Assembly (NCBI RefSeq): GCF_000424005.1
Contig: NZ_AUJB01000008.1
Span: 620,001 to 684,000 of the forward strand
Origin: Pseudobutyrivibrio ruminis CF1b
Lineage (GTDB): Bacteria > Bacillota > Clostridia > Lachnospirales > Lachnospiraceae
Direction of reading: 5' to 3'
DNA length: 64,000 nt
Shown: piece by piece, positions 1 through 64,000 of the stretch
Position numbering within the stretch: position 1 is the stretch's first letter
Layout: the number at the start of each line of letters is the position of its first letter
The notes under the pieces: model-generated
What the model saw: only the letters and a program-made list of their open reading frames with translations
Databases searched by the model: none
Told to the model about the DNA's origin: nothing
Translations under genes and position numbers: made by a program

Positions 1-458
1 GATTTCACAAAGATGTAGATACTGATCAGATTATCGCATCCCAGTATCTGCTATTCCCTACAATAGACGAGATGAAAGTGCATACTTTCGAATCGCTAAA
101 TTCAGATTTTGCATCTCAGGTGAAGCCGGGGGATTTTGTTGTAGCTGATGAGAATTTTGGCTGTGGCTCTTCCCGCGAGCAGGCACCTAGCGTGCTAAAG
201 GCTCTGGGAGTAAAGGCTGTTATCGCAAAGTCCTTTGCCCGTATTTTCTATCGTAATTCTATAAACATTGGTATGCCTGTAATTGTCAGCAAGGAGCTAT
301 ATGACGCTGTAAAAGATGGCGATGACATGGAACTTGATTTGCAGGCCGGTAAGATTACTGCAAACGGAAAAGAGTTTACATGTACGAAGCTTCCTGCAAA
401 GATGCAGGAGATTCTTGACCAGGGCGGATTGATAGCGTCCCTTGATAAGGAGGACTAG
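1..458 (+). CDS. 3-isopropylmalate dehydratase-type small subunit (5' truncated by window edge)
   Basis: The small (swivelling) subunit of an aconitase-family hydro-lyase that isomerises 2-hydroxy acids such as isopropylmalate. The open frame runs in from the left edge: before the first in-frame ATG at position 72 it already encodes family sequence ([13 protein letters not shown]), so the true start lies outside the window. The hallmark [10 protein letters not shown] motif is present. The substrate loop reads YLLF, hydrophobic, unlike the arginine-containing YLRT of archaeal homoaconitases, so an isopropylmalate- or methylmalate-like substrate is more likely than homoaconitate. It ends 3 nt before the large-subunit gene and is clearly paired with it. 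The exact substrate is not decidable here because a second pair follows. Confidence 0.88.
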
Positions 459-461
459 ATT

Positions 462-1709
462 ATGGGCATGACAATGGCGGAAAAGATTATCGCTGCTGCG
501 GCAGGTAAGGAGAGCTGCAAAGCAGGCGATATAGAGACTGTTACTTTGGACAGACTTATGAGTAATGATGGCACCACCCATCTTACTATTGATATGTATA
601 ACAAATTGAAAAATCAGCGCATTGCTGATGTGGACAAGCTTGTATGGATTATTGATCACAACATTCCTGCAGACAGTCCAAAGACAGCCGCTTCTCACAA
701 GAAGATGCGCGATTTTGCAAGAGAGCATGGAATCACTTTTTACGAGGGCGAAGGAGTGTGCCATCAGGTAATGATGGAAAAGCATGTCCGTCCAGGTGAG
801 CTTATTTTTGGTGCAGATTCTCACACATGTGCCTATGGTGCACTTGGTGCATTTGGTACAGGTGTTGGATGTACAGATTATCTTTATGCAATGGTGACAG
901 GAACCTCATGGCTTCTTGTTCCAGAGACAATCAGATTCAACCTTCACGGCGCATTAAAAGAAGGCGTTTATGCCCGTGATTTGATTCTTACAATCATTGG
1001 ACGCATCTCTGCAAATGGTGCAAATTATAAGGCTATGGAGTTCGCAGGTGATGGCCTTAAGGGCCTTTCAATTGCAGATAGAATTTCTATCTGTAATCTC
1101 TGCGTGGAGGCTGGAGCTAAAACAGCGCTTATGGAAGTAGATGATGTGGCACTTGATTACCTCAAGGCCCATGGTCGTGAGCCAAAGGCTATCTTTAAGT
1201 CAGATGATGATGCAGTATTTTCAGAGGTATTTGATATTGATTTATCTGAGATTGAGCCAATCGTGGCAAAGCCTCATTTCGTAGATAATATCGTTCCAGT
1301 TTCTGAGTGTGAAGGCACTAAGATTGACGAAGCCTTCCTTGGAAGCTGTAACAATGGTCGTATAGAAGACCTTCGAGTTGGTGCTGCTGTAATAAAGGGA
1401 AAGCATGTTGCTGACAAGGTTAGATTCCTTGTGGTGCCAGCCAGCCGTGAGGTCTATAAGCAGGCTCTTCAGGAAGGTTTGCTAGATATCTTTATGAATG
1501 CAGGTGCAATGGTTATGAATCCAAACTGTTCTGTATGCTGGGGTGCCTGCCAGGGTGTCATCGGAGAAGGTGAGACTCTGATTTCTACGGGCACACGTAA
1601 CTTCAAGGGTCGCGCTGGACATAAGGATTCTTTCGTATATCTTGCATCAGCTGCTACCGTTACAGCGTCAGCTATTCGTGGATACATAACATCAGCAGAT
1701 AAAGTCTAG
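462..1709 (+). CDS. 3-isopropylmalate dehydratase-type large subunit (pair 1)
   Basis: Catalytic [4Fe-4S] large subunit of a LeuC/homoaconitase-type dehydratase, 415 aa, the usual length of the two-subunit bacterial/archaeal type. Cluster ligands are visible: Cys in GSCNNGR and the CxxC of NCSVCWGAC near the C-terminus; the ADSHT and CHQ signatures are also present. It starts at ATG 462 with AAGGAGG ahead of it, overlapping the end of the small-subunit gene. Compared with the second large subunit (2316-3557) the cluster loop differs (NCSVCWGAC versus GCGLCCGRG), suggesting the pairs have diverged in substrate. One could serve leucine synthesis and the other a citramalate-type isoleucine route, but that is inference. 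Confidence 0.9.
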   Translation: MGMTMAEKIIAAAAGKESCKAGDIETVTLDRLMSNDGTTHLTIDMYNKLKNQRIADVDKLVWIIDHNIPADSPKTAASHKKMRDFAREHGITFYEGEGVCHQVMMEKHVRPGELIFGADSHTCAYGALGAFGTGVGCTDYLYAMVTGTSWLLVPETIRFNLHGALKEGVYARDLILTIIGRISANGANYKAMEFAGDGLKGLSIADRISICNLCVEAGAKTALMEVDDVALDYLKAHGREPKAIFKSDDDAVFSEVFDIDLSEIEPIVAKPHFVDNIVPVSECEGTKIDEAFLGSCNNGRIEDLRVGAAVIKGKHVADKVRFLVVPASREVYKQALQEGLLDIFMNAGAMVMNPNCSVCWGACQGVIGEGETLISTGTRNFKGRAGHKDSFVYLASAATVTASAIRGYITSADKV

Positions 1710-1712
1710 AAC

Positions 1713-1798
1713 AAAATCTAATTCACAATGTATTTGCTTTCTGAATGAAACATGTTAGTTGAATGAAGAAAGACAAATTATTGTGAATGTAAGATTTT
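1713..1798 (+). repeat. Long imperfect inverted repeat between the two dehydratase pairs
   Basis: The arms begin AAAATCT near 1713 and end AGATTTT at 1798. ATTCACAAT on the left pairs with ATTGTGAAT on the right, and an inner block TATTTG..CTTTC pairs with GAAAG..CAAATT. The loop (about 1742-1767) contains TGAATGAA twice. No T-run follows, so it does not look like a simple terminator. It could be an mRNA stability or processing hairpin, a regulator binding site, or a small MITE-like repeat. Confidence 0.6.
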
Positions 1799-1822
1799 GA
1801 GCACAACATAGAGGATTTGAAA

Positions 1823-2302
1823 ATGAGTAAAATTTGGAAATTAGATAACGACATAGATACAGACATCATCTTACCTACAGAGTATCTCGCTTTTGAGACT
1901 GTGCAGGAGATGAAGCCTTATGCATTTTCTCCACTGAGACCGGAACTTGCAGCACAGATTCAGCCAGGAGATATGATTGTGGCAGGAAACAATTTCGGCT
2001 GTGGTTCATCAAGAGAGCAGGCGCCAGAGGTGGTAAAAGCTCTTGGTATTTCTTGCATTGTTGCAAAATCATTTGCAAGAATTTTCTTCAGAAATGCTAT
2101 TAACAATGGATTGCTTCTCATCGAGCAGCCTGATTTATATGATGAGGTAAATGAAGGCGATGAAGCAGAGGTTATTCCTGGAAAGGAAATTATTGTTAAT
2201 GGTAAATCCTATCCAATAGCTAGTCTCCCAGAAAATCTTACAGAGATTTTGGAGGCAGGCGGTCTTGTGAAGGCCATGAGAAAGCGTAACGGATTAGATT
2301 AA
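1823..2302 (+). CDS. leuD: 3-isopropylmalate dehydratase small subunit (pair 2)
   Basis: Second small subunit, 159 aa from ATG 1823; a TTG two codons upstream would leave only 2 nt to the GAGG ribosome-binding site, whereas the ATG has an 8-nt spacer. It carries DIDTDIILPTEYL and the [10 protein letters not shown] motif. The substrate loop reads YLAF (YLLF in the first copy). The protein is clearly paralogous to the truncated gene at the left edge, and it is followed after 13 nt by its own large subunit. The leuD name is given by family; which of the two pairs is the true leucine enzyme is not settled by sequence alone. Confidence 0.87.
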   Translation: MSKIWKLDNDIDTDIILPTEYLAFETVQEMKPYAFSPLRPELAAQIQPGDMIVAGNNFGCGSSREQAPEVVKALGISCIVAKSFARIFFRNAINNGLLLIEQPDLYDEVNEGDEAEVIPGKEIIVNGKSYPIASLPENLTEILEAGGLVKAMRKRNGLD

Positions 2303-2315
2303 TTGGGAGAATGGA

Positions 2316-3557
2316 ATGGGACATACACTTGTTGAAAAAATAATTGGAAATAAGGTTGGACATGAAGTCAAACCTGGAGATATCGTTACTGTTGATGTGG
2401 ACTGGTGCATGATTGATGACATCATGGTTCCTTTTGCAGTTCAGAAATTTGAGGAAATGGGATTTAAGAAGGTGGCCAAGCCAGATGGTGTGGTGCTGAT
2501 TTATGATCATTTCCTTCCAGCTACTCAGGTAGATGACAGCAGACATTTCAGAGTGGGAGATGAGTTCGCTGAAAAATATGGACTCAAAAATGTTCACCGC
2601 ACAGATGGAATCTGCCACCAGCTTATGACAGAAGCTGGTTATGTAAAGCCAGGAGATATTGCTTTTGGAACAGACAGCCACACTGTTACTTATGGCTGTG
2701 TAGGAGCATTTTCTACTGGTATCGGATATACGGAAATGGCAGGTATTCTTGGTACAGGTCAGCTTTGGATCAAGGTTCCTGAGACTATTAAAGTGGAGAT
2801 TGAAGGAACACTCCATGGTAATGTCACATCAAAGGATATAATCCTTAGAATCATTGGAGATTTGACTGCTTCAGGTGCTACTTATCAGGCTATTGAATTT
2901 ACAGGAAGTACTGTAGATGCCATGAGTGTAGCCAGCCGTATGACTATGTCAAACATGTCAGTAGAAGCCGGTGCAAAGTGCGGACTTTTTGCTCCAGATG
3001 AGAAGACTTGCGATTACTGCAAGATTCCTTACGACGATAGCATTAAAGCACTTCATGCTGATAATGATGCCCAGTATTCAAAGATTCTTAGATACAAGGC
3101 AGAGGATTTCAAACCAGTTTGTGCCTGCCCATCACTTGTGGATAATATTAAGCCTGTTAAGGAGCTTAAGGGCACAAAGGTAGATCAGGTATTTATCGGT
3201 TCATGCACAAACGGAAGATTGGAAGACCTTAGAGCTGCTGCCACAATCCTTAAGGGAAAACATGTGGCACCATTTGTAAAACTTATTGTTACACCAGCCA
3301 GTCGTAAGATTTATCGTGAGGCACTGGCAGATGGAACATTAGAGATTCTCTCAGATGCAGGAGCTATCATTACCACACCAGGCTGCGGACTTTGCTGCGG
3401 TCGAGGAGGCGGAATCCTTTCTGATGATGAGGTGGTTGTTGCCACAAACAACAGAAACTTCCTTGGTAGAATGGGAACAAGTAAGGTTCAGATTTATCTT
3501 GCAAGCCCTGTAACAGCTGCAGCTACTGCAATAGCAGGAGAGATTGTGGAAGGATAG
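2316..3557 (+). CDS. leuC: 3-isopropylmalate dehydratase large subunit (pair 2)
   Basis: Large [4Fe-4S] subunit, 413 aa, same family as 462-1709. Cluster cysteines are seen in GSCTNGR and in the GCGLCCGRGGG loop, the latter closer to canonical LeuC. GTDSHT and ICHQ motifs are present. It starts at ATG 2316 behind GGGAG. It is the last gene of the run: an intrinsic terminator follows within 20 nt. With its small subunit it would convert 2-isopropylmalate to 3-isopropylmalate in leucine synthesis, though the neighbouring paralogous pair leaves the assignment of substrates open. Confidence 0.9.
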   Translation: MGHTLVEKIIGNKVGHEVKPGDIVTVDVDWCMIDDIMVPFAVQKFEEMGFKKVAKPDGVVLIYDHFLPATQVDDSRHFRVGDEFAEKYGLKNVHRTDGICHQLMTEAGYVKPGDIAFGTDSHTVTYGCVGAFSTGIGYTEMAGILGTGQLWIKVPETIKVEIEGTLHGNVTSKDIILRIIGDLTASGATYQAIEFTGSTVDAMSVASRMTMSNMSVEAGAKCGLFAPDEKTCDYCKIPYDDSIKALHADNDAQYSKILRYKAEDFKPVCACPSLVDNIKPVKELKGTKVDQVFIGSCTNGRLEDLRAAATILKGKHVAPFVKLIVTPASRKIYREALADGTLEILSDAGAIITTPGCGLCCGRGGGILSDDEVVVATNNRNFLGRMGTSKVQIYLASPVTAAATAIAGEIVEG

Positions 3558-3574
3558 ATGAAATAAAAATATTT

Positions 3575-3598
3575 GAGGACCTGAGGGTCCTCTTTTTT
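3575..3598 (+). terminator. Intrinsic terminator after dehydratase pairs
   Basis: GAGGACC (3575-3581), loop TGAG, GGTCCTC (3586-3592), then six T. Confidence 0.92.
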
Positions 3599-3619
3599 AT
3601 GTCGAAAATATAAGATTTG

Positions 3620-3637
3620 TTGCGCAGAATTGCGCAA
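3620..3637. promoter_or_regulatory. Paired TTGCGCA sites upstream of amylase promoter
   Basis: TTGCGCA at 3620-3626 and TTGCGCAA at 3630-3637 lie exactly 10 bp apart, one helical turn. A third TTGCGCAA lies at 3790-3797, downstream of the promoter. The octamer is itself a palindrome, as expected for a dimeric repressor such as a LacI/MalR-family sugar regulator. Function is inferred. Confidence 0.5.
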
Positions 3638-3705
3638 TTAGAAAGAAAAAATATACAAAATGACTAATCAATATTTGTAATTGTTTCTGAAAATGGTAAA
3701 TAATA

Positions 3706-3735
3706 TTGACACAGGTGTGTATTATCAGCTATTTT
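3706..3735 (+). promoter_or_regulatory. Probable amylase promoter
   Basis: TTGACA at 3706-3711 and TATTTT at 3730-3735 with an 18-bp spacer. It lies between the upstream paired TTGCGCA sites and the downstream TGGAAACGTTTCCA palindrome, so repressor sites flank it on both sides. Confidence 0.6.
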
Positions 3736-3751
3736 AAGTATCGTAATGAGC

Positions 3752-3765
3752 TGGAAACGTTTCCA
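3752..3765. promoter_or_regulatory. Perfect 14-bp palindrome, LacI/CcpA-type operator
   Basis: TGGAAACGTTTCCA with a central CG resembles a cre or LacI-family operator. It sits about 15-30 bp downstream of the -10 element, where a bound repressor would block initiation or act as a roadblock. Likely meaning: catabolite or maltose-type control of the amylase. Confidence 0.6.
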
Positions 3766-3845
3766 CAAGACCGGTTAATGCGGAACCGTTTGCGCAACAT
3801 TGAAGGGGATCCCAATTATAATGTATGAGAAAATGGAGGATAAGG

Positions 3846-5642
3846 ATGTTTAACAAAAGAATGGGTCGCAGTGTTTTATCACTATTAGTGGCCTCTGGTT
3901 TAGTATTTAGTGGTTTTAGTATTAACACTGAAACTGTTGAAGCAGCTCAAACTGGTGCATACGGTCTTCAGTCAAATATTAAAGATGGCAATATTCTACA
4001 TTGCTTCGACTGGACATATCAGCAGATAATTGATGAGCTTCCAAATATTGCGGCAGCTGGATTTTCTACAGTTCAAACTTCACCTGCTCAGGCGGCAAGC
4101 TGCTCAAGAGGTGGAATCTGGTATATGCTTTACCAACCAAATGGTTTTTATGTTGGCGATGCAGGTCTTGGTTCAGAAAGTGACTTAAGAAGACTTTGTC
4201 AGGAAGCAGACAAATATGGAATCAAGGTTGTAGTCGACGTCGTAGCAAATCACCTTGCTGGCGATCACGCAAACATCGATGGTAGCCTTAAGGATTCAAG
4301 TCACTGGCATAACGAGTGGGGCGGTATTGATTACAACAATCGTCATCAGATTACTCACAGAGATATCGGTATGCCAGATATTAATTCAGAGGATCCTTAT
4401 GTTCAGAATAAAGTAAAGAATTACATCTCTCAGCTTAAGTCTGATGGAGTTGATGGAATCAGATGGGATGCTGCAAAGCACATTTCTGTTCCATCAGAAA
4501 ATTGCAGCTTCTGGAGAAATGTAATTGATAACTCAATTTTCAATTATGGTGAGATTCTTGATCAGCCTGTAGTCGGTAATGACTCATACGCACAAAGACT
4601 TATGAGCGAGTATACAGATTATATGTCTGTAACTGATTCAGTTTATAGTGCTACAGTAATGCAGGCTTTAAATCAGGGCTCTGTTCCATACAGCTATGGT
4701 TATTGGACAACAGCAAATGGTATCGAGGACAATGAGGTGATTTACTTCGCTGAAAGTCACGATACATATTCTAATCATTCGCAAGGGGAGGGCGGCTGGA
4801 CTAAGTATATTGACCAGAACAAAGTTGACAGAGCATATGCAATCCTTGGTTCAAAAGCAAATTCATCAGCACTTTACTTCTCAAGACCATATGCTAAAGA
4901 AAAGACAGCAATCAAGGTTGGCGAAAAGGGAAGCACACACTTTACAAGCCCTGAAGTTGCTGCAGTAAATAAGCTTCATAACCAGTGTGCAGGCGAGAAG
5001 GAATACTATTCTACATATGGAAATGTAGCTATCGTAGCAAGACAGTCAGGTGCTACACTTGTTTTAGGCTCAGGATCAAATTGGGATGTAAGTGTTTCAA
5101 ATCCAGGAAGTACACTTAGAAGTGGTACATATAAGGATCTTGTAAGTGGAAGCACATTTACAGTAGATGGATCAAATATCAGAGGTCACGTTGGATCAAC
5201 AGGTATTGCAGTTTTACTTAAGGATGTTGGCCCAACTCCAACACCTACACCAACCCCAACACCTACACCAACCCCAACACCAACCCCAACACCTACACCA
5301 ACTCCAACACCTACACCAACTCCAACACCACCAATCGAGAATGAAATTACAGTTTACTTCTCAAATAATGCTAATTGGAGCAATGTATATGTATATACAT
5401 GGGGTGGCAGTGATACAACAGGTTGGCCAGGAAAGGCTGCAACTTTTGTAAAGAAGAACGAGTACAACGAGTCAGTTTATTCTGCTAAGATTCCAAAGGA
5501 TATTAAGGGATTGATTTTCTCTGATGGAAATGGAAGACAGACAGTAGATATTAATTCTGGGTTTGTTGATGGATTAGGATATTATATTTCAGGAAATTCA
5601 GGTAACAAGAGTACAGTTGGCACCTATACTTTTTCTAATTAA
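3846..5642 (+). CDS. Secreted GH13 alpha-amylase with PT linker and starch-binding module
   Basis: Extracellular alpha-amylase, 598 aa. Start chosen at ATG 3846, which has GGAGGA at 3835-3840; an upstream in-frame ATG at 3825 has no ribosome-binding site and would lengthen the signal peptide unnaturally. The N-terminus is a signal peptide (KKR-type basic start, hydrophobic core, probable cut after VEA near residue 34). The GH13 (beta/alpha)8 motifs follow in order: DVVANH (~128), GIRWDAAKH with the nucleophile Asp (~205), GEILD with the acid/base Glu (~235), and ESHD (~303). A proline-threonine linker (~462-496) leads to a C-terminal ~95-residue module (VYFSNNANWSNVYVY, GWPGK) that resembles CBM26. 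It stands alone between terminators with its own sugar-type operators. Confidence 0.93.
   Translation: MFNKRMGRSVLSLLVASGLVFSGFSINTETVEAAQTGAYGLQSNIKDGNILHCFDWTYQQIIDELPNIAAAGFSTVQTSPAQAASCSRGGIWYMLYQPNGFYVGDAGLGSESDLRRLCQEADKYGIKVVVDVVANHLAGDHANIDGSLKDSSHWHNEWGGIDYNNRHQITHRDIGMPDINSEDPYVQNKVKNYISQLKSDGVDGIRWDAAKHISVPSENCSFWRNVIDNSIFNYGEILDQPVVGNDSYAQRLMSEYTDYMSVTDSVYSATVMQALNQGSVPYSYGYWTTANGIEDNEVIYFAESHDTYSNHSQGEGGWTKYIDQNKVDRAYAILGSKANSSALYFSRPYAKEKTAIKVGEKGSTHFTSPEVAAVNKLHNQCAGEKEYYSTYGNVAIVARQSGATLVLGSGSNWDVSVSNPGSTLRSGTYKDLVSGSTFTVDGSNIRGHVGSTGIAVLLKDVGPTPTPTPTPTPTPTPTPTPTPTPTPTPTPTPTPPIENEITVYFSNNANWSNVYVYTWGGSDTTGWPGKAATFVKKNEYNESVYSAKIPKDIKGLIFSDGNGRQTVDINSGFVDGLGYYISGNSGNKSTVGTYTFSN
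5231..5332 (+). repeat. PT-repeat coding tract (amylase linker)
   Basis: About 100 bp of near-perfect 6- and 12-bp repeats (CCAACACCTACA type) encode alternating Pro-Thr, a flexible and probably glycosylated linker between catalytic domain and starch-binding module. Such a tract can change length by slippage. Confidence 0.9.
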
Positions 5643-5659
5643 TATTCCTTAAACGGAAG

Positions 5660-5688
5660 GAGGATTCGCATTTGCGAATCCTTCTTTT
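5660..5688 (+). terminator. Intrinsic terminator after amylase
   Basis: GGATTCGC (5662-5669), loop ATTT, GCGAATCC (5674-5681), then TTCTTTT. It lies between convergent genes and may serve both strands. Confidence 0.85.
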
Positions 5689-5706
5689 GTTGATGGGTTA
5701 ATCTTG

Positions 5707-6639
5707 TTATGCCTCAAAATATTCTTTTACTTTAGCTTCATTTATTTCTTCACCGATAATAATGAATACTTCCTGACCAACAGGCATTTGATTAAGCTCA
5801 AAGTCTTCTTTTGTAGCATTAAACTGATACCACACATCATCTTCCTTAAAGAATCCTTTGGCTCTAAAGATTTTGCCAAAGGCTGGGTCAGACATAAGTG
5901 CATCGATTTTTTCTTTAAGTCCGTCCTTTTTCATAGGAAGTTCCAGGAAGTAAAGAGTCTTGTAACCTGCATCATCAGTTCCAAGCTTCTTTATATATGA
6001 ATGTGTGCTGTAGCCGCTGTTTGAGATTTTATCAAAATCGGCAGAAACAAGTTCATTCCAGTCCTTGGAAAAAACGATTGAATCAATATTCTTATTAAGC
6101 TTTGCCTTTTCGGCAGCCCTTTTAAGATGAGAGATAGTAGCCGTGATATGAGCATCATCTGTCATCTGGCTTCGGCTGAGAACAATCACTCCTGCATTTG
6201 CAATCTGAGATGCAAGGAAGAAATCTGAATCCTCAGAAAGGTTTTCGTCAAGCTTCGCATCTACGATAGTGATTACATTTCCTATTTCATACCATCTATC
6301 CAGTGGTTCATCTCTAAGTGAATCGAAGAATTCATCTACGTCAAAAATTCCAGAAGGTTCGATAATGACTCTGTCATAGCCACTCATTCCCATGGAAATA
6401 AGTTTTGTTTTAAAACGTCTTCTGTGGCAGTCTGCATCGCATCCCCCGGCAACCATTTCAAGCTCACAATTGTCGCCGCGAAGCTCATTTAGTAATAACA
6501 TATCTACATTTACAGCACCGTAATCATTTTCAAGAATACCAATTCGCTGACCCTGATCTATAAAGTGCTTTGCATATTTTTTAAGGAAAGTGGTCTTACC
6601 GCTTCCCAGGAAGCCTGTAATCAAGTCGACTTTTATCAT
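5707..6639 (-). CDS. CobW/P47K-family GTPase, divergent variant
   Basis: A 310-aa G3E-family protein of the kind used as metal chaperones. The Walker A motif (GFLGSGKTT) is intact near residue 9, and VIIEPSG and IVDA correspond to the family's switch and Walker B region. Two hallmarks are altered. The zinc-binding GCxCC motif is replaced by GGCDADCHRR, and the guanine-specificity motif NKxD is replaced by LSRSQ. The C-terminal CobW_C-like half (residues ~215-310, with a KGFFK segment) is present. It is convergent with the amylase and divergent from the PfkB kinase, so there is no operon partner to name a metal. A GTP/metal role is uncertain given the changed motifs. Confidence 0.75.
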   Translation of the reverse strand: MIKVDLITGFLGSGKTTFLKKYAKHFIDQGQRIGILENDYGAVNVDMLLLNELRGDNCELEMVAGGCDADCHRRRFKTKLISMGMSGYDRVIIEPSGIFDVDEFFDSLRDEPLDRWYEIGNVITIVDAKLDENLSEDSDFFLASQIANAGVIVLSRSQMTDDAHITATISHLKRAAEKAKLNKNIDSIVFSKDWNELVSADFDKISNSGYSTHSYIKKLGTDDAGYKTLYFLELPMKKDGLKEKIDALMSDPAFGKIFRAKGFFKEDDVWYQFNATKEDFELNQMPVGQEVFIIIGEEINEAKVKEYFEA

Positions 6640-6673
6640 TTGTTACACCTCAAAATTTTTTAAACACAATTAT

Positions 6674-6701
6674 TTGATATTATAGCATGTAGTGTTATAA
6701 T
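6674..6701 (+). promoter_or_regulatory. Promoter of the PfkB kinase gene
   Basis: TTGATA (6674-6679), 16-bp spacer, TATAAT (6696-6701), 34 bp before the start codon. Confidence 0.7.
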
Positions 6702-6735
6702 CAAAAATACTATTTTTAAAAGGAGTATAGATTTC

Positions 6736-7662
6736 ATGGGAATTGTAGTTTTAGGAGCAGTATTTATTGATATTAAAGGACACTCTACAGCAAGTTATAT
6801 TCCAGCTGGTAGAAATGTTGGTACTGTAGAAGAGGTACACGGTGGTGTAAGTAGAAATGTAGTTGAGGATATTGCAAATGTTGAACTCAGACCTACATTT
6901 GTCAGCCTCGTTGATGATAGTGGTATCGGTACAGGTGTTTTAGATAAGCTTAACAATCACAAGGTAGATACAAGATTTGTTCGTCGCACACCAGACGGAA
7001 TGGGCAAGTGGCTTGCGGTATTTGATAATCATGGTGATGTTGTTGCATCTATCTCAAAGCGTCCAGATCTTTCAGAAATCAACAATATTCTTGATGAGCA
7101 GGGTGATGAGATTTTCAAGGATGCAGACAGTATAGCTCTTGAAATCGATATGGAAAAGGACACTATCAAGAGAGTGTTCAAATATGCAGAAAAGTACAAT
7201 CTTAAGGTTTATGCTGCAGTTTCAAATATGAGTATTGCAGTTGAACGTCGTGATTTCCTTAAGAATGTTGAGTGCTTTGTATGTAATCAGCAGGAAGCTG
7301 GAATCCTTTTCATGGATGACTATTCAGAGAAGACTCCAGAGGAGATGCAGGATATCTTATCTAAGAAGATTCAGGGTGCACAGATTAAGAAGATGATTGT
7401 TACTCTTGGTGGACAGGGTGCCGTATATGCTGATATTGATGGAAACACAGGATTCGTTCCAGCAAGAAAGGTAGATGTTAAGGATACAACAGGCGCAGGA
7501 GATTCATTCTTCGCAGGTGTTACTATTGGTCTTACATATGGAAAGACAATGGAAGAGGCTTGTGAGATTGGTTCAACACTTGCTGCATCTGTTATTGTTA
7601 CTTCAGACAATGTATGTCCAAGATTCTTACCAAGTGAGTTTGGTATCGAGGTTAATGACTAG
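6736..7662 (+). CDS. PfkB-family carbohydrate kinase
   Basis: Cytoplasmic sugar or nucleoside kinase of the ribokinase fold, 308 aa. The C-terminal signature DTTGAGDSFFAGV (near residue 255) holds the anion hole and the catalytic base Asp; the N-terminal GGVSRNVVEDIANV corresponds to the family's GG..N substrate motif. It starts at ATG 6736 behind AAAGGAG. It is monocistronic with its own promoter. Nothing around it names the substrate; pseudouridine, ribose or an aminoimidazole riboside type substrate are all possible for this family. Confidence 0.85.
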   Translation: MGIVVLGAVFIDIKGHSTASYIPAGRNVGTVEEVHGGVSRNVVEDIANVELRPTFVSLVDDSGIGTGVLDKLNNHKVDTRFVRRTPDGMGKWLAVFDNHGDVVASISKRPDLSEINNILDEQGDEIFKDADSIALEIDMEKDTIKRVFKYAEKYNLKVYAAVSNMSIAVERRDFLKNVECFVCNQQEAGILFMDDYSEKTPEEMQDILSKKIQGAQIKKMIVTLGGQGAVYADIDGNTGFVPARKVDVKDTTGAGDSFFAGVTIGLTYGKTMEEACEIGSTLAASVIVTSDNVCPRFLPSEFGIEVND

Positions 7663-7696
7663 TAGTTTAAGCCAGAATCTGGAAGAGATAAATTGT

Positions 7697-7725
7697 TTGC
7701 ATCGGCCATACAATATGCTTATAAT
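7697..7725 (+). promoter_or_regulatory. Promoter of the 57-residue ORF
   Basis: TTGCAT (7697-7702), 17-bp spacer, TATAAT (7720-7725). A terminator at 7929-7966 closes the unit, so the small ORF has a complete transcription unit of its own. Confidence 0.65.
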
Positions 7726-7753
7726 AGTGACTTGAAAGGATTTCAAAGGCTGT

Positions 7754-7927
7754 ATGACAGATAGGGAGAATATCAATTACAGACAGTTGTATTTTGATAT
7801 AGATGGGACAATCAAACAGGAGACATACGTGTTTCACAGAGAGATGACAGCTGAGGAACAGGAAAAGTATGACTCATTAGTATCTGATTCCAATCAGATG
7901 ACAATATTTGACTTTTTAAAGGCATAG
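7754..7927 (+). CDS. Small protein of unknown function (57 aa)
   Basis: Read from the sequence: ATG 7754 to TAG 7925-7927, with AAAGG 4 nt upstream of the start, a consensus-like promoter before it and an intrinsic terminator right after it. The protein begins MTDRENINYRQLYFDIDGT and ends NQMTIFDFLKA; it is acidic and soluble. FDIDGT looks like HAD motif I, but the protein is far too short for a HAD phosphatase. The end contains QMTIF, similar to the QLxLF pentapeptide by which proteins bind the DNA polymerase beta clamp. No family was recognised. Confidence 0.65.
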   Translation: MTDRENINYRQLYFDIDGTIKQETYVFHREMTAEEQEKYDSLVSDSNQMTIFDFLKA

Positions 7928-7928
7928 G

Positions 7929-7966
7929 ACTCCAAGGCTTTGAGGTTTCAAAGCTTTGGAGTTTTG
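7929..7966 (+). terminator. Intrinsic terminator
   Basis: A long stem ACTCCAAGGCTTTGA (7929-7943) / TCAAAGCTTTGGAGT (7948-7962), then TTTTG. Two pairs are mismatched or wobble. Confidence 0.88.
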
Positions 7967-8002
7967 TTTATATATAATTATTAGATGGGAGAGAAATTTA
8001 TT

Positions 8003-8617
8003 ATGGATTTAATTAACTCTAGTGTTGCTGAATTTACTGAACTTCTTGCTTCCAAGACTTCGGTTCCAGGTGGTGGTGGCGCCAGTGCATTGGTGGCTTC
8101 CATTGGAATAGCCCTTGGAGATATGGTAGGGGAATTTACCGTTGGTAAGAAGAAATATGCTGACGTTGAACCAGAAATAATAAAGCTTATGGAAAAAGCT
8201 CAGAAACTTAGAGTTGATTTACTACAGTGTATAGAAGATGATGCGGTGGCATTTGAACCTCTCTCAAAAGCATATTCTATGCCAAAGGAAGCTGAGGGCA
8301 GAGACGAAATCATGGAAAAATGCCTTAAAGATGCAGCTTCTGTACCTATGCATATTTTGGAGCTTGCCTGTGAAGCTGTGGATTTACAGAGAGACTTTGC
8401 AGATAAAGGCTCTGTGATTATGATCAGTGATGCCGCTACAGGAGTAACCATGCTTCAGGGAGCTATAAAGGGAGCAGCTGTTAATGTAAAGATTAATACA
8501 AAATCCATGAAGGACAGAATTTACGCTGATGAATTGGACAGACGTGTTGATGTTTTGGTTAAAGAATATGTAAGTCGTGCTGATGATATTTACAGCGATG
8601 TATGGAATAGATTATAG
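8003..8617 (+). CDS. fchA: Methenyltetrahydrofolate cyclohydrolase / cyclodeaminase family (FchA)
   Basis: Folate one-carbon enzyme of the FTCD C-terminal (cyclodeaminase/cyclohydrolase) family, 204 aa from ATG 8003. An in-frame ATG at 7985 lacks a ribosome-binding site, and the family starts at this point (MDLINSSVAEFTELLASK). Family landmarks include PGGGGASAL near residue 22, GKKKYADVEPE near 48, and SDAATGV near 137. It lies 13 nt before folD, so the two are co-transcribed. FchA proteins in clostridia hydrolyse methenyl-THF to 10-formyl-THF. That role is strengthened here because the neighbouring FolD lacks the residues needed for its own cyclohydrolase activity. Confidence 0.87.
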   Translation: MDLINSSVAEFTELLASKTSVPGGGGASALVASIGIALGDMVGEFTVGKKKYADVEPEIIKLMEKAQKLRVDLLQCIEDDAVAFEPLSKAYSMPKEAEGRDEIMEKCLKDAASVPMHILELACEAVDLQRDFADKGSVIMISDAATGVTMLQGAIKGAAVNVKINTKSMKDRIYADELDRRVDVLVKEYVSRADDIYSDVWNRL

Positions 8618-8630
8618 GAAGGTTAGATAG

Positions 8631-9485
8631 ATGGCTAAGTTATTAAAGGGAAAAGATGTTGTTGAAGCTTTAAATGAAAAGCTTTCAAAGGATGTTGAAG
8701 AATTAAAGGCTAAAGGGATTACACCTACTCTTGGAATCTTAAGAGTTGGTGAGCGCCCAGATGATTTATCCTATGAGCGTGGTGCATTAAAGAGATGTGA
8801 ACAGGTAGGAGTGGAAGTAAAGGTTACTGCACTTCCAGAAGATATATCTGAAAAAGAGTTTTTTGATACACTTGATAAATTAAATAACGATATAACAATA
8901 CATGGAATCCTTATGTTTAGACCACTTCCAAAGCATATTGATGGCGAGAAGGCCAGAAAGCTTTTAAGAGCTGATAAGGATGTGGATGGCTGCACAGATT
9001 TGTCTCTTGCAGGTGTATTTACAAACACTAATCTTGGTTTTGCACCTTGCACTGCTGAGGCTGCCATGGAGATTTTAAAGTATTATGGTGTGGAGCTTTC
9101 TGGAAAGAAGGTGGCTGTTATTGGCCGTTCTCTTGTTATAGGTCGTCCTGTTGCCATGATGCTTATGCATGAAAATGCTACCGTAACTATATGTCATACA
9201 AAAACAGTAGATGTTCCTTCTATTACAAAAGATGCCGATATAGTAGTTGTAGCATCTGGACAAATGGAAAGTGTCGGTGCTGAATATCTCAGAGAAGGAC
9301 AGACTGTTATCGATGTAGGTATCAGCTGGAATGATGAAAAGAACAAACTTTGTGGTGATGTTCGTTTTAATGAGGCAGAGCCTATAGTTGATGCTATTAC
9401 ACCAGTTCCTGGTGGAGTTGGTGGAGTTACTACAAGCATTCTTGTGAAGCACGTGGTTGAATCTGCACAGCGCGTTCATATATAA
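8631..9485 (+). CDS. folD: FolD-family methylenetetrahydrofolate dehydrogenase, cyclohydrolase residues missing
   Basis: FolD-family enzyme, 284 aa, normal length. Oxidises 5,10-methylene-THF to methenyl-THF with NAD(P)+. The fold is clear: KDVDG (~120), PCTA, GRSLVIGRP (~167) in the dinucleotide domain, and PVPGGVGGVT near the end. An ungapped comparison with the E. coli sequence shows the conserved YxxxK catalytic lysine is Ala here (YERGALKRCEQVG), and the active-site Gln of the GILVQLPLP motif is Phe (GILMFRPLP). In characterised FolDs the lysine is required for cyclohydrolase activity, so this copy is probably a dehydrogenase only, complemented by the adjacent FchA. The starting ATG 8631 has GGAAGG upstream. 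Confidence 0.9.
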   Translation: MAKLLKGKDVVEALNEKLSKDVEELKAKGITPTLGILRVGERPDDLSYERGALKRCEQVGVEVKVTALPEDISEKEFFDTLDKLNNDITIHGILMFRPLPKHIDGEKARKLLRADKDVDGCTDLSLAGVFTNTNLGFAPCTAEAAMEILKYYGVELSGKKVAVIGRSLVIGRPVAMMLMHENATVTICHTKTVDVPSITKDADIVVVASGQMESVGAEYLREGQTVIDVGISWNDEKNKLCGDVRFNEAEPIVDAITPVPGGVGGVTTSILVKHVVESAQRVHI

Positions 9486-9515
9486 TGGACATATAAAAGA
9501 TTTAGGGAGAATACA

Positions 9516-10178
9516 ATGAAACTTCAACAGCTTGAGGCAGGTCAGGTGGTTACACTGGAAATCCTGATTGGCGGTTCATCTTTTGAATTGAAAACTGAGG
9601 TGGTTGGAACCAATGCAGGCACAGGAGCATTGGTTAAGCCTTATGTATACAATAACATAGCGGTTGATTTTACTCAGGGCTCCCCTAAGAGTATGTCATT
9701 TTCTCTGCATTGCATTGATCCAAACACTGGTGGAAGGGTTGTTTGGAAAAATGTGGCAGTTAATCTTGTTAATTTCAAAGGCGTAGATTATTACGCCATC
9801 GATTCCAGCGATTTCGGAACAATAGCGGCATCCAGCGAGAGACGTGAGGATGTGAGAGTTATGGTTAAAAAGCCTGGCTCTGCCATGATGGAAGATGGAA
9901 GAAGATTTGCTGTCACGGTCCTAGATGTTAGTGACAGAGGTGTATCATTTGTTGGAAATGCCAACAGAGTTACTATTGGTGATAAGGTGGAGATTAATTT
10001 TGCCGATGTGGCTCACATGATTGATATTAGTTTAGGTATTATGGTGCAGATAGTTCGTGCCGAGGTACATGAAGACGGAATTCTTTATGCAGGAAAGGTC
10101 CTTGAAAGAGATAATAAGCTTCTTGCATATTTATGTTTTAAAGGAATGGATCGTAAAGCAAACAACCAGTCTAAATAA
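9516..10178 (+). CDS. PilZ-domain c-di-GMP receptor protein
   Basis: A 220-aa protein with a YcgR-like N-terminal beta domain (residues 1-105) and a C-terminal PilZ domain. The c-di-GMP binding residues are visible: the arginine motif ERREDVRV near residue 108 (RxxxR) and DVSDRG near 139 (D/NxSxxG). It begins at ATG 9516 behind AGGGAG, 30 nt after folD, and is followed after 11 nt by the zinc-motif membrane protein, so all four genes may be one transcript. The target (motility, exopolysaccharide or other) cannot be read from context. Confidence 0.85.
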   Translation: MKLQQLEAGQVVTLEILIGGSSFELKTEVVGTNAGTGALVKPYVYNNIAVDFTQGSPKSMSFSLHCIDPNTGGRVVWKNVAVNLVNFKGVDYYAIDSSDFGTIAASSERREDVRVMVKKPGSAMMEDGRRFAVTVLDVSDRGVSFVGNANRVTIGDKVEINFADVAHMIDISLGIMVQIVRAEVHEDGILYAGKVLERDNKLLAYLCFKGMDRKANNQSK

Positions 10179-10189
10179 AGGTGACGTTG

Positions 10190-11095
10190 ATGGCAGACGA
10201 CAACAAGCTAAAACAAGAATTATTGTATATGGCCAGCATTACCTCCAAGTATGATTTCACCAAAATGGAAGTTGTTGAGGGGATACTGAGGCTAGAGAAT
10301 GAAAGACGAATTCTAGACTCTGTTTTTGGGCGTCGTTTTAAGACTCGCATTTTTGACATAGCAGCCGGTGTTAAGATTGATGACACCTGTGTCCTTTGTG
10401 GCCAGCCTGCTGATAATCGAGTTATCTGTAATCACTGCATGGAGACTATACTTGGCAGTGAATATGCTAAAAATAAAATCAAGACTAAACAAAAGAAGAG
10501 GTTCTCATTACCAAAGATTGACTTCTCTAAGTTTAAATTACCAGAGATTAAGCTACCTAAAATTGTGCTGCCTAAATCAGTGGGAAAGCCAGAGGAAAAG
10601 CAAGTTGAAGGTTTTTCAGCTAAAAAGATTTTACAATATGCGACTATTATTTGTTTAACCTTGATTTTATTTATTCAAACTTGGCTGGTTTCAATAGCTT
10701 TAACCCTTCCGGATTACAATCCTGTTGTGGAAGCTAAGGTTTCTGTTAATGAACCTGTTGCAGTTTCAGATGTTGATACTGCCAAGGCTCAGCTTGAAAA
10801 GGATTTTCCAGCAGATCAGGGATACACTATCACTTTCGCTAGAGAGGACACCGACTATGTTGGAAGATTTTTGATAGATAAGGGTGACTGCTGTGTCGAG
10901 ATTGAAGAGCAGCTTACTGACGAAGAGCGATACGATTACTTTTTTACAGAGCCAGTATTTATTTTTTATATTTCTAATATAGAAGAATTTTCTGCAAGAG
11001 TGGGCATGGCAGAGGTAAATCAGGCAGGCTCAATCCTTGTAATGGGCTCCTTCAACGATGGTAGAAGGACAGATAGTTTCTATAAATACAGATGA
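10190..11095 (+). CDS. Membrane protein with CxxC-CxxC zinc motif, unknown function
   Basis: Start set at ATG 10190 (AAAGG 8 nt upstream; GTG and TTG codons just before are less likely), 301 aa. N-terminal cytoplasmic part: a helical segment, then CVLCG..(N10)..CNHC near residues 67-84, a four-cysteine zinc-ribbon-like site. A lysine-rich stretch with repeated LPKI/LPEI units follows (residues ~105-127), then one transmembrane helix (~150-172, rich in Ile and Leu) and an extracytoplasmic C-terminal domain of ~125 residues. No family recognised. Its place directly after a PilZ gene suggests it might be part of a c-di-GMP output, but this is only context. Confidence 0.7.
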   Translation: MADDNKLKQELLYMASITSKYDFTKMEVVEGILRLENERRILDSVFGRRFKTRIFDIAAGVKIDDTCVLCGQPADNRVICNHCMETILGSEYAKNKIKTKQKKRFSLPKIDFSKFKLPEIKLPKIVLPKSVGKPEEKQVEGFSAKKILQYATIICLTLILFIQTWLVSIALTLPDYNPVVEAKVSVNEPVAVSDVDTAKAQLEKDFPADQGYTITFAREDTDYVGRFLIDKGDCCVEIEEQLTDEERYDYFFTEPVFIFYISNIEEFSARVGMAEVNQAGSILVMGSFNDGRRTDSFYKYR

Positions 11096-11210
11096 TAATA
11101 TAATCAGACAAAGCTTAAAAAATGGTCATTTGGCCGTCACATCATAGACATATTTCTCTGATACAATCCTTAAGACTTCAGAGAGGTTAGTTTTATTTTT
11201 TGAGGTTTTT

Positions 11211-11669
11211 ATGAGATTAAGAGCAGATGAAGAAGCAACATTAAATTCAATTCTTTCGCCAATTAAGAATGATGAAAGAGTGCAGGATATGAAAAAATAT
11301 ACCCAGCACGGAAGGATTACCACATTTGATCATGTGGAAAGCGTAACAAGACTTAGTTATTGGCTTAATAAGAGATTGCATATAGGCTGTAACGAAAGAG
11401 TACTATCAGTAGGTGCTTTTTTACATGACTATTATTTATATGACTGGCATGAGACAGATGGAGGTCATGGACTTCACGGTTTTTCTCATTCTAATACAGC
11501 CATGGAAAACGCAAAGGCACATTTTGGAATCGGAGTTCATACACAAAATGTAATTGAAAGTCATATGTGGCCTTTAAACATTACCAAAATACCAAGATGC
11601 AGAGAGGCCTGGGTAGTATGTTTAGCTGATAAGTATGTTTCTACGAAAGAGACACTTCTTTGTAGATAA
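11211..11669 (+). CDS. HD-domain phosphohydrolase-like protein
   Basis: A small (152 aa) soluble HD-superfamily protein. Metal ligands of the HD fold are visible: H in TTFDHVESV (~44), HD in GAFLHDYYLYDWH (~75), further His in HGFSHSNTA (~96), and D in CLADKYVS near the end. It starts at ATG 11211 with GAGG 5 nt upstream. It is a single gene closed by a terminator. Such small HD proteins hydrolyse phosphomonoesters or nucleotides; the substrate is not evident. Confidence 0.78.
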   Translation: MRLRADEEATLNSILSPIKNDERVQDMKKYTQHGRITTFDHVESVTRLSYWLNKRLHIGCNERVLSVGAFLHDYYLYDWHETDGGHGLHGFSHSNTAMENAKAHFGIGVHTQNVIESHMWPLNITKIPRCREAWVVCLADKYVSTKETLLCR

Positions 11670-11692
11670 ATACACAATATTTTTACATTTAT

Positions 11693-11723
11693 GGAGCATT
11701 GTTCTATTGCAATGCTCCTTTTT
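11693..11723 (+). terminator. Intrinsic terminator after HD gene
   Basis: GGAGCATTG (11693-11701) / CAATGCTCC (11710-11718), then five T. Confidence 0.9.
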
Positions 11724-11744
11724 AAATGTTATAACTGTATTATC

Positions 11745-11771
11745 AGAACTAGAACAGTTGAATCTGGTTCT
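11745..11771. promoter_or_regulatory. Dyad before ABC export operon, probable operator
   Basis: AGAACTAGA (11745-11753), 9 bp, TCTGGTTCT (11763-11771): 9-bp arms with one G-T wobble. It follows a TATTAT -10-like element (11738-11743) and precedes the adaptor gene, which is where a repressor site for the export operon would lie. No regulator gene is adjacent. Confidence 0.45.
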
Positions 11772-11800
11772 CGAAATTTTCTTGGGCGAAAGGAAATGTT

Positions 11801-13000
11801 ATGAAGAAAAAAATAGTTATATTTCTTATTGTGGCAGCAATAGTAGCTGGCGGCGCTTTTGCTGTTCTAAAATCAGGTCTAATTGGCGGCAATTCTGCCG
11901 TTTCAGATTCCTCATCTGAAATATATGTAATGTCATTATCTGAGATTATGGGAGAGAACAGCTCATATTCTTCAGATGTATTTATGGGCATTGTAGAAGG
12001 CCAGGAGTCTACATCTGTAACCAAGAGTTCAGATCGTGAGCTTGATCAGGTTTTTGTTTCAGAGGGAGATACAGTTTCTGTAGGAACTCCACTTTTCTCT
12101 TATAAGTCTGACAGCCTTGAGGCTGAAAATGTTCAGTACAATTTCTCAATTGAAAGCGAAAATATCAGTATTAATGAGACAAACAGAAATATTGAGAAGC
12201 TTACTAACGATTTAGCTAAAATCAAGGGCCAGTCTGACGAAGACATGGAAAAACGTGAGGATTTAGCAAATCAGATTGAAGGCTTAAAGACTGATATTGC
12301 CATTTCTCAGAATTCGATTGCACAGACTAAGGCAAAGATTGAAGAGAATATTAAGAAGATTAATAATGCCACAGTGGCATCTACTGTTGACGGTATAATC
12401 ACTAAGATTGCAGATGACACTAACCCTTACACATCTGACGGTACATTTATTACTATCCTTGCATCTAAGGAGATGAGAGTAAAGGGGCAGATTAACGAGC
12501 AGAATGTTTGGTCAATCAACGTTGATGAGCCTGTTACACTTCGTTCCCGCGTAGAGAAGGATAAGACATGGAGTGGAACAATCACAAAGATAGATACAGA
12601 ATCAAAGCAGGATGAAAATTCAGATAATCTCTATGGTGGAGGAAGCTCAGAAGACAGCTCTACTAAATATCCTTTCTATATAACATTGGATAGTAGTGAA
12701 GGTCTTATGATGGGACAGCATCTTTATATTGAGCTTGGTCAGACAGGCGCTCCAGAAATGGATTTCTCTGATGGAACATATTTATATGATTACTACATTG
12801 CTTATGATGAGGAAGGAAATCCATTTGTTTGGGCAGATAAAAATGGAAAGCTTGTAAAGCAGAGCATTGAGCTTGGTGATTATCATGAGGAGCAGATGGT
12901 TTACTCAGTATCTGGTATCGATAAGGACACCAAGATTGCATATCCAATGGAAGATTTAACAGAGGGTATGAAGACAGTTAGTACCGTTGAGGGAGAATAG
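11801..13000 (+). CDS. HlyD/MacA-type membrane fusion adaptor (adaptor 1)
   Basis: Periplasmic-adaptor-like protein of a MacAB-style ABC exporter, 399 aa. An N-terminal membrane anchor (residues ~3-24) is followed by a lipoyl/barrel-sandwich half (DQVFVSEGDTVSVGTPLF, ~82-99), a coiled-coil hairpin (~110-185) and the returning barrel half (ASTVDGIITKIADDTNP). An acidic, Gly/Ser-rich loop (residues ~270-290) follows. In Gram-positive bacteria such adaptors sit outside the membrane and contact the permease. First gene of a four-gene run with the ATPase, a second adaptor and the permease; the ATPase begins right at its stop codon. Confidence 0.85.
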   Translation: MKKKIVIFLIVAAIVAGGAFAVLKSGLIGGNSAVSDSSSEIYVMSLSEIMGENSSYSSDVFMGIVEGQESTSVTKSSDRELDQVFVSEGDTVSVGTPLFSYKSDSLEAENVQYNFSIESENISINETNRNIEKLTNDLAKIKGQSDEDMEKREDLANQIEGLKTDIAISQNSIAQTKAKIEENIKKINNATVASTVDGIITKIADDTNPYTSDGTFITILASKEMRVKGQINEQNVWSINVDEPVTLRSRVEKDKTWSGTITKIDTESKQDENSDNLYGGGSSEDSSTKYPFYITLDSSEGLMMGQHLYIELGQTGAPEMDFSDGTYLYDYYIAYDEEGNPFVWADKNGKLVKQSIELGDYHEEQMVYSVSGIDKDTKIAYPMEDLTEGMKTVSTVEGE

Positions 13001-13002
13001 TG

Positions 13003-13707
13003 ATGATAGTTAAGCTTGAAAATATTAATAAAGTGTACGGTGAGTCTGGAACTGAGACTTCTGTACCTGCTTTAAATAATGTCTCCCTTTCTGTAAATGA
13101 AGGGGAATATGTGGCTATTATGGGCCCTTCAGGTTCTGGTAAAAGTACTCTGATGAATGTAATCGGATGTCTGGATAAGCCTACATCAGGTGTTTACTAC
13201 TTTGGTGATAAGGACGTTCTTAAGATGAAGGACAGACAGCTTTCAGATTTGCGTCTTAATTCCATCGGATTCGTATTCCAGAGTTTTTATCTGATGAATG
13301 AAGAAAATGCCATTGAAAATGTGGCATTACCTCTCAGCTACGCAGGCGTACCAAAGCGCGAGCGTGAGCGAAGAGCTGTGGAAGCACTTACAAGAGTTGG
13401 CCTTGCTGACAGAGTTAAGTTCCGTCCAGATCAACTTTCCGGTGGACAGAAGCAGAGAGTTGCCATCGCAAGAGCAATTGTTAATAACCCAAAGGTTTTA
13501 CTTGCAGATGAGCCTACTGGTGCCCTTGATCAGAAGTCTGGTGCAGCTATTATGGAGCTTTTCCAGAAGCTTAATGATGAAGGCACTACAATTATAATGA
13601 TTACACATGATGCAAATATTGCTAGTCATGCCAAGAAGACTTATCGAATTGTTGACGGGCAGCTGTTTCATGGATTAGAGGAGGACAAACATGAAGAAAA
13701 TAATTAA
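13003..13707 (+). CDS. ABC transporter ATP-binding protein (MacB/LolD-type)
   Basis: Cytoplasmic ATPase, 234 aa, of the class that pairs with MacB/FtsX-type permeases. Walker A GPSGSGKST (~38-46), Q-loop VFQSFYL, signature LSGGQKQR (~145), Walker B VLLADEP, and the switch His in MITHD. ATG 13003 was chosen over the overlapping GTG at 13000 because GGGAG gives a 7-nt spacer. It overlaps the next adaptor gene by 17 nt, which implies translational coupling. Confidence 0.93.
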   Translation: MIVKLENINKVYGESGTETSVPALNNVSLSVNEGEYVAIMGPSGSGKSTLMNVIGCLDKPTSGVYYFGDKDVLKMKDRQLSDLRLNSIGFVFQSFYLMNEENAIENVALPLSYAGVPKRERERRAVEALTRVGLADRVKFRPDQLSGGQKQRVAIARAIVNNPKVLLADEPTGALDQKSGAAIMELFQKLNDEGTTIIMITHDANIASHAKKTYRIVDGQLFHGLEEDKHEENN

Positions 13708-15187
13708 AGTAGTCCTCATTCTGGTTGTGCTGGCAGCGGTAGTCACAGGCGGATTATATTTGGGTTACACATACAAGCAGGGAAAAAAGATTGCCAAGGT
13801 AGCGCCACTATCAAATCTTGGAACAGATGAATACTGGGGCGACAGCATCGAAAGCTTTGGTCAGGTTACAGCGGACAAATCCCAGATGGGATATCTTCCT
13901 TCTAAGTCTGAGGTTTTAAGCGTTAATGTAAAAGAGGGCGACCACGTAGAAGAGGGCGACGTTATTTTAACTGTTAAGAAGGACTCACAGGACATAAATA
14001 ACAAAAAGCTCCAGATTTCAAAGGCAATGCATACATTGTCTGTAGAACAGCTTAAACTGAATCGCCTTATGAAGACAGAGCCTGTGCCTACATATATTTA
14101 TCAGCAGGATGTTTATGCGGATTATCATTATGTAGAAGCTGTAGAATACTATGACAGCAGTGTTTTAATCGGTGAAGAACTTTTCGATTATCACGGAAAT
14201 ACAGTTGGATTCACAGGTGTTGATACTGATGATACAACTGGAGAAACAATAAAATATCCGGTAGAGTCTGAGTCTGCTATTCAAGCCATTAAAAATAGAG
14301 CAACAGAAAAGAAGGATAGAAATGGCGTTTACTCTTACCTGCGAAGCAATACATATTTTGATTATGAAACAGGAAAAGTAGTAGGTGAGACAAGCTACAG
14401 CATTGATGGTGATGTAATAGATGAAAAGAAGAAGCCTGAGGGCATGAATGCCCAGGAGCTTAATGAAGCAATCCTGGATGCTCAGGATTCTGTTAAAAAG
14501 CAGGATTTAGAAATCCGAAAGCTTCAGTATGAGCTTGAGACAATGGAGAATACCACTGATACAGGTGATGTTGTTGCCAAGGTTTCAGGTACTGTGTCCA
14601 AGGTACAGGACCTTAATAATTACAACACTACTCAGCCATTCTTTATTGTTACAGCTACTGACGAATACTATATTTCTGGAAGTATTGGTGAATTCTATCT
14701 TGACCAGTTACATATCGGAGACATTGTCTCTATTTCATGCTGGGATAATGGAGCTACTGCAGATGGTAAAGTTACATCAATAAGCGATACACCTGCAAAA
14801 GATGGTGGTAATTTCTGGACTAGTGGTAATTCAAATAGTAGTAATTATGAGTTTAAAGCCAGCTTTGATAAAAACAGCGGTATCGATATTGGTTCTGCTG
14901 TAGATATTTCCATTACACCTTCTGGCCAGGAGGAGAAAGGTATTTATATTCCTGCATACCTTATCCGAAAGGACGCTGGTGGAAGCTATGTAATGCGAAT
15001 GAATGATTCCAACAAGCTTGAAAAAGCTTATATTAAAGTAGGAAAGACTGTATGGGGCTCTCAGACTCAGGTTAAGTCTGGAATTACCATGGATGATTAT
15101 CTTGCTTTCCCTTATGGTGATGGTGCCATCGAGGGAATTAAATGTGAGCAGGTTGAATATTTAGATGAATACGGAGGCTTGGGATAA
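13691..15187 (+). CDS. HlyD/MacA-type adaptor with large insertion (adaptor 2)
   Basis: Second membrane fusion-type adaptor, 498 aa, longer than the first and only distantly similar. Membrane anchor at residues ~4-26; first barrel half around SVNVKEGDHVEEGDVILTV (~75-97). A long insertion (~115-250), rich in Tyr, Asp and Glu, splits the expected hairpin, and the second helix returns at ~258-285. The second barrel half is DVVAKVSGTVSKV (~293-305), followed by beta-barrel and C-terminal domains. Starts inside the ATPase gene and ends on the permease start codon. Two different adaptors serving one ATPase/permease pair is unusual. Confidence 0.82.
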   Translation: MKKIIKVVLILVVLAAVVTGGLYLGYTYKQGKKIAKVAPLSNLGTDEYWGDSIESFGQVTADKSQMGYLPSKSEVLSVNVKEGDHVEEGDVILTVKKDSQDINNKKLQISKAMHTLSVEQLKLNRLMKTEPVPTYIYQQDVYADYHYVEAVEYYDSSVLIGEELFDYHGNTVGFTGVDTDDTTGETIKYPVESESAIQAIKNRATEKKDRNGVYSYLRSNTYFDYETGKVVGETSYSIDGDVIDEKKKPEGMNAQELNEAILDAQDSVKKQDLEIRKLQYELETMENTTDTGDVVAKVSGTVSKVQDLNNYNTTQPFFIVTATDEYYISGSIGEFYLDQLHIGDIVSISCWDNGATADGKVTSISDTPAKDGGNFWTSGNSNSSNYEFKASFDKNSGIDIGSAVDISITPSGQEEKGIYIPAYLIRKDAGGSYVMRMNDSNKLEKAYIKVGKTVWGSQTQVKSGITMDDYLAFPYGDGAIEGIKCEQVEYLDEYGGLG

Positions 15188-16440
15188 TGTTTGAAAATAT
15201 ACGTTTAGCGTTTAGAGGTATATGGACTCATAAACTCAGGTCTTTCCTGACAATGCTTGGTATTATCATCGGTATTGCTGCTATTATTGCCATTGTTTCT
15301 ACTATCGAGGGAACTAATCAGCAGATTAAAGAGAATCTTATTGGTTCTGGCTCAAACACCGTTGATATTCAGTTATATCAGAATGACTGGCCTTTGGATA
15401 TGAGTTATAGTGCTCCTCCTTTCGGAGTGCCACAGGTTTCTGACTCACTTATGGATGAAATCAGAGATATACCAGAGGTTAAGTCTGCCAGCCGTTACAA
15501 CGTAAGAAATATTTACGATGGTGTATATTATCAGAATGAACCTATGAACGGCGGCTATGTAAAGGGTGTTGAGACAGATTATTTCAGCACTGCAAATCTT
15601 ACTGTGAAGCAGGGAAGACTGTTTACTGAAAAGGAAGTTGAAGCCTTCAAGAAGGTTTGTATTGTAGATGAAAATATCGTGTCTACACTTCTTCAGAATG
15701 AAAATCCTATTGGAAAGATAATCGAGATAGGTGGAGATTCATTTGTTATCGTTGGTGTTGTAGCACCACGTTCTACATTTGAGCCTGTTATTAATACAAT
15801 GGAAGATTATGACACTTACAAGCAGGATGAGTCAGGTGAAATTTACATTCCATACAGCGACTGGCCAATTTGCTATCGCTATGATGAACCTGAAAATGTT
15901 CTTGTAAGAGCTAATACTACAGATGATATGACTCAGGCAGGAAAGAAGACTGCAGATGCATTAAATGCAAATATTCATCCAGATGATGAAAGTATCAAGT
16001 ACCAGTCTAAGGATTTGCTTGAGCAGGCTACAAGATTACAGCAGCTTTCATCATCAACTAATTCCATGCTGATTTGGATTGCAGCAATATCACTTTTAGT
16101 TGGTGGTATTGGTGTTATGAATATCATGCTTGTATCAGTTACAGAGCGTACTGCCGAGATTGGTCTGAAAAAGGCTATCGGTGCAAGAAAAGGTAAAATC
16201 ATGGGCCAGTTCCTTACTGAGGCAGCTGTACTTACATCCATGGGTGGAGTGCTTGGTGTTGCCAGTGGTATTGGACTTGCCAAGATTATCTCTATCATGA
16301 GTGGCACACCTATTGCCATCTCATGGCCAGCAGCAATGATTGCAGTTGTATTTTCAATGTTTATTGGAATTGTGTTTGGTATCCTTCCAAGTCACCAGGC
16401 TGCTAATCTTAATCCTATTGATGCATTGAGGACAAATTAA
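15187..16440 (+). CDS. MacB-like ABC transporter permease
   Basis: Membrane permease of the MacB/FtsX class, 417 aa. One N-terminal transmembrane helix ([18 protein letters not shown], ~21-38), a large extracytoplasmic MacB periplasmic-core domain (~40-280), then three transmembrane helices (~293-315, 345-370, 385-408) with the [12 protein letters not shown] coupling segment (~322). It would work with the ATPase and adaptors to export a peptide, antibiotic or lipid-like substrate, or act as a mechanotransducer. The substrate is not identifiable. Its start codon overlaps the previous stop, and the next gene overlaps its own stop. Confidence 0.9.
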
Positions 16441-17192
16441 TGAAATTTATATCATGGAACGTAAACGGCCTTCGCGCTGTTATAGGCAAAAACTTTTGGG
16501 AATTCTTTGACAGCATTGATGCTGATATCATGGGTCTTCAGGAGATTAAACTTTCTGAAGGTCAGATAGAATGCGAAAAGGAAGGCTATCACATTTACTG
16601 GAATTATGCTGAAAAGAAGGGGTACTCGGGAACTGCAATCTTCACAAAGAAGGAGCCTATTTCAGTGACCTACGGCATTGGAATAGAAGAGCATGACCAT
16701 GAGGGCCGTGTTATCACTTTGGAGTTTGAAGATTACTATTTCATCACCTGTTACACTCCTAATTCACAGAATGAGCTTAAGAGACTTGATTATCGTATGG
16801 TCTGGGAAGATGATTTCAGGGCATATTTATGTGAGCTCAATAAGAAAAAGGGCGTTATCCTCTGTGGAGATTTAAATGTTGCCCATGAGGAGATTGACCT
16901 TAAAAATCCAAAGACAAATAGAATGAACGCAGGCTTTACAGACCAGGAACGCCAGAAGATGACAGAACTTCTTGAGGCTGGTTTTGTAGACAGCTTCAGA
17001 CATTTCTATCCGGATCAGACTGATATTTATTCGTGGTGGTCATATCGTTTTAAGGCAAGAGAGAAGAATGCAGGATGGCGTATAGACTACTTTATCGTAT
17101 CTGCGGATATGAAAGATAGAATGAAGGATGCCAAAATACATACGGATGTATTGGGATCGGATCATTGTCCAATAGAGTTAGACTTTGAATAG
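16440..17192 (+). CDS. xth: Exodeoxyribonuclease III / AP endonuclease
   Basis: DNA repair nuclease of the ExoA/Xth family, 250 aa, normal length. It cleaves 5' to abasic sites and removes 3' blocking groups. Signature motifs: WNVNGLRA at the N-terminus, LQEIK (metal-binding Glu, ~35), GDLNVAH (~141), and [10 protein letters not shown] at the end (catalytic Asp-His). Its ATG shares one base with the permease stop codon, so it is translationally coupled to the ABC operon although functionally unrelated. A terminator overlaps its stop codon. Confidence 0.95.
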
Positions 17193-17213
17193 GCACTTAG
17201 GTGCCTATTTTTT
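17188..17213 (+). terminator. Intrinsic terminator overlapping xth stop
   Basis: AATAGGCAC (17188-17196), loop TTAG, GTGCCTATT (17201-17209), T-run to 17213. The left arm includes the TAG stop codon. Confidence 0.9.
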
Positions 17214-17253
17214 GTGCTTCAATATAAATTTATCGTAAAACAATAAAAAATTG

Positions 17254-17282
17254 TTGCAAAACAAATAATATAATGGTATAAC
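17254..17282 (+). promoter_or_regulatory. Promoter of the DUF2975 operon
   Basis: TTGCAA (17254-17259), 17-bp spacer, TATAAC (17277-17282), 37 bp before the start codon. Confidence 0.6.
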
Positions 17283-17319
17283 ATCATTAAGCAAAAAATG
17301 TGTACTTACGGAGGCAGAT

Positions 17320-17796
17320 ATGAATAACAAATTAGACCGATTCGTAAAAGCGATATTGGATTTTTGTTTTTGTGTGGGAATAATTATTGAGATAGCAGTT
17401 CCCTTTGGTTTGAAGAAAGCAGTTGAATTGATGACTCGACTTTGGAGAGATTCTTCAGCATACTCAGCCATACCAGACAATTATCCAGTTTCAGTTTGTT
17501 CCATAATGATAGTTGGAGCGTTTTGCATTTTGATTATGTATGAGCTCAGAAGAATGATGCAGACTGTAATCGATGATGATGCTTTTGTGCAGCAAAATGT
17601 TATCAGCCTTAAGAGAATGGGAACTTACGCCTTTTGTTTGTCGATTGTGAAATTATTGAGATGTTTTGTTTATTTTACACCGGCAGCAATAATAATAGCC
17701 GCAGCATTTTTCTTTGCTGGGCTTTTCAGTAAGGTTTTATCCAGAGTATTTGATAAGGCTGTTAGATATAAGGAAGAAAATGATTTGACTATTTAA
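17320..17796 (+). CDS. DUF2975-type membrane protein
   Basis: Small integral membrane protein, 158 aa, with four predicted transmembrane helices (~10-32, 50-73, 102-120, 125-148), the layout of the DUF2975 family. The loop DDAFVQQNVISLKRMG (~85-100) is typical of the family. It is followed 23 nt later by a small Cro/C1-type HTH gene. This membrane-protein/HTH pairing is widespread in Firmicutes and its role is unknown. The ATG 17320 has GGAGG upstream. Confidence 0.82.
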   Translation: MNNKLDRFVKAILDFCFCVGIIIEIAVPFGLKKAVELMTRLWRDSSAYSAIPDNYPVSVCSIMIVGAFCILIMYELRRMMQTVIDDDAFVQQNVISLKRMGTYAFCLSIVKLLRCFVYFTPAAIIIAAAFFFAGLFSKVLSRVFDKAVRYKEENDLTI

Positions 17797-17819
17797 TTGG
17801 TATTTATGCGGGAGCAGAG

Positions 17820-18038
17820 ATGATTGTTATAAATTTAGACGTAATGATGGCGAAAAGGAAAATAGGTTTGACCGAACTTGCTGGAAAAGTAGGTATTACA
17901 TTGGCAAATCTATCAATACTTAAGAATAACAAAGCAAAGGCGGTTCGTCTTGAGACTTTAGATGCTATATGTCAGGCTTTAGATTGTCAGCCTGGAGACA
18001 TTTTAGAATACGTAGAAGATGAGACTGAAGAGACCTAA
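17820..18038 (+). CDS. Cro/C1-family helix-turn-helix regulator
   Basis: A 72-aa DNA-binding protein that is almost only an HTH_26-type XRE domain (MMAKRKIGLTELAGKVGIT..NLSILKNNKAKAVRLETL). It partners the upstream DUF2975 gene and likely autoregulates the small operon. It is preceded by GGGAGCAGAG a few bases before the ATG. The target is not identifiable. Confidence 0.88.
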   Translation: MIVINLDVMMAKRKIGLTELAGKVGITLANLSILKNNKAKAVRLETLDAICQALDCQPGDILEYVEDETEET

Positions 18039-18062
18039 AGAGTCTATAAAAAGGAGGATGTT

Positions 18063-19649
18063 ATGGCAGATACATACACAGGACCAAAATATTCAGAGAC
18101 AGAGATAGGCAATATTAAAAGTGAACCAATTCCTTTTGTGCAGAAGGTGGAAATTGAGGAGCAGAAGGGAGATGCAAAGGTATTTCGTAAATACGGAATT
18201 TTATCTTTAATCTTTTCTATTGTATATACTTTCTGCTTGTATAAGAATCATGCAGGAATCACATATCCAATATTTATGTTTGTTACTCTGACATTACTAC
18301 ATATACTCAGAAAAAAAGATGGATTATCTCTATTTACTACTAAAAATGGTAATAAAGCTATTGGAATATTCCACGTAGCGGCACTGATGCTTTTATCTAT
18401 TCATAAGTGCATGTCTACTAGCTGGGCATTGTTATTCCTTGATGGTATAGCAATATTTTTATTATTCTTCAGCCTTGTGCTTTATCTCTATGTAGATACA
18501 ACTGGCTGGGACATTGCAGCATGGGTTGGTGGAATTATGGTTTCAATATTCCTGCCATTCGCACATTTGCTCACTCCATTTTTCGATATGGTACAGTGGT
18601 TTAAGGGCAGAGGCGGAGATATCAGCAAGGAGAAGAAACAGGTTATTTCAGCAGTAGTTATTGGTATTATTTGTGCAATTCCAATGCTTGTAATCGTTAT
18701 CTCTTTATTAAGCTCAGCTGACCTTGTTTTCAACCGTATGTTGGAGAAGATTGTAGAATCGATTCATCTTCCAGACAATTTTGAAGATATAGTTGGTATT
18801 ACATGTACCCTGCTTTTAGCGTTTTTGGGAGCTTACCTTATCCCATTTGTATTTGATAAGGGAGAGATAAAGATTAAAGCCCGCGGAGAGGGAAAAGCTA
18901 ATCCTATCATTGCCATTACATTTACAACAATTATTGGCTTGGTATACCTGGTTTTCTGTTTGATTCAGGTGATGTTCCTTTTCACTGGAACATTGGATCT
19001 TCCATCAGGATACACTTATGCAGAATATGCTCACGAGGGATTTTACCAGCTCCTTACAGTTTGTCTTATTAATGTGGTTATGGTTTCTGTTTGTACAAGA
19101 GAGTTTAAGAAATCAAAGGCTCTCAACTGGGTTCTTTTTGTAATTGGCGCATGCACATATATTATGATTGCATCATCAGTTACAAGAATGATTATGTACA
19201 TTCAGGTTTACAACCTTACATTCCTTAGACTTTTTGTATTATGGTTCCTTGCAGTGCTTTGTATCTGGCTGGCATTTTTGATGGTTACCGTATTAAACAG
19301 AAGCTTCCCAGTGTTCAAAGCTTGTATGATAACAATTACTGTAGCTTATATTGGTTTTGTATTTGCGAATCCAGATTATCAGATAGCAAAATATGATTTG
19401 GCAGTTGTAAAAAATCATACTTATCAGGAATCATATGCCAAGATAGATGAATATGATTCTGTTACATATTACATCCTTAATAACCTTTCGACAGATGCTG
19501 CACCTGCACTTGTAGATGATGAACATCTTCTTCATAAGTTTGGTACATACATTGATAGCAGGGACAGATATTCAAAGAAAAATCGTGAAGGAATTAGAAA
19601 ATACAATTTCTCATATGCAAGAGCGCAGAAGCTGTTTAAAAATGATTAA
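18063..19649 (+). CDS. DUF4173/DUF4153-type polytopic membrane protein
   Basis: Large membrane protein, 528 aa, with about 12 hydrophobic segments between residues 45 and 440, then a ~85-residue soluble C-terminus rich in Tyr, Asp and Lys. The YAEYAHEGFYQLL segment (~318-330) matches the conserved motif of the DUF4173 family. It lies 24 nt after the HTH gene and behind AAGGAGG, so it belongs to the same operon. Function of the family is unknown; a stress- or envelope-related role is guessed from the HTH partner only. Confidence 0.8.
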   Translation: MADTYTGPKYSETEIGNIKSEPIPFVQKVEIEEQKGDAKVFRKYGILSLIFSIVYTFCLYKNHAGITYPIFMFVTLTLLHILRKKDGLSLFTTKNGNKAIGIFHVAALMLLSIHKCMSTSWALLFLDGIAIFLLFFSLVLYLYVDTTGWDIAAWVGGIMVSIFLPFAHLLTPFFDMVQWFKGRGGDISKEKKQVISAVVIGIICAIPMLVIVISLLSSADLVFNRMLEKIVESIHLPDNFEDIVGITCTLLLAFLGAYLIPFVFDKGEIKIKARGEGKANPIIAITFTTIIGLVYLVFCLIQVMFLFTGTLDLPSGYTYAEYAHEGFYQLLTVCLINVVMVSVCTREFKKSKALNWVLFVIGACTYIMIASSVTRMIMYIQVYNLTFLRLFVLWFLAVLCIWLAFLMVTVLNRSFPVFKACMITITVAYIGFVFANPDYQIAKYDLAVVKNHTYQESYAKIDEYDSVTYYILNNLSTDAAPALVDDEHLLHKFGTYIDSRDRYSKKNREGIRKYNFSYARAQKLFKND

Positions 19650-19741
19650 AAGTTGCCAGAATGTAAAAAAATTAAATGTAATGCTTTATATAACTCCAAA
19701 TATGATATTATAGTCATATATCAGATACGGGAGGTGTAGGT

Positions 19742-19909
19742 ATGGCAGATAAGAATAAAGAGGCAACATTTGTAGTTCATATAAATAAGTGTGAGAATGA
19801 AAGCTGGCAGGGCCAGGTGACATGGGCTGACCGCGACGAGAAGATTAACTTCCGCAGCGCAATGGAGCTCATGAATATTATGGATGCAGCATTAGATTCA
19901 GAAGAATAA
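19742..19909 (+). CDS. Conserved small protein (55 aa), unknown function
   Basis: Read directly from the sequence: ATG 19742 to TAA 19907-19909, with a strong GGGAGGTG 5 nt upstream. The protein contains FVVHINKCENESWQGQVTW and FRSAMELMNIMDAAL. This WQGxVxW..FRSxxEL pattern recurs, as far as I recall, in many short uncharacterised Lachnospiraceae proteins. Soluble and acidic, with no cysteine pair or membrane segment. It ends 20 nt before a long hairpin that closes the transcript. Confidence 0.8.
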   Translation: MADKNKEATFVVHINKCENESWQGQVTWADRDEKINFRSAMELMNIMDAALDSEE

Positions 19910-19929
19910 GATATAACTCGAAATTAAGA

Positions 19930-20029
19930 AACCCCAGTTACACTCTCAAGCCTTAGATATTGCACCGTTCAGCTGAAGAAAGCTTCACTTGTGCAACACT
20001 AAGAGCTTGATAGTTACTGGGGTTTTATT
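19930..20029. terminator. Long multi-part hairpin between convergent genes
   Basis: Nested pairings: AACCCCAGT (19930-19938) / ACTGGGGTT (20015-20023); TCAAGC (19946-19951) / GCTTGA (20005-20010); CTTAG (19952-19956) / CTAAG (19999-20003); TTGCAC (19960-19965) / GTGCAA (19991-19996); inner GAAG/CTTC. On the plus strand it ends in TTTTATTTT, so it can terminate the small-protein transcript. At almost 100 nt it is far longer than a plain terminator. It also lies immediately 3' of argG on the other strand. Confidence 0.75.
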
Positions 20030-21253
20030 TTACTTTAGATTTTTATTTTCCTGAAGCTTCATGGCACGTACTTTAAGTGGAAGTCCCCAAAGTGTGATGA
20101 ATCCTTCAGCGTCGTGGTGATCATAAAGGTCGCCTGTTGTGAAGCTTGCAAGGCTCTCTGAGTAGAGTGAGTATGGTGATGTAGTGCCAGCCTTGATGAT
20201 GTTGCCCTTGTAAAGCTTGAACTTAACTTCTCCAGTAACATACTCCTGTGTAGACTTTACAAATGCCTGAATAGCGTCACAAAGTGGTGTGAACCATTTT
20301 CCTTCGTAGCAAACCTGAGCAAGCTTATTGCCCATTTCCTTTTTCATTTCCATTGTCGCGCGGTCGAGACAAAGCTCTTCAAGCTGAGCGTGTGCCTCCA
20401 TAAGGATAGTGCCGCCTGGTGTCTCATATACGCCACGAGACTTCATACCAACAACACGGTTCTCTACAATATCAACAATTCCAATACCATTTCTTCCGCC
20501 GATTTCATTGAGTTCTTTGATGATATCAGATACCTTCATCTGCTTTCCGTTTACAGAAGTAGGAACACCCTTCTCAAATGTCATAGTTACATATTCAGCC
20601 TTTTCTGGAGCCTTCTCTGGTGGAGTAGTAAGTACAAGAAGGTGATCGTAGTTTGGCTCCTGTGAAGGATCTTCAAGCTCAAGACCTTCGTGGCTGATAT
20701 GCCAAAGGTTTCTGTCACGGCTGTAAGACTGATCTGTCGAGAATGGAAGGTCGATTCCATGAGCCTTACAGTAATCAATCTCATCCTGACGAGACTGAAG
20801 CTTCCATTTATCATTTCTCCAAGGAGCAATTACCTTAATATCTGGAGCAAGAGCTTTGATACCAAGTTCGAAACGAATCTGATCATTTCCCTTACCAGTA
20901 GCACCGTGGCAGATAGCTACAGCGCCTTCTTTTCTGGCAATCTCAACAAGCTTTGCAGCGATTCCTGGACGAGCCATAGCTGTTCCAAGAAGGTATTTGT
21001 TCTCGTAAATAGCACCAGCCTGAACGCAAGGTACAATGTAATTGTCACAGAAGTCATCAACAATATCTTCTATATATAATTTAGAAGCTCCTGATGCCTT
21101 GGCTCTCTCTGAGAGACCATCTAATTCTTCGCCCTGTCCACAATCGATACAGCAGCAGATAACTTCGTATCCATAATTCTCCTTGAGCCATGGAATGATA
21201 GCAGTGGTATCAAGACCACCTGAGTAAGCAAGTACAACTTTTTCCTGTGCCAT
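20030..21253 (-). CDS. argG: Argininosuccinate synthase
   Basis: Joins citrulline and aspartate with ATP to give argininosuccinate, the penultimate step of arginine synthesis; cytoplasmic. 407 aa, normal length. AYSGGLDT P-loop of the N-type ATP pyrophosphatase fold at residue 9, the [10 protein letters not shown] motif (~121), and [10 protein letters not shown] (~273). A good AAGGAG lies before ATG 21253. It is transcribed divergently from argC, sharing an intergenic region with ARG-box-like sites. argH is not in the window. Confidence 0.96.
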
Positions 21254-21336
21254 AGTAGTTCTCCTTTATCTGATAATTTTGTGTTCCATTGAATGAATTT
21301 GAACAAATCATACACCACCTGATTTAATATTTCAAG

Positions 21337-21430
21337 TGCAAATTTATGCATAAATAGGGTATAAAAATGAATTATGTTAAAATTATACTTGATTTATCCG
21401 AAATATAGATGTATATTTATGCAAATTTAT
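21337..21430. promoter_or_regulatory. Possible ArgR operators between argG and argC
   Basis: TGCAAATTTATGCA (21337-21350), extended by TAAATA to 21356, and TATTTATGCAAATTTAT ending at 21430 are A+T-rich dyads resembling ARG boxes (TGnAT-W4-ATnCA type). They lie about 70 bp apart in opposite sense. Placement between two divergent arginine transcription units fits ArgR control. The match is by eye and not scored. Confidence 0.4.
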
Positions 21431-21445
21431 TTTATAAAATTTCAC

Positions 21446-21480
21446 TGTAGTACTTTACTTTGTGAAAGTGAAGTACTACA
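21446..21480. repeat. 16-bp hairpin in argG-argC intergenic region
   Basis: TGTAGTACTTTACTTT (21446-21461), loop GTG, AAAGTGAAGTACTACA (21465-21480): one G-T wobble, otherwise perfect. No T-run follows, so it is not a terminator. Lies about 70 bp upstream of argC; could be an operator dyad or a leader-RNA hairpin. Confidence 0.6.
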
Positions 21481-21551
21481 ATCAATAGTAAATTATTCAT
21501 GACCGTTTTGGAAGTGAAAATTACACAAAATTAGAAAAGGAATGGACAGCT

Positions 21552-22604
21552 ATGATTAAGGTAGGAATTATTGGTGCTACCGGTTATGCGGGAGCAGAAA
21601 TTGTTAGGTTGTTATACAGTCATCCAGAGGCAGAAATCGTTTGGTACGGTTCCCGATCATATGTAGATGAGCGATTTGCTTCTATATATAAGAACATGTT
21701 CACTTTGGTAGAGGACAAATGTCTTGATGATAACATTGTTGAACTGTCAAAGCAGGTAGATGTTATTTTCACGGCTACACCTCAGGGATACTTGGCAGGA
21801 GTTCTTACTGAAGAGATTCTTAATAACTGTAAGGTAATTGATTTATCTGCAGATTATCGTATCAAAGACGTTGCTACATATGAAAAGTGGTACGGCATTG
21901 AGCACAAGAGTCCACAGTTTATAGAGGAAGCTGTTTATGGCCTTTGCGAGATAAATAGAGATAAGGAAAAGAATGCAAGACTTATTGCTAACCCAGGTTG
22001 CTACACAACATGCTCAATTCTTACCGCATATCCGTTAGTAAAGGCAGGTCTCATTGATCCATCTACACTTATCGTAGATGCAAAGTCAGGAACTTCAGGT
22101 GCAGGTCGTGGTGCCAAGCTTCCTAATTTATATTGTGAGGTTAATGAGAGCATCAAGGCATACGGTGTCACATCACACCGACATACACCAGAGATTGAAG
22201 AGCAGCTTGGATATGCCTGTGGACAGGAAATTATGATTAATTTCACTCCTCATCTTGTTCCTATGAACAGAGGAATCCTTGTTACAGAGTATGCAAGCCT
22301 TGTGAAGAAGGATGGAAAGCTTCCTACTAAGGAAGAAATTATGAAGGCATATCATGATGCTTATGATAATGAATTTTTCGTTCGAGTTCTTGAATACGGT
22401 GAGTGTCCAGAAACAAAGTGGGTTGAAGGCAGCAACTTTGTGGATGTAAGCTGCATCATCGATGAACGTACAGGCCGAGTAGTTATGATGGGCGCTCTTG
22501 ATAATCTGGTTAAGGGTGCTGCAGGACAGGCTGTTCAGAATATGAATATTATTTTCGGACTTGATGAAAAGATGGGACTTGATTTTGCACCAATGTTCCC
22601 ATAG
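21552..22604 (+). CDS. argC: N-acetyl-gamma-glutamyl-phosphate reductase
   Basis: NADPH-dependent reduction of N-acetylglutamyl phosphate to the semialdehyde, third step of arginine synthesis. 350 aa. N-terminal GIIGATGYAGAEIVRLL nucleotide-binding motif, catalytic Cys in NPGCYTT (~149), and the HRHTPEIEEQLG segment (~213). Starts at ATG 21552 behind AAAAGGAATGG. First gene of the operon that continues with GNAT, argJ, argB and argD after an unusual structured gap. Confidence 0.96.
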   Translation: MIKVGIIGATGYAGAEIVRLLYSHPEAEIVWYGSRSYVDERFASIYKNMFTLVEDKCLDDNIVELSKQVDVIFTATPQGYLAGVLTEEILNNCKVIDLSADYRIKDVATYEKWYGIEHKSPQFIEEAVYGLCEINRDKEKNARLIANPGCYTTCSILTAYPLVKAGLIDPSTLIVDAKSGTSGAGRGAKLPNLYCEVNESIKAYGVTSHRHTPEIEEQLGYACGQEIMINFTPHLVPMNRGILVTEYASLVKKDGKLPTKEEIMKAYHDAYDNEFFVRVLEYGECPETKWVEGSNFVDVSCIIDERTGRVVMMGALDNLVKGAAGQAVQNMNIIFGLDEKMGLDFAPMFP

Positions 22605-22747
22605 GTTTTTGTTTTTCATCAGAAAAACAAAAACCGGACAATAGCAACATTTATCTGAAAGAGAAATGTTGTCCTGCAAAGCAGGATTATTGTGGGCTTT
22701 TCCTTATTGCCCACAATAACTCATAAGTGGTTTTAGTTAGGAGTTAT
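22604..22747 (+). promoter_or_regulatory. Hairpin-rich intergenic leader with RBS-sequestering alternative
   Basis: Four stems follow in order. H1: GGTTTTTGTTTTT (22604-22616) / AAAAACAAAAACC (22623-22635), 13 bp perfect. H2: GGAC and AACATTT (22636-22652) pair with AAATGTT and GTCC (22664-22674). H3: CCTGC/GCAGG (22673-22685). H4: TTATTGTGGGC (22687-22697) / GCCCACAATAA (22709-22719). An alternative stem, ATAACTC (22716-22722) / GAGTTAT (22741-22747), would mask the GGAG of the next gene and cannot form together with H4. The layout resembles a translational attenuator; the ligand or signal is unknown. Confidence 0.6.
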
Positions 22748-22750
22748 ATT

Positions 22751-23254
22751 ATGGTTACAACAAAAGAAAGCGTTAAAGTTACTTTAGATTTAGGGGTACA
22801 TATGAATTATACAATCAGGACTATGGAAGAAAGCGATTATGATGAGGTTTATGAGCTTTGGACTACTATCCATGGTTTTGCAATGAGAAGCCTGGATGAT
22901 TCAAAAGAAGGTGTTGTTAGAGTATTAAAGAGAAATCCAGGGTTGTCTGTTGTTGCAGTTTCTGGTGGCAAGATTGTAGGTTCCATTCTTGTAGGTCACG
23001 ACGGAAGAAGAGCTTGCTTCTATCACGTATGTGTTCATGAAGATTATCGTAAACACGGTATTGGAAAAGCTATGGCATCAGAAGCTATGATGAGACTTAA
23101 GGTTGAAGGAATCAATAAGATTCAACTGGTGGCATTTAAGGAAAATGCCCTTGGTAATGGCTTTTGGCAGGCTGAGCAGTGGATTATGCGAGATGATTTA
23201 AATGTATATGACTTCGTATTAAATGAAGCAAATATCACAGCATTTAATAAATAG
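22751..23254 (+). CDS. GNAT-family N-acetyltransferase in arginine operon
   Basis: Acetyl-CoA-dependent acetyltransferase, 167 aa from ATG 22751 (TAGGAG 7 nt upstream). An internal ATG at 22802, preceded by AGGGG, matches the usual domain start (MNYTIRTMEESDYDEV) and would give 150 aa, so the start is uncertain. GNAT landmarks: VCVHEDYRKHGIGKAM acetyl-CoA loop (~95-110). Its place between argC and argJ suggests it acetylates glutamate (an ArgA-like role) or another pathway amine, although ArgJ already recycles acetyl groups. That function is inference. Confidence 0.82.
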   Translation: MVTTKESVKVTLDLGVHMNYTIRTMEESDYDEVYELWTTIHGFAMRSLDDSKEGVVRVLKRNPGLSVVAVSGGKIVGSILVGHDGRRACFYHVCVHEDYRKHGIGKAMASEAMMRLKVEGINKIQLVAFKENALGNGFWQAEQWIMRDDLNVYDFVLNEANITAFNK

Positions 23255-23263
23255 GAGATTACT

Positions 23264-24487
23264 ATGAAAGAGATTCAGGGTGGAATTACATCTGCAAAGG
23301 GATTTAAGGCTGCAAGTTGCGCAGCAGGAATAAAATATCAGGGACGAACTGATATGGCTATGGTATATTCAGAGGTTCCATGCGTCAGCGCAGGTACATT
23401 TACAAGCAATGTGGTAAAGGCTGCATGTGTTCAGTGGGATATGAATATCGTAAAAGCGAATAAGCCTATGCAGGCTGTTGTTATTAACTCAGGAATAGCA
23501 AATGCATGTACAGGTCAGGAAGGTTTTGACGCCTGTGAGGCCACCGCAAAGGGAGTAGAAAAGACTCTTGGCGTTAGCTTTGATTCTGTGGCTGTTGCAT
23601 CTACCGGAGTTATTGGAATGCAGCTTCCAGTTGATAAGCTTGTGGCTGGTGTTGAAGCTATGGCACTTGCTCTTGATGGAAGTATTGAAGCAGGAACAGC
23701 CGCATCAAAGGCAATTATGACTACGGACACAGTTAATAAGGAAATTGCTGTAGAGTTTACAGTGGGAGGAGTTACAGCCACTCTTGGTGGAATGAGTAAA
23801 GGCTCTGGAATGATTCATCCTAATATGTGCACAATGCTTGCATTCCTTGGTACTGATGTAGCCATTGAAAAATCTCTTCTTCAGAAGGCTGTAAGTGAGG
23901 TGGTTGCAGACAGCTTTAACATGATTACAGTTGATGGAGATACATCTACAAACGATACACTTCTTTGCATGGCCAATGGATTGGCTGGTAATAAGACAAT
24001 AGACAGTGAAGGTGCTGATTATGAAAGCTTCAAGGAAGCCCTTACATTCGTATGTACGAATCTTGCAAAGCGAATGGCAGCAGATGGAGAGGGAGCGAGC
24101 AAGCTTTTTGAGGCAAAGGTTGTAAATGCTAAATCGGTGGCTGATGCAAAGACTCTTTCAAGAGCCATCGTCGGTTCAAACCTTTCAAAAGCAGCAATCT
24201 TTGGATGCGATGCCAACTTCGGACGTTTCCTTTGTGCTATGGGATATTCTGGAGCTGATTTTGATCAAAACGATGTTGAGTTGTTTTTCAAAAGTGTAAA
24301 TGGTGAGTTAAAGGTATTCGATAAGGGGACACCAATTGTTTTCGACGAAGACAAGGCTCTTGAGATAATGAAAGCTGATGCAGTAACAGTTTATGTTGAT
24401 ATGCATGAAGGTGATGCAGAGGCTACAGCATGGGGCTGTGATTTGACATATGATTACGTAAAGATTAACGCGGACTACCGCTCATAG
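23264..24487 (+). CDS. argJ: Bifunctional ornithine acetyltransferase/N-acetylglutamate synthase
   Basis: Transfers the acetyl group from N-acetylornithine to glutamate, giving the cyclic arginine pathway. 407 aa precursor that self-cleaves into two chains. The cleavage region reads KGSGMIHPNMCTML (~185), with the nucleophilic Thr kept but the residue before it Cys rather than the common Ala. GCDANFGRFLCAMGYSG (~315) is conserved. 9 nt after the GNAT gene, 12 nt before argB. Confidence 0.95.
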   Translation: MKEIQGGITSAKGFKAASCAAGIKYQGRTDMAMVYSEVPCVSAGTFTSNVVKAACVQWDMNIVKANKPMQAVVINSGIANACTGQEGFDACEATAKGVEKTLGVSFDSVAVASTGVIGMQLPVDKLVAGVEAMALALDGSIEAGTAASKAIMTTDTVNKEIAVEFTVGGVTATLGGMSKGSGMIHPNMCTMLAFLGTDVAIEKSLLQKAVSEVVADSFNMITVDGDTSTNDTLLCMANGLAGNKTIDSEGADYESFKEALTFVCTNLAKRMAADGEGASKLFEAKVVNAKSVADAKTLSRAIVGSNLSKAAIFGCDANFGRFLCAMGYSGADFDQNDVELFFKSVNGELKVFDKGTPIVFDEDKALEIMKADAVTVYVDMHEGDAEATAWGCDLTYDYVKINADYRS

Positions 24488-24499
24488 GAGGGAAAAGTT

Positions 24500-25396
24500 A
24501 TGGATAGCAGTATGCAGCCAATATTAGATAAGGCACAGGTTTTAATCGAGGCATTACCATATATTCAGAGATTTAATCGTAAGATTATGATTGTAAAATA
24601 TGGTGGCAGCGCCATGGTTGACGAAGAATTGAAGAAGCAGGTAATACAGGATGTTACTTTGCTTAAGCTTGTTGGCTTTAAGCCTATCATCGTTCACGGC
24701 GGTGGTAAGGAAATCAGCAAATGGGTGGAGAAGAACGGCATCAAGCCAGAGTTCATCAATGGTCTTCGAAAGACTGATGAAGCTACAATGGAAATTGCTG
24801 AGATGGTTTTAAATAAGGTTAATAAGTCTTTGGTTCAGAACGTTCAGTCACTTGGAGTAAATGCTATCGGTGTATCTGGAAAAGACGGTGGTCTTTTAAA
24901 GGTGGATAAGAAGCTTTCAGATGGACAGGATATTGGCTTCGTTGGAGAAATTAAAGAGGTTAATCCAAAGATTCTTTTGGACCTTCTTGAAAAGGATTTC
25001 CTTCCAATTGTTTGTCCTATCGGAATGGATGACAATTTTGAGACTTACAATATCAATGCAGATGATGCAGCATGCGCAATTGCAAAAGCTCTTAATGCTG
25101 AAAAGCTTGCATTCCTAACAGATATCGAGGGCGTATATAAAGATAAGGACGACCCATCAACACTTATTTCTGAGATGACAGTCGATGAGGCCAGAGCACT
25201 TATCGGAGATGGATATATTGGTGGAGGAATGCTTCCAAAGCTTACAAATTGTATCGATGCAATTGAGCAGGGTGTTAACAGAGTACATATTTTGGACGGA
25301 AGAATTGCTCATTGTCTGTTATTGGAATTCTTTACTAACAAAGGTATTGGAACAGCTATTATCGGAAACAAGGACACGAGGTATTACGATGAATAA
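24500..25396 (+). CDS. argB: Acetylglutamate kinase
   Basis: Phosphorylates N-acetylglutamate, second step of the pathway. 298 aa. KYGGSAM (~33) and HGGGKEIS (~68) form the amino-acid-kinase phosphate loops, and the C-terminal [11 protein letters not shown] is typical. The N-terminal helix present in arginine-inhibited hexameric enzymes seems to be there ([17 protein letters not shown]), so feedback inhibition by arginine is plausible. Overlaps argD by 8 nt. Confidence 0.95.
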
Positions 25397-26588
25397 AAAG
25401 GAATATATCGAAAAAGCAGAAGAAAATTTACTACATGTTTACAATCGATTCCCGGTTATTTTTGATTATGGAAAGGGTGTTCATCTATATGATGAACTGG
25501 ATCAGGAATATCTTGATTTTGCATCTGGAATTGGTGTAATGGCATTTGGATATGGAAATGAAGATTATGAAGATGCACTTATCACACAGCTCAAGAGAAT
25601 TACTCATACGTCAAATCTTTACTATCATATTCCAATGATTGAGGCTGCAGAAAAGCTTTCCAAGGCTTCAGGAATGGATAAGGTTTTCTTTACAAATTCA
25701 GGAGCAGAAGCAATCGAAGGTGCGCTTAAAACTGCAAAAAAATATGCTTATACAAGAAGAGGTGCAGGAGATTATGAGATAATTGCCATGGAAAATAGTT
25801 TTCATGGTCGTACAGTGGGTTCACTTTCAGTTACAGGAACAGAGCATTATCGTGAGCCTTTCTATCCACTTATGGCAGGTGTAAAGTTTGCTACATTTAA
25901 TGATTTTGGCTCAGTTCTCGCCAACCTTTCTGATAAGACATGCGCAATTATCATGGAGACAGTTCAGGGAGAGGGCGGATTATATCCAGCTGATAAGGAT
26001 TTCCTTCAGAAGGTTCGCCAGCTTTGCGATGACGAAGGCATTCTTCTCATATTAGATGAAATTCAGTGCGGTATGGGACGTACAGGCAGCATGTACGCAT
26101 TCCAGCAGTATGATGTAAAGCCGGACATTCTTACTACAGCAAAGGCTCTTGGTAATGGCGTACCAGTTGGAGCCTTTTGTGTAACTGATAAAGTGGCTGA
26201 GCAGTCATTGGTTCCAGGTGACCATGGTACCACCTATGGAGGAAATCCGCTTTGTGCTACAGCAGTCTCACAGGTGTTTGACATGTTCCAGGAATATAAG
26301 CTTACAGAACATGTTCAGGAGATAGCTGCTTATTTAGAAGATGTTTTGGATGTATTTGTAAATAAATATGATTTCGTTACTGAGCGAAGAGGAATGGGAC
26401 TTATGCAGGGACTGGTTCTTACTATTCCTGTGAAAGACGTTGTTTCTAAGGCTTTGCTTGAAGAACATCTTGTGGTTCTATCTGCAGGAAAGGATGTATT
26501 GAGACTTTTACCTCCTCTTGTAATAACAGAACAGGATGTTGATGTATTTAAAGAAAAACTTGAGAAAGTATTTGATTCTTTCCTTTAA
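25389..26588 (+). CDS. argD: Acetylornithine aminotransferase
   Basis: PLP-dependent transaminase giving N-acetylornithine. 399 aa from ATG 25389; an open frame extends far upstream inside argB, but the family start ([20 protein letters not shown]) and the 8-nt overlap set the start here. [14 protein letters not shown] (~100), [12 protein letters not shown] (~222) and the PLP lysine in [14 protein letters not shown] (~250) are visible. Last gene of the arg operon; no convincing terminator with a T-run was seen after it. Confidence 0.95.
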
Positions 26589-26655
26589 ATATAAGGAAAA
26601 ACACGGCTGAGAAGAATGTTATGAAAAAATCTACCGAAATAATAACGTAAAACTA

Positions 26656-26684
26656 TTGTAATAAATGAAAATATTGGCTACAAT
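26656..26684 (+). promoter_or_regulatory. Promoter before comEA
   Basis: TTGTAA (26656-26661), 17-bp spacer, TACAAT (26679-26684). Confidence 0.6.
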
Positions 26685-26741
26685 GTACAAGTGATACTGA
26701 CATTTCCTATGCTAAATTATTTATTTGGAATAGGAGATCGA

Positions 26742-27314
26742 ATGAAAAAACTTTTAATTCTTGTGCTTTGTAGTCTTTTGTTATTCACAGGCTGCGGGCA
26801 CGAATCATATTTTCAATCAACGGAATTGGTTAATGAAACGGAAGTTTCTGAAGAGGGAGCCTCTTCTGATTTATCAGAGGTAGTTCCACAGATTATATGT
26901 GTTCAGGTGGCTGGAGCAGTTCAATCACCTGGTGTATATGACCTTCCAGTCAATTCCAGGGTCTATGCAGCTATTGAAGCTGCAGGCGGTCTGTTAGATT
27001 CAGCTGATGATTCGGATATTAATCAGGCCTCTTTTCTTGAAGATGGACAGAAGATTTACGTTTACACAAAAGAGGAAAGGGAAGCACTTTTAATATCAGA
27101 AGAGGCATCTGAGGAAGACGGATTAATCAATATAAATACTGCCACCGAAGCAGAGCTTATGACTCTTCCGGGAATAGGTCAGTCAAAGGCATCTCAGATT
27201 ATTTCTTATAGAAATACCAATGGTGACTTTACTTCCATAGAAGATATAAAAAATGTATCTGGAATAGGTGATGGTATTTTCAATCAAATTAATTCGCTAA
27301 TAAAAATTTATTAA
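26742..27314 (+). CDS. comEA: ComEA-type DNA-binding competence lipoprotein
   Basis: 190 aa from ATG 26742, which has AGGAG upstream; an upstream in-frame codon would put a charged stretch before the signal. A lipobox (LLFTGC, Cys ~19) makes it a lipoprotein rather than the usual TM-anchored ComEA. SLBB domain at ~60-115 (VQVAGAVQSPGVYDLP), then a double helix-hairpin-helix DNA-binding domain at ~130-190 (INTATEAELMTLPGIGQSKA). It would capture double-stranded DNA outside the membrane for ComEC. comEC lies 3.2 kb downstream, separated by a two-component system. Confidence 0.88.
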   Translation: MKKLLILVLCSLLLFTGCGHESYFQSTELVNETEVSEEGASSDLSEVVPQIICVQVAGAVQSPGVYDLPVNSRVYAAIEAAGGLLDSADDSDINQASFLEDGQKIYVYTKEEREALLISEEASEEDGLININTATEAELMTLPGIGQSKASQIISYRNTNGDFTSIEDIKNVSGIGDGIFNQINSLIKIY

Positions 27315-27327
27315 ATCGAGGATAATT

Positions 27328-28026
27328 ATGGCTAAGAAAGTATTGGTTGTTGACGACGAAAAGCTCATTGTGAAAGGAATCAGATTCTCGTTAGAGCAGG
27401 ACGGCATGGAAGTTGACTGCGCTTATGATGGACAGGAGGCACTGGATTTAGCTACAGCAAATCATTACGATATGATTTTGTTGGATGTTATGCTTCCAAA
27501 ACTTGACGGTTTTGAAGTATGCCAGAGCATTCGAGAATTCTCTACTGTTCCTATTGTTATGCTTACTGCTAAGGGTGACGATATGGATAAGATTCTTGGA
27601 TTGGAGTATGGCGCTGACGACTATATCACAAAGCCATTTAACATTCTTGAGGTTAAGGCAAGAATTAAAGCTATTATGCGTAGAGCATCTCTTGGTGCCG
27701 CAGCTGCAGCTGAGCACAAGAACGAAGAAAACATCATTGAAAATGGTGATTTAGTTCTCGATAAGAGCAATAGAAGACTTACAATCCTTGGAGTAGAGTA
27801 CAACCTTACATCTAAGGAATTTGATATGCTTTTACTTTTGGTTACAAATCCTAAAAAGGTATTTTCTAGAGAGGATTTATTGCATACTATTTGGGGTACA
27901 GATTATCCTGGTGATGAGCGTACAGTTGATGTTCATGTTCGTCGTCTCAGAGAGAAAATCGAGCCAAATCCAAAGGAGCCAAAGTACGTTCGTACAAAGT
28001 GGGGCGTAGGCTACTATTATCAATAA
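27328..28026 (+). CDS. OmpR/PhoB-family response regulator
   Basis: 232 aa. Receiver domain with DDE at residues 9-11, phospho-acceptor Asp53 in LLDVML, Thr in MLTAK, and Lys in KPFN; C-terminal winged helix (~135-232) with the typical VDVHVRRLREKIE and VRTKWGVGYYY. It lies 13 nt after comEA and 36 nt before its histidine kinase. An alanine-rich interdomain stretch (GAAAAAEHK) is seen. Regulated genes are unknown; its overall form is like WalR/PhoP-type envelope regulators. Confidence 0.93.
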   Translation: MAKKVLVVDDEKLIVKGIRFSLEQDGMEVDCAYDGQEALDLATANHYDMILLDVMLPKLDGFEVCQSIREFSTVPIVMLTAKGDDMDKILGLEYGADDYITKPFNILEVKARIKAIMRRASLGAAAAAEHKNEENIIENGDLVLDKSNRRLTILGVEYNLTSKEFDMLLLLVTNPKKVFSREDLLHTIWGTDYPGDERTVDVHVRRLREKIEPNPKEPKYVRTKWGVGYYYQ

Positions 28027-28062
28027 GAATCCTTCTAAGTATCTTGTAAAGAGAGTTTTTTA

Positions 28063-29499
28063 ATGAAAAATAAATTTAGTTTTTCTGCTTTTCATAGCTT
28101 AGGATTTAAAATTGCACTTATAATATTATTAATAGGCATCATTCCATTCTTGGTTTGTGTGCCTATTTCTTTGAGGGCATACAAATCAGTCTCTATACAT
28201 ACTGATGCCACAAATCTTATGGCCCAGGCCGCTCAGTACAATAGCCAGCTCGTTACCAGTGGATACATTCTCGGTGAAGAAAACTCAGAGTTAGACACGG
28301 AACTTAAGGCTATTGCCGACAGCTATAATGGTCGAATTCTTCTTGTTAATTCAGCATTAAAGGTAGTTAAAGATTCATATTCAGTAGATATTGGAAAGAC
28401 AGTCATCTGGGAGAATATTATTCATTCCATGCAGGGTGACTCACTTTATTTTTATGACGAAGATACAAAATATCTTATTGTCTCTGTACCACTTAGCAAT
28501 TCAGACAATGAGATAGTAGGTACTTTAGTTATTAATAAGTCTATGGATTACATTGATCAAAATATAGATGCTTTTATTTCTTACTCATTGATTGGGTCTG
28601 TTATTTTGGTTTCATTATCCATTATCATAGCGGTTTTTGCGGCAATTCATTTCTCGCGTCCGATGACAAAGTTATCAGATTCACTTGATGGAATTATTCG
28701 AGAATATACCAATGAGCTTCCTGATAATAAATCATTTTTAGAGCTTGAGCTTATTTCAGGCAAGTTTAATGAAGTGTTTAAAAAACTTCAGGCTATTGAT
28801 CAGTCACGACAGGAATTCGTATCAAACGTGTCGCATGAGTTGAAGACACCACTTACTTCTATGAAGGTTTTGGCTGATTCACTTAATGGTTCGGATGATG
28901 TGCCAATTGAGATGTACAGGGAATTCATGGTAGACATCGGTGATGAGATTGACCGTGAGACTAAGATTATTAATGACCTTCTTAGTCTTGTGCGTATGGA
29001 TAAGAGTGGTGCACAGCTCAACGTTTCAGCTGTTAACATCAACGAGCTTATTGAGCACATTTTAAAGCGTTTAAAACCTATAGCTGAAAAAGCAGGAATC
29101 GAAGTAGTTTTCGAATCATTCAGACCGGTAGTTGCAGAGGTAGATGAGGTTAAATTTACCCTTGTAGTTACTAATCTTGTAGAGAATGCCATTAAATACA
29201 ATGATGAAGGTGGTTGGGTTCATATTTCACTAAACTCAGATCATCAATTTTTCTACATTAAGGTAGAAGATAATGGACTTGGCATACCTGAAGATTCAGT
29301 TGATTACATTTTTGAGAGATTTTACAGAGCGGATAAGTCTCATTCAAGAGAGATTGGTGGAACAGGACTTGGACTTGCCATTACAAAGAGCGCCATTGCC
29401 ATGCACAATGGTGAGGTTAAGGTGCGTTCAAAGCTTGGCGAAGGCTCTACCTTTGACGTTCGTATCCCTCTTAACTACATTGAAAAGGAGGTGCACTAA
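28063..29499 (+). CDS. Membrane sensor histidine kinase
   Basis: 478 aa. TM1 at ~15-35, extracytoplasmic sensor of ~130 residues, TM2 at ~168-192, HAMP linker, dimerisation domain with His258 in SHELKTPLTSM, then HATPase with N-box (NLVENAIKYN), G1 (VEDNGLGIPED) and G2 (GGTGLGLAI). Partner of the upstream regulator. Its last base overlaps the start of the GerMN lipoprotein gene, so sensor and lipoprotein are translationally coupled. Confidence 0.93.
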   Translation: MKNKFSFSAFHSLGFKIALIILLIGIIPFLVCVPISLRAYKSVSIHTDATNLMAQAAQYNSQLVTSGYILGEENSELDTELKAIADSYNGRILLVNSALKVVKDSYSVDIGKTVIWENIIHSMQGDSLYFYDEDTKYLIVSVPLSNSDNEIVGTLVINKSMDYIDQNIDAFISYSLIGSVILVSLSIIIAVFAAIHFSRPMTKLSDSLDGIIREYTNELPDNKSFLELELISGKFNEVFKKLQAIDQSRQEFVSNVSHELKTPLTSMKVLADSLNGSDDVPIEMYREFMVDIGDEIDRETKIINDLLSLVRMDKSGAQLNVSAVNINELIEHILKRLKPIAEKAGIEVVFESFRPVVAEVDEVKFTLVVTNLVENAIKYNDEGGWVHISLNSDHQFFYIKVEDNGLGIPEDSVDYIFERFYRADKSHSREIGGTGLGLAITKSAIAMHNGEVKVRSKLGEGSTFDVRIPLNYIEKEVH

Positions 29500-30500
29500 T
29501 GAAGAGATTATTAGGATTAATTCTTTCGTGTTCATTAATGCTTTCCTTGACGGGATGTAGCACAGGAAGCGGTGAATACGACTCAAAAATCTATTACGTA
29601 AATACGGATAAGACCAGCATCACTGCGGTTGATTATGATATTCAGGCTACAGATACAGAGCATCAGATATCTGAAGTAATAGATATGCTTGGAAAAGATA
29701 CAGGTGAGATTGATTACATCACCACTATTCCTTCGGGATTAGAGTTAAAGCGATGGGAGCTAAATGACGGCACTCTGGAGCTTTATTTTGTGGGTGATTA
29801 TGATTCTCTGGACGTTTACACAGAGGTTCTTGTGAGAGCAGCCATTGTTAAGTCATTGGTTCAGATTAAGAAGGTTAAGTCTGTATTTTTCTATGTAAAC
29901 AATGCGCCATTGACAGATTCCAGCGGTGAAGCTGTTGGTGCTATGACGGCAGATACGTTTATAGACGACTTCGGTCAGGAGACAGATTCTCTTTTATCTA
30001 CAAGTCTTACTTTGTATTTTGCCAGCGCTGATGGAATGTCTGTGGTTGCAGAAAACAGACAGGTTTATTACAGCCGTAATGTTTCCATAGAGAAGCTTGT
30101 TATGGAGCAGCTTTTAAAGGGACCAGATGACAGCAGACTTTTACCAGCACTTCCGGCGGGAACAAAGCTCAATTCTATCTCAGTATCAGATGACGGTGTA
30201 TGTATTGCCAACTTCGATGCTACTTTAGAGACTGCTATCACAGGTGTTACTGAGAATGTTACTCTGTACTCCATTGTCAATTCTCTTACTGAATTGGATA
30301 GCATTAAGCAGGTGCAGATTTTGGTTAATGGCGAGACACCACATTTATCTAATGTGGAAGTAGATTTATCTAATGCTGTGCCACGTAATGACTCGATTAT
30401 CAATTTTACTTCTTTGGAAGAGGAAGAGACATATCTTGAAGAAGATGAGTATCTACCTGAGGACGAGGAATCCTTAGAAGAGAATACTACACAGGAATAA
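29499..30500 (+). CDS. GerMN-domain lipoprotein
   Basis: 333 aa. Signal peptide with lipobox LSLTGC (Cys ~21). Two GerMN (sporulation/germination-type) domains appear, about residues 45-145 and 165-280. The tail is extremely acidic (runs of Glu and Asp over the last ~30 residues). Coupled to a histidine kinase, it resembles LpqB, the GerMN lipoprotein encoded after MtrA-MtrB in actinobacteria, which modulates the kinase. That analogy is inferred from domain order. Confidence 0.85.
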   Translation: MKRLLGLILSCSLMLSLTGCSTGSGEYDSKIYYVNTDKTSITAVDYDIQATDTEHQISEVIDMLGKDTGEIDYITTIPSGLELKRWELNDGTLELYFVGDYDSLDVYTEVLVRAAIVKSLVQIKKVKSVFFYVNNAPLTDSSGEAVGAMTADTFIDDFGQETDSLLSTSLTLYFASADGMSVVAENRQVYYSRNVSIEKLVMEQLLKGPDDSRLLPALPAGTKLNSISVSDDGVCIANFDATLETAITGVTENVTLYSIVNSLTELDSIKQVQILVNGETPHLSNVEVDLSNAVPRNDSIINFTSLEEEETYLEEDEYLPEDEESLEENTTQE

Positions 30501-30511
30501 TAGGAGGTTAT

Positions 30512-32875
30512 ATGTTACAAGGTCGCGTACTTTGTAGGATTTCCTTGGTGATTATTCTTTTGATAGCAATTAGTGCATATGCCCCCTGGGATTTTCTGGG
30601 GGTATATGATAAGGCTGAAGCAGCTGCCCTTTTGGAGGAAGGGCAGTGGGCTAAAGCAAAAGGTTATATATATCACAAGGAAATAAAGAAAGACAAAGTT
30701 CTTTATTATGTAAAAAACGCTTCTGTTACCACTGGAAGCGGATCACTTTCTAACACATCTTTTATATTCAAATTAGAATCAGACATAATTCCAAATTATT
30801 CAAAAGTAAATATTGAAGGTAAAGTAAAACATTTTTCTGCAGCTACCAATGAGGGCTGTTTTGATATGAAAAACTATTACAACTCCCTTGGGCTTTATCT
30901 GGAGCTGACTGATATTGGAGCTTACGATTATAGCTGCAATTCCTTTGTAGACCATGATTATGGGTTTAAAATCAGGCAAAGGATTTCATCGGTCTATGAA
31001 GTATATCTACTGGGGGAAGAGGCAGGATTTTTATCCAGTGTTGTTATTGGAGAAAAGAGTGGGCTGGATACAGAACTGAAAACCCTTTTTCAAAATGTTG
31101 GCATTGCTCATATTTTAGCTGTGTCAGGTTTGCATATTTCTGTAATCTGTATGGCAGTATACAAAATGCTTCGAAAAAGGGGAGTTGGATTTTTGCTTTG
31201 TGGCACCCTGGCTGGAATGGTGGCGGTGTGCTATGGCTTAGTCACAGGAGGAAGTGTCTCATCTGTCAGAGCTATCGGTATGTTTCTTATATATCTAGTA
31301 GCTCAGATTACGGGAGAGTGCTATGACATGCCTACAGCCATGGCGGTTGTGGCCGATATTCTTTTGCTTGGAAATCCTTTATATATCAAAAACGGTAGTT
31401 TTATTTTCTCTTTTGGAGCAGTAATAGGAATTTATTTTATAGTTCTGCCATTGAATAACGCATTTACGAATTACTTTATGTATCTCAGGCGTTCCAAAAA
31501 ATCTCATGACAAGTTTTATGCTGACGAAACCTGGCTTCATAAAGTAATTCAGTATATTTGTAGCAGTCTGGTATTTTCCTTTGGAATGTTTGTAGCGATG
31601 CTGCCGCTGGTTACCCAGCTATACTATCAAACACCATTATATTCGGTGTTTTTGAATCTGTTGGTGCTGCCAATTATGCCGGTGGTGCTTGGAACAGGAT
31701 TAATAGCAGGAATCATCGGAGCTTGTGCTGGACTTGGTTCATCTGCTCTTATTGGGTGGAAAATGTTTCCAGCGTTGTTTGTAAAAATCTTACTATTTAT
31801 TTGTCATTGCATTATATACCAATATGAGTTGCTTTCTGATTTTGTTCAGAGACTTCCTGGCTCCACAATGGTTGTAGGATACCGAAGCATGTGGACTGTT
31901 GTGATTTATTATTTGATATTACTGTTTATAGTATATGGATTGGATTATATAACAAAAAATATTAATTCAGGTAAAAAGGTGAATCAAAGGAATTCATTAT
32001 TGCTTAAAGCAGGTGCATTTATTTTCATAGCCATATTATGGCTGCACCCTCAAAAGGGAGAATTTGAAATAGATATCCTTGATGTGGGCCAGGGCGACGG
32101 AATCTATATTAACTCTGGTGATGGGGCACGTTTCTTTATTGATGGAGGTAGCACTTCATCAGATGCTGTGGGTCAATATACCTTGATGCCATTTTTGAAA
32201 TACAAAGGGGTTGGTTCTATTGATTACTGGTTCATTACACATATGGATTTGGACCATGTGTCAGGAGTTCTGGAGTTACTTGAACGGGGCTATCAGATTG
32301 ATAATATTGTCTTGTCGGCAGAGATTCCCGAAGGAGAAACTCTGTCACAGTTGTTGGCACTGGCAGAGCATAATGATACTAACGTCCTGTATATGAAACA
32401 GGGAGATGAGTGTGGTACTAGAAATTTATCCTTTACCTGTGTCTATCCATATTCAGGAATGGTTTCGGATGATGTTAATGACTTGTCATTATGTCTTCTT
32501 ATGGAATATGAAAATCATGGATTGTTTTCTCGAGAAACTGAGGAGCCAGGGGGGTTCTTTGCCTTCTTCGGTGGTGACATAGCAGCTGAGCAGGAGCGGG
32601 CTATAGCTTCATCAGGCTTTGTAGACCACGTGGATCTGCTTAAGGTCAGCCACCACGGCAGTCGCTTTAGCTCGGATAGTGACTTCCTGTCGGCATTGTC
32701 ACCGGATGTAGCAGTCATCAGCTGCGCCAAGATTAATCGATATGGTCACCCATCTGCTGAAGCGATAGAACGCCTTGAGGCCGCGGCAGGTTCCATCTAT
32801 TACACCATGAACTCCGGCCGCGTGAGGGTGAACGCAGCAGGAGTGGATGAATATATCTCTGAGAAATTATTTTAA
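30512..32875 (+). CDS. comEC: ComEC/Rec2 DNA uptake channel
   Basis: 787-aa polytopic membrane protein. N-terminal TM and extracytoplasmic OB-like domain (~1-180), Competence domain with about nine TM helices (~195-500; GIAHILAVSGLHISV signature at ~196), and a C-terminal metallo-beta-lactamase-like domain (~515-787) with DVGQGDGIYI, THMDLDHVSG and SHHGS. The MBL metal motif is HxDxDH-like, so nuclease activity on the incoming strand is plausible. Start ATG 30512 behind AGGAGG. Together with comEA it implies at least the core of a natural transformation apparatus; no comG genes are in the window. Confidence 0.93.
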   Translation: MLQGRVLCRISLVIILLIAISAYAPWDFLGVYDKAEAAALLEEGQWAKAKGYIYHKEIKKDKVLYYVKNASVTTGSGSLSNTSFIFKLESDIIPNYSKVNIEGKVKHFSAATNEGCFDMKNYYNSLGLYLELTDIGAYDYSCNSFVDHDYGFKIRQRISSVYEVYLLGEEAGFLSSVVIGEKSGLDTELKTLFQNVGIAHILAVSGLHISVICMAVYKMLRKRGVGFLLCGTLAGMVAVCYGLVTGGSVSSVRAIGMFLIYLVAQITGECYDMPTAMAVVADILLLGNPLYIKNGSFIFSFGAVIGIYFIVLPLNNAFTNYFMYLRRSKKSHDKFYADETWLHKVIQYICSSLVFSFGMFVAMLPLVTQLYYQTPLYSVFLNLLVLPIMPVVLGTGLIAGIIGACAGLGSSALIGWKMFPALFVKILLFICHCIIYQYELLSDFVQRLPGSTMVVGYRSMWTVVIYYLILLFIVYGLDYITKNINSGKKVNQRNSLLLKAGAFIFIAILWLHPQKGEFEIDILDVGQGDGIYINSGDGARFFIDGGSTSSDAVGQYTLMPFLKYKGVGSIDYWFITHMDLDHVSGVLELLERGYQIDNIVLSAEIPEGETLSQLLALAEHNDTNVLYMKQGDECGTRNLSFTCVYPYSGMVSDDVNDLSLCLLMEYENHGLFSRETEEPGGFFAFFGGDIAAEQERAIASSGFVDHVDLLKVSHHGSRFSSDSDFLSALSPDVAVISCAKINRYGHPSAEAIERLEAAAGSIYYTMNSGRVRVNAAGVDEYISEKLF

Positions 32876-32890
32876 TAGCCCATTGTTGAG

Positions 32891-33242
32891 TTACTACCTG
32901 TTATTAAGAAGAACGATTGGGGAGGGAGTAACTTATTTTGAGGTTACTACCTAGGAAAAGAAAAATTGAATAGATAGTACCTTAGAGAGAAATTTATACT
33001 ACCTAGATTAAGAAAAGTTATACAGGTAGTAATATAAAAGGTAAAGTTTACTACCTTTAAAAAGAAAGTCTCTACAGGTAGTAGCCGAAATAGAAAAGTC
33101 TACTACCTAAGATTTGAAAACCACCACAGGTAGTAGCCAAAATCATAATGTTTACTATCTGTGTAAAGATAAAACACCACAGGTAGTAAACACAACTAAG
33201 TAGATTACTACCTGTGAAGCGTGGTCAATGATTAGGTAGTAA
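32891..33242. repeat. Array of ~52-bp units with alternating AGGTAGTA / TACTACCT octamers
   Basis: TACTACCT starts at 32892, 32945, 32997, 33049, 33101, 33153 (as TACTATCT) and 33206. AGGTAGTA starts at 32923 and 32972 (degenerate), 33024, 33076, 33128, 33181 and 33234. Each motif therefore recurs every 52-53 bp, and the two alternate every 25-27 bp in opposite orientation. Each AGGTAGTA-N17-TACTACCT forms an exact 33-nt hairpin unit. Sequence between octamers varies, with some shared bits (ACCACC, GCCrAAAT). It fills the space from comEC to a nuclease-like gene. Known repeat families were not recognised. Confidence 0.9.
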
Positions 33243-33313
33243 TAATCGTAGTATGTTTGTGTAAATAATACTTATAGAGATATTGATATTTTAAAAGAGA
33301 GGTTTAAGTTGAA

Positions 33314-34102
33314 ATGAATATAGGAATATTAGAAAAAGAACTCAATGAAATCGATGAATCGATAAAGAAATTAAGACTTAGGGAAAAAGTAGTGATAAAG
33401 TCTTCTAATTCTGTAGTTGTTAAGAAAGGAAATGGTGTGTACCAATATTACTATCGCGACGGATTAGGTAATCTGACGTACATACCGTCAAGAAATAATA
33501 ATTATGCAAAAGAACTAGTACAACGAGATTACTACAACAAGTTAATGGATAAACTACAAGAACAAAAGAGTATTCTTGAAAAATTTATTAAAAGATATGA
33601 AGAAAACCCGATAGACGCAGTGTATGAAAAGTTTTGTAAGGGTAGACAGATACTAATAGAGCCTCTTCGTCCGATAGAACAAGAATTTGTTAACCAGTGG
33701 CTAGACGAGCATCCGGGTAATCAAAATCCATTTGAGAAAAGGGACACATATCTAACTAATCGCGGGGAATATGTTAGATCAAAGTCAGAAAAGATATTAG
33801 CAGATTTATTTTATCAAATGGGAATTCCATATCAGTATGAAGCTTCTTATGTATTATATAATGGTAAGATATGTTATCCTGATTTTATTCTACTAAATAA
33901 AAGAGATAGAAAAACATTTTATTGGGAACATTTTGGACTGGCTTCTGATAAGGATTATTCAGAAACAAATTTGGAAAAGCTATTAAGATATGAAAAGTCA
34001 GGGCTTGTTTTAGGAGATAATTTAATAGTTTCTTTTGAATCGGCTGGAATCAGCTTTGATGTTAAATTGATTGAAGAGAAAATCAAGACTTATCTTTTAT
34101 AA
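33314..34102 (+). CDS. PD-(D/E)xK-like nuclease-fold protein, unknown role
   Basis: 262 aa. N-terminal half is helical and charged, with a coiled coil (~1-25) and a second helical run (~70-100); it contains YQYYYRDGLGNLTYIP. The C-terminal half looks like a restriction-endonuclease fold: VRSKSEKILADLF (~155), then YEASYVLYNGKICYPDFILL (~180-199), then YWEHFG (~208). E..PDF..WEH is a PD-(D/E)xK pattern with the lysine replaced by His, known from a family of clostridial hypothetical proteins. The gene appears richer in A and T than its neighbours and is directly downstream of the repeat array, which suggests transfer as a unit. Nuclease activity is inferred. Confidence 0.7.
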   Translation: MNIGILEKELNEIDESIKKLRLREKVVIKSSNSVVVKKGNGVYQYYYRDGLGNLTYIPSRNNNYAKELVQRDYYNKLMDKLQEQKSILEKFIKRYEENPIDAVYEKFCKGRQILIEPLRPIEQEFVNQWLDEHPGNQNPFEKRDTYLTNRGEYVRSKSEKILADLFYQMGIPYQYEASYVLYNGKICYPDFILLNKRDRKTFYWEHFGLASDKDYSETNLEKLLRYEKSGLVLGDNLIVSFESAGISFDVKLIEEKIKTYLL

Positions 34103-34151
34103 TGTATTAGAATACTATAGTGTGTAAACTGGTTGAAAAGAGGCGAGAATA

Positions 34152-34796
34152 ATGGGCTCAAGAAAGATGAGCAAAGGAAGAGAAAACAGACGAAAAGAAA
34201 GAAGAAGTAAAAGGCGTAAAAGATTATTTACCCTTATTATGGAATTGTTGATTCTTGGCGGATTAGTATTCGGAGGATATAAATACTTTTTTCATAGAGA
34301 CAGGCTTGAGATAGCCGAGAATATTCAACTTCCAGATTGGATTGATGTGCAGTACATAGATGAGGGGAATCCATCGCGAACAGGACTTAGGTTAGATGGA
34401 ATCAATAATATAGTAATTCATTATGTGGGAAATCCAGGAACAACCGCACAGCAGAATAGAGATTTTTATAATCACGAGGATTCGGATGTTTGCTCACATT
34501 TTGTGGTGGGGATAGATGGTGAGATAATCAACTGTGTTCCACTTTATGAGCGTTCTTCAGCAAGTAATCATCGAAACCATGACACTATTTCTATAGAGGT
34601 TTGTCATCCTGATGAATCAGGAAAGTTTACTGAGGCTTCCTATGATTCTCTGATTAAATTAACAGACTGGCTTCTAAAGGAGTTTGGTATGAAGCCTGAG
34701 GACGTGATAAGACACTATGATGTTACAGGAAAAGAGTGTCCTATATATTATGTGAAAAATCCTGATGCATGGGAGCAGTTTCTTGCTGATTTATAA
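34152..34796 (+). CDS. Membrane-anchored N-acetylmuramoyl-L-alanine amidase (Amidase_2/PGRP-like)
   Basis: 214 aa. A very basic N-terminus and one TM helix (~24-46) anchor it; the outside domain is a T7-lysozyme/PGRP-type amidase. Zinc ligands visible: His in NIVIHYVG (~95) and His in IRHYDVTGKECP (~182) with Cys as the third. It would cut the amide bond between muramic acid and the stem peptide in cell wall turnover. The starting ATG 34152 is behind GAGGCGAG. Confidence 0.88.
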   Translation: MGSRKMSKGRENRRKERRSKRRKRLFTLIMELLILGGLVFGGYKYFFHRDRLEIAENIQLPDWIDVQYIDEGNPSRTGLRLDGINNIVIHYVGNPGTTAQQNRDFYNHEDSDVCSHFVVGIDGEIINCVPLYERSSASNHRNHDTISIEVCHPDESGKFTEASYDSLIKLTDWLLKEFGMKPEDVIRHYDVTGKECPIYYVKNPDAWEQFLADL

Positions 34797-34883
34797 GAAA
34801 GATTAAGATGACAAGATGGTAAAAGCATCACTATTGTTTTAGAATACTTTAGTGATGTTTAAAAAAAGTTGAAAGGACTATAA

Positions 34884-35342
34884 ATGACACTTACAACTCT
34901 TTGCTATTTAATAAAAGATAACAAATATCTTATGCTTCATCGCACCAAGAAGGAGCATGATATTAATTCTGGAAAATATATTGGTGTGGGAGGCCATATC
35001 GAAGAAGGAGAATCTCCACTTGAGTGCATCAAAAGAGAGGTAAAAGAGGAGACCGGTCTTACACTTAACAGTGCAAAAATGCGAGGTCATATTACCTTTG
35101 TTATGGGAGATGAGACTGAGTATGCACACCTATTTACCAGTGATGACTTCACAGGCACCATTACAGATTCCTGTGATGAGGGAGAACTTACTTGGGTAGA
35201 TATTGATAAGGTGATGGATTTAAATCTCTGGGAGGGAGACAGGACTTTCCTAAAACTATTAGCAAATAGACAAGATTATTTTTCACTAAAGCTTGTTTAT
35301 GATAAAGAAGACAATTTGATAGAGACAGTAATGGAGGAATAA
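34884..35342 (+). CDS. Nudix hydrolase (MutT-like)
   Basis: 152 aa with an intact Nudix box, GGHIEEGESPLECIKREVKEETGL shortened here as GGHIEEGE...REVKEETGL (~32-55), which binds Mg2+ and cleaves nucleoside diphosphate-X bonds. Sequence start (LTTLCYLIKDNKYLMLHR) fits the 8-oxo-dGTPase/MutT-like branch. A weak hairpin CATCACTA/TAGTGATG precedes it (34826-34857). It ends 3 nt before the next gene. Confidence 0.9.
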   Translation: MTLTTLCYLIKDNKYLMLHRTKKEHDINSGKYIGVGGHIEEGESPLECIKREVKEETGLTLNSAKMRGHITFVMGDETEYAHLFTSDDFTGTITDSCDEGELTWVDIDKVMDLNLWEGDRTFLKLLANRQDYFSLKLVYDKEDNLIETVMEE

Positions 35343-35345
35343 TTA

Positions 35346-36407
35346 ATGAAAAAGAGACGAAGAAGACAAAGAAGAGCAATTTCAGTTGCAGTTATCGTAA
35401 TTGCGATATTAATGATTATTGGATTAGCGGGATACTTATTCTTACAAAAGAATAATAATCAGGATGAGACAGCAGGGATTGATATTCCAGCAACTTCATC
35501 TACAGAAACAACAAAATCAGATGAAGCTGAGCCATCATCTGAAACATCAGAAAATACATATGAAAGCCTTATTAACGGCACTGGAAAGCTTAGCTTTGAT
35601 TATTACAAAAAGAATGTATATATCGACAACGAATACCAGTCTTACCAGGATGAGTTTGTCAGCAAGCTTACAAAGGATGATTATACTATCTCTGAGCTTG
35701 TAGATGATATGAACGCAATCTTCAGCAACCCAGATAACTACTATGCCGAAGGAAAAGTTAAATCAGTAGAATACGCATATCTAGATTGTGGAAATGATGG
35801 AAACCAGGAAATGGTTCTTAGATTCACTTGTCCAATAGTCGAGGAAGCTTCAAGCATAGAGTTTATTCTTAAGGAAATTGATGAAAAAATTCAGGTTGTA
35901 TATTCGTATTGTAGCTGGTCAAGAAGTGAAACATCAATTAATTATCAAGGCTTCATAAGTGGTGGTGGAAGCAATGGCGCCAGCAATCATGGCTATGACT
36001 GTGGAATAATAAATGCTGATGGTTCTTATACTTATGGATACTATGAGGAAGAAGAATATGACTTATCGATGCTTGCATACAGATATGGAGTAGAAAATCT
36101 TGATACCACAAGTCTTCCAGGGAATATTGTAGTCTACTCACTTCAGACAGAAAAAAGTACAGCAGATAAAATGGCTCCTATCGTATTTTCGTATTTAGTA
36201 TATGATGATAATTTTAGTGAAACTTTAGACATTCCAAATCTGTACACTGACAGTGAGTATCAGAACCTCATAAATACCATACCAGATGCTCAGTTCATTC
36301 CTTATGATGAATTTGAGGCAAAGATTAATGCTAAGCTTGATTCAATTGGAGCAACGCAGACGGTTATTGGTAGCAACCAGCTTCAATATAATAAAATCAA
36401 CCTTTAA
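35346..36407 (+). CDS. Membrane-anchored extracytoplasmic protein, unknown function
   Basis: 353 aa. Strongly basic N-terminus (KKRRRRQRRA), one TM helix (~11-33), then a Ser/Thr/Glu-rich spacer (~40-70) typical of surface proteins and a ~280-residue external domain rich in Tyr, Asp and Asn (ending NQLQYNKINL). No family recognised. The pattern suggests a surface-exposed sensor or scaffold. It follows the Nudix gene with a 3-nt gap. Confidence 0.7.
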   Translation: MKKRRRRQRRAISVAVIVIAILMIIGLAGYLFLQKNNNQDETAGIDIPATSSTETTKSDEAEPSSETSENTYESLINGTGKLSFDYYKKNVYIDNEYQSYQDEFVSKLTKDDYTISELVDDMNAIFSNPDNYYAEGKVKSVEYAYLDCGNDGNQEMVLRFTCPIVEEASSIEFILKEIDEKIQVVYSYCSWSRSETSINYQGFISGGGSNGASNHGYDCGIINADGSYTYGYYEEEEYDLSMLAYRYGVENLDTTSLPGNIVVYSLQTEKSTADKMAPIVFSYLVYDDNFSETLDIPNLYTDSEYQNLINTIPDAQFIPYDEFEAKINAKLDSIGATQTVIGSNQLQYNKINL

Positions 36408-36409
36408 TC

Positions 36410-36702
36410 TTGTGGAATTACTATATTTGTGGTAGGATATACCACAGAAAAGCGATGACAGAAACAGTAGTATTTGCGGAAGCTAAGAGAGAGGACGCCT
36501 AGGCTGGAAGCGTCTAGTGGAAGCTTATATGAACACCATTCTCGAGCTGAACGTAGAACCTTATTATAAGGGAAGCGTCTCCGGGTAGTTCCGTTAAAGA
36601 CAAAATGAGTGAAACGCTAAGGTGGAACCGTGCGAAATTTTACGATTTATGTAATTTGCACCCTTAGGAATGCTAGAAATAGCTATTCCTAGGGGTGTTT
36701 TT
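36410..36702 (+). promoter_or_regulatory. T-box leader (tRNA-Thr riboswitch) of thrS
   Basis: Promoter TTGTGG (36410-36415), 17 bp, TAGGAT (36433-36438). AGTA box at 36466-36469, AGAGA and the distal stem I landmarks around 36486-36520, and specifier in GAACACC (36531-36537) giving ACC, a threonine codon. The conserved T-box AAGGTGGAACCGTG is at 36619-36632. The terminator CACCCTTAGGAAT (36659-36671) / ATTCCTAGGGGTG (36685-36697) and T-run close it. Uncharged tRNA-Thr would favour the antiterminator and switch on thrS. Confidence 0.92.
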
Positions 36703-36759
36703 GATTTTGCACCCTTAGTACCAACAGGTAAATCACATTCATTTTAAAGGAGAAACATT

Positions 36760-38526
36760 ATGGTTAATTTCAAAGAAGATGAGTCTTTAAACATGCTCAA
36801 TCACTCTTGTGCCCACATGATGGCACAGGCTGTAAAGCACCTTTATCCAAACGCTAAGTTTTGGGTTGGTCCAGTAGTAGAAGAGGGATTCTATTACGAT
36901 ATGGATCTTGGCGATGTTATGCTCACAGATGAGGACATTGCTAAAATCGAAAAGGAAATGAAGAAGGTAGCTAAGTCTGGCTGCAAGATTTACAGAAGAG
37001 AAATCTCTAAGGCTGAGGCTCTTGAGATGTTCAAGGACGACCCTTACAAGATTGATCTTATTAATAACATGGATGAGGATACACAGACTATCTCATGCTA
37101 TGATCAGGGAGATTTCACTGATCTTTGCCGTGGACCTCACGTAGATAATGTTAAGCTTTGCCGTTACTTCAAGCTTATTAAGCACTCTGGTGCTTACTGG
37201 AAGGGCGATGCTGAGAATCAGGTTCTTAACCGTGTATACGGTGTTTGCTTCCCAACACAGGAGCAGCTTGACGAGCATCTTGCACTTCTTGAGGAGGCTA
37301 AGGAGCGCGATCACAGAAAGATTGGTAAGGATATGCAGCTTTTCATGGCAGATGATCTTATCGGTCGTGGTCTTCCAATGTACCTTCCAAATGGTTACAC
37401 AATTTGGACAGAGCTTGAGAACTACATCCGTAACAAGGAGCGTAAGCTTGGTTACCTCCACGTTATGACACCTTGTGTTGGTACAGTTCAGCTTTACCAG
37501 ACATCTGGTCACTGGGATCACTACAAGGAGAACATGTTCCCAGCTATGGAAGTTGAAGGAGAGAACTTCGTTCTTCGTCCAATGAACTGCCCACACCACA
37601 TGAGAATTTTTGCAAACCGTCCACACTCATACAAGGAGCTTCCTATCCGTATCGCTGAGATCGCTCACGATTTCCGTTTCGAGTCTTCAGGAACTCTTAA
37701 GGGTATTGAAAGAGGACGTCACTTCTGCCAGAACGATTCACATATCTTCTGTACACAGGAGCAGATTAAGTCTGAGGTTAAGAGCGTATGCGACCTTATC
37801 TTCAGCACATATGAGGATTTTGGAATCACAGATTACAGATGCGTTCTTTCACTTCGTGATCCAGCTGATACAAAGAAGTATCACCAGGATGATGAGATGT
37901 GGAACACAGCAGAGCAGGCTCTTCGTGAGACTCTTACAGAAATCGGCATCGAGTTCACAGAGGAAATTGGTGAGGCTGCATTCTACGGACCAAAGCTTGA
38001 TGTTAATGTTAAGCCAGCTATTGGTAACGAGATTACACTTTCTACTTGCCAGCTTGATTTCTGCTTACCTGCAAAGTTTGACCTTACATACACAGATGCA
38101 GAGAGTAACAAGCAGACACCAGTCGTTATTCACAGAGCTATTCTTGGATCACTTGATAGATTTATGGCATATATTCTTGAGGAGACAAAGGGAAATCTTC
38201 CACTTTGGCTTGCTCCTACACAGGTTAAGGTGCTTCCTGTAAAGAATGATGATGAGGAGCTTAATGCATACTCTCAGAAGCTTGTTGATGCACTTAATGA
38301 TGCAGATGTTCGTGTTGAGTTTGATACACGTTCAGAGAAGCTTGGTTACAAGATGCGTGAAGCTCAGATTCAGAAGGTTCCATATCTTGTAGTTCTTGGT
38401 AAGAACGAAGAGGCTGAGGGCACTGTATCATACAGACTTCACGGTGAGCAGGGCACTACAACAGTTAAGTTTGACGAGTTTGTAGAGCTTATTGTAAATG
38501 AGATTAAGACAAAGGGTCGTAAATAA
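36760..38526 (+). CDS. thrS: Threonyl-tRNA synthetase without TGS domain
   Basis: Charges tRNA-Thr. 588 aa, about 50 residues shorter than typical bacterial ThrS: the N-terminal TGS domain is absent and the protein begins at the editing domain (NHSCAHMMAQA). Catalytic core: zinc ligands Cys in RPMNCPHH, His in DSHIF, and His in VIHRAILGS; motif 2 reads RGRHFCQNDSH; the C-terminal anticodon domain starts near 485. ATG 36760 has AAAGGAG, and no TGS-like sequence is encoded between the T-box and this ATG. Controlled by the T-box. Confidence 0.94.
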   Translation: MVNFKEDESLNMLNHSCAHMMAQAVKHLYPNAKFWVGPVVEEGFYYDMDLGDVMLTDEDIAKIEKEMKKVAKSGCKIYRREISKAEALEMFKDDPYKIDLINNMDEDTQTISCYDQGDFTDLCRGPHVDNVKLCRYFKLIKHSGAYWKGDAENQVLNRVYGVCFPTQEQLDEHLALLEEAKERDHRKIGKDMQLFMADDLIGRGLPMYLPNGYTIWTELENYIRNKERKLGYLHVMTPCVGTVQLYQTSGHWDHYKENMFPAMEVEGENFVLRPMNCPHHMRIFANRPHSYKELPIRIAEIAHDFRFESSGTLKGIERGRHFCQNDSHIFCTQEQIKSEVKSVCDLIFSTYEDFGITDYRCVLSLRDPADTKKYHQDDEMWNTAEQALRETLTEIGIEFTEEIGEAAFYGPKLDVNVKPAIGNEITLSTCQLDFCLPAKFDLTYTDAESNKQTPVVIHRAILGSLDRFMAYILEETKGNLPLWLAPTQVKVLPVKNDDEELNAYSQKLVDALNDADVRVEFDTRSEKLGYKMREAQIQKVPYLVVLGKNEEAEGTVSYRLHGEQGTTTVKFDEFVELIVNEIKTKGRK

Positions 38527-38531
38527 TAGAA

Positions 38532-39425
38532 ATGCAGAATAAATGTAACCTTTGCCCTAGAAGCTGTAATGTTGACCGAGACAATTCTTTTGGAATTTGC
38601 CAGGTCAGCAACACAGTAAAGGTGGCTCGGGCGGCTCTCCATTTTTGGGAGGAGCCTTGCATTTCTGGTGAAAATGGAAGTGGAGCGGTATTCTTCAGTG
38701 GATGTCCGCTCCACTGTGTTTTTTGTCAGAATGAAGAGATTAGCCATGGCAAAGTAGGAAAAGAGATTACAACTGAACAGCTGGCTGAGATTTTCTTAAA
38801 TTTACAGGCTCAGGGCGCCAATAACATCAATCTGGTTACAGGCACCCACTATATTCCTGCCATTGTTGAATCTGTTACCAAGGCACGTGAGCAGGGGCTT
38901 AAACTCCCAATCATCTACAACACCAGTGGTTATGAAAAGGTGGAGAGTCTTAAGCTTTTAGCAGGAATAGTGGATGTTTATCTGCCTGATTTTAAATATA
39001 TGGATAAAGACTTGGCGGCAAAGTATTCTCATGCTTCAGACTATCCTGAAGTTGCAAAGGCGGCTATAGAAGAGATGGTAAGGCAGTGTGGCCAGCCTCA
39101 GTTTGATGAAAATGGTTTTATTCAAAAAGGTGTAATTGTACGCCAGCTGCTGTTACCTGGCCATGTAAAGGATGCTAAAAATATAATCAGCTACCTTCAT
39201 GAAGTATATGATAATCGTATATACGTTAGCATGATGAGTCAGTACACGCCTATGGCTCATATTGCTGATAAATATCCAGAGCTTAATCGCAGGGTCACAA
39301 AACGTGAATACGAATCATATATTAATTTCGCCATAGAACTTGGAATTGATAATGCCTTTATTCAGGATAGAATGGTAGCAAAGGAGAGTTTTATACCTGA
39401 TTTTAATTGCGAAGGACTACTTTAA
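38532..39425 (+). CDS. PflX-like radical SAM protein
   Basis: 297 aa. A CNLCPRSCNVD cysteine motif at the N-terminus and the radical SAM CxxxCxxC in GCPLHCVFCQN (~57-67); later NTSGYEK and LPDFKY match the PflX/COG1313 family, related to pyruvate formate-lyase activating enzymes. It binds a [4Fe-4S] cluster and SAM. The target is unknown; no glycyl-radical enzyme is next to it. It lies 6 nt after thrS and is probably transcribed with it. Confidence 0.88.
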   Translation: MQNKCNLCPRSCNVDRDNSFGICQVSNTVKVARAALHFWEEPCISGENGSGAVFFSGCPLHCVFCQNEEISHGKVGKEITTEQLAEIFLNLQAQGANNINLVTGTHYIPAIVESVTKAREQGLKLPIIYNTSGYEKVESLKLLAGIVDVYLPDFKYMDKDLAAKYSHASDYPEVAKAAIEEMVRQCGQPQFDENGFIQKGVIVRQLLLPGHVKDAKNIISYLHEVYDNRIYVSMMSQYTPMAHIADKYPELNRRVTKREYESYINFAIELGIDNAFIQDRMVAKESFIPDFNCEGLL

Positions 39426-39443
39426 TGGATAGAGCAATTAGGG

Positions 39444-39456
39444 TATACTTTTATCT
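39444..39456 (+). promoter_or_regulatory. TATACT element abutting holA start (leaderless candidate)
   Basis: TATACT (39444-39449) ends 7 nt before the holA ATG, with TTTAAT (39421-39426) 17 bp upstream as a weak -35. No ribosome-binding site precedes the ATG. If used, the transcript starts at or within a base of the start codon. Confidence 0.4.
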
Positions 39457-40437
39457 ATGAGACGAATCGACGAAGATATTGCAAACGGACAATTTCAAAA
39501 TATATATCTGCTTTATGGTGAGGAAGAGTACTTAAAGCTTCAGTACAAGAATAAGCTTATATCAGCACTTGTTAATGAAGGCGATAATATGAACTTTTCC
39601 AAGTATACTGACTCAGGGATTAATGTAAATCAGGTGATTGACCAGGCTGAGACTATGCCATTTCTTGCTGACCACCGAGTTATTCTTATTGAAAACAGTG
39701 GTTTTGGTAAAAAGATGCCTGATGAATTAGGAAGTTATCTTTCTACCATTCCTGATTTCACAGTATTTATTTTTGTGGAACCTACGGCAGATAAAAGAGG
39801 AAAACTTTATAAGGCTGCAAAGGCTGCTGGTCGTGACATAGAAATTAACATGCCAAACGAGACAGTTCTAGCCAAGTGGGTTGGCGGCATGCTTAAAGAT
39901 TCTGGCAAGCAGATGAAAAAGGATGCCTGGGAACAGTTCCGTGATATGACAGACAGCAGCATGGACAACATGAAGCGAGAGATGGATAAGCTTATCACTT
40001 ATGTTGGAGATAACCCTCAGATTACTGTGGAGGATGTAAAGGCCATCTGTATTCCACAGATTGAGACAAAGATTTTTGATATGATTAATTCCATTGCTAC
40101 AAAGGATTTGCCTAAGACAATGGATTTGTATCAGGATATGCTCTCTGCTAAGGAGCCTCCTATGAGAATTCTTTATATGATAGTAAGGCAGTTCAGACAG
40201 CTGTCCGTTATCAGGGAATTAAAGGAGCTTGGAGACAATACAGCTACTATTTCCCGTAAAATTGGCATGCAGGATTATATTGTTCGAAAGAATGAAGCTC
40301 TTATTAGGAATTTAGGTTCTAAAGAGATTAAGAGTTTGCTTAAAGACGCTGCTACATTTGAGCAGCAGGTTAAGACCGGTCTTTTAGATGAAAATCTTGC
40401 TGTTGAAATGATAATAATGAAATATGCAGGCAAATAA
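39457..40437 (+). CDS. holA: DNA polymerase III delta subunit
   Basis: Clamp-loader wrench that opens the beta clamp. 326 aa; N-terminal NIYLLYGEEEYLKLQ (~17-31) is the family signature, followed by a AAA+-like fold and a helical C-terminal domain (RILYMIVRQFRQLSVI, ~230). No Walker A is expected in delta subunits. The start is set by the family and by the only suitable ATG, even though no Shine-Dalgarno precedes it. Confidence 0.9.
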   Translation: MRRIDEDIANGQFQNIYLLYGEEEYLKLQYKNKLISALVNEGDNMNFSKYTDSGINVNQVIDQAETMPFLADHRVILIENSGFGKKMPDELGSYLSTIPDFTVFIFVEPTADKRGKLYKAAKAAGRDIEINMPNETVLAKWVGGMLKDSGKQMKKDAWEQFRDMTDSSMDNMKREMDKLITYVGDNPQITVEDVKAICIPQIETKIFDMINSIATKDLPKTMDLYQDMLSAKEPPMRILYMIVRQFRQLSVIRELKELGDNTATISRKIGMQDYIVRKNEALIRNLGSKEIKSLLKDAATFEQQVKTGLLDENLAVEMIIMKYAGK

Positions 40438-40440
40438 AAT

Positions 40441-40478
40441 AAGCTGAGCTAATTGAGATTTCAATTGCTCAGCTTTTT
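40441..40478 (+). terminator. Bidirectional terminator between holA and FIST-GGDEF gene
   Basis: AAGCTGAGC (40441-40449), inner AATTGA/TCAATT, GCTCAGCTT (40467-40475), then TTTT. Confidence 0.9.
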
Positions 40479-42249
40479 ATAATATTATGCAGGTTTTGTT
40501 TTTTCCTGTGGTTTTTGCTTTGTATAAAGCTTCATCGGCTCGTTTAAACACAGTCGCATAATCATCGCCAGGCCTAAAGCTTGTGATACCAAGACTGATA
40601 GTAATAACACCAATTCCTTTAACATCATGAGATGAAACTCTTTTTCGTGCGTTTTCTATTTGCTTAAAAACCTTCTCAGCATGAAGGGTAGGAGCTAAGA
40701 ATAGAAATTCTTCTCCACCCCACCTACCAAAGATTGAGCTTGGCAGTTTCTCAACTTCTGCATACATAGCCTTTGAAAGCTCAATCAAAACATGATCACC
40801 GGCATCGTGGCCATAGGTATCATTTATCAGTTTGAAATCATCAATATCGATAATTCCAATGGTCATATCCAAATTATATTTATTGGCTCTATGCAGAGCA
40901 TCATGTACCAGACGGTCTAACATACGTCTGTTATAGAATCCTGTTAGTGAATCAGTATCTGCGATTTCCTGAAGCTGCTCATTTGCTTCCTGAAGCTCGG
41001 CAGAAGTAACATTAATAAAGTTAGCCAAACGTCTAACCATTGAAATTTGACCATGGATTTTTTCTTCCTCACTCATAGGAAGAACCTTTTTCTTTCCAGA
41101 GGTAGGTTGTGCAATTGCTTTATCGCCTTCACGCATACTTATTGCTATAAGTGTAACGTGATGCTCGATTATATAGTTGTCCATACGCATTATTTCGCCG
41201 CTGGAATAGAAACCTGCAACAGGTGCTATTTTTGCAAATGGAGATGTCTCTTTATTTATCAGATATTTCCAATAAAGACGTCTTACACCGCAGCTATAGA
41301 GGAAAATAGCCTGAGGAGCATATTCTGTAACAGTATTTAAAAGATTGCGAACATCGCTTTGTATAACGTCTGGATCACCGTAAGAAAGCTGTACAGGAGT
41401 ACCTCTATCAATACTTGCAGCCAGAATAATAGATTTGTCTTCATCGTTGCAGGAGAAAGGTAATCGCATTACTTCAAAACCATGTTGCTTAGACATGATT
41501 GGGAATTCCAAAATGTTATCAAAGAAACTTTCATCTGCATGGATATCGAGATAATTTCTATATACTTCACCTGCAGGGATATTATTCAATTCGTATAAAC
41601 GTTTTCCTTCAATTTTGTTTGCAAGGAATTCTTTACCAAGAGGCTTCCAACCTATAGCATGATGAACATCAATGTTAAGATTCTCTCCGGAATAAGTTAT
41701 AAGTGCCACACCTTCATGGCATATTTCGGTTCCTACTATAACCTTAGTATTCGAACCTGAAATATCAACGTCAGCACTTCCGCCGCCAAATATAATAACG
41801 TCTTTTTTACATAATTGTGCGATATTAAGGACAGTTGTACTGTTGATTGATTTTAAAGTAATAAAGATTTCAGCGGCAGTGATTCCTTCGGTTTCGTCTA
41901 TAATATCTTTAATCTTATTACCTACCTGAACCTCACCGTTTCTTTCGCATTCAACCATGTATGCTTTAACTTCAGTAGATTCAAAGATTGAAATAGCTAA
42001 AATAAGGCCCTCTTCAGACAACTGACCATTAAAGATGGCACCATTGGAACTGGTTCCACAAATGATTGCATCCGGGAACGCTTTCAAGATTTCCTGCTGT
42101 GCCTGAAGTAATAAATCGTCATCATATTGAATTGAATAAATATGGAAAAGCGCAGAAGAATAGGAGGTTCCTGCAATATCCGTTTGAACCTCTTTAAGAT
42201 GTTTAGCTATTTTTGAAATGCTTGAAATTTCGTAGTTATACTGCTTCAT
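40477..42249 (-). CDS. FIST-domain diguanylate cyclase
   Basis: 590 aa from ATG 42249 (GAGGAC before it); an open frame reaches further upstream but without a ribosome-binding site and beyond family sequence. FIST_N (~30-200; ICGTSSNGAIF) and FIST_C (~210-400) small-molecule sensor domains precede a short helix and a GGDEF domain (~430-590) whose active site is GGEEF in FGRWGGEEFLFLAP. No EAL domain. It would make c-di-GMP in response to a ligand, possibly an amino acid. It is divergent from two PilZ genes, a likely receptor pair. Confidence 0.9.
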   Translation of the reverse strand: MKQYNYEISSISKIAKHLKEVQTDIAGTSYSSALFHIYSIQYDDDLLLQAQQEILKAFPDAIICGTSSNGAIFNGQLSEEGLILAISIFESTEVKAYMVECERNGEVQVGNKIKDIIDETEGITAAEIFITLKSINSTTVLNIAQLCKKDVIIFGGGSADVDISGSNTKVIVGTEICHEGVALITYSGENLNIDVHHAIGWKPLGKEFLANKIEGKRLYELNNIPAGEVYRNYLDIHADESFFDNILEFPIMSKQHGFEVMRLPFSCNDEDKSIILAASIDRGTPVQLSYGDPDVIQSDVRNLLNTVTEYAPQAIFLYSCGVRRLYWKYLINKETSPFAKIAPVAGFYSSGEIMRMDNYIIEHHVTLIAISMREGDKAIAQPTSGKKKVLPMSEEEKIHGQISMVRRLANFINVTSAELQEANEQLQEIADTDSLTGFYNRRMLDRLVHDALHRANKYNLDMTIGIIDIDDFKLINDTYGHDAGDHVLIELSKAMYAEVEKLPSSIFGRWGGEEFLFLAPTLHAEKVFKQIENARKRVSSHDVKGIGVITISLGITSFRPGDDYATVFKRADEALYKAKTTGKNKTCIIL

Positions 42250-42346
42250 TTCTTGTCCTCTGCACACAATTCGCACACTACTACTTGTTATAATACAATA
42301 AAAGTATGAAAGCTTAGTGAATACTAAATGTAAAGATTCATCTATC

Positions 42347-42361
42347 TGATATAATGAAATC
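42347..42361 (+). promoter_or_regulatory. Extended -10 promoter 6 nt from ATG (leaderless candidate)
   Basis: TGATATAAT (extended -10, TATAAT at 42350-42355), then GAAATC and ATG 42362. There is no Shine-Dalgarno. A transcript from this promoter would start at or next to the ATG. Confidence 0.6.
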
Positions 42362-43159
42362 ATGGCTGAGAAAACTGTAAAATTATCAATTCCGGAAATT
42401 AATAAAGATACTACATTGTCGGTTCTGGCCACACTTGATGGAAAGAAGCTTGAACTTCCGGTAGAGTATGCCAAAGTGACAGGAGAGGAGCTTGCTGAGA
42501 TAAGGGAAAGTTATGGCAAGCTTATTATTCCTTTGGAAGATGTGGTGCAGCAATGGCAGGAAAAGCTTTTTGAGGTTTCATTCAAGGGACATCTTTCAAA
42601 GCTGGAACTCATAGCCATTAACTCTGAGGGTGTTTTTGTTTGGGACAATGTAAAAATCTACAAGGTTAAACTTTCTACAGGCCATACTTTAAATCTTCTA
42701 AAAGCAAAGATGTTGGAAGGTAAGAAGTTTAACCGTAGAAGAGGTGTGCGAATTGCCCTGGATAAAACTATGGAGATTCAGCAGGGTGGAGAGATGATTA
42801 AAGTGGTAGTCAGGGATTTATCCTACTGCGGTTTAGGATTTGTTGAACCTGGCGAGTCAAAGATAAAAGATGGTGAGCCTTTTATTTTGTTCCTGGTTGA
42901 AAGTACTGATGAGGGCGACAAGCTGGTTGGAAAATTTAAAGGCAAAGTTATTAATCAAAGAGAGCTACCTGCAGGTGGTGTATTTAGCGGGTGTGTCATT
43001 TCTTCTGAACATTCTACATTCCTGCAGAGATACATTGCATTAAAACAGATGGAACAAATCAGTGGAAAGAAGAGAGCTGCCACTGTTGAACGTAATGTTG
43101 ACGGTGTAAACTGGAAAAATAAGATAGTTAATTCGCTGGTGGAGAGTCTGGATGAGTGA
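42362..43159 (+). CDS. PilZ-domain protein (tandem copy 1)
   Basis: 265 aa. The C-terminal half is PilZ: RRRGVR (~120), DLSYCGLGF (~150). The N-terminal ~110 residues form a flagellar-brake-like beta domain. Paralogous to the next gene, which it overlaps by 8 nt. Probably a c-di-GMP receptor; the divergent FIST-GGDEF enzyme could be its c-di-GMP source. Confidence 0.85.
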   Translation: MAEKTVKLSIPEINKDTTLSVLATLDGKKLELPVEYAKVTGEELAEIRESYGKLIIPLEDVVQQWQEKLFEVSFKGHLSKLELIAINSEGVFVWDNVKIYKVKLSTGHTLNLLKAKMLEGKKFNRRRGVRIALDKTMEIQQGGEMIKVVVRDLSYCGLGFVEPGESKIKDGEPFILFLVESTDEGDKLVGKFKGKVINQRELPAGGVFSGCVISSEHSTFLQRYIALKQMEQISGKKRAATVERNVDGVNWKNKIVNSLVESLDE

Positions 43160-43988
43160 TAACAAAAAACAGCAACTTCATATTTCGGAAGTGACTCCAA
43201 ACGATAGTATTGCTGTTACCGCTATGATGGATGGCAAAAAAGTAGAGATATCATGTACCTACGCGGAGCTTACAGAAGAGCAGAAGGCATTTCTTGACGT
43301 AAATTATGGTAATCACTATCTGCCAGTAGAGCTGATTACCATGGAGGTTGATGGGGAAGAGGTTCCCGTTACATTCCAGGGGCAGAATTCTGTTCTGCAG
43401 GTAGTGGTGGTCAATCCAGATGGTGTTTTTAAATTTGAGAACATACTAATTAGAAAAACAACTCTGCCAGGAGAGAAGACATTCCATCTTATAAATGCAG
43501 TTTCCACACTTGGCATTCGTTTTAACAGAAGACGTGGCGTAAGAGTAAACGTTGACACCCGAATGGAGTTGGAACAGGGAGAAGAGAAGTTTGTTATCCT
43601 GGTGCGTGAGATATCATATTGCGGATTTAGTTTTATTAATCTTTCTCAAAGCGATGTTGATATAGATAAACCATTTATCCTGAATCTGATTGAGAGGGAT
43701 GGGGATAAATCTTTTTCTTATGGGAAATTTATTGGAAAGGTACACAGAACTGAAGAGCAAAAGAGCGGCCCTACTATTTACGGTTGCATTTTGGCTGACA
43801 AGCATGCAGATCAGCTTCAAAAGTATGTGGCTATGAAACAGTTGGAAGTCCTTACTGGTAAGAAAGCATTTGCTGAGGATATTCAGAAGACGTCTAATTC
43901 CGACAGATGGAGAGCAGAGGTGGCTGATGCCTTAGGTGATACATTGATAGATAATAGCGCAGAGAATTCAACTGAAAATGAAAATTAA
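43152..43988 (+). CDS. PilZ-domain protein (tandem copy 2)
   Basis: 278 aa, clearly duplicated from copy 1: FNRRRGVRVNVDTRMEL versus FNRRRGVRIALDKTMEI, and EISYCGFSF versus DLSYCGLGF. In this copy the Asp of the D/NxSxxG motif is Glu (EISYCG), which may weaken c-di-GMP binding. Ends with an Asn/Glu-rich tail. Terminator follows. Confidence 0.85.
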   Translation: MSDNKKQQLHISEVTPNDSIAVTAMMDGKKVEISCTYAELTEEQKAFLDVNYGNHYLPVELITMEVDGEEVPVTFQGQNSVLQVVVVNPDGVFKFENILIRKTTLPGEKTFHLINAVSTLGIRFNRRRGVRVNVDTRMELEQGEEKFVILVREISYCGFSFINLSQSDVDIDKPFILNLIERDGDKSFSYGKFIGKVHRTEEQKSGPTIYGCILADKHADQLQKYVAMKQLEVLTGKKAFAEDIQKTSNSDRWRAEVADALGDTLIDNSAENSTENEN

Positions 43989-44012
43989 GAAGCCCTAGTT
44001 AAATAGGGCTTC
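43989..44012. terminator. Terminator between convergent PilZ and dus genes
   Basis: GAAGCCCTA (43989-43997) / TAGGGCTTC (44004-44012). It overlaps the stop codon of dus on the minus strand; the T-tract is short. Confidence 0.65.
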
Positions 44013-44942
44013 TGTTAATGATTTGTATTCTTTTATGCTATTTGATTTCCTAATTTTTTTGATAGCTTTAGCATCATCAGGAAAATTAGTTTCCCAGAAA
44101 CTTAAAAATTCTTTCATTCTATGAAGTACAGGCTTTTCACCTGAAAGAATATCAATATACTGAACAAGCAAATCATTGTGAAATAATTTGAATTTATTAA
44201 GGTCCAGAGGAGAAGTCTTCTGGCCATTTTTATATGCAATTGAAAGCTCAGGATTAGAAATGAGACCACGTCCAATCATCACAGCATCAATAGCAGGATA
44301 TTTTGTAAATGTATCAGCTATATCATCTGTAGTTTTAATTTCGCCGTTAAATACCAGAGGTGCCTTGGCATGTTCCATAGCATACTCAAAGAATTCTGGG
44401 TGAATTGGCTCTCTGTAAAAATCCTTTTGGACTCTGGGATGAATGGTGAGTTCTGAAATAGGATATTTGTTATAAATCTCTAATATTTCATAGAATTCTT
44501 CAGGCTCGATTTTTCCGAGACGCGTCTTTATAGATATCTGTACATCATCCTTTAAGCCTGAAAAGATATCGCCAAGCATCTGGTCAAGTTCTTCAGGATA
44601 ATACAGAAGCCCAGAACCTTTTTTCTTTGCTACTACAGTGCCAGAGGGACAACCAAGATTAAAATTAATCTCTTTAAATCCAAGTGTAGCTATTTCATGA
44701 ACAGCCCATAAAAAATGTTCAGCGTTATTTGTTAAAAGCTGAGGAACGGTTTTTGTAATATCATTTTTCTCTGGATTGATATCCTTAAATTCCCTGGTGG
44801 TAAATTTGAAAGTAGAATTAGGGGAGATGAAAGGAGTGTAGTATTTATCTACATCGCCGTAGTATTTACTAAAAGTGTTTCTGAATATACTGTCAGTGAC
44901 TCCCTCGAGAGGAGCGAAGTATATCTTTTTTGTATTATCCAT
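43995..44942 (-). CDS. dus: tRNA-dihydrouridine synthase family protein
   Basis: FMN-dependent reduction of uridine in tRNA to dihydrouridine. 315 aa. APLEGVTDSIFR at the N-terminus, catalytic Cys in NFNLGCPSG (~96), KTRLG (~141), IHPRV, and VMIGRGLISNP (~228) flavin site. Follows rpsT on the minus strand after a terminator; the paralog type (A, B or C) is not settled. Confidence 0.9.
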   Translation of the reverse strand: MDNTKKIYFAPLEGVTDSIFRNTFSKYYGDVDKYYTPFISPNSTFKFTTREFKDINPEKNDITKTVPQLLTNNAEHFLWAVHEIATLGFKEINFNLGCPSGTVVAKKKGSGLLYYPEELDQMLGDIFSGLKDDVQISIKTRLGKIEPEEFYEILEIYNKYPISELTIHPRVQKDFYREPIHPEFFEYAMEHAKAPLVFNGEIKTTDDIADTFTKYPAIDAVMIGRGLISNPELSIAYKNGQKTSPLDLNKFKLFHNDLLVQYIDILSGEKPVLHRMKEFLSFWETNFPDDAKAIKKIRKSNSIKEYKSLTEALFN

Positions 44943-44951
44943 AGTTACTCC

Positions 44952-44989
44952 TAAAAAAATAAAAGCACTGGCTGACGGGACCAGTGCTC
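44952..44989 (-). terminator. Intrinsic terminator of rpsT
   Basis: On the minus strand AGCACTGG / CCAGTGCT (44964-44971 and 44981-44988 in plus coordinates), followed by TTTTATTTTTTT. Confidence 0.9.
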
Positions 44990-45009
44990 TAAAAAATTCT
45001 TATCTTAAA

Positions 45010-45273
45010 TTAAGCAAGTGTGTTTACAAGCTTTGAAAGACGAGATACCTTACGGCTAACAGTGTTATCATGATAAACACCCTTTGAACCAGCCATCTCG
45101 ATAACCTTGATAGCAGCCTTAAGCTCAGACTCAGCAAGTGCCTTATCCTTTGCCTCTACAGCAGCCTCAACACGCTTAACGTATGTCTTAACCTCTGATC
45201 TGATTGCCTTATTGCGCTCTGTTCTAACAGCTGTTACTAAAACACGCTTCTTAGCAGACTTAATATTTGCCAT
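45010..45273 (-). CDS. rpsT: 30S ribosomal protein S20
   Basis: 87-aa, Lys/Arg/Ala-rich helical bundle protein that stabilises 16S rRNA. MANIKSAKKRVLVTAVRTERNK start and VSRLSKLVN end are typical. Has its own promoter (TTGACA..TATTAT) and terminator, separate from its neighbours. Confidence 0.96.
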   Translation of the reverse strand: MANIKSAKKRVLVTAVRTERNKAIRSEVKTYVKRVEAAVEAKDKALAESELKAAIKVIEMAGSKGVYHDNTVSRKVSRLSKLVNTLA

Positions 45274-45364
45274 GTATTGCTACACCTCCAATTTGTATAA
45301 AAATTAAATGTTCTAATTAAAATACGTTGTAGCCGGACACGGACAGTTCAACGCATACTCGAAT

Positions 45365-45393
45365 ATAATAGTGAATAAATGTCAGTTTGTCAA
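45365..45393 (-). promoter_or_regulatory. rpsT promoter
   Basis: On the minus strand TTGACA (45388-45393), exactly 17 bp, TATTAT (45365-45370). Confidence 0.8.
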
Positions 45394-45403
45394 TAGAATT
45401 TGG

Positions 45404-46606
45404 CTATTTATCTAATAAAAATTTTGATAAAACCTGATTACTTACATCTATGCCTATATCTGTCAAAAATAATCGACCTTCTTTTGCTTCCATAAAGCCC
45501 TGATTACGAAGAGCAGTGATAATAGGACCGTAAATTGCCTCAATATCGATTCCAAACATCTGATAGAAATCAGAGCGGGCAACACCATCTATTTTACGAA
45601 GTCCTAAAAACATGAATTCTTCCATGGCATCCTTTTTTGAAAGCTGTTCCTCTGAATCAAAATATGGAGAGGATAATTCTGAAGGTGGAATATTGCCTGC
45701 TTCAATTGCTTCTGAAATCTCAACATATTTATAAATGTCTCTAAGATTAGTAGTACGGACATTATCAAAAAGGGAAGCAGAACCAAGACCAACTCCAAGA
45801 TAAGGAACTCTGTCCCAATAGCCTACATTATGGCGGCATATCTTTCCATTTCTGGCATAATTGGAAATCTCGTAACGCTTATAGCCTTTGCCTTCCAAAT
45901 ATTCCATTGTAAATTTGTAAAGACGATAAGCTTCCTCATCTGTAGGCAATTCTTCAGTTTCCATTCCAGCTTGCTGTTTAACAGCATCGAATCTGTATTT
46001 TTCATAGAAAGGAGTGCCCTTTTCTATGATAAGAGAGTAAGCTGAAATGTGCTCAGGACGAAGCATTGTCACTGAATTTAAAGTCTTTTCAAGCTTTGCC
46101 ACAGTCTGATGAGGCAGGCCTGTCATAATATCTACATTTACATTATCGAATCCAGCCTTACGTACTAAATCGAAGGTATGAAGGAAACGATTGAAATCGT
46201 GGATACGTCCTAATTCTTTAAGTTCATCATCATTTGCAGACTGAAGACCGATACTAAGTCTGTTGATACCGATAGAGCGGTATACATTAAGCTTTTCTGC
46301 TGAGAGGGTACCTGGATTACATTCAACGGAAATCTCTGCTAAAGGATATAGCTTGAAGCTTTCCTTTACTGTTGTAATAATGGCATCCATCAGGTCCTCA
46401 GAAAGCCATGATGGTGTGCCTCCTCCCACATAAATAGTGGAAATAATGCAGCCAGGGTGAGTGGCTGCAACATATTTTATCTCAGTACACAAAGCAGCGG
46501 TATAACGCCGCTGCATTTTTTCATCGAAAACCCCTGAGAGGAAATCGCAATATAAACATTTTTTGACGCAAAATGGTATATGTATGTACAGTTCGATAGG
46601 AGTCAT
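45404..46606 (-). CDS. hemW: HemW-type radical SAM heme chaperone
   Basis: 400 aa from the ATG at 46606, where GAGGA precedes and the family begins (MTPIELYIHIPFC); a longer open frame overlaps lepA. Radical SAM motif CVKKCLYCDF at ~12. YVGGGTPSWL (~55) and SIGLQS..LGRIH match HemN/HemW; the short length and lack of the extra Cys of HemN favour HemW. Starts 2 nt downstream of the lepA stop codon, so the two are coupled. Confidence 0.92.
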   Translation of the reverse strand: MTPIELYIHIPFCVKKCLYCDFLSGVFDEKMQRRYTAALCTEIKYVAATHPGCIISTIYVGGGTPSWLSEDLMDAIITTVKESFKLYPLAEISVECNPGTLSAEKLNVYRSIGINRLSIGLQSANDDELKELGRIHDFNRFLHTFDLVRKAGFDNVNVDIMTGLPHQTVAKLEKTLNSVTMLRPEHISAYSLIIEKGTPFYEKYRFDAVKQQAGMETEELPTDEEAYRLYKFTMEYLEGKGYKRYEISNYARNGKICRHNVGYWDRVPYLGVGLGSASLFDNVRTTNLRDIYKYVEISEAIEAGNIPPSELSSPYFDSEEQLSKKDAMEEFMFLGLRKIDGVARSDFYQMFGIDIEAIYGPIITALRNQGFMEAKEGRLFLTDIGIDVSNQVLSKFLLDK

Positions 46607-46607
46607 T

Positions 46608-48413
46608 TTAATCCTCGTCAAGCTTGAGAACACTCATGAAGGCAGCCTGTGGAATCTCTACATTACCAACCTGACGCATTCTCTTTTTTCCTTCCTTCTG
46701 TTTTTCAAGAAGCTTCTTCTTACGGGAGATATCACCACCGTAACATTTAGCAAGTACATCTTTACGCATAGCTTTAACTGTTTCACGGGCAATAACCTTT
46801 GAACCAACGGCTGCCTGAATAGGAATCTCAAATAAGTGACGTGGAATCTCATCTTTAAGCTTTTCACACATCTTTCTGCCTCGCTCGTAAGCTGTTCCAG
46901 AGAAGACAATAAATGAAAGGGCATCAACTTCCTCTTTATTGATAAGGATATCAAGCTTAACAAGCTCTGATTTCTGGTAGCCCTTCATTTCGTAATCGAA
47001 TGAAGCGTAACCACGTGAACGGCTCTTCAATGCATCGAAGAAATCGTAGATGATTTCGTTAAGTGGAAGAGTGTATTTAATGAGGGCACGAGTCTCCTCA
47101 ATGTATTCCATACTGATATACTGGCCGCGGCGCTCCTGACAAAGGTCCATGATAGCACCAATGAATTCGCTGGTAACCATGATTTCGGCTTCAACCATAG
47201 GCTCTTCCATGTAATCAATCTCTGAAGGATCAGGAAGGTTGCTAGGGTTTGTAAGCTCTATCATAGTTCCGTCTGTCTTATGTACACGATAAACTACTGA
47301 AGGAGCAGTAGTAACAAGATCAAGATTGTATTCACGCTCAAGACGTTCCTGAATGATCTCCAAATGAAGAAGTCCAAGGAAACCGCATCTGAAACCAAAA
47401 CCAAGAGCGATAGATGTCTCAGGCTCAAACTGAAGAGCAGCATCATTAAGCTGAAGCTTTTCAAGGGCATCTCTTAAATCTGGATACTTAGCACCGTCAG
47501 CAGGATATAAACCGCAGTAAACCATAGGGTTAACTTTCTTGTAACCTGGAAGTGGCTCAGCAGCTGGACGATTAACATGGGTGATAGTATCACCAACACG
47601 GGTATCTCTAACATTCTTAATAGAAGCAGTCATGTAACCTACCATACCTGCTGGAAGCTCGTCGCAAGGAATGAACTGGCCTGCACCGAAATAGCCAACC
47701 TCAACAACATCAAACTCAGCGCCTGTAGCCATCATGCGAACTTTATCGCCTACCTTAAGTGTACCTTCTTTTACTCGGCAGAATACGATAACACCCTTGT
47801 ATGGGTCGTAAAGAGAATCGAAGATAAGCGCCTGAAGAGGGGCAGAAACATCACCTTTTGGAGCTGGAAGCTGATTAACAATAGCCTCCAAAACATCATG
47901 AATATTAAGTCCTGTCTTTGCAGAAATCTGTGGTGCTTCCTGAGCCTCGAGACCAATAATGTCCTCAATTTCCTCAATAACACGCTCTGGGTCTGCAGAA
48001 GGTAAGTCAATCTTATTGATTACAGGGATAACATCAAGGTCGTGATCAAGTGCAAGGTAAACATTTGCAAGAGTCTGAGCCTCGATACCCTGAGCTGCAT
48101 CAACAACAAGAATAGCCCCATCACATGCTGCAAGGGAGCGGGAAACTTCATAATTAAAATCTACGTGACCTGGAGTGTCGATAAGATTAAAGATATACTC
48201 CTGACCATCATCGGCCTTGTAAATAATACGAACAGCCTGAGACTTGATAGTGATTCCACGTTCACGCTCAAGGTCCATATTATCAAGAACCTGTGCCTGC
48301 ATCTCTCTGTCAGTGAGAGTGCCAGTCATCTGTATAATACGATCAGCAAGAGTAGATTTGCCGTGATCGATATGTGCTACGATACAAAAATTTCTAATTT
48401 TACTCTGATCCAT
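46608..48413 (-). CDS. lepA: Elongation factor 4 (LepA)
   Basis: Translational GTPase that back-translocates stalled ribosomes. 601 aa, normal length. G1 [10 protein letters not shown]3 DTPGH, G4 NKID; LepA C-terminal [22 protein letters not shown]. Begins [19 protein letters not shown]. Followed by hemW, the order usual in Firmicutes. Confidence 0.97.
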
Positions 48414-48495
48414 AAATTACCTCTATAAAAAATACTGCAATTATCTTATCAGAGGCTAGTGAAAATAACAAGAATCGCAGGAAAAACAATGGGGT

Positions 48496-49950
48496 TTAAC
48501 GACGTTTTTCTGGATGAGCCTTGTAGTATTCCTTCTTATCCTTATACATTCGTTCATCAGCATAGCGCATGGCATTTCTAAGACTATGACCCTTTGCGTC
48601 ATAGTAATAGCCCACTGCAAAGTTTAGCCAGTGTGGATCAGAAGCTTTTTCTCGTAGAATATTGATTTTACCTATAAATTCTTCTTCAGTTATATCAAAG
48701 GAAATAATAGCAAACTCATCGCCACCTGCTCGATAGATGTTATCGCCACCAAAGATTTCCTTTAACAAGTTGGCGGCATCCTTAATGAGTTTATCACCGG
48801 TTGAATGTCCCTCATTATCATTGATGGTTTTCAAGCCGTTTAGGTCGCAGAAAGCTACGCTGAACGGTTGGTGATTCAGCTTAATTCTTGTAGAAAATTC
48901 ATCTACATCTGTATTCATTCTATTTCTATTATAAACGCCAGTTAAAACATCAATGTTGCTTAGATATTCTAGTTTTTCCATGAATAAATGGTTAGCAACC
49001 TCAGATGTAAGAAAGAAGGCAACAAGCTCGATTACTTCCTTTACCTTTACAAGATTCTCTGTTTCAAAGCCTGTAAGGTAGAGGTAGCCGATTATTTCCC
49101 CCTGATGAATAAATGGAACCAGTGCGAGAGTATATACATCATGCTCCTTCAGACTGTTTACCCATTCAGGAGCTTTCTTTGAAAGCACATCTAAATCGTG
49201 TGAATTCTTTATTATTATACTGTTGGTTTTTGATAAGGCCTTTTCCCAGGAAGCAACAATTCTATAAGGAATATTTGAAAAAATATCTCTTACTGTATAA
49301 GGAAGCTTATCTCTTTTACGCATAGCTTCACTTATAATCTCAAAAGTCTTTCTCTCCTTATTTAAAGAAAGAATACATGCAACAAAAGAATCAGTATATT
49401 CCCTTAAGTCACTGGTTACGATATCCATGCTGGAATAGAAATCCTTTTCATTACGCAACTCAAGACATGTCTTCAAAACAAAACTGGAAATATCTGGTGG
49501 AATAGAAGAGTATTTTCCAGTATCCATTTCTTCGTTAAGGGTGTACATAAAAAGACAATATGAAATGTTTTCCTGACAAGAATGATTTATAGGCATGAGA
49601 ATATTCTCAGTCCAAAAGCCATACATTTTTGAAGTATCCACATAAACATGGATATGCTCACCCTGCCAAGCAGCCCTAAAACAGATGTCCTCAAAATTAG
49701 GTTCCTTTGGAATCTGTGTATGATAAAGTTTGCCTTCTATTTCTAAATGGAAATTTTCATAATCAATAACAGAGGTATCATTATTAGAAGTGAACAAATC
49801 GTAGTAACTCTTTTTGAAAAGATCGTTAATGGCAAAAAAGCGCACATCACCACAACTTCCATCTTCATTTTTCTCAACTGATAAAACGGTACATGGAAGA
49901 ATGAATGAATTTGCGAGAGTTTTCATTTGCTCATAGAAATTTGATGCCAT
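48496..49950 (-). CDS. GAF-GGDEF diguanylate cyclase
   Basis: 484 aa, soluble. N-terminal ~160 residues resemble a PAS-like sensor; residues ~180-310 look like GAF (DVYTLALVPFIHQGEIIGYLYL). GGDEF domain ~320-484 with the AGGDEF active site, so catalytically competent, and DxLTGVYNRN at its start. No EAL. Its own unit, divergent from hrcA. Confidence 0.87.
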   Translation of the reverse strand: MASNFYEQMKTLANSFILPCTVLSVEKNEDGSCGDVRFFAINDLFKKSYYDLFTSNNDTSVIDYENFHLEIEGKLYHTQIPKEPNFEDICFRAAWQGEHIHVYVDTSKMYGFWTENILMPINHSCQENISYCLFMYTLNEEMDTGKYSSIPPDISSFVLKTCLELRNEKDFYSSMDIVTSDLREYTDSFVACILSLNKERKTFEIISEAMRKRDKLPYTVRDIFSNIPYRIVASWEKALSKTNSIIIKNSHDLDVLSKKAPEWVNSLKEHDVYTLALVPFIHQGEIIGYLYLTGFETENLVKVKEVIELVAFFLTSEVANHLFMEKLEYLSNIDVLTGVYNRNRMNTDVDEFSTRIKLNHQPFSVAFCDLNGLKTINDNEGHSTGDKLIKDAANLLKEIFGGDNIYRAGGDEFAIISFDITEEEFIGKINILREKASDPHWLNFAVGYYYDAKGHSLRNAMRYADERMYKDKKEYYKAHPEKRR

Positions 49951-50085
49951 ATAACTGTCCTGTTTTAACTTTTTTAGATTAAGAAAAATTTTAATTCATA
50001 AATGTGCAGTTATTGTGAAAAATCTTTTAACGGAAACAACTTTTCATAAAGAAATAAATGATTTATTAAAAAAGTCTAAAGTCTG

Positions 50086-50156
50086 TTGACAAACCTATTT
50101 CGTAGGTGTAAATTAACATCAGAAAATGATTAGCACTCTAAACGAGTGAGTGCTAC
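50086..50156 (+). promoter_or_regulatory. hrcA operon promoter with CIRCE operator
   Basis: TTGACA (50086-50091), 17 bp, TAAATT (50109-50114). CIRCE follows: TTAGCACTC (50130-50138), 9 bp, GAGTGCTAC (50148-50156), one mismatch from the canonical form. HrcA binds CIRCE and represses until heat shock. Confidence 0.95.
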
Positions 50157-50193
50157 TAACCTAAAAATGGTTAATCGGGAGTGAGGTGAATGT

Positions 50194-51243
50194 ATGGCAG
50201 ATACAGAGCTTGATGAGAGAAAAGTTAAGATTCTAAATGCTATTATCAAAAACTATTTAGAAACAGGAGAGCCTGTTGGTTCACGTACTATTTCTAAATA
50301 CACAGATTTAAATTTAAGCTCAGCTACCATTCGCAATGAAATGTCAGATCTTGAGGATCTGGGTTACATTATTCAGCCTCATACATCAGCTGGTCGTATT
50401 CCTTCAGATAAAGGATACAGATTCTACGTTAACAATCTGATAGCTTCAAAGGATAAAGAAGTTTCAGATATGAAGGAATGGATGATAGAGCGTGAAGAGA
50501 AGATGGAGACACTTCTCAAAAACGTAGCAAAGGTTTTAGCTACAAATACTCAGTACGCTACAATGATTTCCGCTCCATCAGTTGTTTCAAACAGATTAAA
50601 GTTTGTTCAGCTTTCTGCAGTTGATGAGAACCAATTGCTTTCAGTAGTGGTTATGGATGGAAACATCGTTAAGAACAAAATCATCCACATTGAAAAGCCG
50701 CTTGATAATGAGACATTACTTAAGTTAAACATGCTTTTGAATACAAATCTTAATGGCCTTGCAGTTGATCAGATTAATCTTGCGCTTATTACAAGACTTA
50801 AAGATCAGGCGGGCATCCATGATGAGATAGTTTCACAGGTACTTGATACCGTAGCAGAGACCATCACGGAGGATGAGGATTTACAGGTATACACCTCAGG
50901 TGCTACTAACATCTTCAAATACCCAGAGCTTTCAGATTCAAAGAAAGCATCTGAGCTTTTAGATACATTCGAAGAAAAGCAGTCGTTGATAGAGCTTCTC
51001 GCAGAAAATGCTTCTGAGGAGGAGACAGGCATTCAGGTATACATCGGTGATGAATCACCAATATCTACCATGAAAGATTGCTCGATTGTTACAGCAACAT
51101 ACGAACTTGGAGACGGAGTTAAAGGCACAATTGGTATTGTAGGTCCAAAGAGAATGGATTACGAAAATGTTGTTGATAATATAAAGAGTCTCAAGGGACA
51201 GCTAGATAAGCTGCTTCGCAATGAGAACAAAAAAGATAGTTAG
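50194..51243 (+). CDS. hrcA: Heat-inducible transcriptional repressor
   Basis: 349 aa. N-terminal winged helix (~1-80; RTISKYTDLNLSSATIRNEMSDLE) binds CIRCE; a GAF-like and dimerisation domain follows. First gene of hrcA-grpE-dnaK-dnaJ. It represses its own operon, with folding kept active by GroE in known systems. Confidence 0.96.
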   Translation: MADTELDERKVKILNAIIKNYLETGEPVGSRTISKYTDLNLSSATIRNEMSDLEDLGYIIQPHTSAGRIPSDKGYRFYVNNLIASKDKEVSDMKEWMIEREEKMETLLKNVAKVLATNTQYATMISAPSVVSNRLKFVQLSAVDENQLLSVVVMDGNIVKNKIIHIEKPLDNETLLKLNMLLNTNLNGLAVDQINLALITRLKDQAGIHDEIVSQVLDTVAETITEDEDLQVYTSGATNIFKYPELSDSKKASELLDTFEEKQSLIELLAENASEEETGIQVYIGDESPISTMKDCSIVTATYELGDGVKGTIGIVGPKRMDYENVVDNIKSLKGQLDKLLRNENKKDS

Positions 51244-51254
51244 GAGATTTCTTA

Positions 51255-51863
51255 ATGGCAGAGAATAAAAAGGAAGAGTTTTCTACAGAAGAAGCAGTTA
51301 AGGAAGCTGTAGAGAACGCTGAAGAAATGAAAGAGGAAGCTGCAACAGCTGAGAATACAGAAGAGGCAGCTGAAGCTAAGGATTCTGAGAAGGAATCTAA
51401 GAAGGGCTTCAAGAAAAAGGAAAAGAAGAAAGACAAAAGAGACGAGCAGATTGAACAGCTTAATGACAGAGTTATGCGTCAGATGGCAGAGTTTGAAAAC
51501 TTCAGACGCAGAACAGAAGTAGAGAAGTCTCAGATGTTTGCAACAGGTGCAAAGAGCATCGTAGAGAAGATTCTTCCTGTAGTAGACAATTTCGAGAGAG
51601 GTCTTGCTACAGTTGAGGAGGGAGCAGATCCATTTGCAGATGGAATGCTCATGATATATAAGCAATTGCTTACAACACTTGATGAGGCAGGAGTTAAGCC
51701 AATCGAGGCTGTAGGGCAGGAATTCAATCCAGATTTCCACAATGCAGTAATGCACGTTGAGGATGAGGAAGTTGGCGAGAACATCGTCGTAGAAGAGTTC
51801 CAGAAGGGCTATATGTACAACGACACAGTAGTCCGTCATTCAATGGTAAAAGTAGCTAACTAA
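51255..51863 (+). CDS. grpE: Nucleotide exchange factor GrpE
   Basis: DnaK exchange factor, 202 aa. A long acidic/Ala-rich N-terminus (~1-75, with KKGFKKKEKKKDKRDEQIEQL) leads into the coiled coil and the C-terminal beta domain with PEFHNAVMHV-like PDFHNAVMHVED. Homodimer. 11 nt after hrcA. Confidence 0.95.
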   Translation: MAENKKEEFSTEEAVKEAVENAEEMKEEAATAENTEEAAEAKDSEKESKKGFKKKEKKKDKRDEQIEQLNDRVMRQMAEFENFRRRTEVEKSQMFATGAKSIVEKILPVVDNFERGLATVEEGADPFADGMLMIYKQLLTTLDEAGVKPIEAVGQEFNPDFHNAVMHVEDEEVGENIVVEEFQKGYMYNDTVVRHSMVKVAN

Positions 51864-51875
51864 GTTAATATTTAG

Positions 51876-53780
<1,905 letters not shown>

Positions 53781-53792
53781 TTAAAATATATG

Positions 53793-53815
53793 GCTCCCTC
53801 GGGTACCGAGGGAGC
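53793..53815 (+). repeat. Hairpin between dnaK and dnaJ
   Basis: GCTCCCTCGG, loop GTA, CCGAGGGAGC: 10-bp perfect GC-rich stem with no T-run after it. Probably an mRNA stability or processing element setting dnaK and dnaJ levels apart; a weak terminator cannot be excluded. Confidence 0.8.
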
Positions 53816-53843
53816 TAAAAGTATAATGAAGGATTGATATAAA

Positions 53844-55010
53844 ATGGCAGATAAACGCGATTACTATGAGGTTCTTGGTGTTTCCAAGACAGCCTCAGAA
53901 AGCGAGCTCAAAAGTGCATACAGAAAGCTTGCAAAGAAATATCACCCAGATATGAATCCAGGTGATGCTGAGGCAGAGAAGAAATTCAAGGAAGCCTCAG
54001 AAGCTTATGCGATTCTTTCTGATCCAGACAAGAGACGTCAGTACGACCAGTTTGGTCACGCAGCATTTGAAAATGGTGGTGGCGGAGCCGGTGGATTCGA
54101 TTTCTCAGGTATGGATTTCGGTGATATCTTTGGCGATATTTTCGGAAGCTTCTTTGGAGGCGGCGGAAGAAGTGCTTCAAATGGTCCAATGCGTGGTGCA
54201 AATCTTCGCGCAGCTGTTCACATCACGTTTGAAGAGGCAGCTTTTGGTTGCGAGAAGCAGATAGAGATCACACTTAAGGAAGAATGTGCAGCATGTCATG
54301 GTTCGGGTGCAAAGCCTGGTACAAGCAAGCGTACATGTCCTAAGTGTGGTGGTAAAGGCCGCGTAATGGTTACACAGCAGTCTCTGTTTGGAATGGTTCA
54401 GAACGTTACTACATGTCCAGACTGCGGTGGTACAGGTGAAGTTATCGATACGCCATGTCCAGATTGTAACGGTACTGGTTATGTTGCCCGCAGAAAGAAG
54501 ATTTCAGTATCTATTCCAGCAGGTATTGATAATGGCCAGAGCGTACGTCTTCGTGACAAAGGTGAGCCAGGAAGAAATGGTGGCCCAAGAGGCGATTTAC
54601 TTGTAGAGGTAATTGTTGGAAATCACCCTACATTCCATCGTCGTGATTATGATATTTACTCAGAGGCTCCTATTTCATTTGCTCAGGCAGCACTTGGTGG
54701 TGAGGTTATTATTGAGACTCTTGACGGAAAGGTTTCATACGAGGTTAAGGCTGGTACTCAGACTAATACTCAGATTCGCTTAAAGGGCAAGGGTATCCCA
54801 TCACTTAGAAATAAGGCAGTAAGAGGTGACCACTACGTTACTCTTGTAGTGCAGGTTCCTACATCACTTTCAAAGGATGCCAAGGAAGCTCTTCGTAAAT
54901 ACGATGAGCTTACAGGCAATACAGCTACAGGCGGTCCAAAGTCTGTAAAGACAGAGAAAAAGCGTAAGGGCTTCGCTGATAAAATTAAAGATGCAATAGA
55001 TGATTTATAA
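53844..55010 (+). CDS. dnaJ: Chaperone DnaJ (Hsp40)
   Basis: 388 aa, type I J-protein: J domain with YHPDMNPG (HPD ~35), a Gly/Phe-rich linker (~75-110), four CxxCxGxG repeats ([32 protein letters not shown], ~150-215), and C-terminal peptide-binding domains. Stimulates DnaK ATPase. Followed by a terminator. Confidence 0.97.
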
Positions 55011-55014
55011 AAAT

Positions 55015-55050
55015 AAGCTAGTAGTTCAACGGGACTGCTAGCTTTTCTTT
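55015..55050 (+). terminator. Intrinsic terminator after dnaJ
   Basis: AAGCTAGTAGT (55015-55025) / ACTGCTAGCTT (55034-55044) with one wobble, then TTCTTTT. Confidence 0.88.
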
Positions 55051-55183
55051 TACTCTTTTTAATAGTCGAATTTGCAATAATTTTGATGAGAAAGCTTGAA
55101 TAAGAAAACTAAAGTAGTTTAAAATAGTTTCCATAGGGGATGAATAATTTGAAATATAATATTTGAAAATAATCGGAGGGATT

Positions 55184-56677
55184 ATGCTTCAGGAAAGTAT
55201 TAAAAAATTAGTTCAATATGGAATTAATCAGGGGCTTACACCAGAGTGTGAGCGCATCTACACTACAAATCTTTTGTTAGAGTGTTTTAAAGAGGATGAG
55301 TTTACTGATCCAGATTGTGATATGTCTGATATAGTTCTCGAGAACGTTCTTGCAGATCTTTTAGATGAGGCTGTAAAACGAGGTATCATTGAAGATTCTA
55401 TTACCTACAGAGATCTATTTGACACTAAGCTTATGAATCAGCTTTGTCCAAGACCTTCACAGGTAATTAATGAATTTAATAACAAATATAAGAATGATGG
55501 CCCTAAGGCAGCTACTAATTATTTCTATGACCTTAGCAAGGCATCAGATTATATTCGTACATATAGAGTAAAGAAGGATTTAAAGTGGACCACAGAGACA
55601 GACTACGGTACATTGGATATCACTATCAATCTTTCTAAGCCAGAAAAGGATCCTAAGGCTATTGCTGCTGCAAAGAATGCAAAGCAGTCTGCTTATCCAA
55701 AGTGTCAGCTTTGTATGGAAAATGAGGGCTATGCAGGTCGTGCAAATCATCCTGCACGTGAGAATCACAGAATTATTCCTATCACTATCAACGATAGCAA
55801 GTGGGGATTCCAGTACAGCCCATACGTATATTATAACGAGCATTGTATCGTTTTTAATGGAGAACATACTCCAATGAAAATCGAGCGTGCCACATTTGTA
55901 AAGCTGTTTGATTTTGTAAAGCTTTTCCCACATTATTTCCTTGGAAGTAATGCAGACCTTCCTATTGTAGGCGGTTCAATTCTTAGCCACGATCATTTCC
56001 AGGGCGGATGCTATACATTTGCTATGGAGAAGGCACCTATCATTAAGGAATTCTCTGTAAATGGATATGAAGATGTTAAGGCTGGTATCGTTAAGTGGCC
56101 ACTTTCTGTAATTCGTCTTCAGTGCGAGGATGAAAAACGTATCATTGATTTAGCAGAACATATTTTGAATGTCTGGAGAGGCTATACTGATGAAGCTGCA
56201 TTTGTCTTTGCTGAGACAGATGGAGAGAAGCACAATACAATCACACCTATCGCAAGAAAGCGTGGAGATTTATTCGAGCTAGACCTTGCTCTTAGAAACA
56301 ACATTACAACAGAAGAGCATCCTCTTGGTGTTTATCATCCACATGCTCACCTTCATCACATTAAGAAGGAGAACATTGGTCTTATTGAGGTAATGGGGCT
56401 GGCAGTTCTTCCTAGCCGTCTTAAGGGCGAGATTGAGCAGCTTGCTGATTATATTGTAAATGACAAGGATATTAGAAGTAATGAAGCCCTTGAAAAGCAT
56501 GCCAATTGGGTGGATGAGTTTTCCAGGAATTACGACCACATCGATGCTAGCAACGTAAACGAAATCCTTGAAAAGGAAATCGGAAAGGTCTTCTGTGAAG
56601 TACTGGAGTGTGCAGGCGTTTACAAGTGCACCGAAGAAGGACAGGCAGCATTTATGAGATTCGTTGATGCATTATAA
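55184..56677 (+). CDS. galT: Galactose-1-phosphate uridylyltransferase, class II
   Basis: Leloir pathway: exchanges UMP between UDP-glucose and galactose-1-phosphate. 497 aa from ATG 55184 behind GGAGGG; a TTG 7 codons upstream has no such site. The length and motif set are of the Firmicute class II GalT. Active-site HDHFQGG (nucleophilic His ~270) and HPHAHLHHIKKENIG (~388) are visible. Single gene; galK and galE are not nearby. Confidence 0.95.
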   Translation: MLQESIKKLVQYGINQGLTPECERIYTTNLLLECFKEDEFTDPDCDMSDIVLENVLADLLDEAVKRGIIEDSITYRDLFDTKLMNQLCPRPSQVINEFNNKYKNDGPKAATNYFYDLSKASDYIRTYRVKKDLKWTTETDYGTLDITINLSKPEKDPKAIAAAKNAKQSAYPKCQLCMENEGYAGRANHPARENHRIIPITINDSKWGFQYSPYVYYNEHCIVFNGEHTPMKIERATFVKLFDFVKLFPHYFLGSNADLPIVGGSILSHDHFQGGCYTFAMEKAPIIKEFSVNGYEDVKAGIVKWPLSVIRLQCEDEKRIIDLAEHILNVWRGYTDEAAFVFAETDGEKHNTITPIARKRGDLFELDLALRNNITTEEHPLGVYHPHAHLHHIKKENIGLIEVMGLAVLPSRLKGEIEQLADYIVNDKDIRSNEALEKHANWVDEFSRNYDHIDASNVNEILEKEIGKVFCEVLECAGVYKCTEEGQAAFMRFVDAL

Positions 56678-56689
56678 TATTGATTCTTT

Positions 56690-56724
56690 AGCTCTTTGAT
56701 GAGATATCATCAAGGAGCTTTTTT
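56690..56724 (+). terminator. Intrinsic terminator after galT
   Basis: AGCTCTTTGATGA (56690-56702) / TCATCAAGGAGCT (56707-56719), one mismatch, then six T. Confidence 0.9.
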
Positions 56725-56827
56725 CATTTATTCTTTCTTTTAAATTCAATTTACCTTCACGTGACCTTCACTTTCCGCCGATAAAGTAAAGCCATAACAA
56801 CATACCAACCAGAAAGGAGTCGGACTT

Positions 56828-57523
56828 ATGGCTGAGATTCAAAAAGTTTTTAATCGATATGAAAAGAAATTTTTGTTGGATGAAAAAACTTATTTGGAAT
56901 TCAAAAAAGAACTGGATAAGTATATGGAGGAAGATAATTACGGAATCCATACCATTAGGAATATATATTACGATACTCCAACAGATGAACTGATTAGAAC
57001 ATCAATTGAGGGACCTAAGTACAAAGAGAAATTTAGAGTTCGCTGTTACGGAACACCAACCTACGATAGTATGTGTTTCTTGGAGATAAAGAAAAAATAT
57101 AAGGGTTTGGTAAATAAAAGAAGAGTGGCAATTCCTATGGAGGAGGCAGAACAGTATCTGATAGATGGTAAATTGCCATCAAACCCAAATCAGATTTTTA
57201 AAGAGATAGATTATTTCTTCAGCCATTACCCATTGGAACCAAAAAGATATATAGCGTATGACAGACTGGCAATGTTTGGAAAAGAGGATCCAGAGTTTCG
57301 AGTTACATTTGATATGAATATACGAAGCAGAGACTGTAATTTGACCTTATACAGTGATGAAGATAATGATTACTTGTTGCAGGAAGGTCAGAGACTTATG
57401 GAAGTAAAAATTTCTGATTCAATGCCTTTATGGTTTGCCAGATTACTTTCGAAGTATGAGATTTATCCGACATCATTTTCCAAGTATGGAAATTTCTATA
57501 AGAAACAATTGAAGGAAGCATAG
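56828..57523 (+). CDS. VTC-domain protein (polyphosphate polymerase-like)
   Basis: 231 aa. The VTC tunnel domain: NRYEKKFLLDE (~9), RNIYYDTPT (~45), KEKFRVRCYG (~67), FLEIKKKYKGLVNKRR (~85), and MEVKISDSMPLW (~200), with the basic and acidic residues that line the active tunnel. Eukaryotic VTC4 makes polyphosphate from ATP; in bacteria the substrate is not established. First gene of a three-gene unit with a DUF4956 membrane protein and a secreted beta-helix protein. ATG 56828 behind AAAGGAG. Confidence 0.9.
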   Translation: MAEIQKVFNRYEKKFLLDEKTYLEFKKELDKYMEEDNYGIHTIRNIYYDTPTDELIRTSIEGPKYKEKFRVRCYGTPTYDSMCFLEIKKKYKGLVNKRRVAIPMEEAEQYLIDGKLPSNPNQIFKEIDYFFSHYPLEPKRYIAYDRLAMFGKEDPEFRVTFDMNIRSRDCNLTLYSDEDNDYLLQEGQRLMEVKISDSMPLWFARLLSKYEIYPTSFSKYGNFYKKQLKEA

Positions 57524-57553
57524 TATTTAATAAGAGAAAAAGGAGTATATTTA

Positions 57554-58243
57554 ATGGAAGCAATTTTAGCAGCTCTTCAGAGCACAGATGTGGAAACAAC
57601 ATTTAGTATTATGGATGCAATGATTGATGCAGGTCTTGCAGCAATTTTAGGACTTATTATTTCATTTACTTATATTAAAACAGGTAAGAATTCAAAGAAT
57701 TTTGCAAGAACACTTATCATATTGCCAAGCTTGGTTTGCTTAGTTATGTTGGCGGTAAACGGAAATTTTGGAACCAGTCTTGCTGTAGTGGGAGCTTTTT
57801 CACTTGTAAGATTTAGATCATTGCAAGGAAGTTCAAGGGACATTGGATTTATTTTCTTTACAATGACTATTGGCATTATCTGTGCAATTGGTGAATTACC
57901 GTTGGCACTTTTGGTTACAGCATTTATTTGCGCGATTCATATGGTGCTTTTCTATACTAATTTTGCAGCAAATGACGTAGATGAGAAGGACCTTAGGGTA
58001 ACAATTCCTGAAAATCTTGATTATAGTGATATTTTCGATGATTTATTCGAAAAGTACACTAAGAGCCATAAGCAAGTGGCAGTAAAGACAACAAATATGG
58101 GTTCTATGTATGAAATAAATTATCGTGTAAAATTATTAGATGAAATGCAGGAGAAATCCTTTATAGATGAAATCCGTATGAGAAATGGAAACCTTACAGT
58201 TGTTTGTGGACGTTGTGATATGAACGAAGCAGAGGAATTATAA
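57554..58243 (+). CDS. DUF4956 membrane protein
   Basis: 229 aa, four TM segments (~20-40, 52-70, 75-95, 108-130) and a ~90-residue soluble C-terminus. Sequence LVRFRSLQGSSRDIGFIF (~83-100) is the family signature of DUF4956, nearly always next to VTC genes. Possibly a membrane partner or exporter for the VTC product. 30 nt after VTC, 1 nt before the next gene. Confidence 0.88.
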   Translation: MEAILAALQSTDVETTFSIMDAMIDAGLAAILGLIISFTYIKTGKNSKNFARTLIILPSLVCLVMLAVNGNFGTSLAVVGAFSLVRFRSLQGSSRDIGFIFFTMTIGIICAIGELPLALLVTAFICAIHMVLFYTNFAANDVDEKDLRVTIPENLDYSDIFDDLFEKYTKSHKQVAVKTTNMGSMYEINYRVKLLDEMQEKSFIDEIRMRNGNLTVVCGRCDMNEAEEL

Positions 58244-58244
58244 T

Positions 58245-59546
58245 ATGAAAAATAAAATTGTAATTAGTATTTTAGGTTTATTACTTGTTGGTTCTCTAGT
58301 TGGCTGCAGTTTTAATAAAACTAATACAGCTACTTCAGCAAAATCAGAGGAACAGACAGAAACTACAGTCACCACAGAAGAGGTATCTTCGGAAACAGCT
58401 TATAGTGATGCTGCATCTGCATCAGCTGCTTATAAGGAACTGACTATTAAAACCGATTGGGATAGTAAAGCTACTGTTACATTTTCATCTGATGGAATGA
58501 CTATAGATGGAAGTGGATGTTCTAATGAGGATGGTGTTTTATATATCACAGTGGGCGGTGCCTACACACTGACAGGCGCTAGTGAAAATGCATCCATACT
58601 TATAAATACAGATGAAAATGTAAAGCTGATACTCAATGGTGTTGAACTAAAGAGTGCAAAAGGCCCAGTGATTTATGGCCAGCAGGTTAAAAATCTGTAT
58701 ATAGAAACAGCAGCAGGCACTACAAATTCAATAGAGGATGCCTCTGAATACGAAACAGATTCTGAGGGAAATGACATCGGTAAAGCAGCTATTTCTTGCA
58801 ACGATGATTTAATCTTCTTAGGAGAGGGAACTCTTAATGTAACAGGAAACTATAAGCATGGCATCGCCTGTGATGACAAGCTTTATATAGAATCTGGAAC
58901 AATCAATGTAGTTTCAAATGTGAAGGATGGAATTCGTGCCAATGACCTTTTGAGCATAGACGGAGGAACTGTTAACGTCACTAGTGAAAACGAGGGTATC
59001 GAGTCAAAGAGCTTGATATTCATAAATGGAGGCGATATAACTGTAGATTCTGCAGATGATGGTATTAATGCCAGCTGCTATATAGAAATCAATGGAGGAA
59101 CAGTTACTGTTAAAAGCACTAATAATGATGCTATAGATAGTAACGGTGGTTTTGATGGTTGCATTACCATAAATGATGGCGTTGTTAATGCTACTGGAGC
59201 TGGAATGCCTGATGGTGCATTAGATGCGGATGAATCTTCTGTAATCATTAATGGAGGAAAAGTGACAGCTACAGGAGGTTGCAATAGTCCAATCATCGAA
59301 AACGGTGGAGATAATAATATAACTGGCGAGACATTCTCAGGCGGAGGAATGGGTGGCCAAGGTGGCAAAGCAGGCCCAGGTGGACAGAAAGGTCAGGGTG
59401 GACCTGGCGAGAAGGGGGATTTTGATCCTAATAACCTTCCAGAGGACTTTGATCCTGAAAACAGACCAGAGCCACCAGAAAATGGTGAAAAAACAGAAGC
59501 ACCAGAAGGTGGCACTGATAACCAACAGAATGATGATTCATTATAA
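58245..59546 (+). CDS. Cthe_2159-like carbohydrate-binding beta-helix lipoprotein
   Basis: 433 aa. Lipobox VGSLVGC (Cys ~22), Ser/Thr/Glu-rich spacer, then right-handed beta-helix-type repeats (~75-360) with recurring INGG and D-G-I units (SIDGGTVNVTS, INGGDITVDS, INGGTVTVKS), as in the Cthe_2159 carbohydrate-binding (formerly DUF4353) family. The tail (~365-433) is Gly-rich, then Pro/Glu/Asp-rich. The related Clostridium protein binds acidic polysaccharides and calcium. Coupled to DUF4956 by a 1-nt gap. Confidence 0.85.
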   Translation: MKNKIVISILGLLLVGSLVGCSFNKTNTATSAKSEEQTETTVTTEEVSSETAYSDAASASAAYKELTIKTDWDSKATVTFSSDGMTIDGSGCSNEDGVLYITVGGAYTLTGASENASILINTDENVKLILNGVELKSAKGPVIYGQQVKNLYIETAAGTTNSIEDASEYETDSEGNDIGKAAISCNDDLIFLGEGTLNVTGNYKHGIACDDKLYIESGTINVVSNVKDGIRANDLLSIDGGTVNVTSENEGIESKSLIFINGGDITVDSADDGINASCYIEINGGTVTVKSTNNDAIDSNGGFDGCITINDGVVNATGAGMPDGALDADESSVIINGGKVTATGGCNSPIIENGGDNNITGETFSGGGMGGQGGKAGPGGQKGQGGPGEKGDFDPNNLPEDFDPENRPEPPENGEKTEAPEGGTDNQQNDDSL

Positions 59547-59589
59547 GAATCAACTACTTGAAAAAAATAGAAATTGGTATAAAATAATT

Positions 59590-59624
59590 AAGGACTGCGG
59601 ATTTTTGCAGTCCTTAGTTTATTT
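59590..59624 (+). terminator. Intrinsic terminator before gltX
   Basis: AAGGACTGC (59590-59598) / GCAGTCCTT (59607-59615), then AGTTTATTTT. Confidence 0.85.
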
Positions 59625-59645
59625 TGATATTGAGAGGAAATATAA

Positions 59646-61094
59646 ATGAGTAAAGTAAGAACACGTTTCGCACCATCACCAACTGGTCGTATGCACGTTG
59701 GTAATCTTCGTACAGCTCTTTATGCATATTTAGTAGCAAAGCACGAGGGAGGAGATTTCCTTCTTAGAATAGAAGACACAGATCAGGAGCGTCTTGTTGA
59801 GGGCGCTGTAGATATTATTTATAGAACACTTGCAGCAACAGGCCTTATTCATGATGAAGGCCCAGATAAGGATAAGGGTGTTGGCCCATACGTTCAGTCT
59901 GAGCGTCAGGCAGCCGGCATTTACCTTGAGTACGCTAAGCAGCTTATCGAAAAAGGAGAAGCATATTACTGCTTCTGTGATGACGAGCGTCTTGCTGAGT
60001 GCAAGCAGGTTATCGGCGACAAGGAAATCCACATCTATGATAAGCACTGCCTTGGTCTTTCAAAGGAAGAGGTAGAGGCTAATCTTGCAGCTGGAAAGCC
60101 ATATGTTATCCGTCAGAACAATCCTCGTACAGGCACAACTACATTCGTAGATGAGCTTTACGGAGAGATTACAGTAGATAATGCAGAGCTTGATGATATG
60201 ATTCTTATCAAGTCTGATGGATATCCTACATACAATTTTGCTAACGTTGTTGATGATCACCTTATGGGTATCACACACGTTGTTCGTGGTAATGAGTACA
60301 TTTCATCATCACCAAAGTACAATCGTCTCTATGAAGCATTTGGTTGGGAAGTACCAAAGTACATTCACTGCCCACTTATTACGAACGAGGAGCACCAGAA
60401 GCTTTCTAAGCGTTCAGGACACTCTTCATACGAAGACCTTATTGAGCAGGGCTTCCTTACAGAGGCTGTTGTTAACTTCGTAGCTCTTCTTGGATGGTCT
60501 CCAGAGAATGACAATGAGATTTTCTCACTTGAGGAGCTTGTTAAGGAGTTCGATTACCACCGTATTTCAAAGTCACCTGCAGTATTCGACATCACAAAGC
60601 TTAAGTGGATGAACGGCGAGTACATGAAGGCTATGGACTTTGACAAGTTCTACGAGATGGCAGAGCCATACCTCAAGGAATACATTAAGGGCGATTATGA
60701 CCTTAAGAAGATTGCAAAGATGGTTCAGACTCGTATCGAGGTATTCCCTGACATCAAGGATCACGTTGATTTCTTTGATGCAGTACCAGAGTATGACAAT
60801 GCAATGTATACTCACAAGAAGATGAAGACAAATGAGGAGTCTTCACTTGCAGTTCTCAAGGAGCTTCTTCCAGTTCTTGAGGCACAGGATGATTACTCAA
60901 ATGATGCTCTTTACGCACTTCTTTCAGGATTTGCTGCAGAGCACGAATATAAGAATGGATACGTTCTCTGGCCAGTACGTACAGCTGTTTCAGGTAAGCA
61001 GATGACTCCTGGCGGTGCAACAGAGTTGATGGAAATCCTTGGTAAGGAAGAATCTATCAAGCGTATCAAGGCAGCAATCGAAAAGCTGTCATAA
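59646..61094 (+). CDS. gltX: Glutamyl-tRNA synthetase
   Basis: Class I synthetase charging tRNA-Glu. 482 aa. [23 protein letters not shown] (HIGH-like) start, shown here by [16 protein letters not shown]-like [10 protein letters not shown] (~253). No T-box precedes it, only a terminator. Behind GAGAGG. It is probably transcribed with the helicase 55 nt downstream. Confidence 0.95.
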
Positions 61095-61149
61095 TTGGGT
61101 TTAAAAATATTTGTTGGTTGACCTTGAATACTGGGCATAGAGGAGTTTT

Positions 61150-62847
61150 ATGAATCTAAATGCCCCACAGAGACAGGCTGTTCTTCATAAAGAAGGGCCT
61201 TGTCTAGTTATAGCAGGCCCGGGTAGTGGCAAAACAGCGGTTTTGACACAAAGGGTTAGAGCGCTTATTAATTCTGGTGTACCAGCAGATCAGGTTTTGG
61301 TAATCACGTTTACCAAGGCGGCAGCGATAGAAATGAAGGAACGTTTCGAAGGTATATCAGAGGAGAAATCCCCGGTGACCTTTGGAACGTTCCATTCTTT
61401 ATTTTGGGGAATAATTCAAAAGGAATTAGGCTATAAGAATTCCGACATAATTATGGGCCAGATGAGGGATAGAATCTGGAAAGAGGCTATGTATCTGGCA
61501 GGGGAAGACGAGGATGATATCCCAAGAAAGTACGCATATCTAAAGGATAAATATCATGTAGTTGATTTTGATGATATGCTTTCAAAAGCCTATGAACTTT
61601 TTATTAATAAACCTGCGGTATTAGCCAAATGGCAGAAGAGATTTTCATACTTTTTAGTAGATGAGATGCAGGATATGAATGACCTTCAATTTAAGCTTAT
61701 TTGCATGTTATCAGCAAAAACTAAAAATCTGTTTTGTGTAGGAGATGACGACCAGTCTATTTACGGCTTTCGAGGAGCAAATCCAAAGATTATGCTTGAT
61801 TTTGAGGAAAAGTTTCCTGGAGCAGAAAAGATTATCCTTGATTACAATTACAGAAATCCTGAGAATATCGTGGAAGCAGCAGGCAGGCTTATTGAGGTTA
61901 ATAAAAACAGATTTAGCAAAGAAATCAAAAGTACAGCTCCAATAGGAGATATTAAGGTGAATGAGTCGTTTTCACCTGAAGAAGAAGCAGAGTATATCCT
62001 CAAAAAGGTTCTAGGGCTACATAATGATGGTAGTCCTTACGATGAAATCGCTATTTTATACCGTAATCATTCTGATGCAAGATATCTGGTAGATAAGCTG
62101 GTGAATTCAGACATTCCATTTTATTTAAAAGAACACATGCCTAATATCTATACACATTTTATTATTGCAGACATAGAGGCATATTTTCAGCTGGCACTAG
62201 GGAATATTACAAAGACCAGATTGCTAGGCATCCTTAATAGACCAAACAGATACCTTCACAGACAGTCTCTGGAAAAAGGTGCCAGTAAGAAAGCTATGCT
62301 TGATTTTTACAGGGTTCATCCTGTTAATTACAGGACTGTAGAGGCCTTGTGGGCTGATATTGAGCTAATTGGAAAGATGTCTCCTGTGGCTGCTGTAAGC
62401 TATATAAGAAAAGCCATGGGCTATGAGACATTTCTTATTGAAGAGTCTGTTGCTAAACAGGTTGAAGTGGGCGAATACTATGAGATTCTTGACTTTATTA
62501 CTGAAGTTTTTAGGGAATGCAGGACTATTAGACAGGCCATAGACAAGCTTAATATCCTCAGATTAAAGATAGATTATGAGAATAAAAATACTAGTGTAGA
62601 TAAGAGAGGCAAGGTTGGATTATATACGTTGCATTCCAGCAAAGGTCTGGAGTTTGATAATGTATTTATTATAGCTGCAAATGATGGTATTATTCCCTCA
62701 AATAAGGTAGAAAACAGGGAGGATATGGAAGGAGAGAGAAGACTATTTTATGTTGGAATCACAAGGGCCAAAAGAAAACTTTTTATATCTTATACAAATA
62801 AAAAAAATCGGGACAAGTCCCGATTTTTAGATGAAATGAAGTTGTAA
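61150..62847 (+). CDS. Short UvrD/PcrA-family helicase
   Basis: 565 aa, shorter than PcrA/UvrD (~720). SF1 motifs: Ia/Walker A GPGSGKTAVLTQR (~25), DEMQD Walker B (~177), GDDDQSIYGFRGAN (~200), LHSSKGLEF (~500), and YVGITRAKRKLFISY (~535). Domains 1B and 2B appear reduced. Could unwind DNA in repair or in restart. The last ~15 codons contain a terminator hairpin (62806-62828), an unusual overlap. Confidence 0.9.
   Translation: MNLNAPQRQAVLHKEGPCLVIAGPGSGKTAVLTQRVRALINSGVPADQVLVITFTKAAAIEMKERFEGISEEKSPVTFGTFHSLFWGIIQKELGYKNSDIIMGQMRDRIWKEAMYLAGEDEDDIPRKYAYLKDKYHVVDFDDMLSKAYELFINKPAVLAKWQKRFSYFLVDEMQDMNDLQFKLICMLSAKTKNLFCVGDDDQSIYGFRGANPKIMLDFEEKFPGAEKIILDYNYRNPENIVEAAGRLIEVNKNRFSKEIKSTAPIGDIKVNESFSPEEEAEYILKKVLGLHNDGSPYDEIAILYRNHSDARYLVDKLVNSDIPFYLKEHMPNIYTHFIIADIEAYFQLALGNITKTRLLGILNRPNRYLHRQSLEKGASKKAMLDFYRVHPVNYRTVEALWADIELIGKMSPVAAVSYIRKAMGYETFLIEESVAKQVEVGEYYEILDFITEVFRECRTIRQAIDKLNILRLKIDYENKNTSVDKRGKVGLYTLHSSKGLEFDNVFIIAANDGIIPSNKVENREDMEGERRLFYVGITRAKRKLFISYTNKKNRDKSRFLDEMKL
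62806..62828. terminator. Terminator hairpin inside helicase 3' coding end, serving both strands
   Basis: AATCGGGA (62806-62813), loop CAAG, TCCCGATT (62818-62825), flanked by poly-A on the left and T5 on the right. It lies before the plus-strand stop codon (62845-62847). On the minus strand it follows the DUF1292 stop by about 25 nt with a seven-T run, so it is a good terminator for that gene. Confidence 0.85.
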
Positions 62848-62851
62848 ATGA

Positions 62852-63160
62852 TTATTCTCCGAAATCCTCATCACAGATTTCATCGAAACGCTTTGAAACT
62901 GCCTCATACTCCTCATCTGATTCGATGTTGTCAAGGGATGGAGCGCCAGTCTCATCTTCGAAATAACGATAGATGAAAACTTCTCCGTCCTCGTTTGGCT
63001 CACCGTTCTTATCAAGTGGAAGCAAAACGATATAATCCTGATCATTTACATCAAATATTGTAAGAATCTCGCATGTAACCTCTGAACCATCATCTAAATT
63101 CAAAGTAACTACTACATCATCATCCTCATTATCAACTGGGAAAACCTGATTCTCGTCCAT
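62852..63160 (-). CDS. DUF1292 acidic protein
   Basis: 102 aa from the ATG at 63160 with GGAGTATAAG upstream; an upstream in-frame start lacks an RBS. Very acidic; VTLNLDDGSEVTCEILTIFDVNDQDYIVLLP is the DUF1292 core. Family members are often encoded near yrrK and ruvX, but here it stands alone, convergent with a helicase. Function unknown. Confidence 0.88.
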   Translation of the reverse strand: MDENQVFPVDNEDDDVVVTLNLDDGSEVTCEILTIFDVNDQDYIVLLPLDKNGEPNEDGEVFIYRYFEDETGAPSLDNIESDEEYEAVSKRFDEICDEDFGE

Positions 63161-63218
63161 CTTATACTCCTTTAAAGATAATATTTGTTTAAGAACTGCC
63201 CTTATGATATAATTCATC

Positions 63219-63257
63219 AATGGCGATGTCTAGTGATTTTTTGATATTTTCGCCATT
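63219..63257. promoter_or_regulatory. 8-bp inverted repeat in divergent DUF1292/GH13 spacer
   Basis: AATGGCGA (63219-63226) and TCGCCATT (63250-63257), 23 bp apart. Possible operator between divergent genes. Low support. Confidence 0.3.
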
Positions 63258-63290
63258 TATTCTACAACATGCGAGAAAACGGGGCTTATT

Positions 63291-64000
63291 ATGAACATTT
63301 CAAGAGGAGATTTTGGGGAATATGGTCCACGAATTAGTGGAAGAGATGCAGTAATATTCACATTTGCTGTGAAGCCTTCTGCTGAGAAAATCTCCATCAT
63401 TTTATTCGATAAATCCACATTTAAACAATTACATTTAATAGAGCTTTCTAAGGATTATGCTGTTGGAGCAGTTTATTCTGTCCTAGTTTCGGGCATTAAT
63501 CCTGACGAAGTATGCTATCTTCTAAAAGAAGATCGAAAAGTCTACGTTGACCCCTACGCTACAGCAGTAGTTGGTCGTGACAAATGGGCTGATGTGGAAG
63601 CTAGAGAGAAACGTCAGTTTAAGGTGTTTTCAGGTATTTCCCGAATTGATAAAGATTGGAAAGATACTAAGGTTCAAATAGCTCCTACGGATATGGTTTT
63701 ATATAAGCTTCATTTAAGAGGCTTTACAGCGGGATTTAATATGTCTGAGGCTAAAATTGGCACATATAAGGGTCTTACATCTAAGCTTTCTTACTTGAAG
63801 AAATTAGGTGTTACCAGTATAGAGCTAATGCCTCTTTATGATTTTGAAGAATTGTTTTTAGAGACAAAGGCAGTAATCTCACCTAAGGGAAAGATTACAG
63901 AAGCTTTGGAATATACAGGAAAGATTAATTACTGGGGATTCGGCATTGCCAATTACTTTGCACCAAAGGCATCCTATTTTGGTGGAGCAGATTCTGTTTG
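63291..64000 (+). CDS. GH13 debranching-type enzyme (pullulanase/isoamylase-like), 3' truncated by window
   Basis: Open from ATG 63291 to the right edge (236 codons) without a stop. The N-terminus (RGDFGEYGPRISGRDAVIFTF) and a CBM48-like beta domain (~20-95; GINPDEVCYLLKEDRKVYVDPYA) precede the start of a GH13 barrel: DMVLYKLHLRGFT (~139), GVTSIELMPLYDF (~175), and YWGFGIANYFAPKASY (~213). This order fits type I pullulanase or GlgX-like glycogen debranching. No signal peptide, so it is cytoplasmic. Catalytic residues lie beyond the window. The RBS is weak (GGGG). Confidence 0.85.
   Translation, partial: MNISRGDFGEYGPRISGRDAVIFTFAVKPSAEKISIILFDKSTFKQLHLIELSKDYAVGAVYSVLVSGINPDEVCYLLKEDRKVYVDPYATAVVGRDKWADVEAREKRQFKVFSGISRIDKDWKDTKVQIAPTDMVLYKLHLRGFTAGFNMSEAKIGTYKGLTSKLSYLKKLGVTSIELMPLYDFEELFLETKAVISPKGKITEALEYTGKINYWGFGIANYFAPKASYFGGADSV

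Follow-up and report, generated by a model that had tools for sequence, protein, structure and literature searches.

What is the regular array of short alternating sites that fills the interval between comEC and the gene for a 262-aa PD-(D/E)XK-like protein in this Pseudobutyrivibrio species, and what relation does it bear to that gene? We addressed this question in the 64-kb stretch of DNA that contains the locus (hereafter, the window) and in related genomes. The features of the locus are as follows.

30512-32875, + strand: comEC, the upstream neighbour of the array-gene pair
32892-33241, no strand: phased array of 14 octamers in seven inverted pairs TACTACCT-N-AGGTAGTA, period 52-53 bp
32892-32930, no strand: module 1, TACTACCT (32892-32899) and degenerate AGGGAGTA (32923-32930), spacing 4 bp off
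32945-32979, no strand: module 2, TACTACCT and AGATAGTA
32997-33031, no strand: module 3, TACTACCT and AGGTAGTA
33049-33083, no strand: module 4, TACTACCT and AGGTAGTA
33101-33135, no strand: module 5, TACTACCT and AGGTAGTA
33153-33188, no strand: module 6, TACTATCT and AGGTAGTA
33206-33241, no strand: module 7, TACTACCT and AGGTAGTA
33314-34102, + strand: gene for the 262-aa PD-(D/E)XK-like protein, which has an N-terminal region of helix, three-strand sheet and long helix and is presumed to be the array's cognate protein

An array of conserved octamers at fixed spacing

The seven inverted pairs have the form TACTACCT-N19/20-AGGTAGTA and lie about 52 bp apart. Consecutive sites are separated by 25 bp (+ to -) and 27-28 bp (- to +), with the shifted degenerate site at 32923 as the exception. 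A first-pass annotation had recognised the array, its alternation and five exact plus two degenerate copies of AGGTAGTA, and these we recovered (exact starts at 33024, 33076, 33128, 33181 and 33234; AGATAGTA at 32972 and AGGGAGTA at 32923). Its count of seven exact copies of TACTACCT has to be lowered to six (starts at 32892, 32945, 32997, 33049, 33101 and 33206), the seventh octamer of this kind being TACTATCT at 33153. Counting both strands, the window holds 11 exact copies of AGGTAGTA, all of them within 32892-33241 (shuffled sequences: mean 1.24, maximum 4). The chain appeared in 0 of 200 resampled sequences, and among 70 window tiles of 910 bp only one contains an array, namely the array described here.

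The octamers and their spacing are conserved while the sequence between them drifts, as the same annotation had stated. Pairwise identity is 96% for the octamers (13 of 14, without AGGGAGTA), as opposed to 43% for the N17 spacers and 40% for the N19 spacers (composition expectation 29%). The array is also A+T-richer than its surroundings, again as claimed (33% G+C versus 39% in the window). The unit proposed earlier, AGGTAGTA-N17-TACTACCT, is not the one we favour. The window array and most chains found elsewhere begin with TACTACCT (99 of 108 chains) and finish with AGGTAGTA (94 of 108), and the natural unit is therefore TACTACCT-N19-AGGTAGTA.

Arrays accompany a family of nuclease-like genes

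We identified relatives of the window protein in 28 of 29 genomes of the genus, with at most 12 paralogs per genome. Arrays were sought within 900 bp on each side of the genes for 103 distinct genus proteins (108 of 110 loci examined) and 23 proteins from other genera of the order; sides shorter than 300 bp were left unscored. Of 122 family genes scored upstream, 93 have an array there; downstream, the count is 19 of 124, and Markov-resampled controls gave 3 of 738. Many of the tested genes are orthologous and so not independent. The link to the nuclease-fold gene, first suggested from this single locus, thus extends to the family. Upstream arrays are often less than 100 bp from the gene start, and 29 of the 122 upstream regions contain no array at the threshold used. 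Arrays flank both sides of the gene at five loci (L038, L039, L041, L254 and L259), the last two in other genera. Upstream regions of other ORFs at the same loci contain an array in 15 of 95 cases, and several of these bear the octamer of a neighbouring family gene, as is expected where the intergenic region is shared.

Across the order, 50 of 295 genomes matched a family profile with a cut-off of E 1e-10, and 40 still matched at E 1e-50. These matches comprise the window's family and at least one other, and the weaker ones may share the C-terminal domain only. In other genera, the arrays beside the gene consist of unrelated octamers. A thinner sample of the phylum (398 genomes) gave 7 matches at E 1e-25, five in the window's family and two inside longer ORFs only. 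The carriers are gut and rumen bacteria, in which the nuclease-like genes tend to adjoin an octamer array of their own.

Octamer types follow protein types

A blind word scan of gene flanks revealed different octamers in the arrays beside other paralogs. We compared octamer sharing with protein identity for 91 array-bearing genes (4095 pairs). The fraction of pairs with a common octamer rises from 9 of 3148 below 40% protein identity to 28 of 689 at 40-50%, 33 of 143 at 50-60%, 47 of 88 at 60-75% and, above 75%, 24 of 27. Protein and octamer change together, and each gene type has its own octamer. The N-terminal half of the protein predicts the octamer slightly better than the C-terminal half (AUC 0.947 versus 0.916).

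Read by eye, many octamers fit the form NNNNGTA(A/G), including AGGTAGTA, ACCCGTAA, AGTGGTAA, AGACGTAA, CACTGTAA and GTCCGTAA, while others, such as GGCATAAA, TTGATAAA and AAGCATAT, lie outside it. comEC adjoins the family gene in 13 of 30 loci (L030-L059), and at this syntenic position the octamer drifts among species through AGGTAGTA, AGATAGTA, AGGCAGTA, GGTGGTAG and AGGCAGG.

Array periods step by whole helical turns

Period modes, taken per gene cluster and side, fall into discrete groups: 30 at 51-54 bp, 14 at 61-65 bp, 16 at 72-75 bp and 2 at 83 bp. Sixty-two of 67 modes thus lie within bands for five, six, seven or eight helical turns, and the best common spacing is 10.5-10.75 bp; the clusters have common ancestry, so the 67 modes are not independent draws. 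The five modes off this ladder are 45, 58, 70, 87 and 96; in cluster L047, the value 58 is a median between 53 and 63. Periods also shift by about one turn inside clusters L045, L047 and L189.

The octamer type of the window array, here called type 1, shows the same behaviour at single steps. Consecutive exact octamers are 25 bp (270 cases) or 24 bp (50) apart from + to -, and 27 bp (277) or 28 bp (101) apart from - to +. The most frequent departures from these steps fall about one turn short (+ to -, 14 bp in ten cases and 15 bp in three; - to +, 17 bp in two), as do same-strand steps of 41 and 42 bp. One dispersed family, present in P. xylanivorans and in the window's genome, contributes most of the ten 14-bp steps, and another lineage the three 15-bp steps, so these deviants represent few independent events. 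Rarer steps are 6 (two cases), 17, 22 and 23 bp from + to - and 25, 26, 31 and 46 bp from - to + (one each); longer steps are mostly skipped sites. Because periods move by whole turns, from five to eight, the phased sites point to protein bound to duplex DNA.

We also looked for covariation within the inverted pairs. Among 101 distinct type-1 chains, neighbouring - + octamers are identical at a frequency of 0.518 (within-array shuffles: 0.502, with 64 of 500 at or above the observed frequency), and neighbouring + - octamers at 0.517 (shuffles: 0.498; 51 of 500). Neither type-1 comparison is significant. The octamers vary largely independently of one another, the pattern expected of separate binding sites. 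An Rfam search of the window gave 0 matches at gathering score.

Arrays are dispersed between genes

The exact type-1 pair occurs at three further sites in the window's genome (C7:156.7 kb, C8:58.8 kb and C8:67.2 kb), and a reversed control gave none. In ORF lists around these sites (about 8 and 15 kb) no family gene was seen; the family matches of this genome lie elsewhere. Searching species genomes for three octamers in sequence, we identified 86 stretches, mostly labelled Pseudobutyrivibrio or Lachnospiraceae and many from rumen samples. Three 3-site stretches labelled Bacteroidota, Anaerobiospirillum and Ruminococcus look like chance and were excluded from the analyses of gene context, covariation and variant agreement; L069, also with three sites, was excluded from those of gene context and variant agreement.

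No family gene was found within the 3.5-8 kb examined around 77 of the 86 stretches; one of the 77, L108, flanks a gene that the border of the stretch divides. The first-pass annotation had proposed that arrays at many loci without the gene would speak against the link. Such loci are indeed numerous, yet the link stands, because in all eight genomes with both kinds of array the commonest octamer variant of the dispersed arrays is also the gene-adjacent variant, an agreement to be read with the relatedness of the eight genomes and the bias of the search pattern towards AGRYAGTA in mind. Rarer variants are also common to both kinds of array (AGGAAGTA in YE44 and AAGCAGTA in MZ8). DSM 9787 and YE44 carry many dispersed AGGCAGTA sites, a sequence absent among their commonest gene-adjacent variants.

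Dispersal was found for three of the four octamer types tested. The gene of the AGTGGTAA type (L213) is present in 14 of 29 genomes, in one copy each at E 1e-70. Its pattern matches 15 genomes, comprising all 14 with the gene and one of the 15 without. The gene's own array counts among these matches, and the informative part is therefore the single gene-less genome together with matches at more than one place; all seven genomes with itemised matches (G019, G011, G007, G041, G015, G021 and G002) have them at two or more places. In G021, several AGTGGTAA arrays occur without a detected gene of that type and are possible orphans left after gene loss. The AAGCATAT type matches G022 (19 matches), G008 (8) and the window's genome (one pair), with none in 26 others and none in the control; the two genomes with many matches, G022 and G008, are also those with a known gene of this type. 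The GGCATAAA type was sought in the window's genome, where it occurs beside its own gene only, with no dispersed copies.

Low counts carry no meaning for type 1, since a search that tolerates two mismatches gives up to 9 matches with the reversed control in one genome. Clear type-1 arrays occur in two fragmented genomes (G005 and G023; L017 and L024) in which the closest match to the window protein has 39% and 43% identity, respectively. The gene is present in G003 beside a degenerate array that gave no pattern match.

A chromosome can carry several arrays; one contig has them at 0.22, 1.78 and 1.90 Mb. None of 56 dispersed type-1 arrays lies inside a long ORF. With approximate gene models, 54 could be classified by the orientation of the neighbouring genes, which is tandem for 43, convergent for 8 and divergent for 3 (background of the gene models: 441 tandem, 34 convergent and 36 divergent).

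Presence, absence and a copied array at single loci

Array presence is polymorphic at pyrI. This gene occurs in 27 of 29 genomes, and among 29 pyrI loci, two of which end soon after the gene, a window-type array lies within 1.5 kb in the window's genome only. The interval between the aligned pyrI and GH25 regions measures about 35-55 bp in G008 and G009. The pyrI site of P. xylanivorans DSM 14809 (G022) instead contains five AAGCATATA/TATATGCTT units with a period of 74 (L269, 1105-1440), which carry the octamer of another resident paralog, that of the AAGCATAT type. In G022 and the window's genome, the pyrI-site arrays (AAGCATATA/TATATGCTT and AGGTAGTA, respectively) are each bracketed by terminator-like hairpins whose sequences are similar.

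The array found at C8:58.8 kb in the window's genome is an 87.5% copy of a 337-bp segment at C8:67.2 kb; the segment includes the last 37 bp of an epimerase ORF. The epimerase fragment carried along suggests that copying ran from C8:67.2 kb to C8:58.8 kb. On its right, the copy ends within an octamer; a neighbouring acetyltransferase gene now takes its stop codon from this octamer (CAG TAA; L029, 9104-9112), and the copy thus altered how that gene ends. Target-site duplications could not be delimited. In an empty-site comparison, the GNAT gene had no clear orthologue in other genomes (best identity outside its own genome 33%); a partial homologue in its own genome was used to define the copy junction.

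A probable restriction-endonuclease-like C-terminus

Fifteen residues are invariant in all 98 aligned proteins, including R155-S156-K157-S158-E159, P189-D190 and E205-H206. The C-terminal core E...PDF...E is present, with WEH in place of the usual ExK motif and its catalytic lysine. The best solved relative of the family profile is T7 endonuclease I (E 0.003, about 40 positions). An AlphaFold2 model (pLDDT 81, built from nine sequences) runs from a helix through three strands and a long helix to a C-terminal domain. Foldseek matched this model weakly (best E 0.02) to DrdV, MunI, R2 endonuclease, Can2, Bax1 and FAN1; V-ATPase and prefoldin chains, which align to the long helices, were listed in between. 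The model and its Foldseek matches point to a restriction-endonuclease-like C-terminus, with a putative nuclease activity.

The N-terminal region of the model gave no match in a fold search (best E 0.16), which leaves the idea of an AP2/arm-type DNA-binding domain unsupported. The window protein belongs to no Pfam or NCBIfam family, and 40 family members gave scattered weak matches only, the Y1 transposase family not among them.

The C-terminal domain also occurs in other contexts. PADLOC model PDC-S68 matches it at 1.5e-26, and a homologous domain ends long proteins on viral contigs and plasmids that are mostly annotated there as AAA family ATPases. On nine viral contigs (L226-L234), these proteins have 723-969 aa, and the two whose sequences were inspected look like helicases from their motifs. 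No arrays were detected at these nine genes, whose downstream side only was long enough to score, and a search of viral contigs for the array pattern found 0. Seven plasmid records match the window protein with query coverage of 25-68%, none reaching 80%, and one of three matching phage records covers 84%. We thus rejected a phage or plasmid element as the source of the system. A reading of the ORF list showed no defence or cas genes near the window gene.

Comparison with known systems

The closest parallel is with REPtrons, in which a resident single-copy enzyme has cognate repeats at its gene and genome-wide (PMC8266576). Likewise, the genes described here (TnpA-REP/RAYT in REPtrons, with REP, REPIN and BIME repeats) lie beside cognate inverted repeats, upstream far more often than downstream; the repeats of three types are scattered in intergenic DNA; gene presence correlates with repeat presence; and pairing of protein and repeat is type-specific. 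For the L213 type, on which the gene count was made, each of the 14 carrier genomes has a single match at E 1e-70, and there is no sign of gene mobility, given the comEC synteny and the lack of a plasmid record covering 80% of the protein. The tandem alternating copies resemble BIMEs as defined there (PMC8266576).

The differences concern the enzyme and the repeat. The fold is PD-(D/E)XK-like rather than that of the HuH/Y1 tyrosine transposase of REPtrons; the unit is not a GTAG-tagged palindrome; sites phased at five to eight helical turns without significant hairpin covariation take the place of hairpins; and few long arrays occur rather than hundreds of single palindromes. Membership among REPtrons accordingly fails on the HuH enzyme and on the hairpin, for which the tests are indirect.

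Other systems share single features with this one. T7 endonuclease I, DrdV, MunI, R2 endonuclease, Bax1 and FAN1 resemble the modelled C-terminal fold and its E...PDF...E core, but similarity to T7 endonuclease I is limited to the short profile match noted above, and EH takes the place of ExK. We know of no counterpart among PD-(D/E)XK nucleases for the N-terminal region and the arrays. PDC-S68 and the long ATPase-type proteins share the C-terminal domain but are far larger than the 262-aa window protein (PDC-S68 models have 1202-1273 positions). CRISPR loci likewise combine short repeated motifs, variable spacers and an adjoining nuclease-like gene. The octamers of the window array, however, alternate in orientation instead of forming direct repeats, its spacers drift and are partly shared between copies instead of being unique, array periods are quantised, and the ORF list shows no cas gene at the locus. 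Plasmid iterons and partition sites are single cis sites with rep or par genes, whereas here several arrays occur per chromosome.

Among the papers listed in searches of the open-access literature, we found no description of such a system. These comparisons suggest a new kind of protein-and-repeat system, and we rate its kind as new and the activity of its protein as putative.

A probable cognate array-protein system

We consider it probable that the array and the gene form a cognate system in which a protein binds phased sites, each paralog recognises its own octamer, and the resident protein maintains and probably copies the arrays. The array would be the cognate DNA of the adjacent gene at 33314. 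Its protein, probably an oligomer held together by the long helix, would bind the octamer in duplex DNA, and alternating sites at whole helical turns would yield a regular nucleoprotein complex. Many paralogs would each keep an octamer, with protein and octamer changing together. For some types, the arrays would form an intragenomic population between genes that the resident protein maintains and probably copies, the PD-(D/E)XK domain supplying the DNA cut for copying. Such a system would work in the manner of a REPtron (RAYT/REPIN) with a different enzyme and with double-stranded phased sites in place of single-stranded hairpins. This reading builds on array-gene linkage, type specificity, phasing, dispersal, octamer agreement and presence or absence at one locus, all of them properties of genome sequence; octamer binding, catalysis and a role in array copying or upkeep are what we infer for the protein. 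The arrays may also have dispersed by ordinary recombination.

A plainer reading is that these proteins are sequence-specific regulators or nucleoid organisers, the upstream array being an autoregulatory operator and the scattered arrays architectural, with ordinary recombination or duplication responsible for spread and the nuclease domain uninvolved. The mostly upstream position of arrays, often close to the gene start, fits an operator, phased sites would suit a regulatory or architectural complex, and the in-genome copy that carries 37 bp of a neighbouring gene resembles a segmental duplication. We nevertheless regard this reading as unlikely, as PD-(D/E)XK-like residues are strictly invariant in 98 of 98 proteins, only 3 of 54 classified dispersed type-1 arrays lie between divergent genes, and array presence is polymorphic at one locus. 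A role in defence or addiction, in which a sponge array keeps a sequence-specific nuclease harmless or in position and distinct specificities avoid cross-talk between paralogs, draws on the PDC-S68 match, on the shared domain at the ends of long viral and plasmid proteins, and on the many paralogs with different specificities. It is improbable in our judgement: comEC-linked relatives are chromosomal and syntenic, plasmid matches are partial and only one phage record covers most of the protein, no defence genes were seen next to the window gene in the ORF list, and a local sponge leaves the scattered arrays unexplained.

Among the readings offered by the first-pass annotation, a multi-site DNA-binding array and an undescribed, possibly mobile unit agree with the sequence patterns described above, whereas small RNA hairpins and a single origin or partition locus do not. 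Transcription of the array into tandem hairpin RNAs, or REP-like single-stranded hairpins, would make use of the ability of inverted octamers to pair, and pair members are identical slightly more often than in shuffles. That excess is not significant, however, loop and linker lengths are both nearly fixed while periods move by helical turns, and Rfam gave no match. Hairpins are thus not favoured, given the covariation result and the helical quantisation, and we give them very little credence. Replication-origin iterons or the partition centromere of a plasmid or secondary replicon would likewise place a regular multi-site array beside the gene of a DNA-associated protein, but the arrays at many chromosomal sites, up to 12 paralogs in a genome and the absence of a plasmid record covering 80% of the protein make this the most far-fetched of the readings.

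The cognate array-protein system can be stated in a bolder form, which we put forward tentatively and hold slightly more doubtful than not. The PD-(D/E)XK-like family would possess a readable protein-DNA code, each paralog building its own phased complex and driving the copying and upkeep of its own array, with several independent pairs coexisting on a chromosome. In this code, held with the same reserve, many octamers would read NNNN-GTA-A/G with a type-specific first half. If true, the REPtron lifestyle, in which a host-resident enzyme lives with a cognate repeat population, would have been reached a second time and by an unrelated route. Dozens of natural protein-octamer pairs would allow a DNA-recognition code to be read, and the system would permit a clean test of what makes bacteria retain repeat populations of this kind. 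Helical quantisation at 5, 6, 7 or 8 turns makes a sharp prediction for a simple binding assay.

Other repeats

Several individual repeats deserve mention. At a comEC locus of G017 (L040), two different arrays accompany the family gene, one upstream with a period of about 54 bp and one downstream with a period of 72 bp (TACTCCTA). A very regular 73-bp array with the word TTATCAA lies by a paralog in G003 (L163), with 20 copies in one cluster and further sites of this word on the other side of the paralog. Downstream of another G017 paralog (L059), the palindromic TCTATAGA recurs at 45-bp steps; it lies off the ladder of five to eight turns and is possibly unrelated. Within the window, positions 5232-5330 contain a low-complexity tandem repeat with 12/18/30-bp units (CCAACACCAACA), perhaps a linker-coding stretch.
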